NCBI GenBank assembly: GCA_019637355.1
Contig: JAHBVT010000001.1
Location: 1,395,192 to 1,459,191 of the forward strand
DNA length: 64,000 nt
Source: Gemmatimonadaceae bacterium
GTDB taxonomy: Bacteria > Gemmatimonadota > Gemmatimonadetes > Gemmatimonadales > Gemmatimonadaceae
Reading direction: 5' to 3'
Shown here: piece by piece, positions 1 through 64,000 of the stretch
How positions within the stretch are numbered: the stretch's first letter is position 1
Layout of the letters: the number at the start of each line of letters is the position of its first letter
Position numbers and translations under genes: made by a program
The notes under the pieces: generated by a model
Database searches by the model: none
Seen by the model: the letters and a program-made list of their open reading frames with translations, nothing else
What the model was told of the DNA's origin: nothing

Positions 1-231
1 CGCGCGCAGACGCCGCAGGGGTTCCCTCGAGAGCTCATCGAGCGTGCGCATCGCGAAGCCAAGGACGCAGGTTGGCATCACGAGGCCACCGACGACGCCG
101 CGCTCTGCGAGCGTTTGGGCATTCCCGTGCACGTGGTGCGGGGCAGCGAACGCGCGCTCAAGGTGACCGAGGCGTCGGACTTCGCTCGCGCCGAGGTGTT
201 GGCGAACTGGCGCGAGGAGGCGGATGCCTGA
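1..231 (+). CDS. ispD: 2-C-methyl-D-erythritol 4-phosphate cytidylyltransferase, C-terminal part
   Basis: The first 231 bases are open in frame 1 and end at TGA 229-231; the start lies outside the window. The 76 residues show the end of the IspD fold: the TPQGF motif near the left edge, then EATDDAALCERLG, and the closing GSERALKVTEASDFARAE, which matches the KVT...D...AE end of the family. IspD makes CDP-methylerythritol in the non-mevalonate isoprenoid pathway. A later step of the same pathway, ispF, lies at 60921. The stop overlaps the start of the next gene (ATG at 224), suggesting coupled translation. Confidence 0.85.
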   Translation, partial: RAQTPQGFPRELIERAHREAKDAGWHHEATDDAALCERLGIPVHVVRGSERALKVTEASDFARAEVLANWREEADA

Positions 232-892
232 ACCGCGGGGTCTCCCGTTCTGGTCAGCCGAGGAGATCGACTCGGCCATCGCGCCGGCCCTGGCGCACCT
301 GCGCGACGGTGGGATCCTCGCGTACCCGACGGAAACGCTGTACGGCTTCGGGACGATGATCGACAACGACGCGGTCGAGCGGCTGGTGACGCTCAAGCGT
401 CGCCCGCCCGCCAAGCCGTTCCTGCTCCTGATCTCCGATACCCCGATGCTCGCGCGCATCGGGCTGCACCTGACGCAGCCGGCCTCGATGCTTGCGGCGC
501 GGCACTGGCCTGGACCGCTGACGCTGGTCCTGCCTGGCGGCGAGCGCCGGATTCCCGATCGGCTGCGCGGGCCGGAGGGCGGCGTGGCCGTGCGCTGGAC
601 GCCACATCCCGGGCTCCAACGTTTGATTGCAGCCCTCGGCGACCCTATCACCAGCACCAGCGCAAACCGTCCCGGCGAACCCGCCGCTACCGCCGCGCGC
701 GAGGTGCTGCGCGACTTCGGCTCTGCCATCGCCAGCGGCTCGGTGATGTTGCTGGATGCCGGCCAGTTGCCGACCGACACGCCCAGCACCGTGGTGGACT
801 GCACCGGCAAGCGCCCACGTGTCATCCGCCCCGGCGCGATCCCGGCCTCCGTGCTCCGCGAGTCAGTGCCCGATCTCGTCGGCGATCGGTAG
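224..892 (+). CDS. tsaC: L-threonylcarbamoyladenylate synthase (Sua5/YrdC/YwlC family)
   Basis: 222 aa. The enzyme makes threonylcarbamoyl-AMP from threonine, bicarbonate and ATP for the universal t6A modification of ANN-decoding tRNAs. The YrdC-domain signatures are clear: GGILAYPTETLYGFG at about residues 28-42, the K-R-x-P loop (LKRRPPAKPF) around 60, a central HWPGPLTLVL and the ITSTSAN motif near 145. The length fits the single-domain TsaC type rather than long Sua5. ATG 224 overlaps the end of ispD by 8 bases. A phosphatase gene follows after 9 bases, an arrangement also known for ywlC/ywlE in Firmicutes. Confidence 0.93.
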   Translation: MPEPRGLPFWSAEEIDSAIAPALAHLRDGGILAYPTETLYGFGTMIDNDAVERLVTLKRRPPAKPFLLLISDTPMLARIGLHLTQPASMLAARHWPGPLTLVLPGGERRIPDRLRGPEGGVAVRWTPHPGLQRLIAALGDPITSTSANRPGEPAATAAREVLRDFGSAIASGSVMLLDAGQLPTDTPSTVVDCTGKRPRVIRPGAIPASVLRESVPDLVGDR

Positions 893-901
893 GTTTCGCA
901 G

Positions 902-1372
902 ATGCACATCCTGTTCGTCTGCACTGGCAACACCTGTCGCTCCCCGATGGCCGAGGCCATCGCTCGCGCGGCGATCGCCGAGCGGGGGTTGGCGGACATC
1001 ACGGTGGGGAGTGCGGGCACCAGTGCGTGGGAGGGCTCGCCCGCCTCCGACGGCGCGCTGCTCGTGTCGATGGAGCACGGGCTCGACCTCGGCACGCATC
1101 GCTCGCGGACGCTTTCTCGCGAGTTGCTCGAGGAGGCGAACCTCGTGCTGACGATGGGCGCGCACCACGCCGAGCGCGCCAACGCCCTTGGGGCAGGGGC
1201 ATCCACGGCACTCCTGATGCACTATGCGACGAGGGGCCAGGAGGCCACGCCGGTAGCTGACCCCTTCGGCGGCGACCTCGAGGCCTACCGCGCAACGTTC
1301 GCAGAGCTGCAGGTCGCGGTGAGCAAGGTGCTGGACCGCGTCGCGGCGGAGCGCGGGGCCTCAGGGGCGTGA
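902..1372 (+). CDS. Low-molecular-weight protein phosphatase, YwlE-like
   Basis: 156 aa, full length for the family. The P-loop CTGNTCRS sits at residues 7-14 with nucleophile Cys7 and Arg13. The general-acid Asp is Asp120 in the DPFGG segment. Residue 11 is Thr; most tyrosine phosphatases of this fold have Ile or Leu there. In Bacillus YwlE this Thr selects phospho-arginine, so protein-arginine phosphatase activity is possible; that is inference from one residue plus the neighbouring tsaC. The stop overlaps the GTG of aroE. Cytoplasmic; no signal peptide. Confidence 0.85.
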   Translation: MHILFVCTGNTCRSPMAEAIARAAIAERGLADITVGSAGTSAWEGSPASDGALLVSMEHGLDLGTHRSRTLSRELLEEANLVLTMGAHHAERANALGAGASTALLMHYATRGQEATPVADPFGGDLEAYRATFAELQVAVSKVLDRVAAERGASGA

Positions 1373-2205
1373 GCGGCGCGGCGCTGCCGGGCCGGCTCGT
1401 CCTGCTGGGGCATCCAGTCGCGCACTCGCTCTCGCCCGTGTTCCAGCAGGCGGCGCTCGACGCCGTGGGCATTCCGCTGAGCTACGAGTTGCTGGACGTC
1501 GCGCCGGCGGAACTCGGCAGCGTGTTAGAGTCGCTCCGCCAGGCGGGCGCCGCAGGCAACGTGACGGTGCCGCACAAGGAAGCCGTGGCCGAGCGATGTG
1601 CACGTTCGGCAACGGCAGAACTGACTGGCGCCGTCAACGCATTCCGGGTCAGCCCCGCGGGCGTGCTCGAGGGCGAGAACACAGACGTCTTGGGCTTCGT
1701 GCGCGCCGTGGAGGCGCTGCTGCCGAGCCCGCGGCCGCTGCGAGCGCTCAGGATCATCGTGCTCGGCGCCGGTGGTGCTGCCTCGGCCGTCTGCGCCGCC
1801 GCCCGGACGTGGCCGGGCTCGCAGGTGGTGCTGGTTGCGCGCACGCGCGAGCGGGCGGAGCGCCTGGCGGCGCGCTGGGCCGGCGAGGTGCGTGTCGCCG
1901 CGTCGGTGCCGGAGGCAATCGCGATGCTCGAGGGCCGGCCGAGTCTGGTGGTGAACGCCACGCCCGTCGGCTTGAGCGGCGACGCGATGCCGGTGGATCC
2001 GCGCGACTTGCCCGCAGGCTGCGCCGTGCTCGACCTCACGTATCGGCGAGGGGCCACGCCGCTGGTGGACGCGGCGCTGCGCGCCGGGCTGCCCACGTCC
2101 GATGGCCGCCGGATGCTGGTGGAGCAGGGTGCGGCGGCCTTCGAGTTCTGGCTGGGCGTGCCGGCTCCGCGCGCCGTGATGTGGGAGGCGTTGGAACGGT
2201 TGTAG
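1369..2205 (+). CDS. aroE: Shikimate dehydrogenase (NADP+)
   Basis: 278 aa. Reduces 3-dehydroshikimate to shikimate in aromatic amino-acid and chorismate synthesis. The N-terminal substrate domain has GHPVAHSLSP at about residues 14-23 and NVTVPHKE with catalytic Lys70. The NADP-binding domain has the glycine loop VLGAGGAASAV near 130. NATPVG and the C-terminal LVEQGAAAFEFW are also family features. I chose GTG 1369, which overlaps the TGA of the phosphatase gene (GTGA). Chorismate made through this pathway also feeds mqnA and pabA later in the window. Confidence 0.93.
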   Translation: MSGAALPGRLVLLGHPVAHSLSPVFQQAALDAVGIPLSYELLDVAPAELGSVLESLRQAGAAGNVTVPHKEAVAERCARSATAELTGAVNAFRVSPAGVLEGENTDVLGFVRAVEALLPSPRPLRALRIIVLGAGGAASAVCAAARTWPGSQVVLVARTRERAERLAARWAGEVRVAASVPEAIAMLEGRPSLVVNATPVGLSGDAMPVDPRDLPAGCAVLDLTYRRGATPLVDAALRAGLPTSDGRRMLVEQGAAAFEFWLGVPAPRAVMWEALERL

Positions 2206-2236
2206 CTCGCGGAGGCAGCTGACGCAGTAGTCCGTC

Positions 2237-2968
2237 GTGCTTGCCGCCGGCTTCCTCCAACTCCTCCTGCCGCGGGCCTGCGCGGCCTGTGACGCGCTGC
2301 TCGCGGATCACGAGCCGGGCGTCGTCTGCGGGCAGTGCTGGGCCCGCGTGCCGTTGCTACCGGCGCCGCACTGCCTGCGCTGCGGGCATCCGAGGCCACC
2401 GCGCGGCGCCTGCCCGGTGTGTCCGCTGTTGGCACGATTCATCCGAGCGGCGCGGTCGTACTGCTGGCTGCCGCACCCGACCAGCAGTGCCATCGTCGGG
2501 GCGCTGAAGTACGAGGGCTGGACCGCGGTCGCCGAGGCGATCGCGGAGCGGATGGCGCGCCTGCCCTGGCCGCGCGACGTGGTGGCGGAGCGTGCGGCGC
2601 TGCTGCCGGTGCCGCTGGCGCCCACCAAGGAGCGGGCGCGCGGCTTCAATCAGGCGGCGCTGGTGGCGCGGGCGGTGGCGCGGCGCTGGGGCCTGCCCGC
2701 GTGGGAGGACGTGCTCGAGCGGACGCGGGCGACGCCGTCGCAGACCTCGTTGACTCCCGGGGAGCGCTTGGCGAACGTTCACCGCGCGTTCGCCTGTGCG
2801 GACGGAGCGGCGGAGCGGATCGCCGGCCGCCACCTGATCCTCGTGGACGACGTGCTCACCACGGGCGCGACCCTCAACGCCTGCGCTACGGCGCTGTTCG
2901 AGGCGGGGGCGCGCACCTTGAGTTTCCTGACTTTCGGCCGGGCCCGCACCAGCGCGGACCGCCGCTGA
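2237..2968 (+). CDS. comF: ComF-family phosphoribosyltransferase-like protein
   Basis: 243 aa. An N-terminal double-CxxC zinc module (CAACD, CGQCW, CLRCG, CPVC within residues 13-60) precedes a type I phosphoribosyltransferase domain ending in LILVDDVLTTGATLNAC, the PRPP-binding loop, near residue 205. ARGFNQAALVARA in the middle is also typical of ComF. In naturally competent bacteria ComF supports uptake or processing of transforming DNA; whether that holds here is not shown. The start is GTG 2237, 31 bases after aroE. The gene precedes the glycolytic block but has no obvious functional tie to it. Confidence 0.85.
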   Translation: MLAAGFLQLLLPRACAACDALLADHEPGVVCGQCWARVPLLPAPHCLRCGHPRPPRGACPVCPLLARFIRAARSYCWLPHPTSSAIVGALKYEGWTAVAEAIAERMARLPWPRDVVAERAALLPVPLAPTKERARGFNQAALVARAVARRWGLPAWEDVLERTRATPSQTSLTPGERLANVHRAFACADGAAERIAGRHLILVDDVLTTGATLNACATALFEAGARTLSFLTFGRARTSADRR

Positions 2969-3001
2969 CCGCTTGCCCCCCTCGTCACAGGACTTCGTGC
3001 T

Positions 3002-4015
3002 ATGGCCGCAACACTTCGCGTCGGCATCAACGGATTCGGCCGCATCGGCCGCCAGGTCGTCCGCGCCGCCAAGGAGCGCGGTGCCGCATTCGACATCGTC
3101 GCCATCAACGACCTCACCGACACCAAGACGCTCGCCCACCTGTTCACGTACGACTCCGTGCACGGCAAGTTCGACGGCACGGTGAGCTACGACGCCGACT
3201 CCATCACCATCAACGGCGACACGATCAAGGTCCTGAAGGAGAAGGACCCGGCGCTGCTGCCGTGGAAGGACCTCAAGGTCGACGTCGTACTCGAGAGCAC
3301 CGGCCGCTTCACCAAGGCCGACGACGCCAAGAAGCACATCGCCGGCGGCGCCAAGAAGGTGATCATCTCCGCGCCCGCCACCGGTGAGGACATCACCCTC
3401 GTGCTCGGCGTCAACGGCGACAAGTACGACGCGGCGAAGCACACGATCGTCTCCAACGCCAGCTGCACCACGAACTGCGTGGCGCCGATGGTCAAGATCG
3501 TGCGCGATGCCTTCGGGATGAAGCACGCGTCGATGGTCACGATCCACAGCTACACCAACGACCAGAACATCCTCGACCTGCCGCACAAGGACCTGCGCCG
3601 TGCGCGCGCGGCGGCCGTCTCGATGATCCCGACCTCGACGGGCGCCGCCAAGGCGACCTCGCTGGTCATCCCCGAGGTGAAGGGCAAGATCGACGGTACG
3701 TCCATCCGCGTCCCCACGCCGGACGTGTCCATTACCGAGCTCACGGTGGAAGTGGAGAAGGCGACGACCATCGCTGAGGTGAACGCGGCCTTCAAGGCGG
3801 CTGCTGAGGGCGCGCTGAAGGGCATCGTCGGCTACTCCGAGGAGGAGCTGGTGAGCTGCGACTACATCGGCAACCCGCACTCGGTGGTGCTCGACGCCAA
3901 GAGCACGAACGTCATCGACGGCACGATGGTGAAGGTCTCCGGCTGGTACGACAACGAGTGGGGCTACTCCTCGCGCTGCGTGGACCTGCTGCTGATGGTC
4001 GGCAAGTCGCTCTGA
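3002..4015 (+). CDS. gap: Glyceraldehyde-3-phosphate dehydrogenase, type I
   Basis: 337 aa. Oxidises glyceraldehyde 3-phosphate to 1,3-bisphosphoglycerate with NAD+. The N-terminal Rossmann motif INGFGRIGR and the catalytic SNASCTTNC with Cys155 are intact, as are HSYTNDQ and the late [10 protein letters not shown]-type segment ([12 protein letters not shown]). Full length. It is the first of three adjacent lower-glycolysis genes gap-pgk-tpiA, with pgk 7 bases downstream, so one transcript is likely. Confidence 0.97.
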
Positions 4016-4022
4016 GCCGGCG

Positions 4023-5219
4023 ATGAACACGAAGACGATCAAGGACCTGAAGCCGGCGGAACTCGCGGGCAAGCGGGCCCTCGTGCGCGTGGACTTCAAC
4101 GTCCCGCTCACGGAGGACGGCCGCGTCGCCGACGACACGCGGATCCGTGCCGCCGTCCCGACGATTCAGACGCTGGTGAAGGCAGGCGCGCGCGTCGTGC
4201 TCTGCTCGCATCTCGGGCGCCCGAAAGGCAAGCCCGAGCCCAAGTACTCGCTGGCGCCGGTGGCGCCGCGCCTCGTTGAGCTGCTCGGCAAGGCGGTGAG
4301 CTTCGTGCCGCACGTCGTGGGCGCCGAGGCCGAGGCGGCGACGAGGGCGCTCAAGGACGGCGAGGTCTGCCTCCTCGAGAACACGCGCTTCGAGGCCGGC
4401 GAAGAGAAGAACGACGCGGCACTCAGCGCGGCCTTCGCCAAGCTCGGGGATCTCTATGTCAATGACGCCTTCGGCGCGGCGCATCGCGCGCACGCGAGCA
4501 CCGAGGGCGTGGCCACGCTGCTGAAGCCGGCAGTCGCCGGCCTGCTGATGCAGAAGGAGCTCGACTACCTCGGCGGTGCGCTCGAGAAGCCGAAGCGTCC
4601 GTTCATCGCGATCCTTGGCGGCAGCAAGATTTCCGGCAAGATCGACGTCATCGAAGCGCTGCTGCCCAAGGTCGATGGCATCCTGATCGGCGGCGCGATG
4701 GCCTGCACGTTCTACAAGGCGATGGGCTTGGAGACGGGCAAGTCGCTGGTCGAGCCGGACCGGGTGGAGATGGCGAAGGACCTGATGGAGCGCGCCGCGT
4801 TCCGTCTCTCGATTCCGCACGATGCCACGGTGGCGCCGGCCATCGCCGAGGGCGCCAAGGCGCACGCCGTCAAGCGCGACGAGATCCCTGCGGGCGAGGC
4901 GATGCTCGATATCGGGCCCGACTCGGCGGCGAGCTACGCGCGGGCCATCGCCAGCGCCAAGACAATCATCTGGAATGGCCCGATGGGCGTGTTCGAGACG
5001 CCGCCGTTCGACAAGGGCACGACTACCATCGCACAGGCGATGGTGGACGCAACCAAGAAGGGGGCCACGACGATAGTGGGTGGCGGCGACTCGGCGGCGG
5101 CCGTCGAGGCCGCTGGCCTCGCGACGGCGATGTCGCACGTTTCCACCGGCGGTGGGGCGTCGCTGGAGTTCCTGGAAGGGAAGGTGCTACCCGGGGTGGC
5201 AGCCTTGGATCAGCGCTAA
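4023..5219 (+). CDS. pgk: Phosphoglycerate kinase
   Basis: 398 aa, normal length. Transfers phosphate between 1,3-bisphosphoglycerate and ADP. Family landmarks: RVDFNVPL near residue 22, the substrate-binding HLGRPKGK around 60, [15 protein letters not shown] near 155, the [11 protein letters not shown] segment near 200 and the nucleotide-binding [10 protein letters not shown] close to the C-terminus. It lies between gap (7-base gap) and tpiA (64-base gap). Confidence 0.97.
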
Positions 5220-5283
5220 GTCCCTGCGCGACGCCTAAGTTTCTCCGCAGCGCTTGCGGTGCTCACCTGAGACCAGAGCTGGA

Positions 5284-6033
5284 ATGAAGTCGCTCGTATT
5301 TGCTGCGAACTGGAAGATGAACCAGGCCCCCGCTGACGCGGAGGCCTTTATGCGCGCATTCACGGCGCAGTACGCACGGCAGCAAGACCGCCGCGTGTTG
5401 TTCTTTCCGCCGAGCGTCTCGCTCGCGGTGTGCGTGGCCGCGGTGCGGCAGCGCGCGGACCTCGAGTGCGGCGTGCAGAACATCCACTGGGAAGAGAAGG
5501 GTGCCTTCACCGGCGAGATCTCGGCGTCGCTGGCCCGCGGGGCTGGCGCACGGCACGTGCTGGTCGGACACTCGGAGCGGCGGCACGTGTTCGGCGAGTC
5601 CGACGAGGCGACGGGACGCAAGGTCGCGGCGGCGGTGAAGGCCGGGCTGACGCCGATGCTCTGCGTGGGCGAGCAACTCGCCGAGCGCGAGGCAGGCAAG
5701 ACGATTGACGTGGTGCTACGCCAGTTGCGGGCCGGGTTCGCTGCGGTCGAGCCAGCATCTGTGGCGACGGCGATGGTGGCGTACGAGCCGGTGTGGGCGA
5801 TCGGCACGGGCAAGACCGCCACCCCGGAGGATGCCGCCGAGGTGCACGCCGCCATCCGCGCCGAGTTGATCCAGATGACCGGCGAGCGGGGCGGGGCGGT
5901 GCCGATCCTCTACGGCGGGAGCGTGAATCGCCCCAACGTGGAGGCGCTCATTGCCGTGGAGGACGTGGACGGCGTGCTCGTGGGTGGAGCCAGCCTGGAC
6001 GCCGAGGTCTGGTTGGCCATCGTGCGCAGTTGA
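5284..6033 (+). CDS. tpiA: Triosephosphate isomerase
   Basis: 249 aa. Interconverts dihydroxyacetone phosphate and glyceraldehyde 3-phosphate. The start at ATG 5284 gives the usual N-terminus KSLVFAANWKMN with the catalytic Lys; an in-frame start 30 bases upstream would add ten residues not typical of the family. Catalytic His96 lies in VGHSERR and catalytic Glu168 in AYEPVWAIGTG. ILYGGSVN and the GVLVGGASL phosphate-binding segment are present near the end. Third member of gap-pgk-tpiA. Confidence 0.96.
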   Translation: MKSLVFAANWKMNQAPADAEAFMRAFTAQYARQQDRRVLFFPPSVSLAVCVAAVRQRADLECGVQNIHWEEKGAFTGEISASLARGAGARHVLVGHSERRHVFGESDEATGRKVAAAVKAGLTPMLCVGEQLAEREAGKTIDVVLRQLRAGFAAVEPASVATAMVAYEPVWAIGTGKTATPEDAAEVHAAIRAELIQMTGERGGAVPILYGGSVNRPNVEALIAVEDVDGVLVGGASLDAEVWLAIVRS

Positions 6034-6096
6034 CCGGGTGAGCTAACTCCGGTATTCTTCAAGGCTTACCCAACTCTGCAGACCCTCGGAAACGCC

Positions 6097-6474
6097 GTGT
6101 ATACGTTCCTCATCGTTGTTCTCATCATCGACGCGCTCATCCTCGCGACGGCCGTGTTGCTCCAGGCCGGCAAGGGTGGCGGACTCGCCGCGAGCTTTGG
6201 CGGTGCCTCGTCGTCGTCGGATTCGCTGCTCGGCACGCGTCAGGCCGGCAACATCCTGACCAAGACCAGTTGGTGGGCGGGCGGCATCTTCATCGGCCTC
6301 GCCTTCGTGCTGCAGATTATGTCGACGCGCTCGCGCGTCCCGTCGTCGATCCTCGACGGCGCCGTGGCGCCCTCGGTGCAGACGGCGCCGAGCGTCGCGC
6401 CGGCTCCTGAGCCGGGTGCCCAGTCGGCCGTGCCGCTGACGCCCGCCCCCACGACTCCTCAGCCCCAGCCGTGA
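6097..6474 (+). CDS. secG: Preprotein translocase subunit SecG
   Basis: 125 aa. A small inner-membrane subunit of the SecYEG channel. Two hydrophobic segments lie at about residues 2-22 and 52-72, joined by the conserved loop QAGKGGGLAASFGGASSS with GTRQAGNILTK. The C-terminal 45 residues are a proline/alanine-rich tail without clear homology. GTG start at 6097. The TGA stop overlaps the GTG of carA. Position directly after tpiA is a common bacterial arrangement. Confidence 0.92.
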   Translation: MYTFLIVVLIIDALILATAVLLQAGKGGGLAASFGGASSSSDSLLGTRQAGNILTKTSWWAGGIFIGLAFVLQIMSTRSRVPSSILDGAVAPSVQTAPSVAPAPEPGAQSAVPLTPAPTTPQPQP

Positions 6475-7589
6475 CGTCGCTCTCGCACGATGAACCAGGG
6501 TTCCTCCTCCTCGAGGACGGGACCCTTTTTTTTGGCCGTCTCCACGCGCCCCTGACTTCGCCCGCCGTCGCCGAGGTGGTGTTCACGACCTCGATGAGCG
6601 GCTATCAGGAGACATTCACCGACCCGTCCTACCGCGCTCAAATCGTGGTGATGACGGCGCCGATGATCGGGAACTATGGGGTGAACTCCGAGGACCCTGA
6701 ATCGGAGAAGCCGCAGGTAGCTGGCGTGGTCGTCCGGGAGCTCTCTGAGTCGCATTCCAACTGGCGGGCGGAGCAGGGGCTCGGCGAGTGGCTTATTGCC
6801 GCGCAAGTACCTGTCATTTCAGAAGTTGACACGCGCCGTCTGACGCGTCACTTGAGGACCGTTGGCGTCCTCCGCGGCATCATCGCCGCCGGCGTCGAGC
6901 CCACCGACGCGCACCGCACCGAGCTGGCGGCCTGCCCGTCAATGTCGGGGCTCGATCTGGCGTCCAAGGTCAGCACCTCGAAGCAGTACCTGTGGGGCGA
7001 CCCCAAGGCGGCGCACCACATCGTGGCCTACGACTACGGCATCAAGCGCAACATCCTGCGGATGTTCGAGAATCGCGGATGCCGCATCACCGTGGTGCCG
7101 TCCACGACACCGGCCAAGGATGTGCTGAAGCTCAAGCCGGACGGCGTGTTTCTCTCCAATGGCCCCGGCGACCCGGAGGCCGTGAGCTACGCGCCCGCCA
7201 ACATCAGGGCGGTGGTCGAGGCGGGCGTGCCCGTCTTCGGCATCTGCCTCGGCCACCAGCTGCTCGGCATCACCTTTGGCGGTCAGACGACCAAGCTGCC
7301 GTTCGGACATCGCGGCGGGAATCACCCGGTGAAGGACCTGGCCACTGGCGACGTGCTGATCACCTCCCAGAACCACGGCTTCGCGGTGCAGGGCGGGGCC
7401 GAGGGCATCCCGGGTGCGCCGGAGCTCCAGGTGACCCACTTGAATCTCAATGACGGCACCGTGGAGGGGCTGCGGCACCGCTCCAAGCCGGTTTTCGGCG
7501 TCCAGTACCACCCCGAGGCCGCCCCGGGGCCGCACGACGCCGTCCCGCACTTCGACGAGTTCATCGGCGCCCTCAGCGGCAAGCGCTAG
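6471..7589 (+). CDS. carA: Carbamoyl-phosphate synthase small (glutaminase) subunit
   Basis: 372 aa, full length. Hydrolyses glutamine and passes ammonia to CarB for carbamoyl phosphate in arginine and pyrimidine synthesis. The N-terminal domain has FLLLEDGTLFFGR and TSMSGYQETFTDPSY. The class I glutamine amidotransferase domain has the nucleophile Cys259 in FGICLGHQ and the His-Glu pair in QYHPEAAPG near the end. The start GTG 6471 overlaps the secG stop. carB is not in this window. Confidence 0.95.
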   Translation: MTSLSHDEPGFLLLEDGTLFFGRLHAPLTSPAVAEVVFTTSMSGYQETFTDPSYRAQIVVMTAPMIGNYGVNSEDPESEKPQVAGVVVRELSESHSNWRAEQGLGEWLIAAQVPVISEVDTRRLTRHLRTVGVLRGIIAAGVEPTDAHRTELAACPSMSGLDLASKVSTSKQYLWGDPKAAHHIVAYDYGIKRNILRMFENRGCRITVVPSTTPAKDVLKLKPDGVFLSNGPGDPEAVSYAPANIRAVVEAGVPVFGICLGHQLLGITFGGQTTKLPFGHRGGNHPVKDLATGDVLITSQNHGFAVQGGAEGIPGAPELQVTHLNLNDGTVEGLRHRSKPVFGVQYHPEAAPGPHDAVPHFDEFIGALSGKR

Positions 7590-7614
7590 GCTAGGGTAGA
7601 CAGCGCGCAACCGC

Positions 7615-7643
7615 TTGACACACAACAGCTAAGGTCCTAACCT
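7615..7643 (+). promoter_or_regulatory. Sigma-70-like promoter for the HU-type gene
   Basis: A perfect -35 hexamer TTGACA (7615-7620), a 17-base spacer and TAACCT as -10 (7638-7643) lie in the carA-HU gap. Transcription would start near 7650, leaving a leader of about 34 bases before the ATG at 7685. It is the clearest consensus promoter found in the window. Confidence 0.6.
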
Positions 7644-7684
7644 TTGGGCACTTACGGCACTTGGGCCGTCAACCCATCCTCGGT

Positions 7685-8008
7685 ATGTCGATGACCAAAG
7701 CGGACCTTGTGGAGCGTGTCACGGAGGCGATGTCCCAGACCTCCGGCCCGATGATTTCCAAGAAGGACTGCGCACGCGTGGTCGATTCATTCCTGGACGC
7801 CATCAAGGACGCGCTCAAGGAACAGAAGAACATCGAGGTGCGAGGGTTCGGCACCTTCAAGATTCGCAACCGGAAGACCCGGATGGCGCGTAACCCGCGC
7901 ACCGGTGCACCGGTTGAGGTTTCCGCCCGTCCGGTCCCGGTGTTCAAGCCCAGCAAGGAGTTGCGGGCCCTCGTCGCCGATCTGGAGATGGTGCCCGAGG
8001 AGGGGTGA
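7685..8008 (+). CDS. HU/IHF-family DNA-binding protein
   Basis: 107 aa. A histone-like DNA-bending protein. TKADLVERVTEAM begins the first helix pair. EVRGFGTFKIRNRKTRMARNPRTG is the conserved beta-arm containing the GFGTF and RxxRxxRNPxTG signatures. The C-terminus carries about ten acidic residues beyond the usual 90-95. The start is ATG 7685 or ATG 7691 (MTKADL); an upstream GTG at 7661 is less likely. Its own promoter lies at 7615-7643. It overlaps moaD by four bases, which may be chance packing rather than a shared function. HU and IHF subunits cannot be told apart from sequence alone here. Confidence 0.88.
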   Translation: MSMTKADLVERVTEAMSQTSGPMISKKDCARVVDSFLDAIKDALKEQKNIEVRGFGTFKIRNRKTRMARNPRTGAPVEVSARPVPVFKPSKELRALVADLEMVPEEG

Positions 8009-8262
8009 CCCCCTCCGTGAAGCACCGCGTCCAGCTTTTCGCCTCCTGGAGCGACACCCTCGGCCCAATGGTCGAGGTCGAGTTGCCGGATGGCGCGCGC
8101 GTGAGCGACCTGCTCGCCACGCTCGCCGCACAAGCCAAGGCCAAGTCCCCCAAGCCCTTGCCGCGTCCTCTGGTGGCGGTGAACCAGCGCTATGCCAAGC
8201 CGGACCAGGCGCTAGCCGCCGGGGACGAACTCGCGATCATCCCTCCGGTCGCGGGCGGCTGA
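8005..8262 (+). CDS. moaD: Molybdopterin synthase small subunit (sulfur carrier)
   Basis: 85 aa. A ubiquitin-like protein that carries thiocarboxylate sulfur for converting cPMP to molybdopterin. It ends in the required Gly-Gly (IIPPVAGG). ELPDGARVSDLLATLA and LVAVNQRYA fit the beta-grasp fold. The start is GTG 8005 overlapping the previous TGA; GTG 8017 is an alternative. It is followed by moaE in a TGATG overlap. Confidence 0.88.
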   Translation: MTPSVKHRVQLFASWSDTLGPMVEVELPDGARVSDLLATLAAQAKAKSPKPLPRPLVAVNQRYAKPDQALAAGDELAIIPPVAGG

Positions 8263-8717
8263 TGCGGACGGCCCTCGTTGAGCACCCGCTCGACCCCACG
8301 GCGTTGCTGGCGGAGGTCGCGAACGTCGGCTCCGGCGCCACGACCGTCTTCGTCGGAACCGTGCGGCGGACCAACCAAGGTCGCGAGGTGACTGGCATCG
8401 ACTACTCGGCCTACGCGCCGATGGCTGCGGCCGAGATGCAGCGCATCGCAGAGGAAGCAGCCGAGCGCTTCGGTACGCCACACATCGTCATCGAGCATCG
8501 CCTGGGGACCCTCAGCCTCGGCGAGGCCAGCATCGCCATTGCCGTGTCGCACGAGCGTCGGGCGGCGGCGATGGACGCACAGCGCTACATCATCGAGGAG
8601 TTCAAGGCCCGCGTGCCTATCTGGAAGCGCGAGCACTACGTGGACGGCGAGCGCGCCTGGGTGGACAACACCGGCGGCACCCTGGCTGCTGCGCCCGACG
8701 CCGTGGAGGCCTCGTGA
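8262..8717 (+). CDS. moaE: Molybdopterin synthase catalytic subunit
   Basis: 151 aa. Partners MoaD to insert two sulfurs into cyclic pyranopterin monophosphate. Signatures: TTVFVGTVRRTNQGREV with the conserved GxxR near residue 30, the SHERRAAAMDAQRYIIEEFK helix, and KARVPIWKRE, which contains the active-site Lys residues. ATG 8262 shares a base with the moaD stop. The order moaD-moaE-moaA makes a compact molybdenum-cofactor operon. Confidence 0.93.
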   Translation: MRTALVEHPLDPTALLAEVANVGSGATTVFVGTVRRTNQGREVTGIDYSAYAPMAAAEMQRIAEEAAERFGTPHIVIEHRLGTLSLGEASIAIAVSHERRAAAMDAQRYIIEEFKARVPIWKREHYVDGERAWVDNTGGTLAAAPDAVEAS

Positions 8718-9703
8718 CGCTGCCCGCCCCGCTCAAGGACCAGCACGGGCGCTCGATCGAGTACCTGCGCATCTCCGTGACCGACCGCTGCAACTTCCGC
8801 TGCGTGTATTGTATGCCGGCGGAGGGACTGCCCTGGCTCCCGAAGCAGGAGATCCTCAGCTACGAGGAGATCACCGAGGTCGTGCGCCAGCTTGCGCCGC
8901 TTGGACTCCGGCGCCTGCGGCTGACCGGCGGCGAGCCGACCATCCGGCCCGAACTCGTGCGTTTGGTGCAGATGCTCCGCGCCGTGCCCGGCATCGAGGA
9001 CATCGCGCTCTCGACCAACGGCGCCAAGCTCCCGACGATGGCGCGCGAGCTCCGCGCCGCGGGCCTCGACCGCGTGAACCTCAGCGCCGACTCGCTACGC
9101 CCCGAACGCATCGTCGCCATCGCGCGGCGCGACCTCAAGTTCGAGCCCGTGCAGGCGATTCGTGCCGCGCTTGCCGCCGGGCTCGAGCCGGTGAAGGTGA
9201 ACGTGGTCGTGATGCGCGGCCTCAACGATGACGAGATCGAGGACTTCGCGCGGCTGACGCTCGAGTTGCCGATCCACGTCCGGTTCATCGAGTTGATGCC
9301 GGTCGGAGAGATGGCCCACCTGACCGACGCGCACATCGTGCCGAGCGACGAGGTCCTGCGCCGCGTGGCGGGCATCGCCCCGCTTGAGGGTGCCGCCGGC
9401 CCGGCCAAGGGCAACGGGCCCGCCAAGTACTACCGCCTCGCCGGGGCCGCCGGCACGGTGGGTGTCATCACGCCGATGACGCACACCTACTGCGGCGACT
9501 GCAACCGCGTGCGCCTCACCGCCGACGGCCGTCTCCGCACCTGCCTGTACGGTGACCACGAGGTGAACCTGCGCGAGCCGCTGCGGGCAGGTCTTGGACT
9601 GGAGCCGCTGTTTGTCCAGGCGCTGGCCGAGAAGCCGAAGGAGCACAATCTGTTGCAACTGAGGGTGGGTGGGCTGAAGGCGCTGTCGCAGGTTGGAGGG
9701 TGA
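8714..9703 (+). CDS. moaA: GTP 3',8-cyclase, radical SAM
   Basis: 329 aa. Catalyses the first step of molybdenum cofactor synthesis from GTP. The radical-SAM cluster motif CNFRCVYC gives Cys26, Cys30 and Cys33. LTGGEPTIRP is the SAM-binding GGE motif. The C-terminal cluster is CGDCNRVRLTADGRLRTC. The protein ends in Gly-Gly, as needed for the catalytic tail of MoaA. The GTG start overlaps the moaE stop. A hairpin repeat follows directly at 9709. Confidence 0.95.
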   Translation: MTLPAPLKDQHGRSIEYLRISVTDRCNFRCVYCMPAEGLPWLPKQEILSYEEITEVVRQLAPLGLRRLRLTGGEPTIRPELVRLVQMLRAVPGIEDIALSTNGAKLPTMARELRAAGLDRVNLSADSLRPERIVAIARRDLKFEPVQAIRAALAAGLEPVKVNVVVMRGLNDDEIEDFARLTLELPIHVRFIELMPVGEMAHLTDAHIVPSDEVLRRVAGIAPLEGAAGPAKGNGPAKYYRLAGAAGTVGVITPMTHTYCGDCNRVRLTADGRLRTCLYGDHEVNLREPLRAGLGLEPLFVQALAEKPKEHNLLQLRVGGLKALSQVGG

Positions 9704-9708
9704 GACTG

Positions 9709-9781
9709 GGACGGATGACGGATGACGGATGCTCAGACGGCCCGCTGGATGTTGTTCGCCTCCGTCATCCGTCATCCGTCC
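9709..9781. repeat. Class A intergenic hairpin repeat, copy 1
   Basis: A perfect 21-bp inverted repeat: left arm 9709-9729 and right arm 9761-9781 with a 31-base loop. Each arm is three units of CGGATGA / TCATCCG type. It fills the moaA-mdh gap. Related copies are at 34272, 58835 and 59797. It could act as a terminator or mRNA-stabilising structure for moaDEA; no U-tract follows. Confidence 0.85.
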
Positions 9782-9860
9782 TCGGTCCCAGAGCTACAAC
9801 TCGCCCTCGCACCACACTAAATTCCCCTCACTGATTCATCCCCAAAACGAGACTCTGTAA

Positions 9861-10793
<933 letters not shown>

Positions 10794-10801
10794 CGCTCTG
10801 A

Positions 10802-10838
10802 ACCGGGAGGCGCCGCGTGGTGCCTCCCGGTCTTGTCT
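10802..10838 (+). terminator. Rho-independent terminator after mdh
   Basis: The stem ACCGGGAGGC (10802-10811) pairs perfectly with GCCTCCCGGT (10822-10831) across a 10-base loop. It is followed by a T-rich stretch, CTTGTCTCT. It separates mdh from sdhC. Confidence 0.75.
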
Positions 10839-10860
10839 CTGACCCCCGCAGAGGACTTCG

Positions 10861-11517
10861 ATGGCCGCGTTGCTGCAATTTTGGAATTCGACGATCGGCA
10901 AGAAGTGGGTGATGGCCGTGACTGGCATCGGCCTCGTGCTCTTTGCCGTCGCCCATATGGCCGGGAACCTGCAGGTGTTCCTCGGTGCCAGCGTCTTCAA
11001 TGCCTACGCGCACGCGCTGCAGTCCCTCGGAGCGCTGCTGTGGATCGCGCGCATCGGCCTGCTGGTGATGGCCGTGCTGCACATCATCTCGGCGCTGCAG
11101 CTGACGGCCATCGCGAAGGCCGCGCGGCCGCAGGACTACGTGAAGCGCGAGTCGCAGATCGCCACGCTGGCCTCGCGCACGATGCGCTGGGGCGGGGTGG
11201 TGCTGGCGGTCTTCCTGGTCTTCCACATCCTGCACTTCACCACCGGCCACCTGCACCCGGCGTTCAGCAAGGGGGGCGCCTACGGCAACGTGGTGCTGGG
11301 CTTCAAGGTGTGGTGGGTCACCGCGTTCTACGTGATCGCGATGAGCCTCTTCGGCCTGCACCTGTACCACGGCGTCTGGGCCGGCTTCCGCACGCTGGGC
11401 GTGGCCAAGCCCAACCCGATGCCGATGGAGCGCAAGCTGGCGCTGGGCGTCGCGATCGTGACCTGGGCGGGATTCATCATCGTGCCGATCGCGGTCGCGC
11501 TCGGCATCGTCGACTGA
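10861..11517 (+). CDS. sdhC: Succinate dehydrogenase cytochrome b subunit (b558 type)
   Basis: 218 aa. A single membrane anchor with about five transmembrane helices (roughly residues 18-36, 58-80, 105-128, 150-172, 192-214). Histidines suitable for two b hemes are seen, among them His in [25 protein letters not shown] and GLHLYHG. One long cytochrome b subunit in the order C-A-B is the Bacillus/epsilon-type (type B) arrangement used with menaquinone, in keeping with the futalosine-pathway genes at 57694-60924. Confidence 0.93.
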
Positions 11518-11531
11518 GGAACTCAAGCACA

Positions 11532-13450
<1,919 letters not shown>

Positions 13451-13454
<4 letters not shown>

Positions 13455-14248
13455 GCGGGTCCAGCACTGCGACGATGAACGTGACGCTGCACGTCTGGCG
13501 CCAGGCCGGCCCCGGCGTGCCCGGGGAGATGGTGACCTACCCGGCGCCGGCGATCAGCCCCGATATGAGCTTCCTCGAGATGCTCGACGTGGTGAACGAG
13601 CGGCTCATCGAGAAGGGCGAGCAGCCCATCGCGTTCGACCACGACTGCCGCGAGGGCATCTGCGGCGCCTGCGGGATGATGATCAACGGCGCGGCCCACG
13701 GGCCGATGCGCCTGACGACGACCTGCCAGCTGCATATGCGCAGCTTCAAGGACGGCGACGATATCTACATCGAGCCGTGGCGCGCGCAGGCCTTCCCGGT
13801 GGTGAAGGATCTCGTGGTGGACCGTTCGGCGTTTGACCGCATCATCCAGTCCGGCGGGTTCATCTCCGCGCCGACGGGCACGCCGCAGGATGCGAATGCG
13901 ATCCCGATCGCCAAGCAGGACGCGGACCTCGCGATGGACAACGCGGCCTGCATCGGCTGCGGCGCTTGCGTGGCCGCCTGCCCGAATGCGTCGGCGTCGC
14001 TGTTCACGGCGGCGAAGATCGCGCACCTCGGTGTGTTGCCGCAGGGGCAGCCGGAGCGGCGGAAGCGGGCTTTGGATATGGTCGCCCGTATGGATCTCGA
14101 AGGCTTCGGCGGCTGCTCGCTATTCGGCGAGTGTATGGCGGCTTGTCCGAAGGGGATCTCGATTGATGCGATCCAGCAGATGAATCGGGATTATGCGGTG
14201 GCGGTGGCGACGAAGGGGGAGGGGAAGGAGTGGGTAGGGGCGGCGTAG
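13451..14248 (+). CDS. sdhB: Succinate dehydrogenase iron-sulfur subunit
   Basis: 265 aa from GTG 13451 (overlapping the sdhA TGA); ATG 13475 is an alternative that would remove eight residues. It passes electrons from FAD to the quinone site. The [2Fe-2S] domain has [13 protein letters not shown] near residue 67. The [4Fe-4S] and [3Fe-4S] ligands are in [13 protein letters not shown] near 158 and in [15 protein letters not shown] near 220. It ends the sdh operon and meets the nuclease-ATPase gene tail to tail, 41 bases away. Confidence 0.96.
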
Positions 14249-14289
14249 CTAGCGCGGGCACACAACCGGGACGTCCGACCTCGGCCGCA

Positions 14290-16740
14290 CTACAATTGAT
14301 GGTCCAACGCGTGATCCGCTCGGTCCTCCTCAGGATAGACGGCGCGCAATTGCGCCACGAGTTGGGATTGATTGTCGTAAGCAGGATGCGCCGGGACACG
14401 GCAGTACTTCTCGTCCTCCGAACACACGTAGCGCACGAACTCGCGACCCATTGGAGCCCATGCGACTTTGCGGCTCTGCCGCTGCAAGGCAGCCAGTGAT
14501 GCGTGCGCTTCGGAAGAAGCGATAGGTGTCACGAGTAGCATCTCTGAGATGTACGCTTGATCGCGAGTCCCCCAGCGGAGGTGCTGAAATCCGGCTGGCG
14601 TCAATTCTACCCGTTTAGCTTTCGCAATCTCTGTTATCGTTGGGTCATAGGAGCCGCAGAGGCCATACTCGAGCATCTTCCCCAGTATGCGTGTGGTTGC
14701 CCGCGGCTCTACGTGCATCGCTCTGAAGTAGTCGATAACGTGCTCGACCGGCATGAACGGGTCCGTGGGGTCGTGCTTAGAGGTGTCGCGAAGCACCTGC
14801 AGGAGACGCAATCCAAGCAGAGGGGAGTGCTCAAGATCTTCATCAAGTGCAAAGACGTTGCGCACGAAGGTGTTCTCGGTGCTGGAGAAGATGTCGTATC
14901 GCCCGTTCACCAGGGCCTTCTTGACTCTCCAAGCCGGCAGAACGATTGACGAGCCTGCGATGTAGGTCTTGAGCAACTCTGCGACCTCAAGCCGGGGACT
15001 CGAAACAAGGTACTTAGCGAGCTCGAGGCACCGGCGAACGTCGTTATTCGCAAGATTCCCAATCCAATACGCGACATCGCCCGACTTCAGGAAGATTCCC
15101 TGCAGGGCAGCGGTAAAGGCCGTGAGGTTGTCCAGCGAAAGTGAAATGCCGCGGCCGATGAAGTAGCCTCGTCCCGGTTCGCGCTTCTCCTCGTGCAGTC
15201 GCGACTCAAGAAACTCGATGCGCTTCTTGAGCACAACCATCGGGAGGGGAGTCGGTAGGAATAGCGATTCGTTCTCAAAACTCCGAAGAGCGCCCTCCCG
15301 CGAAAGTTGCCAGCTCGTGCGATCCGTAATCGGCATTACCACGAGACTCAGTTCCGATTCGTACAGGGAACGTGCATACTGAAACACACGCTCCTGGAAT
15401 TCGATTGTGAAATGGTCGGCGTTGTCGAACACCAGACACGGTAACATCCGCCGGACGTTGACGATGTGTTGCAGCAATCTTTTAATGTATTCGTGCGGCC
15501 GTGTCTCTCGACGCTCTTCAATCATTCGTCCAAAGTCGATCTGGAAAGACACTTTGTCGCTTTCGTAGAGGTACTTTAAGGTTCCTTCTGAGCGCCTCTT
15601 GTATTCGTCGAAGAACATTCCCTTCAGCTCATCGAAGCTCGGCCCCTTCTCGCCAAACACTGCCTGCTCGAGAGCGCTCAACAGGCGACGGTTGAGCCAC
15701 TCAGACACCTCAGAGTCGTTTCCGTCGCTGTCAGCGAGGTTTATTCGGGCGACGACCAGCTCGCCAGCCAGAGGACGCGGCAAGACGAACTTGAAGAAGC
15801 GATCGATGAACGTTGACTTGCCCGCACCTTTGGTACCGATCAGCAGTACGAACTCGTTTCGGCCGGTATCTCTCACGCGAGAGATGACTGATGACAGTTC
15901 GCGGCCTTCATCCGTGTCCAGGTTCTTGATTCTCCCCAGCAAGTCGTCTGAGATTCGTGCGAGCCTCTCGTCCGCGTGCTGGCTCTCTCTCGACACTACG
16001 AAGCATTTCGCCAACAGATCTGGATCGTCATCGCCACTAAGGCGGCGAAAGAACGAGGTCATGACGCGTTCGATATCGGACATCAGCGTTGACTGTGCGA
16101 GAAGCACGCGTGAATCGGGGTTGCGCAACGCACGCCGAAACTCGTGGGTGCGAAGCGGGCGCCCCTCCGCTTCTTGAAAGTGAGCGCGAAAGGCCAGTTG
16201 AGCCACGTTCTCGGGCGACAACAGAGCCCAAAAGAGCGCAAACTCGCTCTTGATCGCCTCGTATCCCGGGAATACGAACGCCATGCCATCAAGTGTGTCG
16301 CGCCCGTCCCCCAGTCTGCTTCCACGGAACACGATCCATTCGTGTCCGTTCGTCACCACGGCGAGTTCAGCGTTCCGCATGCCGCAATACCGAATCGCTT
16401 GTTGCAGCCCTTCGCGGGTCGCCGCTTCTTTGAAGATGGGGCCTGAGAGCTTGTAGCTTCGCCCGGGGCGCGCGGTTGGAGCAAGGAGGGGCAGGCCGTC
16501 CCGCTTCGCCTCGACAATTACCCGAGTTAGCGACTGGTTGCAGAGCCGATAGTCAATGTATCCGGATCCTGCCATGCTCTCCGTCATAATGTCTTCGAAG
16601 GTCCAGCCAAGAACGTCGGAGAGGATGCGGTCAATCACTTTTACGCGGGTATCCTGTTCGGACACGACCGACTTCTTGTAAAGCTCAATCTCGCCGTGGA
16701 GCTGGGAGAATCTCTGCAGCGCCGAGTCGATGGGTTCCAT
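14290..16740 (-). CDS. HsdR-N-like nuclease / P-loop ATPase, candidate defence protein
   Basis: 816 aa from ATG 16740; the frame stays open upstream to 17670 but that part is antisense to the S9 peptidase. Residues 25-150 resemble the type I restriction HsdR N-terminal domain: Asp63, then E77-A-K79 as a PD-(D/E)xK core, then QQAIRYC (114-120) and AVVTNGHEW (128-136). A P-loop NTPase follows: Walker A GTKGAGKST at 302-310 and Walker B LVFDNAD at 436-442. The C-terminal third is helical-looking with a winged-helix-like LTPAGFQHLRW. There is no helicase, no signal peptide and no membrane segment. GC is clearly lower than the flanks (sampled lines 45-60%), and six CATG sites occur here versus four in the rest of the window. 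It stands alone, inserted between sdhB and the S9 peptidase, without transposase or visible direct repeats. Function is inferred: phage or plasmid defence by an ATP-gated nuclease. Confidence 0.72.
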   Translation of the reverse strand: MEPIDSALQRFSQLHGEIELYKKSVVSEQDTRVKVIDRILSDVLGWTFEDIMTESMAGSGYIDYRLCNQSLTRVIVEAKRDGLPLLAPTARPGRSYKLSGPIFKEAATREGLQQAIRYCGMRNAELAVVTNGHEWIVFRGSRLGDGRDTLDGMAFVFPGYEAIKSEFALFWALLSPENVAQLAFRAHFQEAEGRPLRTHEFRRALRNPDSRVLLAQSTLMSDIERVMTSFFRRLSGDDDPDLLAKCFVVSRESQHADERLARISDDLLGRIKNLDTDEGRELSSVISRVRDTGRNEFVLLIGTKGAGKSTFIDRFFKFVLPRPLAGELVVARINLADSDGNDSEVSEWLNRRLLSALEQAVFGEKGPSFDELKGMFFDEYKRRSEGTLKYLYESDKVSFQIDFGRMIEERRETRPHEYIKRLLQHIVNVRRMLPCLVFDNADHFTIEFQERVFQYARSLYESELSLVVMPITDRTSWQLSREGALRSFENESLFLPTPLPMVVLKKRIEFLESRLHEEKREPGRGYFIGRGISLSLDNLTAFTAALQGIFLKSGDVAYWIGNLANNDVRRCLELAKYLVSSPRLEVAELLKTYIAGSSIVLPAWRVKKALVNGRYDIFSSTENTFVRNVFALDEDLEHSPLLGLRLLQVLRDTSKHDPTDPFMPVEHVIDYFRAMHVEPRATTRILGKMLEYGLCGSYDPTITEIAKAKRVELTPAGFQHLRWGTRDQAYISEMLLVTPIASSEAHASLAALQRQSRKVAWAPMGREFVRYVCSEDEKYCRVPAHPAYDNQSQLVAQLRAVYPEEDRADHALDHQL

Positions 16741-16796
16741 TGGGATCGTAGCGTGAGGCGTAACTGTGAACCACTCGCAACGTCGCGTCCAGCCCT

Positions 16797-19700
16797 CTAC
16801 GGCACCACCCGAGGCACCTCCGCCTTCGCATCCGTCATCGCCCGTCGCGCCTTCAGGTGCGCCTCCATCTGCAACCGCGGCACCCCCTCCGTCAACCACT
16901 CCGGCGCCGGCTGGTCCCGCAAGAAGGTATCGAACCACTCGGTCATCCGCAGCGCATAGTCCTTCTGGTTGGCCGCACGCGCGAGCCCGTGGTTCTCCCC
17001 GACATACTCGAGCAGCACGACCTCCTTCCCGAGGTGGCGGAGGTGGTTGTAGTACGTGATGCCCTGGTTGAAATCCACCGCGCCGTCGCGGTCGTTGTGG
17101 AGGAGCATCAGGGGGCTCTGTAGCTGATGTGCGAAGACCTGAGGTGAGTTGCGGCGGTACGCCTCGGGCACTTCGTTGGGGCTGCCGGTGAAGCGGCCCT
17201 GGCTGGCGATGAAGATGCTGCCGTCGGTGCTGCCGGTGTTCCAGTACACGGAGCCGAACATCGAGACCATATCGGTGAGCGGCGCGCCGGCGACGCCGGT
17301 CTTGAAGATGTCGGTCTGCGTGGTGATGAACGCGGTCTGGTAGCCGCCCCAGCTGTGGCCCTGGAGGCCGACGCGGGCGGTGTCGATGAGGCCGGTGGCG
17401 ATGGCAGCCTTCACGGCGGGCACGACGCACCACAGCGCGCTGCGGCCGGGATCGTCCAGATGATAGGTGATGTCGGGCATCAGGTACGCGTAGCCGCGCG
17501 AGGTGTAGACGCTGGGATTGGCGTAGCGCGTGGCGTTGGGCTGCGCGTAGACGTTGTAGTTCTGCGAGAGCCGCTCGTAGATGTACGTGAGCATCGGGTA
17601 GGTCTTGCCCTGCTCGTAGCCGGCGGGCAGCACGAGCACGGCCTGACGCCGCGCGTCGCTGTTGTCGCACTTGTACTCAATGAGCCGCGCCCCGGGCGTC
17701 CACGCGACCTCGGCCTGCTGCGGATTGGCGGTGGTGAGCCGGCGGACGTTGGTGATGCCGGCGTCGGCGGCCCAGAGGTCGGGGTAGGCGACGACGCTCT
17801 GGCGCGTGAAGAACCACACGTTTGCATCGCGAGCGCGCCGATAGTCCACCTTGGCGTCCTCGTCGGTGAGCACGCGCACGCCGCCGCGGGCCACGTCGAC
17901 CTGCACGAGCCCCTCGCGCTTGCTGTACTCGCCGTAGGTTTCGACGAACATCGGCTGCGAGGGGTCGATGCCGCGGCGATCGCGGTTGTCCCAGTTGAGC
18001 CGGCCGAGGTAGCGGATATGCTCGCGACGCCCGTTGCCGGTGAGGTTGCGGGCCGCGGCGCCGGTGGCTGAGAGCTTCCAGATGTCCCAGTTGTCGCGCA
18101 CGAGGATGCTGGCGTTGTCCCGCGTCCAGCCGAGCAGCGCGCCGCCCAAGGCCGGCTTCACCTGGTTGCGGTCGTCGTCCTCGTTCCAGAACGGATTGTC
18201 GATGCCGGCGGTGACGACGCGGGTCTGGCCGCTGGTGAAGTCGTAGACCTTCCAGTCACCCGTGTCGTAGTAGGCGTACTTGGAGTTGTCGGGCGAGAAG
18301 GCGTTGCTCGCGCCACCGAAGAAGCCACCGCCCCCGCTGCCGGGGACCTTCGCCTGGATGAGGCGGCGCTCGCCGGACTGCAGGTTGACGGCATAGAGAT
18401 CGTGGAACTGGTAACCACGGATGCCGGCTTCGCGCTCGTAGGCGCGATTGTCGCTGGCGATGCCCCAGGTGTCGCGCGGCCCGCGCTGCAAGTTCCGCAG
18501 CGAGTCGTCGGTGAGGGGAACGAGTGCGCGTCGCGTGAACTGATAGGCGGCGACGTGCACGAAGTTGCGGTCGCTGTTCTCCTGCACCTGCTGGGCGGAC
18601 TGGGTGCGGTCGTCCTTCCAGTGCCAGAGCACTAGCGAAGGCACGTCGGCGTCGGTCTGCGGCGCGGCGGCTTGGCGTCCACCGCTGCCAGCACCCGGCG
18701 CCGGACTGCTGCCGCCGCCACCGGCCGTGGCGCGCGGGCGCGGAGGACGCGGTGAACGCAGTCCGACGAAGATCGCCGAGCCGTTGCGCGCAAAGGCCAT
18801 CGCGTAGTCGCCGCTGGGGACGTAACCGGCCGGAAGCCCGGTCGCCTTGGCGTCGATCACGTGCGGGGCGTCGTTCCCGGTGGCGCGAGGCCAGGCAAGC
18901 ACGGTCACGACCTCATCCACGTTCTGGGCGCTGTCGGATTCCACCTTCAGCACAGCCAGTGCGGCCGACGAATCGCCCCAGGTGATGCGGCGGTAGGTGG
19001 CCTTCTCCGCGGCCAACGCGCGGGTCTCGCCCGTGCCGAGCCGGCGGAGTTGCAGCGAGTTGCCGAGCTGGTCCGGCGTGCCGATGGCGTAGGCCATCCA
19101 CTGCGCAGCGTCGTCGAAGGCGAACTCGGTTACGTTGGCGATCGGCGTGGACGGCGACGTCGCCGGCGCGGCGAGGTTCACGAGTTGAAGCACCGTGCCA
19201 CTGGGCGACGTGTTGGCGCTACCGCCGCCAGCCGCGCCGCCGCCGCTCGGGGCGGCGTGGTGGATGGCCAGCCAGCTTGAGGTGTCGCCGGCAAAGCGGA
19301 AGGCGCGGACGTTCTCGAACTCGCGCTTGCTCCCGTCTGCCAGGTTCACGATCGCGAGCGTGGGAGAGGCGTTGGCGCCGGCTGCAGCGCCTCCGCCCGC
19401 CGCCGCGCCAGGCCGGCCGCGCGAGCGCGACGCCTCGGCGCTCGGCCGCACATAGAACGCGACCCAGCGGTTGTTGCCGCTGATCGTCACGTTGGCGCCG
19501 GACGCGGGACCGCCGGACGGGGCGGAGCCAACCGGAAACCGCCACTCCTGCCCGTTGGCCGCGCTACCGCGGATGACCACCTCCGCGTCGCCCTCGTTCG
19601 GCGCGAGCTCGTAGGCCAGCCAGCGCCCATCGTTGGAGATCTGCGGCGCGCGGATGCCCTTCCAGCCGAGCAGGTCCTCCAGCGTGAGCTGGCGGCCAGC

Positions 19701-19886
19701 CGAGGCGGGCGGCGTCCAGCGGGAAACGGGCGCGGCGCTGGCAGCGCCGTAGGGCAGGGCCAACTGCGGGTTGCCAGACGGCCCGCGGTCAGCGGCGGGC
19801 GTGGCGGCTTGGGCGCCGAGTACGGACGTGGCGAGCGCCAGCAGGCCGACGCACAGCGCAGACGAAGCAAGAGTACGATTTCGCAT
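16797..19886 (-). CDS. Secreted S9-family prolyl oligopeptidase-like peptidase
   Basis: 1029 aa. A signal peptide (residues 1-25, cut after VLGAQA) exports it. The N-terminal and central part is a long WD/propeller-like region with Gly/Ala-rich insertions. The C-terminal alpha/beta-hydrolase domain has the catalytic triad Ser845 in GHSWGGYQ, Asp934 in NDRDGAV and His966 in ENHGLAR. It is longer than typical S9 enzymes (700-800 aa), like those of Gemmatimonadota and Bacteroidota. It is followed closely on the same strand by nothing related; upstream lies a zinc protease 26 bases away, so the two secreted peptidases probably form an operon for protein or peptide scavenging. Confidence 0.9.
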   Translation of the reverse strand: MRNRTLASSALCVGLLALATSVLGAQAATPAADRGPSGNPQLALPYGAASAAPVSRWTPPASAGRQLTLEDLLGWKGIRAPQISNDGRWLAYELAPNEGDAEVVIRGSAANGQEWRFPVGSAPSGGPASGANVTISGNNRWVAFYVRPSAEASRSRGRPGAAAGGGAAAGANASPTLAIVNLADGSKREFENVRAFRFAGDTSSWLAIHHAAPSGGGAAGGGSANTSPSGTVLQLVNLAAPATSPSTPIANVTEFAFDDAAQWMAYAIGTPDQLGNSLQLRRLGTGETRALAAEKATYRRITWGDSSAALAVLKVESDSAQNVDEVVTVLAWPRATGNDAPHVIDAKATGLPAGYVPSGDYAMAFARNGSAIFVGLRSPRPPRPRATAGGGGSSPAPGAGSGGRQAAAPQTDADVPSLVLWHWKDDRTQSAQQVQENSDRNFVHVAAYQFTRRALVPLTDDSLRNLQRGPRDTWGIASDNRAYEREAGIRGYQFHDLYAVNLQSGERRLIQAKVPGSGGGGFFGGASNAFSPDNSKYAYYDTGDWKVYDFTSGQTRVVTAGIDNPFWNEDDDRNQVKPALGGALLGWTRDNASILVRDNWDIWKLSATGAAARNLTGNGRREHIRYLGRLNWDNRDRRGIDPSQPMFVETYGEYSKREGLVQVDVARGGVRVLTDEDAKVDYRRARDANVWFFTRQSVVAYPDLWAADAGITNVRRLTTANPQQAEVAWTPGARLIEYKCDNSDARRQAVLVLPAGYEQGKTYPMLTYIYERLSQNYNVYAQPNATRYANPSVYTSRGYAYLMPDITYHLDDPGRSALWCVVPAVKAAIATGLIDTARVGLQGHSWGGYQTAFITTQTDIFKTGVAGAPLTDMVSMFGSVYWNTGSTDGSIFIASQGRFTGSPNEVPEAYRRNSPQVFAHQLQSPLMLLHNDRDGAVDFNQGITYYNHLRHLGKEVVLLEYVGENHGLARAANQKDYALRMTEWFDTFLRDQPAPEWLTEGVPRLQMEAHLKARRAMTDAKAEVPRVVP

Positions 19887-19912
19887 AGTCGGGCTCGTGG
19901 AGGGGACGGCGA

Positions 19913-22363
19913 TCAGGGGGCCAACGCCGCATCGATGCGGAGCAGGGCGTCTTCGAGATGAATGCGCGTGTTGCGGTCGCGTACGCCGCGGCTGAGTGCG
20001 CTGCGGAGCTCAGTGCGAAGCAGAGTGAGCTGTTCGCGGATGAGCGGACGGATGTCCGACTGGGCGATCTTGAGCTCGCCGTTGAGCGGCGGATCGTTGT
20101 TGCTGCCGACGCGCAGGTCGCCGGAGCGCGGCGGGCTCCAGCCCTCGTTGTCGGCCGTCTTGAGCAGCTGCGTGGCCTGCGCGAGGTACGCGCGCTGCAG
20201 GTTGCGGCGGTAGGTATCCACCGCGCGGCCGCCCGTGGCGTCGCGCCAGACGGCCGCCCGCGCGTCGTCGAGCATCTGCGCGGGCGTGTACGTCGCGTTG
20301 CCGAGGAAGGCCTCGTGCTCGATCATCCGCCCGATGCGGGCCGGGTTGAGCAAGCGCTGCACGGCGAGTTCCTGGTACGCGCGTATGCGCTCGACGGCAC
20401 CGGCGTGCTCCAGCCTGCGGAGCACGTCGACGTTCAGCGCCCAGGTCGGCGTGGCCAGGACCTGCTCGTCGATGAAGCGCATCGCCTTGCGCTGGTACGC
20501 GGCGTCGATCGGCGTGTAGACGACGCCGGCCTCGCCGTAACGCTTGTGGTGCGTCCACGAGCCGCCCACCGCCGCTGCGGCGTGTTCGGCGTAGCGATTC
20601 CACTGCGTGAGCGCCTGCAGGTAGTGCGTCTCGATCTCGTAATAGTCATCGCCGGGCCGCAGCAGCCAGGGCATCAGGCTGTCGACCATCACCTTGAGGT
20701 TCTTCATCCCCAACGACGCAGCTTCGACGGGGTCGTCGGAGATGCCCTCGGTCATCCGGTAGGGATCCCACTCGACGTCCATCCCGAACTGCGCCGAGGC
20801 AAAGCGGAACCAAGGCTTGTCGGCGCGCTCGGTGATCCAGCGGTGCAGGACCGGCGTCTCCTCGTCGGCGCTCTTGGCCTCGATGATGGGACGATACCCC
20901 CAGTAGACAGCCCAGCGGTCCCAGATGCCGACGCGGCGTTCCGGCGGCACACCATCGCCCGGCTGCGCGGCGTAGTTGAAGCGTGTGCGGCCCACCGAGG
21001 AGCCGGAGTGGCCCATCCGCCGCACGAAGTCCGGATTGCGGATGGAATCGATGGGGAAGACGAAGTTGGCCCGTTGATTGTGCGGCAGGCCCACCGAGTG
21101 CGCCGTCTCGTGCGAGGTGACATAGCGGATCGCCTCGCCCATCAGGTCTTCAGGCAAGCGCGAGCTGCGGTAGCGCTGATCCGCCGCGGCAGTCGCGACC
21201 TGCGAGAGCAGCTGCCAGCGCATTCGCTCGGCGACGGCCTCGAACATATTCGTGTGGGCGCGCAGCACCTCACCTGAGCGTGGGTCCACGACATCGCCGC
21301 CAGAGTTGGCGGAGCGCACCGTGGTCGGCACGTAGCGCAGCACCGAGTAGCGCGCGTCGAGCAGCGAGAAGCTTGGATCCTCCGTAGGCGACGGCGCGCG
21401 ACGGACCTGGATCGCATTCTTGAAGCCCGCATCCTCGAAGGCGGCATTCCATTCCAGGATGCCGGCTTCGATGTACGGGACCCACTCTTCCGGCGTCGCG
21501 GGATCGATGTACCAGACCCAGGGCTTGATCGGTTCCACCAGTTCACCGCGCAGGAATGCTGCAGTGTCCCTCGGCTCGAGGCGGTAGCGCACGGCATAGC
21601 GATCGGCGCGCACGCCTTGGAAGTCGCGCGAGTAGTCGGTGCGCTGGATGGAGATGAAGCCCACGCGTTCGTCCCAGAGCCGCGGCCGCATTGGCACGGC
21701 GGGCAGCAGGATCATCGAGTGGTTGACCTCGAACGACAGCGCGCCGCCGCGCGGATTGCTCGGCGCCTGGTTGGCGGCGTAGCTCTGCACGACGCGGACT
21801 TCGACGTTGGTCGGGAAGCTGCGCGCGAACTCCAGCCAGCCGCGGTCGCGCTCGAGGCGCTGGACGCCGAGCTGCGTGCGGGGCTGTCGCTGCAGCGTGA
21901 AGGCCGGGTGGTCGCCGAGGTAGAGGTCGGTGACGTTGATGACCGACGAATTCGTGCCGCGCGCGGCGATGGGGAAGGACTGCAGCACCGGCGCGAAGTT
22001 CTGGTCCTCGACGGCGATGTGGCGCGCCGTGCCCGGCTCGGCGGTGGTCTGGTGCGAGGCGGCGCGGAGGTAGATGCGATCGTCACGGCGCTCCCAGCGC
22101 ACCACCATATTCGGCGCCATATTCGCGCCGACCTGCGAGAAGCCATCCTGCACCTGCGCGAATCGCGACATCACGATCATATCGCGGCCGAGCAGGGAGT
22201 CGGGGAGCTCGAAGAGCAGCGTGGCGCCGACACGGTGGACGCCGAAGAGGCCGGCCTCGGACTGGGCCGTCGCCGGGACGACGTCGCGGTAGGGGCGCTG
22301 CTGGGCGGAGAGACCGGGGGCCGCGAGTAGCGCGAGCGCGGCCAGCGTGAACGTGGAGCGCAT
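19913..22363 (-). CDS. Secreted zinc metalloprotease, DUF5117/DUF4953-type
   Basis: 816 aa with a signal peptide ending at about residue 20 (LAAPGLSAQQ). The zinc site is H418-E419-T-A-H422-S-V-G425-L-P-H428, a full metzincin HExxHxxGxxH motif followed by Asn429. The N-terminal half (FGVHRVGATLLFELPDSLLGRDM, then RIYLRA) and the later VYWGYRPI region match the DUF5118/DUF5117/DUF4953 proteins common in Bacteroidota and Gemmatimonadota. Substrates are unknown. It precedes the S9 peptidase on the same strand. Confidence 0.88.
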   Translation of the reverse strand: MRSTFTLAALALLAAPGLSAQQRPYRDVVPATAQSEAGLFGVHRVGATLLFELPDSLLGRDMIVMSRFAQVQDGFSQVGANMAPNMVVRWERRDDRIYLRAASHQTTAEPGTARHIAVEDQNFAPVLQSFPIAARGTNSSVINVTDLYLGDHPAFTLQRQPRTQLGVQRLERDRGWLEFARSFPTNVEVRVVQSYAANQAPSNPRGGALSFEVNHSMILLPAVPMRPRLWDERVGFISIQRTDYSRDFQGVRADRYAVRYRLEPRDTAAFLRGELVEPIKPWVWYIDPATPEEWVPYIEAGILEWNAAFEDAGFKNAIQVRRAPSPTEDPSFSLLDARYSVLRYVPTTVRSANSGGDVVDPRSGEVLRAHTNMFEAVAERMRWQLLSQVATAAADQRYRSSRLPEDLMGEAIRYVTSHETAHSVGLPHNQRANFVFPIDSIRNPDFVRRMGHSGSSVGRTRFNYAAQPGDGVPPERRVGIWDRWAVYWGYRPIIEAKSADEETPVLHRWITERADKPWFRFASAQFGMDVEWDPYRMTEGISDDPVEAASLGMKNLKVMVDSLMPWLLRPGDDYYEIETHYLQALTQWNRYAEHAAAAVGGSWTHHKRYGEAGVVYTPIDAAYQRKAMRFIDEQVLATPTWALNVDVLRRLEHAGAVERIRAYQELAVQRLLNPARIGRMIEHEAFLGNATYTPAQMLDDARAAVWRDATGGRAVDTYRRNLQRAYLAQATQLLKTADNEGWSPPRSGDLRVGSNNDPPLNGELKIAQSDIRPLIREQLTLLRTELRSALSRGVRDRNTRIHLEDALLRIDAALAP

Positions 22364-22441
22364 CGGGAGAATCGCCTCGGCTGCTGATATCGTGAATGGG
22401 CCGGCACGCCCCTGCGGGCGCGCCGGCGGGGCGAGCGCGAG

Positions 22442-22993
22442 CTAGATCTTGGGCAAGGTGACGCCGACCTGCCCCTGGTACTTGCCCTTCTTGTCCTTGT
22501 AGCTCACGAGCGGCGGTTCGTCGCCCTCGAAGAACAGCACCTGGGCGATGCCTTCGTTGGAATAGATCTTGGCGGGCAACGGCGTCGTGTTGGAAATCTC
22601 CAGCGTCACGTAGCCTTCCCATTCCGGCTCGAAGGGCGTGACGTTGGTGATGATGCCGCAGCGCGCGTAGGTGCTCTTGCCAACCGTGATGGTCATCACG
22701 TTGCGCGGAATCCGGAAGTACTCCACGGAGCGTGCCAGGGCGAAGGAGTTCGGTGGCACGATGCAGACGTCGCCCTCGTACTCCACGAAGCTCTTCGGGT
22801 CGAAGTGCTTGGGGTCCACGATGCTGTTGAGCACGTTGGTGAAGATGCGGTACTCGGGGGCCACGCGCATATCGTAGCCGTAGGCCGAGACGCCGTACGA
22901 GACGACGCCGGCGCGCATCTGTGAGCTCTCGAAGGGCTCGATCATCCCGTTCTTGGCCTGCTCGATGATCCAGCGGTCGTTCTTGATGGACAC
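22442..22993 (-). CDS. dcd: dCTP deaminase
   Basis: 183 aa from GTG 22993, which gives VSIKNDRWI, the usual start of this subgroup; the open frame runs further up to 23443 but overlaps the next gene and lacks family similarity. It deaminates dCTP to dUTP for thymidylate supply. [11 protein letters not shown] holds the conserved Lys-Ser...Arg, and [10 protein letters not shown] holds the catalytic Glu. [11 protein letters not shown] and the C-terminal [11 protein letters not shown] lid follow, as in the family. A GC-rich inverted repeat lies between it and the zinc protease. Confidence 0.93.
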
Positions 22994-23067
22994 GTACGGT
23001 TCTCGGTGAGGGTGGTCTGCCGCTGCCGACCGGAAATCTGCCCTCGGGAACCGCGGTCCGGAACCTG

Positions 23068-23943
23068 CTAGAACCTCCAGCGCACGCGTGCCTGCACCTG
23101 CCGCGCGTCCCAGCCGGGCTGCACGGAGACCTGCAACCGCGAGGTGGAGTTTCCCTGCACGCCGGAGATGCCCGAGACGAAGGCGGCCGCTGAGGTCGCG
23201 AGCGCCGCGCCGCGCCACGCGGCGGGTTCGGAGCCCGGGGCGGCGGCGGCGAGGCCCATCCCGACGAATCCGAGCACGATGTTCATCGCCGGGAGCGCCG
23301 CCGCCTTGCGGCCGAAGGGCGTGAAGCGCTGCAGGGCGAAGAGGCCAAGCGAGACGCCAGCGGTGGCCTTGAGGGCCGTCTCGTTGGTCAGCGGGTTGTC
23401 GTTCATCGGCTCGTAGATTCCCCCGCCGGGTCCCGGTTCCCATTCGTACGCCGGCTGAATGCCCGCCGCCTCGTCGAGCGTGATGCCGTACTCATCGAGC
23501 CACGCAGCGACTTCGGGATCGTCCGCGAGGTCGAGCACTCGCACGTGGTTGTCATCCGCCGCGATGCGGCGGACCAGCGCTTGGTGGCCCGTCTGCGCCA
23601 TCAGGTGGCCCACGGCACAGTGGGCGTCGGTCACTGGATCGACGAAGTACGAGACGTACTCACCTGCGAAGTCGCGATTCTGCGGGTACTTGCCGGCGTC
23701 GCGGTAGGCCTCGAGCAGCGCGATGGCCGCGGCGCGATTCGCGCGCTGGCTCGCGGTCAGCGAGCTGAGCTCGCGCTGCGAGAGGGACCTCAGGGCGCCG
23801 TTCAGGTGTCTTACGACGTGTGCCTGCGCCGGCGAGAGATGCACTGCCGGTGAAGCAGTACCCGGTGAGACGGACGGTGGAGAGACGGACGGCCCGAAGA
23901 AGAGGCCAAGGACGAACGGAAGGAGCACCTGGGCAATCGTCAC
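23068..23943 (-). CDS. Uncharacterised secreted protein with HCAVGHLM domain
   Basis: 291 aa. The N-terminus is hydrophobic (residues 1-20, signal-like). A conserved-looking core is at about residues 95-165: [20 protein letters not shown], then a pattern of [19 protein letters not shown] and I-Q-P. I recall similar H-C-A-V-G-x-L-M segments in uncharacterised Bacteroidota proteins. Two hydrophobic stretches near 205-260 could be membrane segments. There is no catalytic motif I can name. Divergent from the fragment gene at 24094; 150 bases separate them. Confidence 0.6.
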
Positions 23944-24093
23944 GGAGGCCTCGCTGAGATGATACGGAATTCTACTCGTCAGGCGCTGCCAACGTCACGC
24001 GCGAGCCCGCGAGCGGCCAGAGCTGGCCGGTCACATTTTTGTGACGCTGCTCGCATCACACGGTGCTCAAGGCTCTCAGTATTATTCCGGTCT

Positions 24094-24339
24094 ATGAAAG
24101 TGCCACGCCTAGTTGCCCTCCTTGCGTTGAGTCTGTCGCCGGTCCTCAGGGTCGCGGGTCAGTCTGCCGCGCCTTCCGCGCCCAGTGCGCCGGTCGCCGC
24201 TGCCGCCGATGTTGCGTCAATCGACGCCATCATCGACGCACTCTACGCCTCCATCTCCGGCCCGGCCGGCCAGCCGCGCGACTGGGACCGCCTGCGCTCC
24301 TTGATGGCGCCAGCCGAGTTGCTGCGAGGCCGCCCGTGA
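24094..24339 (+). pseudogene. Truncated secreted SnoaL-like protein, N-terminal fragment
   Basis: 81 aa from ATG 24094. A signal peptide (to about VAGQ, residue 23) is followed by an Ala/Pro linker. Then comes IDAIIDALYASISGPAGQ with RDWDRLRSLMAP, the usual opening of nuclear-transport-factor-2/SnoaL-like proteins in related bacteria. In that family this segment continues into about 100 more residues; here the frame ends after AELLRGRP. The stop overlaps the GTG of the next gene. I read it as the stump left by a deletion, though a translated short protein is possible. Confidence 0.5.
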
Positions 24340-25196
24340 GGCTGCGCCGCGCCGCCACCATCCTCGGGGCTGCCGTCCTCTGTGGCAGCTGCGTGCGCAT
24401 CGCAGGCGATGCAGAGTTCTCGGTCGGTGTCATCGCGGGCGAGTTGCGCGGGGCCAACCTGGACGAGGCGTCGGGACTCGTGGCCTCGCAACGGCACCCC
24501 GGGCACTACTGGGTGCATAACGATTCCGGCAATGACCCCGAGCTCGTGCTCGTGGACTCCACGGGTGCGGCGCAGATGACATTGCGCATCGAGGGCGTGC
24601 GCAACCGCGACTGGGAAGACATCGCGCGGCTCGGCGACACCATCCTCGTCGCCGAGATCGGCGACAACCGCGCCGAGCACGACACCATCTTCGTGATTGC
24701 GCTGCGCGAGCCCGCGACGCGCGCGGACACCGCCGTGCGGCCGCTCGGGGTCTACCCGATGCGATTCCCGGACGGTGCGCGCGACGCCGAAACGCTGCTG
24801 GCGGACCCCCTCACCGGAGATTGGTTCATCATCTCCAAGCGCGAGGATCGGGTGCGGGTCTACCGCTACGCCGCGCCGCAGCGCGCGGGCGTGCTGCACA
24901 CGCTGGAACGGATTCCCGGCGAGCTCGGAATGCGGATGGTCGTGGGCGGCGATGTCTCGCCCGACGGGTCGGAGCTGTTGGTGAAGACCTACGACGCGGT
25001 GTATCACTGGCGGCGTCACGGTCAGGAGTCCCTGAGGGTCACGCTGATGCGCCCGCCGCGCCGCCAGCCGTACACGCCAGAAAAGCAGGGTGAGGCGATC
25101 GGCTTCTGGCTGGACGGCGGCGGCTACGTCACCACGTCGGAAGCCGAGGCCGACCTGCCGCAACTGTTCATCCGTTACGCGAGACGCCCGCGTTGA
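24336..25196 (+). CDS. Exported propeller-like protein of unknown function
   Basis: 286 aa from GTG 24336, overlapping the previous TGA. The N-terminus LRRAATILGAAVLCGSC is a signal peptide; the Cys is not in a canonical lipobox. The body has repeated beta-strand patterns: HYWVHNDSGNDPEL, LVAEIGDNRAEHDT, GDWFIISKREDRVRVYRY and GGDVSPDGSELLVKTYDAVY. They suggest a beta-propeller with metal-binding Asp/Asn loops, similar to secreted esterase- or phytase-like propellers. No function can be assigned. It converges on the pyrophosphatase-phytase gene with only six bases between stops. Confidence 0.6.
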   Translation: MRLRRAATILGAAVLCGSCVRIAGDAEFSVGVIAGELRGANLDEASGLVASQRHPGHYWVHNDSGNDPELVLVDSTGAAQMTLRIEGVRNRDWEDIARLGDTILVAEIGDNRAEHDTIFVIALREPATRADTAVRPLGVYPMRFPDGARDAETLLADPLTGDWFIISKREDRVRVYRYAAPQRAGVLHTLERIPGELGMRMVVGGDVSPDGSELLVKTYDAVYHWRRHGQESLRVTLMRPPRRQPYTPEKQGEAIGFWLDGGGYVTTSEAEADLPQLFIRYARRPR

Positions 25197-25202
25197 GGCG
25201 CG

Positions 25203-26783
25203 CTACCCCGCGTCGCCGCAGCGCGCCGAGACTCCGACGGCCTCCGCGACGCCACGCCAACTGAATGCGGAGATCGTCGCGTCGAAGTGCGCGGCGAAGA
25301 ACATCCCGGCCTCATATGGCCCGACCGCACGCTGCGTCAACGCGACGCCGTCGGTGGTGTTCGTCACGCGGCCGCGGAACGCCCCGACGGGCTGCAAGGT
25401 CTGACGATCGAAGAGCCAGAAGGTGTTCACCAGCGGCCCTTGGTCGGTCACGATCCAATAGCCGTCGCGCTGGCCGCAGGTCCACAGCGCGATGCCCTCG
25501 GCTTGCTGGGCCAGGAGGCCGCGGCCGAAGGTCCGCCCGGTGAAGCGGCCGTCGAGCGTGTACTCCTTCACCTCCGTCCGCCGCTCGTCCTCCTCGGCAA
25601 TCATCACCCGGTCGTTGGCCGGGTCGAGGTGGATGCTCTCGGCGATCCTGATCGCGCCTGCGTCGGTGGTGTCACCGAACGTGTTGACGAGGGTGGCGGT
25701 AAGGGCACCCCCGCGCGTCGCAATGTCGTAGACGCGCACGCGTCGGTCGAGACGCGAGAGCGGCGGGACCTCGTCCTCGGGTTCCTCGTAGTTGTCTGTC
25801 ACGTACACTCGGTAGACGCCCGCTCGCGGTGCATACGCGGCGAGACCGTAGGGCAACGTGAGGTCTGTGCCACCGAAGGAGCCGAGGCTGGCAAAGGACG
25901 GCAGCGCGAAGCCCTGCACGCGGTGATTGTCACGCTCGACGACCAGCAGCAGCGAATCGCCAAGCACGAGCACGCCGTTGGGACGCGCCAACTGCCCGCG
26001 GCCGGCGCCGGGTCCGCCGACGCGCCGGATGGGAGCGCCGGTGACCGCATCGTAGACGATGAGGACGTCGGTCGCCTTGGCGGACGCGATGATCCGGGGG
26101 CCATCGTCGGAGAACCAGATGGCGGGCCCATCCACGTTGTCGAGGGTGTCGATCGGCCCGACCCAGGCTTCAGCCACGATTGCGACGCTATCGCCGCCGA
26201 CGCTGAGGGCGCGGGCGCTGCGCAGCGCCGTGGCGAGAATGTCCCGTGCCTCGTCGCCGTCCTCCCAGCCGTGGAGCTGCACTCGTGAGGCGGGTCCCTT
26301 GTACGCTTGAAAGAAGGCCTCGACGCGCGCGCGGAACAGCGCGGGGACGGAATCGAGCGTCGAGGCGACCGGCACGACGATGATCTTGTCGTCTTGCTGG
26401 CCCGCGTCCGTCATCCGAAGGACGCCGACGGGTCGCACGAGCACGCGGTCCCCGCTTTGGGCCGTGGAATCGCCGAACAGCAGGGCGTCGAGCGGGTCGG
26501 CGTCTCCGGCGAGGCTGCAGGGGAATGCGCCGTAAGCTGCCGGATAGGCCAGCGAATCCGGCAGGACGCGATCGACCTGCATCTGCCGCGTGACGGCGTC
26601 GAACTCGAGCTTCTCACGCCCGCCACGGGGAATCTCCACGAGCAGTATTGCTGTGGCGGGGGCATCCGCCGGCTGCTCCGCTAGACCGCAGAGCGAGGGC
26701 GGAAGCGCCGACGACCCTGCCGCCGGCGCACAGGCACCGGCGAACAGGGCCGCAACAGCCACACTCAGGATGGCTGTGCGCAT
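25203..26783 (-). CDS. Secreted inorganic pyrophosphatase / beta-propeller phytase fusion
   Basis: 526 aa. An export signal (residues 1-18, possible lipidation at Cys18). Residues 40-190 are a family I inorganic pyrophosphatase with every expected active-site residue: Glu50, Lys58, Glu60, Arg72, Tyr84, Asp94/Asp96/Asp99 in DADPLD, Asp126, Asp131, Lys133, Tyr161 and Lys162. Residues 210-520 resemble a beta-propeller phytase: DNVDGPAIWFSDD, RVMIAEEDERRTEVKEYTLD, AEGIALW, NTFWLFDRQTLQPVG, NTTDGVAL and FAAHFDATISAFSWR. The likely role is release of phosphate from phytate plus hydrolysis of pyrophosphate outside the cytoplasm. ATG 26783 overlaps the stop of the TonB receptor gene (TGATG), so the two are translationally coupled. 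Confidence 0.82.
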   Translation of the reverse strand: MRTAILSVAVAALFAGACAPAAGSSALPPSLCGLAEQPADAPATAILLVEIPRGGREKLEFDAVTRQMQVDRVLPDSLAYPAAYGAFPCSLAGDADPLDALLFGDSTAQSGDRVLVRPVGVLRMTDAGQQDDKIIVVPVASTLDSVPALFRARVEAFFQAYKGPASRVQLHGWEDGDEARDILATALRSARALSVGGDSVAIVAEAWVGPIDTLDNVDGPAIWFSDDGPRIIASAKATDVLIVYDAVTGAPIRRVGGPGAGRGQLARPNGVLVLGDSLLLVVERDNHRVQGFALPSFASLGSFGGTDLTLPYGLAAYAPRAGVYRVYVTDNYEEPEDEVPPLSRLDRRVRVYDIATRGGALTATLVNTFGDTTDAGAIRIAESIHLDPANDRVMIAEEDERRTEVKEYTLDGRFTGRTFGRGLLAQQAEGIALWTCGQRDGYWIVTDQGPLVNTFWLFDRQTLQPVGAFRGRVTNTTDGVALTQRAVGPYEAGMFFAAHFDATISAFSWRGVAEAVGVSARCGDAG

Positions 26784-29566
26784 CAGAAGTCGAACTTCAC
26801 GCCCGTCTGCAGGCGGTAGCCGTAGAACTCGTCTTGCATCAGCCGTCCGCGCGCCCCCTGATAGAAGCGTAGGGGGCGGTTCGTCAGGTTGTTGGCTTCC
26901 AGGAAGAAGCGGGTGTTCGGCGCCACCATCCAGTTAGCGCTCAGGTCGACGTCGAGGCGGCGGTCGGCCCACCGGTCGTAGAAGGCCTCTTCATTGTAAC
27001 CGCCCTCGCCGGCATCGAGCGACTCGCTCTGGTAGTTGAACGCGAGGCGCACCGAGCCCTTCGGCGGATCATAGGAGATGGAGAAGTTGCCGCTGTGCTG
27101 GGCGGTGCCCAGCAGGGGAAGCCCCGAGATGTCGCGGCCCGAGACGGTCAGCCCCTCGACCTTCGAATCGTTGAACGTGTAGTTGGCGTACAGGCCGATC
27201 CACTTCAGCGCGCCGGGTAGCATATCGAGCTGGCGCTGGACGGCCACTTCAAAGCCGAGCAGCGAGGCCGAGGCGCCGTTCTCGGGGCTTGAGATGCGCG
27301 AGAACGTGTTTCCCGTGACCGGATCGAGTGCGTTGAACTGCGTGAAGTTGAAGATGAAGTCGGTGATGTCCTTGTAGAACACACCGGCCGAGACGAGGCC
27401 GACGGACTCGAAGTAGCGCTCGGCCATCAGGTCGAGGTTCATCGACCGGGTCCGCTTGAGGTCCGGGTTGCCGGTGGCGAGTTCGTCGTCGTCGAGCGAG
27501 ATCTCGCGGTACGGCACGAGGTCGAAGTAGTTCGGGCGCGCCAACGTGTTCGTCCACGCGGCTCGCACCACGGTGCGGGCATCCACGTCCCAGCGGAGGT
27601 GTACGCTCGGCAGGACGTCCGTGTAGGACTGGTCGCCGGAGGTGGGCGAGACGTCGTCCGTGTCGAGGTCGTACTCGAACCCACGGTAGTCGATTGAGGT
27701 GCCCTCATAGCGCGCACCGACGATGGCCGAGAGCCGGGGGGTGATCTGCTGCGTCAGCTGGACGTAACCGGCGGTAATCGCCTCGGTGGCGGAGAAGTTG
27801 CCGGCGGCGTACTCCGCCGGCTGGTCTTCAAATGTGAAGTTCGCCGGATTGTAGAGGTCAAGCGACGAGAGGAACTCCGGCGTGGAGAACACGCCGTAGC
27901 GGTACGCGCCGGTATAGTTCCGCGCGGTCGTGAAGTCGGCTGATCCGACGGCCGTCATATTGCCGAAGGCGGTCGACGGCACTGCGCGATCGAACGAATT
28001 GTTCCGGAGCTTCTCCTTGCCGCGGTAGCGGCCCCCAAGCTTCAGCGTCGAGTTGCCGCTGCGGAACGGCAGCGTCAGGTCAAGGCGGCCGTTGAGATCC
28101 TCGTCCTTCGTATAGCTGTCGAGGACCTCGATGCGACGGAAGGTGAAGGCCGAGGGAGCGAGCTGCGAGGGCGTGACCGGATTGAACTGCGGGTTCTGCT
28201 GGTCCGAGTAGTCCGAGGCGATGGCCACGCCGGAGCGCCGCCATTCGATGTAGCGCTCGTCAGGGCGTGTTTCGGACGCGCGGGCGATGGAGCTCGACCA
28301 TTCCAGGGTGGCGAAGTCCCGCAACAGGTGAGAGCCCGAGAACTGGTGCGCCTGCGTCCGCTGATCCTCGAGACGCGCGTCGCGAAGGCGTCCGCCAGGC
28401 CCGCCGCCCTTGGTCTGCCGGCGGATTTCGGCCGTCTGCTCGCCGCCGGCGTCGGGCGCGCTGAGCACGTAGCGGGCGCGGAAGCGGTTCTCCCAGTCGT
28501 CGCGGCTGTTGTAGAGCACGCGGTACATCACGGAACTGGTGGGCGAGACGCGGTAGTCCAGGGACGTCCCGATGGACCGGCGCGTCCGGCGCACATCGTA
28601 GCGGCGCACGTCGAACTCGTTCATGTATTCGACACCGCCTGCGGTGCGGTCCCAGGTACCCTCCTTGTTGTCGGAGCCGAAGTTCTGGTCGTAGTACGAT
28701 GCGCTCACGAGCACACCGAGCCGATCATCGAAGAAGCGGTTGCCGGCCACGACGGAGCCGAGGTACACCGGCTTGATGCGGATGACATTGTGGCCCGTGC
28801 CCACCTGCGTCGACAGGCGGAAGCCGGACGGTGCCGCCCGCGTCACGACGTTCACGGCGCCACCGATGGCGTCGGCGTCCATATCAGGGGTGAGTGTCTT
28901 GCTCACCTCGAGTGCCTGCACCATATCGGCCGGAATCAGGTCCAACTGCACCTCACGCACTTCGGCTTCGGCACTTGGCACGCGCTCGCCGTTGACCATC
29001 ACGCTGTTAAACCTCGGCTCAGTGCCGCGGATGGAGCCGAAGCGAGCCTCACCTTGGTCGAGCGCCACCGTGACACCAGGGATGCGCTTGAGCGCATCCC
29101 CGATATTCGCGTCCGGGAAGCGACCGATCTGGTCGGCTGCGATGACGTTGGTGATGTTCGGGGCGTTGAGCTGCTGGGCAAGCGCCGCGGCCTGGCCGGT
29201 CCGCGTGTCGGTGACGACGACGGCGCCCAACGTGGTCGTCGCCGGCTGGATGCGCAACGTGAGCGTGGCGCGGCCACCGTCGGCAATCGTCACCTGCTCG
29301 GTGACCGGCGCATAGCCGAGGTAGCGCACCGAGACCGCGTGCTCGCCGGCGGGGAGGCCGATGAACTGGAAGCGCCCCGTCCGGTCCGTCAGCGTGGTAC
29401 GCGAGATCGCATCGATGCGCACTGAGGCCCCAGTCACGGTGAGGCCGTTCGAGGCATCGATCACCGTGCCGGTGAGGATTCCCTGGGCGAAGGCGGGGGT
29501 GGCGGCCAGGCCGGCGGCCACGGCAAGCGTGGCGGCGAGGCCACGCAGGCGTCGGGTGACAAACAT
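26783..29566 (-). CDS. TonB-dependent outer-membrane receptor
   Basis: 927 aa from ATG 29566 (MFVTRRLRG); an upstream in-frame start at 29632 would put 22 residues before the signal peptide. Signal peptide to AFAQ (about residue 29). A carboxypeptidase-regulatory-like domain follows (LTGTVIDAS ... RYLGYAPVTEQVTI, to about 110). The plug domain contains IGRFPDANIGDALKRIPGVT and GGAVNVVTR. A long barrel ends in the aromatic residue Phe (GVKFDF). It lies upstream of the phytase-pyrophosphatase gene with an overlapping stop/start, so its substrate may be an inositol phosphate or a metal complex of one; that is inference from context. It carries one of the rare CATG sites (28622). Confidence 0.9.
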   Translation of the reverse strand: MFVTRRLRGLAATLAVAAGLAATPAFAQGILTGTVIDASNGLTVTGASVRIDAISRTTLTDRTGRFQFIGLPAGEHAVSVRYLGYAPVTEQVTIADGGRATLTLRIQPATTTLGAVVVTDTRTGQAAALAQQLNAPNITNVIAADQIGRFPDANIGDALKRIPGVTVALDQGEARFGSIRGTEPRFNSVMVNGERVPSAEAEVREVQLDLIPADMVQALEVSKTLTPDMDADAIGGAVNVVTRAAPSGFRLSTQVGTGHNVIRIKPVYLGSVVAGNRFFDDRLGVLVSASYYDQNFGSDNKEGTWDRTAGGVEYMNEFDVRRYDVRRTRRSIGTSLDYRVSPTSSVMYRVLYNSRDDWENRFRARYVLSAPDAGGEQTAEIRRQTKGGGPGGRLRDARLEDQRTQAHQFSGSHLLRDFATLEWSSSIARASETRPDERYIEWRRSGVAIASDYSDQQNPQFNPVTPSQLAPSAFTFRRIEVLDSYTKDEDLNGRLDLTLPFRSGNSTLKLGGRYRGKEKLRNNSFDRAVPSTAFGNMTAVGSADFTTARNYTGAYRYGVFSTPEFLSSLDLYNPANFTFEDQPAEYAAGNFSATEAITAGYVQLTQQITPRLSAIVGARYEGTSIDYRGFEYDLDTDDVSPTSGDQSYTDVLPSVHLRWDVDARTVVRAAWTNTLARPNYFDLVPYREISLDDDELATGNPDLKRTRSMNLDLMAERYFESVGLVSAGVFYKDITDFIFNFTQFNALDPVTGNTFSRISSPENGASASLLGFEVAVQRQLDMLPGALKWIGLYANYTFNDSKVEGLTVSGRDISGLPLLGTAQHSGNFSISYDPPKGSVRLAFNYQSESLDAGEGGYNEEAFYDRWADRRLDVDLSANWMVAPNTRFFLEANNLTNRPLRFYQGARGRLMQDEFYGYRLQTGVKFDF

Positions 29567-29636
29567 TGCACGGGTGGGATTGAAGGGTTCTGTTCCAACG
29601 CGAACCCGAGCAGCCTCACCCGCGTCTGTCACTTCG

Positions 29637-29710
29637 CGCGGCAGGAGCCGTCACGCCGGCGTAACGTCGCGGTGTCGAATCGACGTGTGGCGTGACCTGC
29701 TCCTGCCGCG
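29637..29710. repeat. Long imperfect hairpin upstream of the TonB receptor
   Basis: CGCGGCAGGAGC (29637-29648) pairs perfectly with 29699-29710. Two bases inside, GTCACGCC pairs with GGCGTGAC, and the centre holds a further GTCG/CGAC pairing. It lies between the barrel gene ending at 29777 and the receptor start at 29566, so it may be a terminator, a leader structure or a remnant of a small mobile repeat. Confidence 0.6.
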
Positions 29711-29776
29711 TTTCCGCAATCGATCCTCGCCCCGCACCAGGAAGTCCCCGGTAGGCGGCATTGGAATGTCGCGGTA

Positions 29777-30442
29777 CTAGCGCCGTCCGCCGTAGTTGAG
29801 CACAAGTCCGATCGAGAACACGGGTTCATCGAAGGCCGCGTTGATCGGGAACGCGACGGCGGGCCGAATGGCCAGCGCATCGCTCAGCACGATGCCGACG
29901 GCCGCGCCCGCGAGGATGTAGGTGTCCTGATCGTCGGTCGGCGCCAGACCACCGGTCACGCGGAACACGTCGCGCAGCACGGTCGCGGACACGGACGGCA
30001 CCAGCGCCACGCGATTGCTGCGCATCAGCTCGCCGCCGATGGCGAGGCCGAGGCCGTAGCTCTGGGTGTGAAGGTCGCCACCGGTGCCGTTGTAGTCCTT
30101 GGTGGTGAGCCCGTAGCTGGCGCTCAGGAGGGGGCAGGCCTGCACGCGCCCGCTCGCGCTCACCGGCACCTGCGAGCCAAGGCGGCCGCCGAGCCGGACG
30201 TTGGCGTCGCTGCCGTCAAAGGCGTATGAACTGATCCCCAGGCCGCCGAAATACGAGTTGGACCCGCTGGTAAAGCCCGCGCCTAGCTCCTCGAAGTCGC
30301 TAGAGAACATGAACGAGCCCGCCAGCTGCAGGTGGTTGGTCGCGAAGCTGGGCGAGCCGAGGCAAGCCTGCGCGGCGGCAAGTGCCGGCATCGCAACCAG
30401 CGCGAGAAGAGCAGGGACAAGAACGCGGATCGAAGAGGACAT
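29777..30442 (-). CDS. Outer-membrane beta-barrel-like protein
   Basis: 221 aa from ATG 30442 (MSSSIRVLVP); the frame opens 66 bases earlier without family-like sequence. A signal peptide ends at ALAAAQA (about residue 25). The rest alternates short amphipathic strands and Gly/Ser/Asn turns (GSFMFSSDFEELGAGF, SYGLGLAIGGELM, AVALPI-like strands) and closes with FSIGLVLNYGG. This is the pattern of an eight- to ten-strand outer-membrane barrel. No known family was recognised. It carries one of the rare CATG sites at 30308. It may be co-transcribed with the receptor and phytase genes downstream, with the hairpin at 29637 between. Confidence 0.6.
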   Translation of the reverse strand: MSSSIRVLVPALLALVAMPALAAAQACLGSPSFATNHLQLAGSFMFSSDFEELGAGFTSGSNSYFGGLGISSYAFDGSDANVRLGGRLGSQVPVSASGRVQACPLLSASYGLTTKDYNGTGGDLHTQSYGLGLAIGGELMRSNRVALVPSVSATVLRDVFRVTGGLAPTDDQDTYILAGAAVGIVLSDALAIRPAVAFPINAAFDEPVFSIGLVLNYGGRR

Positions 30443-30549
30443 CGTGGCCTCGAAGTAGGTGTGAGTCGGTGCTGGCGGTGCTACACGGAGTGCTTCGCAA
30501 AGGTTCACGCGACGCCCTAGGGCAATTCAATCGCGACGAGTGCATTCGG

Positions 30550-30571
30550 GATTGCACTTCCAAGTGCAATC
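30550..30571. promoter_or_regulatory. Perfect 10-bp palindrome upstream of nuoA
   Basis: GATTGCACTT (30550-30559) and AAGTGCAATC (30562-30571) form a perfect inverted repeat with a 2-base centre. It lies about 110 bases before nuoA, in the gap between divergent genes. It has the size of a dimeric-regulator operator. Which gene it controls is not shown. Confidence 0.55.
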
Positions 30572-30637
30572 ATCGCTTGCGGTTGCAGTTGCGAGCGGCA
30601 CAACGCGCCGATAGCTTCCCACCCGAAAGTATTAGGC

Positions 30638-30655
30638 TCGTGAAATAATTCACGA
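30638..30655. promoter_or_regulatory. Second inverted repeat near the nuo start
   Basis: TCGTGAA (30638-30644) and TTCACGA (30649-30655) are perfect arms around ATAA. The site ends 26 bases before the nuoA ATG and is in an AT-rich patch, so it could overlap the promoter of the complex I operon and serve as an operator. Confidence 0.5.
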
Positions 30656-30681
30656 ATAGCGCCCGACTCCCATCCCCCCGT

Positions 30682-31086
30682 ATGGAACGGACGTACCTTC
30701 CAGTCCTGCTCTTGCTCGGATTCGTCGCCGCCAACGCGGTGCTGATCCTGGGCATTTCGCACTACCTGACCCGCCATCGGCCGACGCCGGTGAAGCAGGA
30801 GCCGTACGAGTCGGGTATGCCGGTGCTCGGCGACGCCCGCGAGCGCTTCTCGGTGAAGTTCTATATGGTCGCGATGCTGTTCATCGTCTTCGACGTGGAG
30901 ACGGTGCTGCTCGTGCCCTGGGCGGCCTACTACCAGCAACTCTCCTGCAAGGTGCCGCTGGCGAACGGCGTCTGCGCGCCTGAGCAGGTGACCTTCTATG
31001 GCCTCGGCGTGATGCTGGTCTTCCTGACCGTGCTGGTCGCCGGGTTCATCTATGAATGGAAGAAGGGAGCGATGCAATGGGATTGA
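30682..31086 (+). CDS. nuoA: NADH-quinone oxidoreductase subunit A
   Basis: 134 aa. A small membrane subunit of complex I. Three hydrophobic helices lie at about residues 6-28, 68-90 and 104-125. The conserved [10 protein letters not shown] and [17 protein letters not shown] segments are intact. First gene of the complete nuo operon. Two inverted repeats lie upstream. It overlaps nuoB by ten bases. Confidence 0.95.
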
Positions 31087-31706
31087 CGACGCGTCCTGAC
31101 CCGTCCACGGCCGTCTCGTGGAATCCGCAGGCCCAGGAAGGGTGGATCACCACGCGCCTGGACTTCCTCGTGAACTGGGGCCGGGCCAACTCACTGTGGC
31201 CGATGCCCTTCGGGACGGCCTGCTGCGCGATCGAGTTTATGGCCACGGCGGCCTCGCACTTCGACCTCGCGCGCTTCGGGATGGAGCGGATGAGCTTCTC
31301 GCCCCGCCAGAGCGACGTGCTGATCTGCGCTGGGCGCGTGCCGTTCAAGCTGGCGCCGGTCATCCGCCGCATCTATCAACAGATGCACCAGCCCAAGTGG
31401 GTGATCTCGATGGGCGCCTGCGCCTCCTCGGGCGGAATGTTCGACTCCTACGCCGTGGTGCAGGGCATCGACACGATCATCCCGGTGGACGTGTACGTGC
31501 CGGGCTGCCCGCCGCGTCCGGAAGGCCTGATCTACGGCATTATGATGCTGCAGAAGAAGGTGATGCAGGAGCGGATGAGCAACGCGGCGCTGCGCGACGA
31601 GCTGATCGTCGACCCTACCTCGCAGCTGTACATCCCGCCCGACCGCATCGACGAGCTGTCCGAGCCCTTCGGCAACTCGGTGCACCAGACCCGGTCGGCG
31701 CCGTGA
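31077..31706 (+). CDS. nuoB: NADH-quinone oxidoreductase subunit B
   Basis: 209 aa from ATG 31077, inside the end of nuoA. It holds the terminal cluster N2 next to the quinone site. The four ligands are visible: tandem Cys49-Cys50 in GTACCAIEF, Cys115 in GACASSGG and Cys144 in PGCPPRPE. The C-terminal 40 residues are variable. Its stop overlaps the GTG proposed for nuoC. Confidence 0.96.
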
Positions 31707-32413
31707 GCAAGCACTCCGCCCCCACGTTCTCCATCGTGCACCCCGGCACGCCCGGGGACCAGCCGACGACGCCGACGAACATCCCGCACCGCGGCGGCGC
31801 GATGAACCCCAGCGTGGACGCGCTGCGCGCCCGTTTCGGCACGGCCATCGGCCGCGCCGAGGTCGTCTGGGGCGACACCACCGTGTATGTGGAGCGCAGC
31901 AAGGTCGGCGAGGTCGCCGCGTGGCTGCAGGGCGATCCCGACCAGAGCTACGAGATGCTGGTGGACGTGACCGCCGTCGAGTACCGCGATGCGGTGCGCC
32001 CGATCGAGGTTGTCTGGCACCTGCGCTCGCTGAAGTTCCGCCGCTTCCTGCGCCTCAAGGCCGAGCTCCCCAAGGACGGCAAGACGCCGTTGGCCGTGCC
32101 GAGCGTGTGGCCGGTGTGGAAGGGCGCCGATTGGTTGGAGCGCGAGTGCTACGACATGTTCGGCATCCGCTTCGAGGGTCATCCGGACCTGCGCCGCATC
32201 CTGATGTGGGAGCAGTACAAGGAAGGCTATCCGCTGCGGAAGGACTTCCCGATGCGCGGGCGCTTCTCGCGCTCCGAGCAGCTGAAGCAGGCGCTGGCGG
32301 CGAATCCCGAAGCGCGCTACTCGATGGAAGAGCTCTCGATCGCCGATGCCTTCGAAGACCTGCCGCGTGATATGCGCCAGCGACTCGGCGGCGGCGAGAA
32401 GACTGGGGAATAG
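31703..32413 (+). CDS. nuoC: NADH-quinone oxidoreductase subunit C
   Basis: 236 aa from GTG 31703, which overlaps the nuoB TGA; ATG 31802 would give 203 aa and drop a low-complexity leader. The 30-kDa-subunit signature [20 protein letters not shown] with [20 protein letters not shown] is near residues 145-190. Peripheral arm subunit next to NuoD; separate genes here, not a nuoCD fusion. The Asp-Met in the signature uses GAC-ATG at 32155, one of the few CATG sites in the window. Confidence 0.92.
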
Positions 32414-32419
32414 ACGCCA

Positions 32420-33724
32420 ATGGCCACGATGACCGATAAGCGCACCATCGAGGTAGCGCTCTCCACCACGGGGCTGGGTCCCGACGGCAAGCCGCAGCGC
32501 ATCCCGCTGGGCGCCGAGGGCCTGATGACCCCGCACGCCGCCGTCGAACCGGAGTTCGAAGGCGAGCATATGCTCATCAACATCGGGCCGCAGCACCCGG
32601 CGACGCACGGGGTGCTGCGCCTGGTGCTCGAGCTCGACGGCGAGACCGTCGTCCGCTGCATCCCGCACGTCGGGTACCTGCACTGCGGCTTCGAGAAGAT
32701 CGGGGAGTACCGCCAGTACAACCAGATCATCCCGTGGACCGACCGCGAGGACTACCTCAACTCGATGGGCAACAACGTCGCGTTCGCCTTGGGCGCGGAG
32801 CGGCTGTTCGGCATCGAGATCACCGAGCGCTGCCGTGTGCTGCGCGTGATCGCGATGGAGCTGTCGCGCATCATCTCGCACCTAGTGTGGCTGGGCACGA
32901 CCTGCATCGACATCGGCGCGTTCACGCCGTTCCTGTGGAGCTTCCAGGAGCGCGAGAACGTCTACAACCTGCTCGAGCGCTGGACCGGTGCGCGCCTGAC
33001 GACCAGCGGCGCGCGCGTGGGCGGGATGATCGCCGACGTGCCGGAGGGCTGGACGGACCAGTTGCGGCACTTCATCGACACCTTCCCCAAGACGCTCGAC
33101 CAGGTCGAGCGGATGCTGAACAAGAACGCCATCTGGGTGGGCCGCACGGTGGGCCTGGGCGTGATGACGCCGCAGGAGGCGCTGAACTACGGCCTGACGG
33201 GGCCGATGCTGCGCGCCAGCGGCGTGGCCTACGACGTGCGCAAGGACTTCCCGTACCTCGGCTACGAGACCTACGATTTCGACGTGCCGGTGGGCACCAA
33301 CGGCGACGTGTACGACCGCTTCCTCGTGCGGCAGGAAGAGCTGCGGCAGTCGCTGCGCATCCTCGACCAGGCGCTCAAGCGCCTGCCGGACGGCCCGGTG
33401 GACGTGGATGACCCGCGCGTCATCCTGCCGCCGAAGTCCAAGGCGACGAGCCAGATGGAATCGATGATCCATCACTTCAAGCTGGTGATGGAAGGCCCGC
33501 GGCCGCCGATCGGCGAGGTGTATATGCCGATCGAGAGCCCCAAGGGCGAGAAGGGCTACTACTTCGTGTCCGACGGCACGGCCAAGCCGGTGCGCTGGCG
33601 CATCCGCCCGCCCAGCTACGTGAACCTGTCGGCGATCCCGAAGATGGTCGAGGGCCACCTGCTCTCCGACGTCATCGCGATCAACGCTTCGATCGACATC
33701 GTGATGGGAGAGATTGACCGGTGA
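32420..33724 (+). CDS. nuoD: NADH-quinone oxidoreductase subunit D
   Basis: 434 aa. The 49-kDa subunit that helps form the quinone cavity. GPQHPATHGVLRL near residue 55 holds the quinone-binding His. HVGYLHCGFEK, the RTVGLGVMTPQEALNYGLTG-type segment and the C-terminal GEIDR, typical of the family end, are present. The first 45 residues are an extension with little conservation. The stop overlaps the nuoE start. Confidence 0.96.
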   Translation: MATMTDKRTIEVALSTTGLGPDGKPQRIPLGAEGLMTPHAAVEPEFEGEHMLINIGPQHPATHGVLRLVLELDGETVVRCIPHVGYLHCGFEKIGEYRQYNQIIPWTDREDYLNSMGNNVAFALGAERLFGIEITERCRVLRVIAMELSRIISHLVWLGTTCIDIGAFTPFLWSFQERENVYNLLERWTGARLTTSGARVGGMIADVPEGWTDQLRHFIDTFPKTLDQVERMLNKNAIWVGRTVGLGVMTPQEALNYGLTGPMLRASGVAYDVRKDFPYLGYETYDFDVPVGTNGDVYDRFLVRQEELRQSLRILDQALKRLPDGPVDVDDPRVILPPKSKATSQMESMIHHFKLVMEGPRPPIGEVYMPIESPKGEKGYYFVSDGTAKPVRWRIRPPSYVNLSAIPKMVEGHLLSDVIAINASIDIVMGEIDR

Positions 33725-34263
33725 GCCACGGACCTTCGGCGCCCAGCGCCGCCCCCCACGGGCATCACGCGCACGAACCGTACGTGCCGGTCTTCACGCC
33801 GGGCTCGGCGCGCAAGAAGGAGCTCGACGACCTGATGACGCGCTATCCGGACAAGCGGGCCTGCCTGCTGCCGGGCCTCTGGATGATCCAGCAGGAGCGC
33901 GGCTGGATCAGCGAAGACGCGATGCGCGAGATCGGCGAGCAGCTCGGCTGCACCGCCGCGTACGTGAAGGGCGTCGTGACGTTCTACACGATGTACCACC
34001 AGCATCCGGTGGGGCAGCACTTCATCCAGGTCTGCACCACGTCGCCCTGCCTCTGCGCCGGCGCCGACAAGGTCGTGGAGGCCTTCCTCGAGCACACCGG
34101 CTGCAAGGAGCTCGGCCTCACGAGCCCCGACGGCAAGTACACGGTCATCGAGGTCGAGTGCCTCGGCGCCTGCGGCTTCGCCACGCCGGTGCAGATCAAC
34201 GAGGATTACGTCGAAAACGTGACGCCCGAGAAGGTTCCGGAGATTCTCGGAGGCCTGAAGTGA
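33721..34263 (+). CDS. nuoE: NADH-quinone oxidoreductase subunit E
   Basis: 180 aa from GTG 33721. The thioredoxin-like [2Fe-2S] subunit of the NADH dehydrogenase module. Ligands are Cys105, Cys110, Cys147 and Cys151 in CTTSPC and CLGAC. The first 20 residues are His/Pro/Ala-rich. VKGVVTFYTMYHQ is the family motif. A class A repeat half-element separates it from nuoF. Confidence 0.94.
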   Translation: MSHGPSAPSAAPHGHHAHEPYVPVFTPGSARKKELDDLMTRYPDKRACLLPGLWMIQQERGWISEDAMREIGEQLGCTAAYVKGVVTFYTMYHQHPVGQHFIQVCTTSPCLCAGADKVVEAFLEHTGCKELGLTSPDGKYTVIEVECLGACGFATPVQINEDYVENVTPEKVPEILGGLK

Positions 34264-34271
34264 TGCAGTCC

Positions 34272-34295
34272 GCATCCGTCATCCGTCATCCGTCC
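34272..34295. repeat. Class A intergenic repeat, single-arm copy
   Basis: Three tandem ATCCGTC units, matching the right arm of the hairpins at 9709, 58835 and 59797, lie in the 49-base nuoE-nuoF gap. No complementary left arm is present, so no hairpin forms here. Confidence 0.7.
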
Positions 34296-34312
34296 ACGCT
34301 CGGGTCGCGCTA

Positions 34313-35629
34313 ATGGGTTACCCGCACAAGAGCCATCCCAGAGAGACTCCGGTCCTCTCCAAGCATTTCGGCAACCCCGAGGCCCGCAAGCTCGAGACCT
34401 GGAAGTCGTTCGGCGGCTACAAGGCGCTGCAGCAGGCCTTGGGGATGGATCCGGTCGCCATCCAGAACGTCGTGAAGGATTCCGGCCTGCGCGGTCGCGG
34501 TGGCGCCGGATTCCCGACCGGGCTCAAGTGGTCGTTTATGAAGCTCGGCGACGGCAAGCCGCATTATCTGGCCTGCAACGCCGACGAATCCGAGCCGGGC
34601 ACGTTCAAGGACCGTGAGATTATGCGGTGGACGCCGCACGCGCTGATCGAGGGCTGCGCCATCGGCGCCTACGCCATCGGCGCCGAGACGGCCTACATCT
34701 ACGTGCGCGGCGAGTTCACCGAACCCATCAAGCGGCTCGAGGATGCGCTCGCCGAGGCGCGGGCCGCCGGCATCATCGGCAAGAACGCGATGGGCAGCGG
34801 TAAGACGATCGACGTCTGGGTGCATCGCGGCGCCGGCGCGTACATCTGCGGCGAAGAGACCGCCCTGATGAACTCGCTCGAAGGCAAGCGCGGCAATCCG
34901 CGCATCAAGCCGCCGTTCCCGGCGGTGAGCGGCCTGTTCGGGATGCCGACGACGATCAACAACGTCGAGACGCTGGCCGCGGTGCCGCACATCCTCAACA
35001 ACGGCGCCGAGTGGTACAAGGCGATGTGCCTGTCGTCGCCCAAGAGCACCGGCAGCAAGCTGTTCTCCGTCTGCGGCAATGTCAGCAAGCCGGGCAACTA
35101 CGAAGTCGTGATGGGATTCCCGTTCAAGGAGTTCCTGTACGACCTCTGCGGCGGCCCCCTGCCGGGACGCAAGTTCAAGGCGATCATCCCCGGCGGTTCG
35201 TCGGTGCCGGTGATCAACCTCGAGGAAGCCGAGTCGGTGAAGATGGACTACGAGGGCTTCCTCGAAGTCGGCACGATGCTGGGTTCCGGCGGCGTGATCA
35301 TCTTCGACGACGCGCAGTCGATGCCGCTGCAGCTGGCCCGCCTCTCGCGCTTCTACGCGCACGAGAGCTGCGCCCAATGCACGCAGTGCCGCGAAGGCAC
35401 CGCGTGGATGACCAAGATCCTCGAGCGCATCGTGGCCGGCAACGGCACCTTCGAGGATCTCGACACGATCTTCGACCTGGCCGAGAATATGACCGGCAAG
35501 ACGATCTGCGTGCTGTCGGATTCCTGCGCGGCTCCCGTGACCAGCGGCATCAATCGCTTCCGCGGCGAGTTCGAGGCGCTGATCAAGGGCAAGCGCTCGT
35601 CCACCGTCGCGGTGGGGGCGGGCCGATGA
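34313..35629 (+). CDS. nuoF: NADH-quinone oxidoreductase subunit F
   Basis: 438 aa. Binds NADH and FMN and carries a [4Fe-4S] cluster. RGRGGAGFPTGLKW near residue 62 is the NADH/FMN glycine motif. ACNADESEPGTFKDRE, GAYICGEETALMNSLEG and the cluster ligands ESCAQCTQCREGT near residue 355 with a later Cys are intact. ATG 34313 follows a short class A repeat. It overlaps nuoG by four bases (ATGA). Confidence 0.97.
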   Translation: MGYPHKSHPRETPVLSKHFGNPEARKLETWKSFGGYKALQQALGMDPVAIQNVVKDSGLRGRGGAGFPTGLKWSFMKLGDGKPHYLACNADESEPGTFKDREIMRWTPHALIEGCAIGAYAIGAETAYIYVRGEFTEPIKRLEDALAEARAAGIIGKNAMGSGKTIDVWVHRGAGAYICGEETALMNSLEGKRGNPRIKPPFPAVSGLFGMPTTINNVETLAAVPHILNNGAEWYKAMCLSSPKSTGSKLFSVCGNVSKPGNYEVVMGFPFKEFLYDLCGGPLPGRKFKAIIPGGSSVPVINLEEAESVKMDYEGFLEVGTMLGSGGVIIFDDAQSMPLQLARLSRFYAHESCAQCTQCREGTAWMTKILERIVAGNGTFEDLDTIFDLAENMTGKTICVLSDSCAAPVTSGINRFRGEFEALIKGKRSSTVAVGAGR

Positions 35630-37185
35630 GCCAGACGGTGAACCTGACGATCGAGGGGCGCCAGATCAGCGTCCCGGCCGGCACGAGCATTCTCGAAGCG
35701 GCCAAGGCCGCCGGCGTGCTCGTCCCGCATTACTGCTACCACCCGGGTCTGCCGGTGGCCGGCGTCTGCCGGATGTGCCTCGTCGAAGTGGAGAAGATGC
35801 CGAAGCTGGCACCCTCCTGCGCGACGGCGGTGGCGGAAGGGCAGGTGGTGCACGTGTACTCCGAGAAGGCGCTCGAGGCGCGCAAGGGCGTGCTCGAGCT
35901 GCTGCTCATCAACCATCCGCTCGACTGCCCGATCTGCGACCAGGCCGGGGAGTGCGAGCTGCAGGACTACACCTTCCAGGAAGGCCGCGCCGACTCGCGA
36001 TACCACGAGCCGAAGCGCTTCAACCCGGTCGAGGACTTCGGCGGCGACGTCCTGTACGTCACCAACCGCTGCATCCTCTGCACGCGCTGCGTCCGCTTTA
36101 TGGAGGACGTGCACCAGGAGCCGGTGCTCAACGTCTCCGAGCGCGGGGACCGCGCCGTCATCGGCAAGGCGACGGACGCCGACCTCACGCAGCCCTGGGC
36201 AGCGAACGTGATCGACCTCTGCCCGGTCGGTGCACTGGTCTCAAAGGACTTCCTCAACAAGGCACGGGCCTGGGAGCTGGACCGCACGGCCTCCGTCTGC
36301 ACGGGCTGCTCGCAGGGCTGCAACAGCATCCTCGAGACCCGCGACAACGTCGTCGTCCGGATGAAGCCGCGCTCCAACGAGGCGGTGAACCACTTCTACC
36401 TCTGCGACGAAGGTCGCCTCGGCTACCGCGGGTTCAACCGCGCAGACCGCATTGAGGCGCCGAAGATCAAGCTGCACGACGTGCTCTCGCCGGTGGACTG
36501 GGAGATCGCCTACGCCGAGGCCGTCAAGGCGCTCAGCGGCAAGCGCGCGTACGTCGTCGCCAGCCCGACGCTGAGCAACGAGGCGCTGTTCCTCCTGAAG
36601 CAGCTCGTCAAGAAGACGGGCGGGCAGGGCGTGTTCCGTTGCGCCACCGGCCCCGAGGCGCCGCTGCCGGGCGTGAGCGACCTCTCGCTGCGCGCTGACC
36701 GCGCGCCCAACGTGCAGGGCGCCGAGCTGCTCGGCTTCGTCCGTCAGGACGCAGACGTGCTCGCGGGCCTCAAGGACGGTGACGTGCTCGTGCTGGCCGG
36801 TGAGGAGCTCGAGGGCGTGGACGCGGCGAAGGCCGCCAAGGCCAGCGCCATCGTCGTGATCGGCACGGCGCTGCCGCTGCACATCCCGACGCCGTCGGTG
36901 GTGCTGCCGATCGCCAACGCGGCCGAGGAAGAAGGCACCTTCACCAACCTGCGCGGCCGCGTGCAGCGCTTCCTGCAGGCCAAGGCCGCACCGGGCCTCG
37001 CCCGGCCGAGCTGGTTCGCCCTGGCCGACCTCAACAACGCGATCGGCGTGACCAACGAACACCTGCTGCCGGGCAGCGTCTTTGCGGCGCTGGCGGCGGC
37101 CGAGCCGGCCTACGCCGGCCTGAGCTACGAGACGCTGGGCCTGATGGGAGCGCCGGTGGCCGGCGCCACGACAGGGGCGGCCTGA
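35626..37185 (+). CDS. nuoG: NADH-quinone oxidoreductase subunit G, short form
   Basis: 519 aa from ATG 35626. The N-terminal [2Fe-2S] domain has HYCYHPGLPVAGVCRMC. Next comes DCPICDQAGECELQDY with the His-Cys3 cluster, then CILCTRCVRFMED, and CTGCSQGCNS as the molybdopterin-type Fe4S4 site. The remainder is a shortened molybdopterin-oxidoreductase-like region; E. coli NuoG is about 900 aa, so the large C-terminal part is missing, as in several other phyla. Stop and nuoH start overlap (TGATG). Confidence 0.94.
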   Translation: MSQTVNLTIEGRQISVPAGTSILEAAKAAGVLVPHYCYHPGLPVAGVCRMCLVEVEKMPKLAPSCATAVAEGQVVHVYSEKALEARKGVLELLLINHPLDCPICDQAGECELQDYTFQEGRADSRYHEPKRFNPVEDFGGDVLYVTNRCILCTRCVRFMEDVHQEPVLNVSERGDRAVIGKATDADLTQPWAANVIDLCPVGALVSKDFLNKARAWELDRTASVCTGCSQGCNSILETRDNVVVRMKPRSNEAVNHFYLCDEGRLGYRGFNRADRIEAPKIKLHDVLSPVDWEIAYAEAVKALSGKRAYVVASPTLSNEALFLLKQLVKKTGGQGVFRCATGPEAPLPGVSDLSLRADRAPNVQGAELLGFVRQDADVLAGLKDGDVLVLAGEELEGVDAAKAAKASAIVVIGTALPLHIPTPSVVLPIANAAEEEGTFTNLRGRVQRFLQAKAAPGLARPSWFALADLNNAIGVTNEHLLPGSVFAALAAAEPAYAGLSYETLGLMGAPVAGATTGAA

Positions 37186-38438
37186 TGGACCAGAGTCAGC
37201 TCCCCCTGGGCTTCTGGCCCTTCGTCGTCTTCACCATCCTGAAGATGCTCGGCATCTTCACGCTCTATATGGTCGGCGTGGCGTACACGACGCTGGCCGA
37301 GCGCAAGATCTCGGCGTGGATCCAGGACCGTCACGGTCCCAACCGCGTCGGGCCCTGGGGCCTGTTCCAGGTGCTGGCCGACGGCGTGAAGAACATTATG
37401 AAGGAAGAGACGATGCCGGGCGGCGTGAACAAGCCGATCTTCATCCTGGCACCAGCCATCGCCTTCGTGCCCGCGCTGATCGCGTGGGCGGTGATTCCCT
37501 TCGGCGCGCCGATCCCGACGCCCTGGGGCGCCGTGGACCAGGTAGTGGCGGACCTGCCGATCGGCTTCCTGTTCACGCTCGGCATCGCCTCGCTCGGCGT
37601 GTATGGCATCGTGCTCGCCGGCTGGGCCTCCAACAACAAGTACGCGCTGCTCGGCGGCCTCCGCGCCTCGGCGCAGATGGTGAGCTACGAGATCACGATG
37701 GGGATGGCCGTGATCTGCGTGCTGCTGGTCAGCGGCAACGTCTCGCTCAATGCCATCGTCGCGCAGCAGCAGGGAATGGGCTGGAACGTGATGGTGCTGA
37801 CGGTGGCGGGCTTCCTCTTCCTCGTGTCGGCGTTCGCGGAGACCAACCGCGTGCCCTTCGATATGCCCGAGGCGGAGTCGGAACTCATCGCCGGCTACCA
37901 CAGCGAATACAGCGCGATGAAGTTCTCGATGTTCCCGATCTCCGAGTACGCCAATATGGTCACGACCAGCGCGATGCTCGTGACGCTGTTCTTCGGCGGC
38001 TGGGACATCCCGTTCACGGATTGGGATTCGACCGGCCCGTACACCGTGGCCAAGGGCGTGGCCACGTTCGCGATGTTCGCCGCGAAGGTGATCTTCTTCG
38101 TCTTCTTCTACATCTGGATCCGCTGGACGCTGCCGCGCTTCCGCTACGACCAGCTGATGTCGCTGGGCTGGAAGGTGATGCTGCCGATCGCGCTGGTGTA
38201 CCTGACTGTGATCTCGGCGGCGATGCTGGCGCTGGACAAGGCCGGCCTCGGCCGCGGCGCGACCTTCGGCTACGCGATGGGCGCGCTCAACCTCGTCTGC
38301 GTCGTGGTGCTGTTCCTGGTGCTCGACCGCGGACGCCTGGTGAGCCCGGCCAGCGCCCGCCTGAGCCCTGACGATGTGGCCCGCCTGCGCCGCCGCGCCC
38401 CCGCGCGCGCGACGCTGACCCCTGAGGAGATCCGCTGA
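37185..38438 (+). CDS. nuoH: NADH-quinone oxidoreductase subunit H
   Basis: 417 aa, an eight-helix or longer membrane subunit joining the two arms at the quinone tunnel. AERKISAWIQDRHGPNRVGP near residue 45, the ETNRVPFDMPEAESELIAGY loop and WIRWTLPRFRYDQLM are intact. The C-terminal 40 residues form an Arg-rich cytoplasmic tail not present in short NuoH proteins. Confidence 0.97.
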   Translation: MDQSQLPLGFWPFVVFTILKMLGIFTLYMVGVAYTTLAERKISAWIQDRHGPNRVGPWGLFQVLADGVKNIMKEETMPGGVNKPIFILAPAIAFVPALIAWAVIPFGAPIPTPWGAVDQVVADLPIGFLFTLGIASLGVYGIVLAGWASNNKYALLGGLRASAQMVSYEITMGMAVICVLLVSGNVSLNAIVAQQQGMGWNVMVLTVAGFLFLVSAFAETNRVPFDMPEAESELIAGYHSEYSAMKFSMFPISEYANMVTTSAMLVTLFFGGWDIPFTDWDSTGPYTVAKGVATFAMFAAKVIFFVFFYIWIRWTLPRFRYDQLMSLGWKVMLPIALVYLTVISAAMLALDKAGLGRGATFGYAMGALNLVCVVVLFLVLDRGRLVSPASARLSPDDVARLRRRAPARATLTPEEIR

Positions 38439-38439
38439 G

Positions 38440-38937
38440 ATGGCCATCAACGTGAAGGTGATGGAGCGTCCCGTGAGCGAGGTGAGCTATGTGCGCGCCA
38501 CGCTCTCCGGCCTCGGCCTGACGCTCAAGCACCTCGTCAATCCGCATAAGGTGACGGTGCAGTATCCCGACCAGCGCTGGGACATCTCCCCGCGCTGGCG
38601 CGGCACGCACCGGATGCTCACGACCGAGGACGGCAAGGCCAAGTGCGTGGCCTGCGGCCTCTGCCCGACCGTCTGCCCGTCCAATTGCATCAAGCTCGTG
38701 CCCGGCGAGGACGAGGCGGGGAACCGCTACCCGCTGGTGTTCGAGATTGACGAGTTCCGCTGCATCTTCTGCGGCTACTGCCAGGAGGTCTGCCCGGAAG
38801 AGGCGATCCATATGGGCCGCCACTACGAGAACGCCGAGTACTCGCGCGACGGCTTCGTCTACGACCTCGAGCGCCTGACCGCGCAGACGCATCCGGTCAG
38901 CGAGCTCTGGGACCCCGCCGACCCGCGGGGGGAGTGA
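38440..38937 (+). CDS. nuoI: NADH-quinone oxidoreductase subunit I
   Basis: 165 aa. A ferredoxin-like subunit with clusters N6a and N6b. The two motifs are CVACGLCPTVCPSNCI near residue 68 and CIFCGYCQEVCPEEAI near 105. RYPLVFEIDEFRC lies between them. One base separates it from the nuoH stop. Confidence 0.97.
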   Translation: MAINVKVMERPVSEVSYVRATLSGLGLTLKHLVNPHKVTVQYPDQRWDISPRWRGTHRMLTTEDGKAKCVACGLCPTVCPSNCIKLVPGEDEAGNRYPLVFEIDEFRCIFCGYCQEVCPEEAIHMGRHYENAEYSRDGFVYDLERLTAQTHPVSELWDPADPRGE

Positions 38938-38940
38938 CGG

Positions 38941-39486
38941 ATGAACAACGAGTTCCTCCCGCTCTTCTACACGTTCCACTTCTACCTCTTCGGGCTGATC
39001 GCGCTGGTCTCGGCGATTCTGTTCGTGACCCGCAAGAGCCCGGTGGCGGCGGCGCTGTGGCTGGTGAACGTGATGTTCTGCCTGGCCGCGCTCTACGTGA
39101 TGCTCGACGCACAGTTCATCGGCGCCATCCAAGTGCTGGTGTACGCCGGCGCGATTATGGTCGTGTTCCTGTTCGTGGTGATGCTCCTGAACCTCGGCAA
39201 GCCCGAGGACGTCAGCGACATCCGCGGGCAGTTGCCGCGCGTGACGGCTGGCTTTGTGGGCCTGGCGCTCCTCGCCGAGGTGATGGTCCTGGCGCGTGGT
39301 CGCTTCATTCCGACGCTGACGCTGCCGGTGCCGCCGAGCGTGGACACGGTGGAGAAGCCGGGCGGTATCATCGGCCCGATTGCGGACGTGCTCCTCAAGG
39401 AGCAGGTCCTGGCCTTCCAACTCTCGGCGGTGCTGCTGCTTGTGGCCATCGTCGGCGCGGTCGTGATCGGCCGCAAGCGGAGCTGA
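38941..39486 (+). CDS. nuoJ: NADH-quinone oxidoreductase subunit J
   Basis: 181 aa with five predicted membrane helices (about 8-28, 33-53, 57-80, 92-112, 150-172). QVLVYAGAIMVVFLFVVMLL is the family core. Part of the proton-pumping membrane arm. Three bases separate it from both neighbours. Confidence 0.94.
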   Translation: MNNEFLPLFYTFHFYLFGLIALVSAILFVTRKSPVAAALWLVNVMFCLAALYVMLDAQFIGAIQVLVYAGAIMVVFLFVVMLLNLGKPEDVSDIRGQLPRVTAGFVGLALLAEVMVLARGRFIPTLTLPVPPSVDTVEKPGGIIGPIADVLLKEQVLAFQLSAVLLLVAIVGAVVIGRKRS

Positions 39487-39489
39487 CCG

Positions 39490-39782
39490 ATGGTCGCTGA
39501 ATCCCTCGCGCTGTCGGCCGCGCTCTTCACGATCGGCGTCATCGGCGTGCTCACGCGCCGCAACGCCATCATCCTGTTTATGTGCGTCGAGCTGATGCTC
39601 AACGCCGTGAATCTCTCGCTGGTCGCGCTGAGCACGCTGTACGGCGCCGCCGGCCAGGTGTTCGTGCTCTTCGTCATCACCGTGGCGGCCGCCGAGGCGG
39701 CCGTGGGGCTCGCGATCGTCATCGCGATCTTCCGGCATCGCCAGTCGGTGCACCTCGATGACATCAACCTGCTGAAGGGCTG

Positions 39783-39783
<1 letters not shown>
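39490..39783 (+). CDS. nuoK: NADH-quinone oxidoreductase subunit K
   Basis: 97 aa with three membrane helices. The conserved membrane Glu residues are present in [12 protein letters not shown] (second helix) and [12 protein letters not shown] (third helix). Its stop overlaps the nuoL ATG. Confidence 0.96.
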
Positions 39784-41978
<2,195 letters not shown>

Positions 41979-41985
41979 TCCACCC

Positions 41986-43560
41986 GTGACCTCGTTCCTC
42001 GATTCCATCGGATACAACGGCTGGATCCTGCCGGCGCTGCTCGGGCTGCCGCTGGCAGGCGCGGCCGTGCTGTTCGCCCGGGCCGGACGCCAGGGCGATG
42101 CCGCAGCCGTGATGGCCTCCGACCGGCAGTTGGCGCTGGGCATCTTCCTGCTCGAAGCGCTGCTCTCCCTCGGCCTGTGGTGGTCCGTCGACACCACGCT
42201 GGCCGGCTGGCACGCGGTGGTGGACTTGGCGTGGATCCCGGCCTGGGGCGTGCGCTTCACGGTCGGCGTGGACGGCATCGCGTTGATGCTGGTGCTGCTG
42301 ACGACGCTGCTGATGCCGCTCGCCGTGCTCGGCGGCTGGACCAGCATCCGCGAGAAGACCGGCTGGTACTACGGCCTGCTGCTGGTGCTCACGACCGGGA
42401 TGCTCGGCGTGTTTATGGCGCTGGACCTGGTGCTGTTCTACGTGATGTGGGAAGTGATGCTCGTACCGATGTACCTGATCATCGGCGTGTGGGGCGGCCA
42501 GCGGCGCCTCTATGCGAGCCTCAAGTTCTTCCTCTACACGATGGTCGGCTCGCTGCTGATGCTGGTGGCCGTGGTCTGGCTGGGCCTGCAGGCGGGCGTG
42601 GACGGCGTGCCGAACTTCTCGTACGACGCCATCCTCTCGCTGTCGAAGGGCAGCTGGTGGAGCGGCTCGATCTGGCTGTTCGGCGCCTTTGCGCTGGCCT
42701 TCGCGGTGAAGGTGCCGATGTGGCCCTTCCATACGTGGTTGCCCGACGCCCACGTCGAGGCGCCCACCGCCGGCTCGGTGATCCTGGCGGCGATTATGCT
42801 CAAGATGGGCACCTTCGGCTTCGTGCGCTTCGCGCTGCCGCTGTTCCCGGCCGCAGCAATGCACCCGACCGTGCGCGGCGTGATGCTCGCGCTCGCGGTG
42901 ATCGGCATCGTATACGGCGCGCTGGTGGCGTTGGTGCAACCGGACTTCAAGAAGCTGGTCGCGTACTCCTCCGTCAGCCACCTGGGCTTCGTGATGCTCG
43001 GCATCTTCGCCGGGACGGTGGAGAGCGTGCAGGGCGCCTTGGTGGTGACCATCGCGCACGGCATCTCGACCGGCGCGCTGTTCCTGCTCATCGGGATGAT
43101 CTACGAGCGGCGCCACACGCGCCTGGTGGACGACTTCGGCGGCATCGCCAAGGTGATGCCGATGTTCGCGGTGTTCCTGACCATCGTCGCGCTCTCGAGC
43201 ATCGGCGTGCCCGGGACCAACGGCTTCGTGGGCGAGTTCCTGGTGCTGATCGGCTCGTACAAGACGATGCCCTTCCACGCCGTCATCGCCGCCACCAGCG
43301 TCATCTTCGCGGCGGCCTACCTGCTCTGGGCCGTGCAGCGCATCATCTACAATCCGCTGGTCAAGCCGGCCAACCAGGCCCTCGCCGGAATGGACCTGAA
43401 CCGGCGTGAGATCGGCCTGCTGGTACCCCTCGTGATCGGCATCCTCTGGATCGGCGTGTATCCCAAGCCCCTGCTGCAGAAGACCGAGACGGCGGCCACG
43501 GCGCTGGTCCGGATGCTTGACGCCGTCCCCGTGCGCTCGATGCTGGGGGCGGGCCGATGA
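41986..43560 (+). CDS. nuoM: NADH-quinone oxidoreductase subunit M
   Basis: 524 aa from GTG 41986, seven bases after nuoL. Antiporter-like subunit. FYVMWEVMLVPMYLIIGVWG holds the key Glu. KVPMWPFHTWLPDAHVEAPT with its Lys, KKLVAYSSVSHLGFVMLG and HGISTGALFLLIGM are intact. The stop overlaps the nuoN ATG. Confidence 0.97.
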   Translation: MTSFLDSIGYNGWILPALLGLPLAGAAVLFARAGRQGDAAAVMASDRQLALGIFLLEALLSLGLWWSVDTTLAGWHAVVDLAWIPAWGVRFTVGVDGIALMLVLLTTLLMPLAVLGGWTSIREKTGWYYGLLLVLTTGMLGVFMALDLVLFYVMWEVMLVPMYLIIGVWGGQRRLYASLKFFLYTMVGSLLMLVAVVWLGLQAGVDGVPNFSYDAILSLSKGSWWSGSIWLFGAFALAFAVKVPMWPFHTWLPDAHVEAPTAGSVILAAIMLKMGTFGFVRFALPLFPAAAMHPTVRGVMLALAVIGIVYGALVALVQPDFKKLVAYSSVSHLGFVMLGIFAGTVESVQGALVVTIAHGISTGALFLLIGMIYERRHTRLVDDFGGIAKVMPMFAVFLTIVALSSIGVPGTNGFVGEFLVLIGSYKTMPFHAVIAATSVIFAAAYLLWAVQRIIYNPLVKPANQALAGMDLNRREIGLLVPLVIGILWIGVYPKPLLQKTETAATALVRMLDAVPVRSMLGAGR

Positions 43561-45071
43561 CCTTCGATCTCGCGCTGCCGCTGCAGCTCGCCTCGGCGCT
43601 GCTGCCGGACATCGTCCTGATGGTCGGGGCGATGGTCCTGATGCTGTACGCCGCGTGGCGGCCGGACTCCGTGGCGCACCAGCGCTCGGTCGGCGTCGCC
43701 GCGATGAGCCTGCTCGTCGCCACCATCGCGGCCGTCGTCTATATGGCGGCGCGCGGCGACGCGTCCGGCGCCGGCATCATCGCCACCGACGGCCTGCGCT
43801 GGACCATCGACCTCGTCGTGCTCGTCGCCGCGCTGGGGACGGTGGCCCTGGCCATCGAGTACAACGACAAGCACGGCATCCCGCACGGCGAGATGCACGT
43901 GCTCGTCTGCTTCGCGACGGCCGGGATGATGATCCTCGCCGCCGGCCGCGACCTGATGGTGATCTTCCTCGGCATCGAGATTATGTCGGTGGCCGTGTAC
44001 GTGCTGGCCGGAATGAACCGCCGCAGCGCCAAGGCGGCCGAGTCGTCGCTCAAGTACTTCCTGCTCGGCGCCTTCGCGACCGGCTTCCTGCTCTACGGAA
44101 TGGCGCTGGTGTACGGCGCCACTGGAGAGACGCAGCTTACCGCCATCGCCGACCGCGTGCTCGGCTACGCCCTCGGTGACCATCCGATGTTGGTGGTCGG
44201 GGTGGGGCTGTTGACCATCGGTCTCGCGTTCAAGGTGGCGCTGGCCCCATTCCATATGTGGGCGCCCGACGTGTACGACGGCGCCCCGACGCCGATCACG
44301 GCGTATATGGCCGCCGCCGTGAAGGCCGCCGCGTTCGCCGGTTTCGCCCGCATCTGGTACGAGTGCTTCTTCCTCGTCACCGCTTGGCCCTTCGTCTTCT
44401 GGATCCTCGCCGTCGTCTCGATGATCGTCGGCAACGTCGTCGCGCTGCGGCAGCAGAACATCAAGCGGATGCTGGCCTATTCCAGCATCGTGCACTCCGG
44501 CTACTTGCTCATCACCATCCTCGCCTCCACCGCGATCGGCACGACGGCGCTGATCTTCTACGTGCTGGCATATACGCTGGCCACCTTCGGCGCTTTCGCC
44601 GTGGTGTCGGTGATGCAGGACGGCAGCGAGCGCAGCCCGATGATCGGAGACTACGCCGGGCTGTGGCACGTGCGTCCGATGCTGGCGGTGGGGATGTCCG
44701 TGTTCCTGCTGGCGCTACTCGGCTTCCCGGTGTTCGGCGGCATCGGCTTCTTCGCCAAGTGGTACTTGGTTAGCGCGGCGCTTTCGTCGCCGTTCAAGCT
44801 GTATTCGCTGGCGGCAATCCTGGTGCTGACCTCGGTCATCTCGGCGGGCTACTACCTCCAAGTGGTGCGCGTGATGTTTATGCAGCCGCGTCCGGAGGGA
44901 GCGCCGGCCGTACCCAGCGCCGGTCCGCTCACGCGGCTGGTGTTGGTCGGCACCGCGACGGCGATCCTACTCTTCGGCATCCTGCCCGGTCCGGTGGCCA
45001 ATTGGGCCTCCGGCGGCGCGCAGTTGCCGATGAACGCCACACACAGCGCGCCGAATCAGCTGTGGCGGTGA
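43557..45071 (+). CDS. nuoN: NADH-quinone oxidoreductase subunit N
   Basis: 504 aa. The last antiporter-like subunit. LGIEIMSVAVYVLAGM, KYFLLGAFATGFLLYG, KVALAPFHMWAPDVYDGAPTP and RMLAYSSIVHSGYLLI are intact. Last gene of the nuo operon; the GTG of the following phosphomannomutase overlaps its stop, so read-through and coupling are likely. Confidence 0.97.
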   Translation: MTFDLALPLQLASALLPDIVLMVGAMVLMLYAAWRPDSVAHQRSVGVAAMSLLVATIAAVVYMAARGDASGAGIIATDGLRWTIDLVVLVAALGTVALAIEYNDKHGIPHGEMHVLVCFATAGMMILAAGRDLMVIFLGIEIMSVAVYVLAGMNRRSAKAAESSLKYFLLGAFATGFLLYGMALVYGATGETQLTAIADRVLGYALGDHPMLVVGVGLLTIGLAFKVALAPFHMWAPDVYDGAPTPITAYMAAAVKAAAFAGFARIWYECFFLVTAWPFVFWILAVVSMIVGNVVALRQQNIKRMLAYSSIVHSGYLLITILASTAIGTTALIFYVLAYTLATFGAFAVVSVMQDGSERSPMIGDYAGLWHVRPMLAVGMSVFLLALLGFPVFGGIGFFAKWYLVSAALSSPFKLYSLAAILVLTSVISAGYYLQVVRVMFMQPRPEGAPAVPSAGPLTRLVLVGTATAILLFGILPGPVANWASGGAQLPMNATHSAPNQLWR

Positions 45072-46447
45072 TCGCCGCCGGGATCTTCCGGCAGTACGAC
45101 ATCCGCGGCGTCGTCGGTCAGGACCTGACTCTCGAGGCCGCGGAGGCCATCGGGCGTGCCTACGCGGTGCTGCTCGCGGAGCGTGGCATCGTCGGCGCGG
45201 TCGCCGTCGGCCGCGACAACCGGCCCAGCGGGGCGGGGCTCCGCGACGCGCTCGTGCGAGGGCTTACCGAGAGCGGCGTCGACGTCATCGACGTCGGCAT
45301 CGTCCCGACGCCGCTGCTCTACTGGTCGCTGCACCACCTCCCGGTGGTGGCGGGCATCCAGATCACCGGCTCGCACAATCCGCCGGAGTACAACGGCTTC
45401 AAGTGCTGCGTCGGGACCACCTCGCTGCACGGCGAGGGCATCCAACACCTGCGCGGCCTGATCGAGTCGGGCGCCGCGCGCAGCGGGAAGGGACGCGTCC
45501 GCCACGAGGACATCCTCGACCGCTATGTCGCCGACATCGTCGCGCGCATCGGGCCGCTACCGACGGATCTCAAGGTCGTCATCGACTGCGGCAACGGGGT
45601 CGGGGCCGTGGTGGCACCGAAGCTCTTCGCCGCCCTCGGCGTCACGCCCACGTGGCTCTTCGCCGAGAGCGACGGCAGCTTTCCGAACCACCACCCCGAT
45701 CCGACCGTCGTCGAGAACCTGCAGGATCTCATTCGCGCCGTGCGCGAGACCGGCAGCGAGCTGGGCATCGGCTTCGACGGCGACGCCGACCGCATCGGGA
45801 TGGTGGACGGCGACGGCAGCATCGTCTGGGGCGACTACCTGCTGCTGCTCTATGCCCGCGACGTGCTCGCGCGCACGGGGAAAGGCCAGTCGATCATCTT
45901 CGACGTCAAGTGCTCGCAGGCCCTGCCGGACGGCATCGCCGCTGCCGGAGGCAATCCGGTGATGTGGAAGACCGGCCACTCCCTCATCAAGGAGAAGATG
46001 AAGGAGTTGCAGGCGCCGATCGCCGGCGAGATGTCGGGACATATGTTCTTCACCGAGGGCTTCTACGGCCACGACGACGCGCTCTATGCCGCCGCGCGCC
46101 TGCTGCGCATCGTCGCCGACGCACGTCAGCCCGTGAAGACCCTGCTGGCCGACGTGCCGCGCTTCGTCTCCACGCCGGAAATCCGTGTGGACTGCCCGGA
46201 CGACCGCAAGGAGGCCATCGTCGCCGAGGCGCTGGCCTACTTCCGCAGCAAGTACCCCGTGAGCGATGTTGACGGCGTGCGCATCCTCTTTGACGGCGGC
46301 TGGGGCCTGATCCGGAGCTCGAACACGCAGCCCATCCTCGTGATGCGCTTCGAGGCCTCGAGCGCGGAGCGGCTGGCGGAACTGCGCGGCGAGGTCGAAG
46401 CCTGGCTCGTCGCCCGCGGCGTGTCCCTGACCGCCGCCGGCCACTGA
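45068..46447 (+). CDS. Phosphomannomutase / phosphoglucomutase
   Basis: 459 aa from GTG 45068. Interconverts hexose 1- and 6-phosphates for sugar-nucleotide and polysaccharide synthesis. FRQYDIRGVVG near the start, catalytic Ser102 in TGSHNPPEYNG, the metal site DGDADRIG near residue 238, the sugar-binding GEMSGHMFF near 320 and the phosphate-binding RSSNTQPILVMRFEA near 420 are intact. This is the ManB/AlgC-type of the alpha-D-phosphohexomutase family; substrate preference cannot be read from sequence. It overlaps the end of nuoN. Confidence 0.93.
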   Translation: MIAAGIFRQYDIRGVVGQDLTLEAAEAIGRAYAVLLAERGIVGAVAVGRDNRPSGAGLRDALVRGLTESGVDVIDVGIVPTPLLYWSLHHLPVVAGIQITGSHNPPEYNGFKCCVGTTSLHGEGIQHLRGLIESGAARSGKGRVRHEDILDRYVADIVARIGPLPTDLKVVIDCGNGVGAVVAPKLFAALGVTPTWLFAESDGSFPNHHPDPTVVENLQDLIRAVRETGSELGIGFDGDADRIGMVDGDGSIVWGDYLLLLYARDVLARTGKGQSIIFDVKCSQALPDGIAAAGGNPVMWKTGHSLIKEKMKELQAPIAGEMSGHMFFTEGFYGHDDALYAAARLLRIVADARQPVKTLLADVPRFVSTPEIRVDCPDDRKEAIVAEALAYFRSKYPVSDVDGVRILFDGGWGLIRSSNTQPILVMRFEASSAERLAELRGEVEAWLVARGVSLTAAGH

Positions 46448-46454
46448 GCTGAGC

Positions 46455-48902
46455 GTGCGGGGGCGGCGCAGCCTCCTCGGGTTCCTCGCCGGGGGCGCAC
46501 TGGCCCTGCTGGCCGGCCGGGCCGTGGCCGGCATCTACGCGGACTGGGCGTTCCACCAGGCACTGGGCTTCGGCGAACTCTGGGAGCTCAAGGCCGCGAC
46601 CGTGCTCGCGCTCCGCAGCGGAGCCTTGGTCGCCGCGACGCTCTTCGCCTTCGCGAACCTCTACGCCGTCCGGCACTCGATCGTCTCGCTGGTGCTGCCG
46701 AGTCAGTTGGGCGACCTAGAGATCCCGGAGGCCGTGCCCACGCAGCGCCTGACCTTGGTCGCGGCGCTGCTCGCGCTGCTCGTGGGAAGCCTCTTCGCGC
46801 TCCTGCCGATGGACTGGCACCAGGCCGCCTTGGCTTGGGAAGGGGTGCGCTTCGGCGAGATCGACCCGTACCTCGAGCACGACTTGGGGTTCTACGTGGC
46901 GTGGTTGCCTTGGGAGCGCGCGCTGCAGGCCCGCCTGATGTCGCTGACCATCGTCGTGGCGGCACTGGTGACGCTGCTGTATGCGGCCACACCGAGCATC
47001 CGCTGGACCGCGTCGGGCCTGTACGTCTCGACCTGGGTACGGCGGCACCTCTCGGTGCTCGGCGGGCTGGCGGTCGCGTTGATCGGCTGGGGCTGGCGTC
47101 TCGACCGCTTCGAGCGCCTCAGCCCTGGCAGCGGGGTCTGGCTCGACGCCACGACCGAGGCCGTGTTCACGAGCTTCGACCACCGCATAGCCCTGCCGTA
47201 CCGCGCCTTCGCCGCATTTGCCACGCTGCCCCTGGCGGCGGTGCTTGTCTACGCGGGCTGGCGTGGATACCTCCGCAGCGCCGTCGCGATGCTCGGGATG
47301 CTCATCGCGTTGGGGCCCATCGCCAGCGCGCTCCTCCCGGCGGTGGCCAAGCGGCCCCTGAATTCCGCCGAGGGCCGCCAGCAACAGCGTCCGTATCGCA
47401 ACACGTCCGCCCTATTCACTCGCCGGGCCTTCGGCGTCGACCAAATCGCCACCGCGCGCGCGTCCCTCGGCGTGGTGCCAGCATCCCGCGTGAGCCGCAG
47501 CGTGAGTGCGTGGGATCCGGCCGCCCTGGAGGCGCTGAGCGCCGACGGGCAGCGCCGTGACTCCGTGGTGGCCATCGGCTGGCACGGTGGCCGCGACGGG
47601 CTCGAGGCGCTGGCACTGCTGCGGCCGCGGTCGCCGCGCGATGGCGACTGGCACGCGGCGCGGTACCTCGCGCCCAGCGCCGACGACGCCGGTCGGCCCT
47701 TTCACGCTCCGTCGCTGGGGGACGGGCGACTGCCCGAAGTTCTGATCCACCCGGGCGCGGCCCGGGTCGCGCTCATTTCGGACCTGCGTGGCGACCTTGC
47801 TGGCGCGCCCTTCGAGACCACGTGGCAGCGCATCGCCCTTGCGTGGGCGGAGCAGGATCCCAGGCTGCTCGCCCGTGACGCGCCGTCGCCGCGGCCGGAG
47901 CTCGTGACGGCGCGCGACGTGCTGCGCCGCGTTGCCGCCGTGGTGCCGTTCCTCGAGGCGGGACCGACCATCCAGCCGTATGTGCGCGTGGACTCGCTGT
48001 ACTGGTTCGTGGAGCTCTTCAGCACGGCGACGCGCTATCCGCTCAGCGAGAGCGTCACGTTCAACGGCCGTGAATGGCGTTACGTGCAGCACGCGGCGAC
48101 GGCCGTGGTGCAGGCGCAGACGGGGCAGGTGACCATCATCCCCGTGGAGCGGCCCGATCCGGTGCTGCGGGTCTGGCTCGAGCGGGCGGGCAGCACGTTC
48201 ACGCCGCTGGCCGCCGCGCCGGACTGGATGCGCCGCGAGCGCCCCCCAGTGGTGGACTGGATGGTGGTGCAGGGCAGCGCGCTCGCCAGGGTGGGCTTCC
48301 AAGGCGACACCCTGGGCGCGCGCCGCTTGACGCGCCCGGACGATGCCGATGCCGACCTCGCCGTCGGTGGACCGACGCCGTTTCAGCTCGACAGCAGCGG
48401 CGCACTGGGCTGGGCGCTCCCGGTGGACATTCCGTGGGCGGGGCGGACGCTTGGCGTGCTGGTCGCGCGTGGTGGGACGGAGCGCCGCAGCGAGTTCCAC
48501 GAGGACGCGCGGCCGCGGTGGACGACCATCCTTGAACGGCTGCAGGGCGCGGCGGACGAGGCGGGCTTCGGACGGACGCTGCCGAACGTGCGGCGAGGCC
48601 GGGTCCAGAGCATTCCCACAGCGGACGGCGCGCTGTGGGTCCAGAGTTATTACGAGTGGCCACGCGACGGTGTCCCGCGGTTGGCCGGCGTGGTCGTGAG
48701 CAGCCGTGCGCAGACCGTGGCGGCCCGCACGCTCGGCGAGGCACTCGGCGAACGCCGGCCGCCGACGCGGCTCGATGGCGACGCATTCCGCGCGCGGGTC
48801 TCGCGGCTCTACGACGCGATGCAGGCCGCCCAGCGCAGCGGGGACTGGCGCGCCTACGGCGAGGCGTGGACCGCCCTCGGACGCCTGCTCGAACGCCCCT
48901 GA
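46455..48902 (+). CDS. UPF0182-family membrane protein
   Basis: 815 aa from GTG 46455. About seven hydrophobic helices occupy the first 310 residues (for example LLGFLAGGALALLAGRAVAG and LVAALLALLVGSLFALL). A large, probably extracytoplasmic domain follows. EIDPYLEHDLGFYVAWLPW and YVRVDSLYWFVELFSTATRYP match the UPF0182 pattern. The family is usually 850-1000 aa, so this is a slightly short member. Function is unknown. Seven bases separate it from the phosphohexomutase gene. Confidence 0.85.
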   Translation: MRGRRSLLGFLAGGALALLAGRAVAGIYADWAFHQALGFGELWELKAATVLALRSGALVAATLFAFANLYAVRHSIVSLVLPSQLGDLEIPEAVPTQRLTLVAALLALLVGSLFALLPMDWHQAALAWEGVRFGEIDPYLEHDLGFYVAWLPWERALQARLMSLTIVVAALVTLLYAATPSIRWTASGLYVSTWVRRHLSVLGGLAVALIGWGWRLDRFERLSPGSGVWLDATTEAVFTSFDHRIALPYRAFAAFATLPLAAVLVYAGWRGYLRSAVAMLGMLIALGPIASALLPAVAKRPLNSAEGRQQQRPYRNTSALFTRRAFGVDQIATARASLGVVPASRVSRSVSAWDPAALEALSADGQRRDSVVAIGWHGGRDGLEALALLRPRSPRDGDWHAARYLAPSADDAGRPFHAPSLGDGRLPEVLIHPGAARVALISDLRGDLAGAPFETTWQRIALAWAEQDPRLLARDAPSPRPELVTARDVLRRVAAVVPFLEAGPTIQPYVRVDSLYWFVELFSTATRYPLSESVTFNGREWRYVQHAATAVVQAQTGQVTIIPVERPDPVLRVWLERAGSTFTPLAAAPDWMRRERPPVVDWMVVQGSALARVGFQGDTLGARRLTRPDDADADLAVGGPTPFQLDSSGALGWALPVDIPWAGRTLGVLVARGGTERRSEFHEDARPRWTTILERLQGAADEAGFGRTLPNVRRGRVQSIPTADGALWVQSYYEWPRDGVPRLAGVVVSSRAQTVAARTLGEALGERRPPTRLDGDAFRARVSRLYDAMQAAQRSGDWRAYGEAWTALGRLLERP

Positions 48903-48988
48903 TTCCCTGCGCGCGGCGGTGCCGTTCGCGCGCGTGATGGGCTATTTTTGTAGGCTATTCCACAACTCGATTCCACCACGGAGACCGT

Positions 48989-50128
48989 GTGAACATCCAC
49001 GAGTATCAGGCGAAGGAGATCCTGCGCGGCTACGGCGTGCCGATCCCGCCGGGCGAAGTCGCCACGACGCCGGCGCAGGCCGAAGCGATCGCCACCAAGT
49101 ACGGCACGGCCGTGATGGTCAAGGCCCAGGTGCACGCCGGCGGGCGCGGCAAGGCCGGCGGCGTGAAGTTCTGCAAGACCCCGGCCGACGCCAAGGAGAA
49201 GGCGACGGCGATTCTCGGGATGACGATCAAGGACCTCACCGTCGAGAAGGTGCTGGTGACGGTCGCCGCCGACATCGGCAGCGAGGCCTACGTCGGCATC
49301 ATCGTCGACCGCGCCACCAAGAAGCCGGTGTTTATGGTGTCTGCCGCGGGCGGCATCGACATCGAGGAAGTCGCGGCGAAGACGCCGGAGAAGATCCTCT
49401 ACGTGCCGGTGGACGTGCGCTACGGCCTGCCGACCTATGACGCGATGCGGATGGGCTTCTTCCTCTACGAGGACGTGAAGCTGGCCCGTGCCGCCGCGAA
49501 GATTATGCAGCAGCTCTACGCCGCCTTTATGGCCGCCGGCTGCTCGCTGGCCGAAATCAACCCGCTGGTCGTCACGCCGACGGGCGAGCTCATCGCGGTT
49601 GACGGCAAGATGGTGATCGACGACAACGAGCTCGACCGCAAGCCGGAGATCGCCGCGCTGCGCGACGAGTCCAGCGAAGAGCCCTCCGAAGTGGACGCCC
49701 GCAACTCGAACCTCACGTTCATCAAGCTCGACGGCGACGTCGGCTGCGTGGTGAACGGCGCCGGCCTCGCGATGGCGACGATGGACCTCGTGAAGTACTA
49801 CGGCGGCGAGCCGGCCAACTTCCTCGACATCGGCGGCTCGTCGAATCCCGAGAAGGTGGTGAATGCGCTGCGCATCATCACCGCCGACCCGAACGTGAAG
49901 GCCATCCTGTTCAACATCTTCGGCGGCATCACGCGCACCGACGACGTGGCCAACGGCATCGTGACGGCCACGAAGCAGAATCCGCTGAAGGTGCCGATCG
50001 TCATCCGCCTCACCGGCACCAACGAAGAGATCGCGATGCAGATCCTCAAGGAGAACGGATTCTCCGCCTCCAGCGATATGGACACGGCCGTCAAGAGCGC
50101 GGTCGAGCTCGCCAAGGGAGGCAAGTGA
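48989..50128 (+). CDS. sucC: Succinyl-CoA synthetase beta subunit (ADP-forming type)
   Basis: 379 aa from GTG 48989. [20 protein letters not shown], the ATP-grasp [16 protein letters not shown] near 45, the metal site [13 protein letters not shown] near 195 and GGSSNPEKV near 290 are conserved. It makes ATP from succinyl-CoA in the TCA cycle. The 86-base gap before it has an AT-rich run, CTATTTTTGTAGGCTATT, that may hold the promoter. Paired with sucD. Confidence 0.96.
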
Positions 50129-50129
50129 G

Positions 50130-51002
<873 letters not shown>

Positions 51003-51011
51003 CGGCAGTTC

Positions 51012-51134
51012 ACCACAGAGGGCACAGAGGACACAGAGAACGGCAACAGCTGTTCTTGGGGGTGTGGCGCCGGAGCATTAGTGCGCGCCCCCTCCGCTCC
51101 TGTTGTTCTCTGTGTGCTCTGTGCCCTCTGTGGT
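51012..51134. repeat. Class C intergenic hairpin repeat
   Basis: A 30-base arm at 51012-51041, built on CACAGAGG-type units, pairs with 51105-51134 with a single mismatch. The loop is 63 bases. It occupies the sucD-ndk gap and ends 37 bases before the ndk ATG. Similar CACAGAGGACACAGAG sequences are scattered in many high-GC genomes. Confidence 0.85.
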
Positions 51135-51171
51135 AAAGCGCAGTTCCTCGACCCCGACACCCGACCCTCGT

Positions 51172-51591
51172 ATGGCACTCAACTACACCTTCTCCATCAT
51201 CAAGCCGGACGCCTTCAACACGGGCAAGGCCGGCAAGATCCTCGCGCACCTCGAGGCCCAGGGCTTCACCCTCAAGGCGGCCCGCGTGGTGCATATGTCC
51301 AAGCAGCAGGCCGAGGAGTTCTACGCGGTGCACCGCGGCCGCCCGTTCTTCGGCGAGCTGGTGGCCTTTATGAGCTCCGCGCCCTGTATGCCGTTCGTGC
51401 TGCAGAAGGACAACGCCGTGCACGCCCTGCGGGACGCCATCGGCGCGACGGACCCGGCCGAGGCCGCGGCCGGCACGGTCCGGAAGCTGTACGCGGAATC
51501 GAAGGGCAAGAACGCGATCCACGCCTCGGACTCCGACGAGAACGCGCTGCGCGAGAGCCGGTTCTTCTTCGCGGAAGCGGACACGATCTAG
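51172..51591 (+). CDS. ndk: Nucleoside diphosphate kinase
   Basis: 139 aa from ATG 51172 (MALNYTFSIIKPDA); the frame opens earlier inside the class C repeat. Transfers gamma-phosphate from ATP to nucleoside diphosphates through phospho-His117 in NAIHASDS. KPDAFNTGKAGKI near residue 11 and GATDPAEAAAGTVRK near 95 are conserved. Flanked on both sides by hairpin repeats (51012 and 51599). Confidence 0.96.
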   Translation: MALNYTFSIIKPDAFNTGKAGKILAHLEAQGFTLKAARVVHMSKQQAEEFYAVHRGRPFFGELVAFMSSAPCMPFVLQKDNAVHALRDAIGATDPAEAAAGTVRKLYAESKGKNAIHASDSDENALRESRFFFAEADTI

Positions 51592-51598
51592 CGGACAA

Positions 51599-51660
51599 GA
51601 CGGAAGACTGAAGACGGAAGGAGTTCGCGTCCGGGCACCTTCCGTCTTCAGTCTTCCGTC
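51599..51660. repeat. Class B intergenic hairpin repeat, full copy
   Basis: A perfect 23-bp inverted repeat: left arm 51599-51621 and right arm 51638-51660 with a 16-base loop. The arms are GACGGAAGAC-based and clearly related to the class A GACGGATGAC units. It lies just after the ndk stop. A single right arm of the same sequence occurs at 55359. Confidence 0.85.
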
Positions 51661-51697
51661 CCGTAGCTAAGCCGTTGCAACGCCCCAGTTTATCCGC

Positions 51698-51727
51698 TTG
51701 ACCAACCCCTCACAGCGCGATTAGTTT
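51698..51727 (+). promoter_or_regulatory. Putative promoter for the yceD-rpmF-fatty-acid cluster
   Basis: TTGACC (51698-51703) and TAGTTT (51722-51727) are spaced by 18 bases. Transcription would start near 51734, almost at the ATG at 51736, which implies a leaderless message for the first gene. Confidence 0.4.
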
Positions 51728-51735
51728 ACTTGGCT

Positions 51736-52203
51736 ATGCTTTCGTTCCCCATTCGCACCCTGGCGCAGGGCGCGGCGCAGGTTGAAGGTGACCTCGCCTC
51801 CGACGACGCGGTGTGGCTGGAGGGCGACGTTCGTCCCGTTGGGGCGGTCCGGGTCACCGGACGCCTGAGCGGGGCGGGGGCAGGGCGGTATTACTTCTCC
51901 GGCGGGTTCCACGGGACCGCGGCCGGCGAGTGCCGCCGCTGCCTCACGCCGGTGGAGTTCGTGGTGCAGAATGAGGCCCACATCATCTTCGCCGACGCGG
52001 ACGACGAGAACGCGGACGAGCCGGATGTCTACCCGCTCGCCGAGGCCGGGACTTCCCTGGACCTCAGCCCCGCGATTCGCGAGCACTGGCTGCTGGATGC
52101 CTCTGGGTTGCCGTTGTGCCGTCCTGACTGCAAGGGACTGTGCCCGACGTGCGGCGCGGAGCTCAATGCTGGACCCTGCGCCTGCCCCACCGCAGCCGCG
52201 TAG
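51736..52203 (+). CDS. YceD/DUF177 family protein
   Basis: 155 aa from ATG 51736; a TTG two codons earlier is possible. CRRCLTPVEF near residue 60, a strongly acidic stretch (ADADDENADEPD) and the C-terminal zinc-like CRPDCKGLCPTCGAELN with a final CAC motif identify the DUF177 family. Members sit directly before rpmF in most bacteria and have been linked to 23S rRNA accumulation. The same rpmF neighbourhood is present here. Confidence 0.88.
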   Translation: MLSFPIRTLAQGAAQVEGDLASDDAVWLEGDVRPVGAVRVTGRLSGAGAGRYYFSGGFHGTAAGECRRCLTPVEFVVQNEAHIIFADADDENADEPDVYPLAEAGTSLDLSPAIREHWLLDASGLPLCRPDCKGLCPTCGAELNAGPCACPTAAA

Positions 52204-52253
52204 GCATTCTCTCCGACTGTTCGTTCCACTCACTCTGCAGAACCGAGACTCCG

Positions 52254-52436
52254 ATGGCCGTCCCGAAGCGCCGTACCTCCAAGCGCAAGAAGCGCGCGCG
52301 CAACACCCACAAGGTGGCGCCGAAGATCAATATCCAGGCCTGCCCGAAGTGCGGCGCGATGAAGCGCCCGCACCACGTGTGCGAGGAGTGCGGGTTCTAC
52401 GCGGGTGAACAGCGGGTCGCGGCGCGCGACGCCTGA
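52254..52436 (+). CDS. rpmF: 50S ribosomal protein L32
   Basis: 60 aa. MAVPKRRTSKRKKRARNTHK is the standard N-terminus. The zinc-binding pair CPKCG and CEECG near residues 30-48 is intact, so this is the zinc-containing (C+) form. It lies between the DUF177 gene and plsX, the usual order. Confidence 0.97.
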   Translation: MAVPKRRTSKRKKRARNTHKVAPKINIQACPKCGAMKRPHHVCEECGFYAGEQRVAARDA

Positions 52437-52438
52437 TT

Positions 52439-53440
52439 ATGGCCCGCATCGCGCTGGACGCGATGGGGGGCGATCACGCGCCCCAGGCCCCGATCGCCGC
52501 CGCCCTCCTGGCGGCGGCCGAGCTGGGCCCAGACCACACCCTGCAGCTCGTCGGTCAAGAAGCGGTCATCCGCGAGGAGCTCGCCAAGCAACTGGCTGAG
52601 GCCTCGGCGGATGTCCGTGCCGCCGCCGAGCGCTTCGAGATCATCCACGCCCCGGACGTCATCACGATGTCCGACAAGCCCTCCGTGGCCATCCGCGGCA
52701 AGCCGAACGCCTCGATGGGTGTGGGCCTGCGCCTGCAGCCTGAGGGCAAGAGCGACGCCTTCGTCTCGGCCGGCAACACCGGTGCCCAGATGGCCGCCTC
52801 GGTGTTCATCCTGCGCCTGCACGAGGGGCTGCAGCGCCCCGCCATCGGCACGGTGTTCCCGACGGCGACCCAGCCGGTCGTGGTCCTGGACTCCGGCGCG
52901 AACGTGGACTGCTCCCCGCAGGAGTTGCTCAACTTCGCACAGCTCGGACACGTGTACGCCAAGGACATCCTCGGGCGCGCCAATCCCGCCATCGGCCTGT
53001 TGTCCGTGGGCGAGGAAGCGGAGAAGGGCAGCGCGGCCGTCAAGGAAGCGCATCAACTGCTGCTCAAGAGCGGCCTCAACTTCGTCGGCAACGTCGAGGG
53101 GCGCGACATCCCGCTCGGCGCCTGCGATCGCGGCCCGATTGACGTCGTGGTCTGCGATGGCTTCACCGGCAACGTCCTGCTGAAGTTCTATGAAGCGGCG
53201 CCGAAACTGTTCGGCGGCCTGATGCTCAAGGCCGGGGTCTCCAAGGAGACGCTCGGCGCGGCGCTGGGCCAGCTCGACTACGCCAAGTACGGCGGCGCAC
53301 CGCTGCTCGGCGTGAAGGGCGTGAGCATCATCTGCCACGGCAAGTCGTCGCCCGAGGCGCTCAAGAACGGCATCAAGGCCGGCCTGCGCGCCGTGGTGTC
53401 AGGGATGAGCCGCCACATCGGTGAGGAGGTACACGCGTGA
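52439..53440 (+). CDS. plsX: Phosphate acyltransferase PlsX
   Basis: 333 aa. Converts acyl-ACP to acyl-phosphate for phospholipid synthesis. IALDAMGGDHAP at the N-terminus, SAGNTGA near residue 115 and VCDGFTGNVLLKF near 240 are signatures. Two bases after rpmF; its stop overlaps the GTG of fabH. Confidence 0.95.
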   Translation: MARIALDAMGGDHAPQAPIAAALLAAAELGPDHTLQLVGQEAVIREELAKQLAEASADVRAAAERFEIIHAPDVITMSDKPSVAIRGKPNASMGVGLRLQPEGKSDAFVSAGNTGAQMAASVFILRLHEGLQRPAIGTVFPTATQPVVVLDSGANVDCSPQELLNFAQLGHVYAKDILGRANPAIGLLSVGEEAEKGSAAVKEAHQLLLKSGLNFVGNVEGRDIPLGACDRGPIDVVVCDGFTGNVLLKFYEAAPKLFGGLMLKAGVSKETLGAALGQLDYAKYGGAPLLGVKGVSIICHGKSSPEALKNGIKAGLRAVVSGMSRHIGEEVHA

Positions 53441-54426
53441 AGCGCCCCGTCGCGATGTTGGGCCCCACCGCGCACGCGGTGCCCGAGCGCATCCTCAAGA
53501 ACGCCGACTTTCCGGCGATGGGGATCGACACGTCGGACGAGTGGATTCGCGAGCGCACGGGCATCCGCCAACGCTTCATCTGCGGGGAAGGCGAGAACCT
53601 GACGTCACTGGCGACGCAGGCCGCGAAGGACGCGATGGCGGCCGCTGGCGTCACCGCGGCGGAGCTTGACGCAATCATCCTCGGCACGGCCTCGCCGGAC
53701 CGGCTGCTGCCGTCCACGGCGGTGGAGGTGCAGGCCGCGCTTGGCGCCACGCGTGCCGTGGCCTTCGACATCGACGCCGCCTGCTCAGGCTGGCTCTACA
53801 GCGCCCAGATCGCCGAAGGCCTGATCGCGACGGGGGCCTACGAGACCATCCTCGTGATCGGCGGCGAAGTGCTCAGCCGCATCATCAACTGGAAGGACCG
53901 CAACACCTGCGTCCTCTTCGGCGACGGTGCCGGCGCGACGATCGTCAAGAAGTCCACCAAGGGACGTGGCATCCTCTCGGCGTATATGCGGTCCGACGGA
54001 ACCCTCGCCGACCTGCTGCATCGTCCGAAGGGCGCCGGCAACGCGCCGGTGACGCCCGAGATCATCCTCGAGGGTTCGCACTACATCCAGATGGCCGGCC
54101 GCGAGGTGTTCAAGAACGCCGTGCGCTCGATGGCCGACGCCGCCGACCGCGCGCTGGACGGCGCGAAGCTCTCCGCCAGCGACATCGACGTGCTGATTCC
54201 GCATCAGGCCAACATCCGCATCATCGAGGCCACGGCCAAGCACGCCAACATCCCGGCCGAGAAGGTCTTCGTGAACGTGGACCGCTACGGCAACACCTCG
54301 GCGGCGTCGATTCCGATCGCGCTCAGCGAGGCAATGGCCCAGGGACTCGTGAAGGAGGGCACGACCGTGATGTTCGTGGCCTTCGGGGCGGGCTTCACCT
54401 GGGGCTCGATGGTGGTGCGCTTCTGA
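53437..54426 (+). CDS. fabH: 3-oxoacyl-ACP synthase III (FabH)
   Basis: 329 aa from GTG 53437. Starts fatty-acid chains from acyl-CoA and malonyl-ACP. The catalytic triad is visible: Cys116 in IDAACSGWLY, His in IPHQANIRI near 248 and Asn in RYGNTSAASIPIAL near 278. DEWIRERTGIRQR near residue 30 is conserved. Overlaps plsX and fabD by four and one bases. Confidence 0.96.
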   Translation: MKRPVAMLGPTAHAVPERILKNADFPAMGIDTSDEWIRERTGIRQRFICGEGENLTSLATQAAKDAMAAAGVTAAELDAIILGTASPDRLLPSTAVEVQAALGATRAVAFDIDAACSGWLYSAQIAEGLIATGAYETILVIGGEVLSRIINWKDRNTCVLFGDGAGATIVKKSTKGRGILSAYMRSDGTLADLLHRPKGAGNAPVTPEIILEGSHYIQMAGREVFKNAVRSMADAADRALDGAKLSASDIDVLIPHQANIRIIEATAKHANIPAEKVFVNVDRYGNTSAASIPIALSEAMAQGLVKEGTTVMFVAFGAGFTWGSMVVRF

Positions 54427-55349
54427 TGATCCTCCTGTTCCCGGGGCAGGGCTCGCAGAAGCCGGGGATGGCGAAGGACCTCGCCGAGGCCTTCCCGGTG
54501 GTGAAGGACGTGTTCGCGCGCGCCGACGAGGCACTGGGCGCGCCGCTGAGCACGCTGTGCTTCGAGGGCCCGGCCGAGGAGCTCACACTGACGCACAACG
54601 CGCAGCCGGCGCTGCTCGCGCACGGCGCCGCCGTCTGGGCCGTGGTGAAGGAGCAGTTGGGCTCCAAGGTGCAGGGCGCGGCGGGACACTCGCTGGGCGA
54701 GTTCTCGGCGTACCACGCCGCAGGCGCGCTGGGGCTGGAGGACGCCCTCAAGCTGGTCCGCCGTCGCGGCGAGCTGATGTATCAGACCGGAGTGGACGTC
54801 CCCGGCGCGATGGCTGCGATTCTCGGCGAGATGTCGCGGACCATTGAAGAGATCTGCGGCGAGGCGTCGGCGGCGGGCGTGGTCGTGCCGGCCAACTACA
54901 ACGCGACCGAACAGATCGTGATTTCGGGCGAAGTGGCTGCCGTGGAGAAGGCGATGGAGCTGGCCAAGGCGGCCGGCGCCAAGCGCGCCCTGCGCCTGCC
55001 GGTGAGCGGGGCATTCCATTCGCCGCTGATGCAGCCCGCCGCAGGCGGACTCGAGACGGCGCTGGACGCTGCCCGCTGGCGGGACCCCTCGTGGCCCGTG
55101 TGGAGCAACGTCACTGCCGAGGCGGTCGGCGACGCGGCGACCGCGAAGGACCTGCTGCACCAGCAACTCACCAGCCCGGTGCGCTGGGTTGAAGTGGTCC
55201 GGAATCTCGCGGCGCGCTTCCCCGGCACGACCTTCGTGGAGATGGGCCCTGGCGCGGTGCTCAGCGGTCTCGTGAAGCGCCTCGCCCCCGGCTGCACGAC
55301 GATGACCTGCGGCACCGTGGCCGAGGTCGAAGCGCTGCTCAAGCTGTGA
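54426..55349 (+). CDS. fabD: Malonyl-CoA:ACP transacylase
   Basis: 307 aa. The N-terminal FPGQGSQKPGM, nucleophile Ser89 in GHSLGEFSAYHAAG, and the catalytic His in LPVSGAFHSPLM near residue 197 are intact. ATG 54426 shares a base with the fabH stop. A single class B repeat arm follows in the gap to fabG. Confidence 0.96.
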   Translation: MILLFPGQGSQKPGMAKDLAEAFPVVKDVFARADEALGAPLSTLCFEGPAEELTLTHNAQPALLAHGAAVWAVVKEQLGSKVQGAAGHSLGEFSAYHAAGALGLEDALKLVRRRGELMYQTGVDVPGAMAAILGEMSRTIEEICGEASAAGVVVPANYNATEQIVISGEVAAVEKAMELAKAAGAKRALRLPVSGAFHSPLMQPAAGGLETALDAARWRDPSWPVWSNVTAEAVGDAATAKDLLHQQLTSPVRWVEVVRNLAARFPGTTFVEMGPGAVLSGLVKRLAPGCTTMTCGTVAEVEALLKL

Positions 55350-55358
55350 ACGCGCACT

Positions 55359-55381
55359 CCTTCCGTCTTCAGTCTTCCGTC
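55359..55381. repeat. Class B intergenic repeat, single-arm copy
   Basis: 23 bases identical to the right arm of the hairpin at 51599-51660, in the 43-base fabD-fabG gap, ending 11 bases before the fabG ATG. No complementary arm is nearby. Confidence 0.8.
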
Positions 55382-55392
55382 CCGATTTCCCA

Positions 55393-56122
<730 letters not shown>

Positions 56123-56130
<8 letters not shown>

Positions 56131-56151
56131 CGCGCGATTTCCCGCTATATT
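56123..56151 (+). promoter_or_regulatory. Possible internal promoter before acpP
   Basis: A good -10 element, TATATT (56146-56151), sits 45 bases before the acpP ATG in the fabG-acpP gap. The -35 position (56123-56128, TGATGT) matches consensus poorly. High acyl carrier protein demand would make an extra promoter plausible. Confidence 0.3.
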
Positions 56152-56195
56152 TTCCGACAGTCACCGCAGCGCCCACCCCACAGGAGCAACACCCA

Positions 56196-56432
56196 ATGGC
56201 CGACCATTCCGCGAAGGTCAAGGACATCATCGAGAAGGAGCTCGGCGTCGAGCGCGAGAAGCTGACCGACGGCGCGTCGTTCATCGAGGATCTCGGAGCG
56301 GACTCGCTCGACATCGTCGAACTCGTGATGGAGTTCGAAAAGGAGTTCAACATCGACATCCCGGACGAGGATGCCGAGAAGCTCCGCAACGTGGGCGACG
56401 CCATCGCCTACCTGAACGGCAAGCTCGGTTAA
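56196..56432 (+). CDS. acpP: Acyl carrier protein
   Basis: 78 aa, highly acidic. The phosphopantetheine attachment is Ser37 in [22 protein letters not shown] and VGDAIAYL complete the four-helix pattern. Preceded by AGGAGCAACACCCA, a clear ribosome-binding site. Confidence 0.97.
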
Positions 56433-56435
56433 GCG

Positions 56436-57686
56436 GTGGCATCGACGAAGCGCCGGGTCGTCATCACGGGGGCGGGCGTCGTCACCCCCGTGGGCAATGA
56501 CCTTCCGTCGACGTGGGAGGGGCTGCTGGCCGGCAAGTCCGGCGGCGCGCCGATCACGCGGTTCGACACCACGGACTTCAAGGTGAAGTTTGCCTGCGAG
56601 ACCAAGGGGTTCGACCCGGCGCTGTATATGGACCGCAAGGAAGTGAAGCGGTCCGACCTGTACACGCAGTTCGCGATGGCGGCGTCGGTGCAGGCGATGA
56701 CCGATGCCGGCCTGGCGGAGGGGGGCTTCGACCCGCTGCGCACGGGCGTCGTGATCGGCTCGGGCATCGGCGGCATCGCCACGTTCGAGGACCAGCTCAA
56801 GGTGTACCTGTCGAGCGGCCCGAATCGCATCTCGCCGTTCTTCATCCCGATGTTCATCGGCGACATCGCCGCCGGCGTGGTCTCGATGCGCTTCGGCGCC
56901 AAGGGACCCAACTACGCGGTGCAGTCGGCCTGCGCCACCAGCGCCCACGCCATCGGTGACGCCTTCCGGATGATCGCCTACGGCGATGCCGACGTGATGA
57001 TCGCCGGCGGGTCGGAGGCGGCGGTTACGCCGATGTCGATCGGCGGCTTCGGCAATATGCAGGCGCATTCGACGCGCAACGACGAGCCGGCGACGGCCTC
57101 GCGGCCTTTCGACGCCACTCGCGACGGCTTCGTGCTCGGCGAGGGCGCGGGCATCGTGGTGCTGGAGGAGCTGGGGCACGCGGTGAAGCGCGGCGCCCGG
57201 ATCCTGGCTGAGATCGTCGGCTACGGCGCCACCGGCGACGCCTATCACCTCACGGGGCAGCCCGAAGACCACGAGGGCCTGCAGCGCGCGATGCGCCGCG
57301 CCCTCGAGGACGGCGGCCTGGCACCGGAGGAAGTGCAGTACGTCAACGCGCACGGCACTTCGACGCCGCTCAACGACCCGAACGAGATCCGTGCCATCAA
57401 GAAGGTCTTCGGTGCGCACGCCACGGCGCTCAATGTGTCGTCCACGAAGTCGGCGACGGGACATATGCTCGGCGCCGCCGGCTCGGTCGAAGCCGTCTTC
57501 ACGACACTGGCCATCGTGCACGGCGTCGTCCCGCCGACGATCAACTACAAGACGCCGGATCCCGAGTGCGATCTGGACATCACGCCGAACACGCCCGTGA
57601 AGCGCGAGGTGCACGCCGCGCTGAGCAACTCCTCGGGCTTCGGCGGCCACAACGTCTCGATCGCGCTCCGGCGATACACGGAGTAG
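56436..57686 (+). CDS. fabF: 3-oxoacyl-ACP synthase II (FabF)
   Basis: 416 aa from GTG 56436, three bases after acpP. Elongating condensing enzyme. Nucleophile Cys166 in SACATSAHAIGD; the two catalytic His residues are in NAHGTSTPLND near 305 and SATGHMLGAAG near 342. GFGGHNVS near the C-terminus is conserved. Confidence 0.96.
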   Translation: MASTKRRVVITGAGVVTPVGNDLPSTWEGLLAGKSGGAPITRFDTTDFKVKFACETKGFDPALYMDRKEVKRSDLYTQFAMAASVQAMTDAGLAEGGFDPLRTGVVIGSGIGGIATFEDQLKVYLSSGPNRISPFFIPMFIGDIAAGVVSMRFGAKGPNYAVQSACATSAHAIGDAFRMIAYGDADVMIAGGSEAAVTPMSIGGFGNMQAHSTRNDEPATASRPFDATRDGFVLGEGAGIVVLEELGHAVKRGARILAEIVGYGATGDAYHLTGQPEDHEGLQRAMRRALEDGGLAPEEVQYVNAHGTSTPLNDPNEIRAIKKVFGAHATALNVSSTKSATGHMLGAAGSVEAVFTTLAIVHGVVPPTINYKTPDPECDLDITPNTPVKREVHAALSNSSGFGGHNVSIALRRYTE

Positions 57687-57693
57687 GCCTCCG

Positions 57694-58914
57694 ATGCCCG
57701 ATGCGCTGACGATCCCGTTCGAGCGCATCACCGACAAGGTGGTGCGCCGCATCGCGGAGCGCGTAGCGGCCGGGGAGCGACTGGCGCAGGCGGACGGCGT
57801 CGCGATGTTCGAGTCGCGCGACCTGACGGGCATCGGGCTGCTGGCCGATGCCGTGAACCGCGCCAAGCACGGCGACGTGGTCACCTTCGCGTCCAACCAG
57901 CACATCAACCCGACGAACATCTGCACGCTGCGGACAACCTGCGTGTTCTGCGGCTATGCGCGGCTTCCGAAGGAGGAGGGCGCCTACCGCTACACGCTCG
58001 AGCAGGTGATGGCCGAGGCGCGGCAGGCCAAGGACTCGATGACCCGCGAGTTCCACATCGTGGGCGGCCTCGATATGCAGGCCGGGCTCGAGTACTACAC
58101 GACGATGTTCCGGGCCATCAAGGCCGAGCTGCCGCACGTGCACATCAAGGCGCTCACGGCGGTGGAGATCGCGCACATCGCGCGGATCGAGAAGAAGTCC
58201 TGGGACGAGGTGCTCATCGCACTGCGCGAGGCCGGGCTCGATACGATGCCCGGCGGCGGCGCCGAGACCTTCTCGGCGGCCGTGCGCGAGGAGATCGCCC
58301 GCAAGAAGCTCGGCGCCGGCGACTATGTAGGCGTGCATCGGACCGCGCACAAGCTCGGCATCCGCACGAACACGACGATGCTCTATGGCCACGTCGAGAC
58401 CTACGCGGACCGGATGGAGCACCTGCAGATGCTGCGCGACCTGCAGGACGAGACCGGTGGATTCCTCGCGTACATCCCGCTGGCCTACCACCCCGACGAC
58501 AACGAGCTCGGCAAGACGCTGGGGCGCACCGGCATCGCGACCAGCGGCACCGACGACCTCAAGAACCTCGCCATCGGGCGGCTCTTCCTCGACAACTTCG
58601 AGCACATCAAGAGCCACTGGATTATGGTCTCGCCGTTCCTGAGCCAGATCGCGCTGCACTACGGCGTGAACGACCTCGAGGGCACGGTGGTGCGGGAGAA
58701 GATCTACCACGCGGTGGGCGCCACGACGCCGCAGGGGATGACGTTGGAGGCGTTGCTGAAGCTGATTCGCGGGGCGGGGAAGGTTCCCGTCGAGAGAGAC
58801 TCGTTCTACCGGCAGGTTCGCACGTTTGATGATGGACGGATGACGGATGACGGAAGCCGCACGGATCGGAGCATCCGTCATCCGTCATCCGTCGAAGCCG
58901 ACACGGCGGCATAA
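57694..58914 (+). CDS. mqnE: Aminodeoxyfutalosine synthase, radical SAM
   Basis: 406 aa. Makes aminodeoxyfutalosine from 3-(1-carboxyvinyloxy)benzoate and SAM in the futalosine menaquinone pathway. FHIVGGLDMQAGLEYY, HIKALTAVEI, GLDTMPGGGAETF, TTMLYGHVET, DLQDETGGFLAYIPLAYHP and GVNDLEGTVVREKI match MqnE. The cluster motif in TNICTLRTTCVFCGYAR is Cys77-x5-Cys83-x2-Cys86, two residues longer than the usual Cx3Cx2C. The natural end appears near VERDSFYRQV; the last 28 or so residues (FDDGRMTDDGS ... RHPSSVEADTAA) are a translated class A hairpin repeat. mqnA follows directly. Confidence 0.88.
   Translation: MPDALTIPFERITDKVVRRIAERVAAGERLAQADGVAMFESRDLTGIGLLADAVNRAKHGDVVTFASNQHINPTNICTLRTTCVFCGYARLPKEEGAYRYTLEQVMAEARQAKDSMTREFHIVGGLDMQAGLEYYTTMFRAIKAELPHVHIKALTAVEIAHIARIEKKSWDEVLIALREAGLDTMPGGGAETFSAAVREEIARKKLGAGDYVGVHRTAHKLGIRTNTTMLYGHVETYADRMEHLQMLRDLQDETGGFLAYIPLAYHPDDNELGKTLGRTGIATSGTDDLKNLAIGRLFLDNFEHIKSHWIMVSPFLSQIALHYGVNDLEGTVVREKIYHAVGATTPQGMTLEALLKLIRGAGKVPVERDSFYRQVRTFDDGRMTDDGSRTDRSIRHPSSVEADTAA
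58835..58893. repeat. Class A hairpin repeat, copy inside the mqnE 3' end
   Basis: A perfect 20-bp inverted repeat: 58835-58854 and 58874-58893, loop 19 bases. It is the same unit as at 9709. It lies within the open frame of mqnE and supplies its C-terminal tail. Confidence 0.85.
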
Positions 58915-59775
58915 GTGCGCGTCGGCCGCATCCCCTACATCAACTGCTACCCTGTGTACGGTGGCGTCGACCGCGGTCTCGTGCCGCTCGACGCCACGCT
59001 CGTCGATGGGGTGCCGACGGCGCTGAACCGGATGATGGCGTCCGGCGAGCTGGACGTCTCCGTGGTCTCCGCGGTGGAATATGCCCGGGACGCCGAGCGC
59101 TACCTGCTGCTGCCCGAGCTGGCGATTTCCTGCGACGGGCCGGTGCGCAGCGTGATGCTCTTCTCGACCGTGCCGGCGGAGCAGCTCGGCGGCCAACGGG
59201 TGCTGGTGAGCCGCTCGTCGATGACTTCGGTGCACCTGCTGGAGCTGCTCTTCGAGCACGTCTGGAAGGTCGCGCCGGAGTTCGTCCCCGGCGACGCGGA
59301 GGCCGACGCGGTAGCCGCGGGTGCCGCCGCGGATGTGGCGGCCCGGCTCGTCATCGGCGACGCGGCCCTGATGCTGCAGAGCGCCGAGCATCCCGTCGCG
59401 CGTGGGCACGGCCGGGTCTACCCGCACGTGTACGACCTCGGCGCCGAGTGGAAGCGCTGGACGGGGCTGCCGTTCGTCTTCGCGGTGTGGGTGGCGCAGC
59501 GCACCACGCCCGTCGAGGCCGCCCTGAAGGTGCACGCGGCCTTGATCCGCTCCCGGGACTGGGGACTCGCGCACCTGGATGAGCTCTCCGCCCAAGCCAG
59601 CCGCAACACCGGAGTCAGCCTCCCGGAGTGCCGCGAGTACTTCGCCGGCCTCGACTGGCGGCTCACGATGCCCGACCTCGAGGGCCTCACCGAGTTCCTG
59701 CGCCGCCTCCAACTCGCTGGACGCGTTCCGAAGGGGAAGCTGGCCTTCTTGCCGGCCGCGAACTCAGGCCGCTAA
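58915..59775 (+). CDS. mqnA: Chorismate dehydratase
   Basis: 286 aa from GTG 58915, directly after the mqnE stop. Dehydrates chorismate to 3-(1-carboxyvinyloxy)benzoate, the first step of the futalosine route. VGRIPYINCYPVYGG at the N-terminus, DVSVVSAVEYARD near residue 43, LVSRSSMTSVHLLELLF near 98 and VIGDAALM near 143 fit the family's periplasmic-binding-protein fold. No signal peptide, as expected for MqnA. Confidence 0.93.
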   Translation: MRVGRIPYINCYPVYGGVDRGLVPLDATLVDGVPTALNRMMASGELDVSVVSAVEYARDAERYLLLPELAISCDGPVRSVMLFSTVPAEQLGGQRVLVSRSSMTSVHLLELLFEHVWKVAPEFVPGDAEADAVAAGAAADVAARLVIGDAALMLQSAEHPVARGHGRVYPHVYDLGAEWKRWTGLPFVFAVWVAQRTTPVEAALKVHAALIRSRDWGLAHLDELSAQASRNTGVSLPECREYFAGLDWRLTMPDLEGLTEFLRRLQLAGRVPKGKLAFLPAANSGR

Positions 59776-59796
59776 TCAGGGATTTGCTTAGATTGG

Positions 59797-59860
59797 GACG
59801 GAAGACGGATGACGGATGCAACACCGAGTCCGCATTAGCATCCGTCATCCGTCATCCGTC
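59797..59860. repeat. Class A hairpin repeat, copy between mqnA and mqnC
   Basis: 23-base arms at 59797-59819 and 59838-59860 pair with one mismatch across an 18-base loop. It ends 17 bases before the mqnC ATG, so it could influence mqnC translation. Confidence 0.85.
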
Positions 59861-59877
59861 AAGGGCCCAACTCGGAA

Positions 59878-60924
59878 ATGTCTGAACATACCGACCTTCT
59901 CGATTACTACGAGCGCTCTCCCCTCCTCGAGCTCGGCGCCGCCGCCAACGCGGTGCGCACCCGGCTGCACCCCGAGCCGATCGTCACGTACATCGTGGAC
60001 CGCAACATCAACTACACGAACGTCTGCGTGGCCGACTGTGGCTTCTGTGCGTTCTACCGGCGGCCCAAGGATGCCGAGGGCTGGACGCTGTCCTACGAGG
60101 AGATCGGCGCCAAGATCGACGAGGTGAAGGCGCTTGGCGGCGTGCAGATCCTCATCCAGGGCGGGCACAACCCGTACATCCCGTTCGAGTGGTATCTCGA
60201 GCTGCTCAAGTACATCAAGCGCCACCACCCCATCCACGTGCACGGCTTCAGCCCCAGCGAGGTGGACTTCTGGGCGACGCTGTACCGAATGGACGCCCGC
60301 ACGGTCATCCAGGAGCTGGTGAAGGCCGGCCTGGATTCGATCCCCGGCGGTGGCGGCGAGATCCTCGTGCAGCGCGTGCGTGACAACGTGGCCAAGAAGA
60401 AGGCTGGCGCCGACCGTTGGCTCGAGGTGATGGAGATCGCCCATCAGGAAGGCCTCAGGACCTCGTGCACGATGATGTACGGCATCGGCGAGACGAAGGC
60501 CGAGCGTGTCGAGCACCTGCTGCGCCTGAAGGAGGTGCAGAAGCGCACCAACGGCTTCACCGCGTTCATTTGCTGGCCGCTGCAGCCGGAGAATACGCCC
60601 GAGATGAGCCATATGCCGAAGACCGACGCGGTGGAGTATCTCCGCACCACGGCCTTCGCGCGCACGGTGCTCGACAACATCCCCAACATCCAGGCCAGTT
60701 GGGTGACGATGGGGATGAAAGTCGGCCAGACGGCGCTGCACTACGGCTGCAACGACTTCGGTTCGCTGATGCTCGAGGAGAACGTCGTCTCGGCGGCCAA
60801 CACGACGCACCGCACGACGATCGAGGAGATGGAGACGCTGATCCGCGAAGCCGGGTTCACGCCGCGCAAGCGCAAGCAGGACTACTCGCTGCTCGACGCC
60901 GCGCCCGAACTGGTGGGCGCGTGA
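59878..60924 (+). CDS. mqnC: Cyclic dehypoxanthine futalosine synthase, radical SAM
   Basis: 348 aa. Cyclises dehypoxanthine futalosine in menaquinone synthesis. The cluster motif is canonical: Cys50, Cys54 and Cys57 in NVCVADCGFCAFYR. IQGGHNPYIPFEWY, HGFSPSEVDF, GLDSIPGGGGEIL, TSCTMMYGIGET, FICWPLQPENT and HYGCNDFGSLMLEENVVSAA match MqnC. The stop overlaps the ispF GTG. mqnB and mqnD are not in this window. Confidence 0.95.
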   Translation: MSEHTDLLDYYERSPLLELGAAANAVRTRLHPEPIVTYIVDRNINYTNVCVADCGFCAFYRRPKDAEGWTLSYEEIGAKIDEVKALGGVQILIQGGHNPYIPFEWYLELLKYIKRHHPIHVHGFSPSEVDFWATLYRMDARTVIQELVKAGLDSIPGGGGEILVQRVRDNVAKKKAGADRWLEVMEIAHQEGLRTSCTMMYGIGETKAERVEHLLRLKEVQKRTNGFTAFICWPLQPENTPEMSHMPKTDAVEYLRTTAFARTVLDNIPNIQASWVTMGMKVGQTALHYGCNDFGSLMLEENVVSAANTTHRTTIEEMETLIREAGFTPRKRKQDYSLLDAAPELVGA

Positions 60925-61409
60925 CCACGCCCGTGCGAGTTGGCATCGGCTACGACTCGCACCGCTTCGTGGAGGGTCACGGCGTGCTACTCGGCGGCGT
61001 GTTGATTCCCGCCACCGTGCGCTGCACCGGTCATTCCGACGCCGATGCCGTCTGCCACGCCCTCACCGACGCCATCCTGGGCGGCGCTGGCCTCGGGGAC
61101 ATAGGCGAGATGTTTCCGGACACGAAGGCAGAGAATGCCGGCCGCGACAGCCTCGAGATGCTCCGCCTGGCCGTGGCGCGCGTCCGCGCCGCCGGTTGGG
61201 CCTGCGCACAGGCCGACCTGACCGTCATCGCGGAGTTCCCGAAGATCGGGCCGCACCGCGACGCCATCCGCGAAAAGCTCGGCGCCGCACTCGGCATCCC
61301 CGCCGCCGACGTGATGGTCAAGGGCAAGACCAACGAGAGTATGGGGTGGATCGGCCGGGGGGAGGGGATCGCGACAATCGCGGTCGCCACTCTGGTCCGT
61401 GCTGCCTAG
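60921..61409 (+). CDS. ispF: 2-C-methyl-D-erythritol 2,4-cyclodiphosphate synthase
   Basis: 162 aa from GTG 60921. Forms the cyclic diphosphate in the non-mevalonate pathway, which supplies the menaquinone side chain. GIGYDSHRF near residue 8 with metal-binding Asp and His, GHSDADAVCHALTDAILG near 38 and GKTNESMGWIGRGEGI near the end are diagnostic. Overlaps mqnC by four bases and the next gene by 11. Confidence 0.95.
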   Translation: MTTPVRVGIGYDSHRFVEGHGVLLGGVLIPATVRCTGHSDADAVCHALTDAILGGAGLGDIGEMFPDTKAENAGRDSLEMLRLAVARVRAAGWACAQADLTVIAEFPKIGPHRDAIREKLGAALGIPAADVMVKGKTNESMGWIGRGEGIATIAVATLVRAA

Positions 61410-62061
61410 CCTCTCCGCATTCCAGCCGGTGCTCGACCGGCTCGAAGGGCTCAGCGTCGGCTCTATGTACGTGGTGATGGGGGTGCTGGCCTTCTTGGAA
61501 GGCGCACTCCCTCCCATTCCCGGCGACGTCGCAGCGGCCTTTCTCGCCTTTCTCTCGGCGCGCGCCGGCGGACTCTGGTTGCCGACGACGCTGATCATCA
61601 CGACGGGCAGCGTCGGCGGCGCCTCGGTGCTCTGGTGGATCGGCAAGAGCTTTGGCGCCGAGTGGCTGACACACCAGCTGGGGCGGCTCGGTCTTGCCAA
61701 GAGCGAGCTGAAGGCCGAACGCGCCGAGCACCGCATCGAGGACGCCTACCGGCAGTACGGCTGGGTGGCGCTGTTTCTTAGCCGTTTCATCCCCGGCGTG
61801 CGGGCTATGGTGCCGATCGCCGCCGGCGCGATGCGGGTGCCGCTGTGGGAGACGCTCGGCATTATGTGGGTGTCCTCGCTGATGTGGTACAGCGTGCTGG
61901 TGTGGATCGCGATGCGCCTCGGCCGCGATTGGGAAGGCGTGAAGGCCGGGATGCAGCAGTTCGCGCAAGGCGCCGGACTCGGCGCGCTGGGCCTCGCCGT
62001 GATCCTCGGCATCGTCGGTTGGGTGCTCTGGCGCCGTCGCCGGCGGCTGCCGCCGCAGTAG
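61399..62061 (+). CDS. DedA-family (SNARE-associated/VTT) membrane protein
   Basis: 220 aa from GTG 61399. The VTT core is visible: FLEGALPPIPGDVAAAFLAF near residue 30 and FLSRFIPGVRAMVPIAAGAM near 130, with acidic and Arg residues important in DedA transport of undecaprenyl phosphate or phospholipids. Four to five hydrophobic segments. The C-terminus is Arg-rich. The exact lipid handled here is unknown. Confidence 0.87.
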   Translation: MLPSLSAFQPVLDRLEGLSVGSMYVVMGVLAFLEGALPPIPGDVAAAFLAFLSARAGGLWLPTTLIITTGSVGGASVLWWIGKSFGAEWLTHQLGRLGLAKSELKAERAEHRIEDAYRQYGWVALFLSRFIPGVRAMVPIAAGAMRVPLWETLGIMWVSSLMWYSVLVWIAMRLGRDWEGVKAGMQQFAQGAGLGALGLAVILGIVGWVLWRRRRRLPPQ

Positions 62062-62070
62062 ATTTTGCGG

Positions 62071-63003
62071 GTGAGCCGCACCAAGGCCCCCGCCATCCCT
62101 GACGACATCTCGCGGCGCTTCCTGCTGGAGCGCTTCGCCGAGTACCTGGAGCTTGAACTCGGCTCCAGCGCGCGCACGCGCGAAGCCTACCTGCGCGACG
62201 TCGGCCTGCTGGCGGCCTGGGCGACCGAGCGCCATCGCGTGACCGGCGCGCCCGCCCTCGAGGCGGCACACCTCCGCGAATGGGTCTACTCGCAGAAGGA
62301 TCAAGGGCGGGCCGCGACGACCATCAAGCGCCGCATCTCGGCGCTGCGCACCTGGTACCGCTTCCTGCTGGCCGAGGGCGTGGTAAAGGCCGACCCCAGC
62401 GAGAAGTTGGAGAGTCCGCGCGGCTGGCGGCGCCTACCCGACGTGCTGACGGTGCAGGAGGTCGAGCGGCTCATCGATGCCGTCTCGCTCGACGACGACT
62501 TGGCGTTCCGCGACCGGGCCTTGCTCGAGCTGGCCTACGGCGCCGGCCTGCGCGTGAGCGAGTGGTGCTCGCTCGAGGTGAAGGACGTGATGCTCGACGA
62601 GCTGGTGGTGCGCGTATTCGGCAAGGGCGGCAAGGAGCGGCTGGTGCCGATCGGGCGCAAGGCAGCCGGGGCGGTGGCGATGTACCTGCGCGAACTGCGG
62701 CCGCGCCTGGAGCAAGGGAAGGGGCAGAACCGACTGTTCCTGAACTCGCGCGGTCGCCCGTTGCAGCGGATGACGGCCTGGCTGACGCTCAAGAAGATCG
62801 TGGAGCGCAGCGGGCTGACGAAGCCCGTGACGCCGCATACCTTGCGACATTCCTTCGCGACGCACCTCTTGGAGGGCGGCGCGGACCTGCGAGCGGTGCA
62901 GGAGATGCTTGGGCACGCCGACATTTCGACCACGCAGCTGTACACGCACGTGGACCGGGAGCACCTGCGGCAGGTGCACCGGCAGTTTCATCCGCGGGGC
63001 TGA
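62071..63003 (+). CDS. xerD: Tyrosine recombinase XerC/XerD
   Basis: 310 aa from GTG 62071 (a TTG at 62065 would add two residues). Resolves chromosome dimers at dif. The N-terminal SAM-like domain has FAEYLELELGSSARTREAYLRD. The catalytic residues are Arg161 in GAGLRVSEW, His256 and Arg259 in HTLRHSFATHLLEGG, His282 in LGHADISTTQ and the nucleophile Tyr291 in LYTHV. Length matches a host Xer, not a phage integrase; C versus D is not certain, though HLLEGGADLRAVQEMLGH favours XerD. No dif site was recognised nearby. Confidence 0.87.
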   Translation: MSRTKAPAIPDDISRRFLLERFAEYLELELGSSARTREAYLRDVGLLAAWATERHRVTGAPALEAAHLREWVYSQKDQGRAATTIKRRISALRTWYRFLLAEGVVKADPSEKLESPRGWRRLPDVLTVQEVERLIDAVSLDDDLAFRDRALLELAYGAGLRVSEWCSLEVKDVMLDELVVRVFGKGGKERLVPIGRKAAGAVAMYLRELRPRLEQGKGQNRLFLNSRGRPLQRMTAWLTLKKIVERSGLTKPVTPHTLRHSFATHLLEGGADLRAVQEMLGHADISTTQLYTHVDREHLRQVHRQFHPRG

Positions 63004-63037
63004 CAACTTTTCGCGCGCCAGAGGTGTCTGTTCAGTA

Positions 63038-63622
63038 ATGCTCCTCGTCCTCGACAATTACGACTCCTTTACCTACAACCTCGTCCAGTACCTGGGCGAG
63101 TTTGGCGCCGAGCTGCACGTGGTGCGGAACGACCAGGTAACGCTGGACGAGGTTGCCTCGATGCGCCCGCAGGCCATCGTGCTCGGGCCTGGCCCCGGCA
63201 CCCCGGCCGACGCGGGCGTCACGGTACCCGTCATCCGGCGGTTCGGTGAAACGATTCCGATGCTCGGTGTCTGCCTGGGCCATCAAGCAATCGGCGAGGC
63301 GTATGGCGGCGAGGTCATCCGCGCCCCACGCGGCGTGATGCACGGCAAGACCTCACGGATCCGGCACGACGGCAGCGGGCTCTTCGCCGGCATCGACTCG
63401 CCGGCCGAAGTGATGCGCTACCACTCGCTCGTCGTGAAGCACCAGTCGTTGCCGGCGTCGCTGGAAGTCACGGCGACGGCCAGCGACGACCCCACGGAGA
63501 TCCACGCGTTGCGCCACCGCGAGCATCCGGTGTACGGGGTGCAGTTCCACCCGGAGTCCATCGGCACGGCGGCAGGCAAGCGGATGCTGCAGAACTTCCT
63601 CACCCTCGCAGGAGTCACCTGA
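63038..63622 (+). CDS. Anthranilate / aminodeoxychorismate synthase glutamine amidotransferase
   Basis: 194 aa from ATG 63038. The glutaminase component for anthranilate (TrpG) or 4-amino-4-deoxychorismate (PabA). LLVLDNYDSFTYNLVQYLGE, GPGPGTPADAG, nucleophile Cys79 in GVCLGHQAIGEAYGG and the His-Glu pair in VQFHPESIGT are intact. Assignment to trpG or pabA cannot be made without the partner subunit, which is not here. Stop and next ATG overlap (TGATG). Confidence 0.93.
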   Translation: MLLVLDNYDSFTYNLVQYLGEFGAELHVVRNDQVTLDEVASMRPQAIVLGPGPGTPADAGVTVPVIRRFGETIPMLGVCLGHQAIGEAYGGEVIRAPRGVMHGKTSRIRHDGSGLFAGIDSPAEVMRYHSLVVKHQSLPASLEVTATASDDPTEIHALRHREHPVYGVQFHPESIGTAAGKRMLQNFLTLAGVT

Positions 63623-64000
63623 TGCAGAAGTGGATCGCTGGGTTGGCCCTCGTCGCGGCCGCGAGCGCCTGCGGCGTCTCGGATAGCGGACGCGAGATCT
63701 CCGATATGCCGTGGCAGACCGCGGTGGACAGCACGGGCGACACGATCCAGGTGCGCATCACCGGTCCGGTGCCGGACGACCTCGTCCGCACGCTGGTGAC
63801 GGAGCTGGCCGTCGGCGAGACCGACGGCGAGGAGGAGTACACGTTCGGGCGCGTGGGGGCCGTGCTCGAGGGCCCAGGTGGGGGCCTCGTAGTCTACGAC
63901 GCCCACAATACGAGCGGTCTCATCCGCATCTACGACGGGGAGGGGAAGTACCTGCGCACTGTGGGGGCAAAGGGCTCGGGGCCGGGCGAGTACCAGCAAC
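63622..64000 (+). CDS. Beta-propeller lipoprotein, N-terminal part
   Basis: 126 residues before the window ends, no stop seen. A lipoprotein-like signal, WIAGLALVAAASAC, has its candidate lipidated Cys at residue 17. The rest has the pattern of 6-bladed NHL-like propellers: GRVGAVLEGPGGGLVVYDAH, RIYDGEGKYLRTVGAKGSGP and GEYQ. Such lipoproteins are abundant in Gemmatimonadota; their roles are mostly unknown. Confidence 0.7.
   Translation, partial: MQKWIAGLALVAAASACGVSDSGREISDMPWQTAVDSTGDTIQVRITGPVPDDLVRTLVTELAVGETDGEEEYTFGRVGAVLEGPGGGLVVYDAHNTSGLIRIYDGEGKYLRTVGAKGSGPGEYQQ

Follow-up and report, generated by a model that had tools for sequence, protein, structure and literature searches.

A candidate mobile single-gene defence system combining a predicted HsdR-type nuclease and an Orc/Cdc6-class ATPase in one chain

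An 816-residue protein encoded within the window (the whole stretch of Gemmatimonadaceae DNA analysed here, 64,000 nucleotides) belongs to a family that, judging from structure prediction and sequence comparison, probably defends its hosts against phages or other invading DNA as a mobile, single-gene system. The protein is predicted to join an N-terminal PD-(D/E)xK nuclease of HsdR type to an AAA+ ATPase of the Orc/Cdc6 class. An anti-phage role is suggested because relatives occupy defence slots of prophages, mobile elements and islands; furthermore, the sporadic presence of the family, the foreign third-position GC content (GC3) of the window gene, the two predicted folds, and the conserved active sites all count for the defence reading.

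Results

An intact nuclease-ATPase gene in the window

The features of the gene and its surroundings are as follows.

14290..16740, minus strand: whole gene, an 816-aa nuclease-AAA+ ATPase of family phrog_14719
16165..16740, minus strand: PD-(D/E)xK nuclease domain of HsdR type, residues 1-192 (model and solved-structure matches)
16552..16554, minus strand: predicted catalytic D63, invariant in all relatives covering it
16504..16512, minus strand: predicted catalytic E77-x-K79, invariant in all relatives covering it
14941..16080, minus strand: AAA+ ATPase of Orc/Cdc6 class, residues ~221-600, including the lid and a helical insert at residues ~336-430 (model and fold matches)
15814..15837, minus strand: Walker A GTKGAGKS, residues 302-309 (sequence and alignment)
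15415..15435, minus strand: Walker B LVFDNAD, residues 436-442 (sequence and alignment)
15316..15333, minus strand: sensor-1-like PITDRT, residues 470-475, conserved in the close family and variable in the distant group
15034..15036, minus strand: sensor-2-like R569 in NDVRR (compare Cdc6 DxRR), invariant in 18 of 18 aligned sequences
14563..14823, minus strand: putative winged-helix-like segment, residues ~640-726 (helix-helix-helix-strand-strand in the model; some Orc/Cdc6 alignments reach it)
14293..14562, minus strand: C-terminal helical tail, residues 727-816 (model; cold-shock domains of relatives come after it)
14249..16796, no strand: foreign insert between sdhB and an S9 peptidase gene (composition and comparison with a congener)

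The reading frame opens with ATG and runs without an internal stop through 816 codons, and is thus intact. Its start codon is backed by relatives that begin MEPIDTAF and MENIDVSF, and the same start and full length are found in relatives from an Omnitrophota MAG (51% identity) and a Gemmata MAG (47%); full-length relatives at 30-36% identity also occur on plasmids. An assembly artefact was considered and judged improbable, given that the gene (G000:C1:1409484-1411931) is internal to a long contig and its flanks are intact. The motifs named in the first-pass annotation are all present and are conserved in relatives from 51% down to ~22% identity, so that they are not chance occurrences.

The N-terminal domain is a predicted HsdR-type nuclease

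The same annotation had placed a nuclease of PD-(D/E)xK type and a P-loop ATPase in one chain, and structure prediction bore this out, recovering both the PD-(D/E)xK core and the P-loop fold in the predicted models. The model of residues 1-197 (pLDDT 90.3, pTM 0.89, from an alignment of eight sequences) had HsdR 3h1t as its top solved match (Z 12.2, 3.6 A, 119 residues, 24% identity), and, among type IIG enzymes, also matched the nuclease domains of DrdV (Z 11.0) and BpuSI (Z 10.8). D63, E77, K79, and Y118 were unchanged in each of the 17 aligned sequences with coverage there, four of which are only about 20-25% identical, and Q114 was kept in all aligned relatives except one distant member. 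With Pfam, HSDR_N scored 0.077 on the window protein, below threshold, and exceeded its cut-off in relatives (2.6e-7, 1.4e-6, and 4e-10). The predicted structure confirms an HsdR-type PD-(D/E)xK fold with a D...ExK...QxxxY site in the first ~190 residues. The helicase domains of HsdR are absent, as had been claimed: Pfam detected no SF2 helicase in the window protein, and it is the AAA+ domain that follows the nuclease.

The ATPase domain is of the Orc/Cdc6 class

In the full-length model (pLDDT 75, pTM 0.59), residues ~221-614 matched Cdc6 (Z 14.0), RdrA of RADAR (Z 12.6), TnsC (Z 11.9), and CED-4 (Z 11.9), with Orc and RFC also among the structural matches; these scores lie near one another, and therefore support the Orc/Cdc6 class and not any single member of it. 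Pfam AAA_22 was found at 1.2e-7, and the large helical insert at ~336-430 comes after strand 2 of the ATPase. Residues G302, G305, G307, and K308, as well as D439, N440, and D442, were present in every aligned relative covering them. Together with these Walker motifs, the sensor-1-like D473 and the sensor-2-like R569 fit the description of RdrA and Cdc6 (PMC9994260). No conserved arginine was found just before strand 5 in the family alignment, and because no arginine finger can be assigned, ring assembly is uncertain.

The initial label of a STAND/AAA-like ATPase held in part: the domain is AAA+ of the Orc/Cdc6 class, a group that also holds STAND, RdrA, and TnsC, but no STAND-type repeat sensor was found. 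C-terminal STAND repeats were detected neither by Pfam nor in the model, parts of which fall under pLDDT 60, and McrB and STAND-repeat structures were absent among the matches listed for the model.

C-terminal OB domains are optional modules

From the model, the C-terminus of the window protein probably consists of a winged-helix-like part and helices. Nine of the 14 close members extend further and end in OB-like domains, one or two per protein; Pfam called a cold-shock domain in most of those nine (best E 7e-18), and the remaining OB-like assignments rest on length and alignment. Single-stranded RNA or DNA is the ligand of cold-shock and S1 domains. Such a domain is lacking in the window protein, the Omnitrophota member, the Robbsia member, and two of the viral/prophage contigs described below (L014 and L017), and no cold-shock domain lies downstream of the window gene, where the gap to sdhB is only 41 bases. 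In a tree of the family, in which the basal inner branches of the close family are unresolved, the OB-domain trait changed at least twice, which argues that the OB domain is an optional module. A distant relative on a Desulfocapsa plasmid (L021, 8524-11208) has HsdR_N in front and an S1 RNA-binding domain at its end, a different OB-fold in the cold-shock domain's place.

Relation to known families and systems

The window protein matched phrog_14719 with an E-value of 2.6e-217 (residues 1-799 to positions 1-809 of the 833-position profile). PHROGs lists this family under unknown function, and NCBI labels its members only 'AAA family ATPase' or 'type I restriction endonuclease'. The earlier statement that no named system matches still stands, as PADLOC has no specific profile and none was found in the searchable literature: PADLOC-DB 2.0.0 had no profile that matched the window protein even at an E-value cut-off of 10, and relatives gave only weak local matches or hits to generic models for P-loops or CSD. 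A chain of HsdR-type nuclease, Orc/Cdc6-class ATPase, and optional cold-shock/S1 domain was not found in the searchable text of papers. Orc/Cdc6-class ATPases paired with restriction-type nucleases in mobile defence loci are already known (PMC10853773). Our verdict is that this particular chain appears to be new, whereas the general pairing of a restriction-type nuclease with an Orc/Cdc6-class ATPase is a known theme.

The N-terminal nuclease of HsdR shares the PD-(D/E)xK fold and site of the window protein; however, HsdR carries an SF2 helicase motor, whereas the window protein carries an AAA+ ATPase and has no HsdM or HsdS of its own. RdrA of RADAR shares with it the AAA+ Orc/Cdc6 class, the Walker motifs, the sensor-1 D, and the sensor-2 R, and SspC and BrxC are other defence ATPases of this class; in contrast to all three, the window protein has a nuclease in the same chain. 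No partner gene, and hence no RdrB deaminase as in RADAR, is present in the window slot. Avs and other STAND nucleases combine an N-terminal nuclease and an NTPase in one chain, as the window protein does; unlike them, it shows no C-terminal repeat sensor in its model and has a Cdc6-like sensor-2 arginine. The conflict systems described in PMC10853773 resemble it in having an Orc/Cdc6-class ATPase, a winged helix, and a restriction-type nuclease, but are coupled to HerA/FtsK, inactive REase, or DndG-like proteins; the terms 'HsdR', 'CSD', and 'cold shock' are absent from the text of that paper. CoCoNuTs (PMC11090510) combine an NTPase with cold-shock OB-folds and nucleases, as the family does, but differ in their McrB-family GTPase, McrC partner, and coiled coils, which were not found here.

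Proposed mechanism and alternative forms of defence

The modelled anatomy supports an ATPase-switched nuclease. In such a mechanism, the Orc/Cdc6-class AAA+ domain and the winged-helix-like region would assemble in an ATP-dependent manner on nucleic acid or a phage-derived trigger, and the assembly would position and activate the N-terminal HsdR-type nuclease, which would then cut DNA; the C-terminal cold-shock/S1 domains, where present, would add sensing of single-stranded DNA or RNA. Oligomerisation, the DNA substrate, the trigger, and the target (invader versus own DNA) are what we infer here. As the locus lacks a methyltransferase of its own, the protein is unlikely to recognise self through its own methylation, and self DNA would presumably be spared via the trigger, DNA structure, or a modification absent in self. 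In its most specific form, which we put forward as possible but doubtful, a Cdc6/RdrA-like AAA+ ring tuned by swappable cold-shock/S1 OB domains would load on replicating or single-stranded nucleic acid of the invader and activate the HsdR-type nuclease, with self-recognition free of methylation. Domain content alone is poor proof of defence, given that, in PMC13092281, 23 of 24 remote-homology candidates scored low by its model gave no protection.

Defence could also take the form of abortive infection, in which a phage protein or event would trigger the protein and the nuclease would degrade the host chromosome or RNA. We regard this as a reasonable possibility, if short of probable, since sensors of this kind often have Orc/Cdc6-class or STAND ATPases (PMC10853773, PMC9994260) and relatives carry cold-shock and S1 domains, but the nuclease retains an HsdR-type site and HsdR acts on DNA. 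A type-IV-like restriction enzyme, which would recognise and cut modified or marked DNA with ATP-driven assembly as in McrBC, is an unlikely form of the defence reading. Pfam detected no base-reading domain (SRA, EVE/YTH, or ASCH) in any member scanned, and the ATPase matches Orc/Cdc6-class structures, whereas McrB belongs to another AAA+ group; this is set against the occurrence of a stand-alone nuclease and ATPase without a methyltransferase, the match of the nuclease fold to HsdR and type IIG enzymes, and the annotation of one distant relative (H29) as 'predicted type IV restriction endonuclease'. If the ATPase-switched defence nuclease is confirmed, the family would represent a compact nuclease-ATPase that chooses its targets without a methyltransferase of its own, and would connect HsdR-type nucleases with Cdc6/RADAR-class ATPases within one polypeptide.

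The window gene occupies a variable slot between sdhB and an S9 peptidase gene

Composition and genome comparison indicate that the window gene is horizontally acquired. Its GC3 is 0.69, compared to 0.90-0.95 in sdhA, sdhB, the S9 peptidase gene, and the next gene, and the window's GC minimum at gene length falls here (0.58 versus a mean of 0.675). In a profile search, two of the 395 genomes from the phylum had a family member, and within the genus the genome of the window was the only one. In the congener G004, sdhB and the S9 peptidase gene are 87% and 77% identical in DNA to those of the window up to the slot edges, and the slot itself spans 826 bp and carries a Phd-PIN toxin-antitoxin pair in place of the nuclease-ATPase gene (slot coordinates compared: window 14249-16796; L058 1066-1890; L060 1192-3262). 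The different contents in G004 and the window show that the sdhB/S9-peptidase slot varies, and the low GC3, the presence in 2 of 395 genomes, and the congener's toxin-antitoxin pair together mark the gene as foreign. The window copy lies in a variable slot only, outside any identified mobile element. In another genome of the genus (G298), the same slot holds a putative secreted metalloprotease-like protein.

A partner gene at the window locus was rejected, as sdhB and the S9 peptidase gene lie on either side. The reported absence of HsdM/HsdS neighbours is accordingly correct for the window, but does not extend to the family: one relative (L002) directly adjoins a complete type I system and another (L009) lies near one. 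Elsewhere in the window, positions 22442-23443 encode a protein with a C-terminal dCTP-deaminase-like domain (Pfam DCD, 3e-32); dCTP-deaminase-like enzymes can be housekeeping or antiviral.

Relatives in E. coli lie in defence slots of prophages and a mobile element

A DNA-level relative of the prophage member was present in 12 of 5426 complete E. coli genomes. Seven of the 12 copies are near-identical, and both near-identical loci examined in full lie in a P2-like prophage, between the portal gene gpQ and the replication gene gpA. This position is an established hotspot of anti-phage genes in P2-like prophages according to Rousset et al. 2022 (PMC9122126), and gpQ-gpA anti-phage genes were likewise shown by Vassallo et al. 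2022 (PMC9519451). The other five copies are 72% identical across part of the gene, and in the two of these examined in full the relative is the sole large cargo gene of a mobilizable element integrated at guaA. In other strains, the cargo slot of this element holds SIR2 and HerA (E 3e-92 and 6e-225), PDC-S06 and PDC-S73, or a type I RM system with DUF262 genes.

The guaA element (L027, L028, L029, L030, L031, and L032) encodes an integrase, RepA with or without RepC, TrbL/TrbJ, and TraC, and its cargo slot carries different defence systems in different E. coli strains; no description of it as a defence hotspot was found in the literature. In L029 (11973-16507), PDC-S06 and PDC-S73 are adjacent and overlap by a few bases, and this adjacency suggests that the two may work together.

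A role outside defence, as a DNA-repair or replication nuclease or a TnsC-like transposon-targeting ATPase, is very unlikely: the structural matches do include TnsC, Orc, and RFC, but the distribution is very sporadic, the composition foreign, and the cargo slots common to defence systems, and no constant transposase partner was seen among the annotated loci examined. Most improbable is that the family is already validated under another name, for example as a DS system in the DefensePredictor supplement (PMC13092281), whose validated E. coli systems include 13 with PD-(D/E)XK and 7 with P-loop domains, as the main text mentions neither HsdR nor OB-fold and E. coli members are rare by DNA search. 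With the mobile defence reading, phrog_14719 gains a testable candidate function, and test genes are ready in E. coli, namely WP_001755156.1 from the P2 prophage of strain C2 and WP_097420050.1 from the guaA element.

Other relatives and their neighbours

Relatives are found in defence hotspots and beside known defence systems, the evidence being a list of cases backed by PADLOC scans of chosen neighbours and alternative slot cargo. One family member (L010) is close to Olokun OloA/OloB, one (L002) directly precedes type I R/M/S genes, one (L064) lies near a type IIG enzyme, and two (L009 and L023) have annotated RM genes nearby. Several members, such as L003, L011, L012, and L013, are without a recognised defence neighbour. 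Six viral or prophage contigs from IMG/VR (L014-L019) carry a family member; no relatives were found in deposited phage genomes, and scanning viral contigs with the single proteins P0010 and P0011 returned nothing new.

Three of these loci show further details. Just downstream of the Gemmata relative (L003, 8239-9381) and on the same strand is a 380-aa gene with no PADLOC match, possibly a partner in the Gemmata lineage. In Rhizobium CIAT894 (L010, 10001-12885), the nuclease and ATPase parts lie in different frames, as two tblastn pieces, and the Olokun pair is intact. The only other member from the phylum (L064, 9963-12369, genome G197) consists of two overlapping ORFs split in the ATPase region, which could reflect a frameshift, a two-gene form of the system, or an error of assembly; the type IIG enzyme is just downstream.
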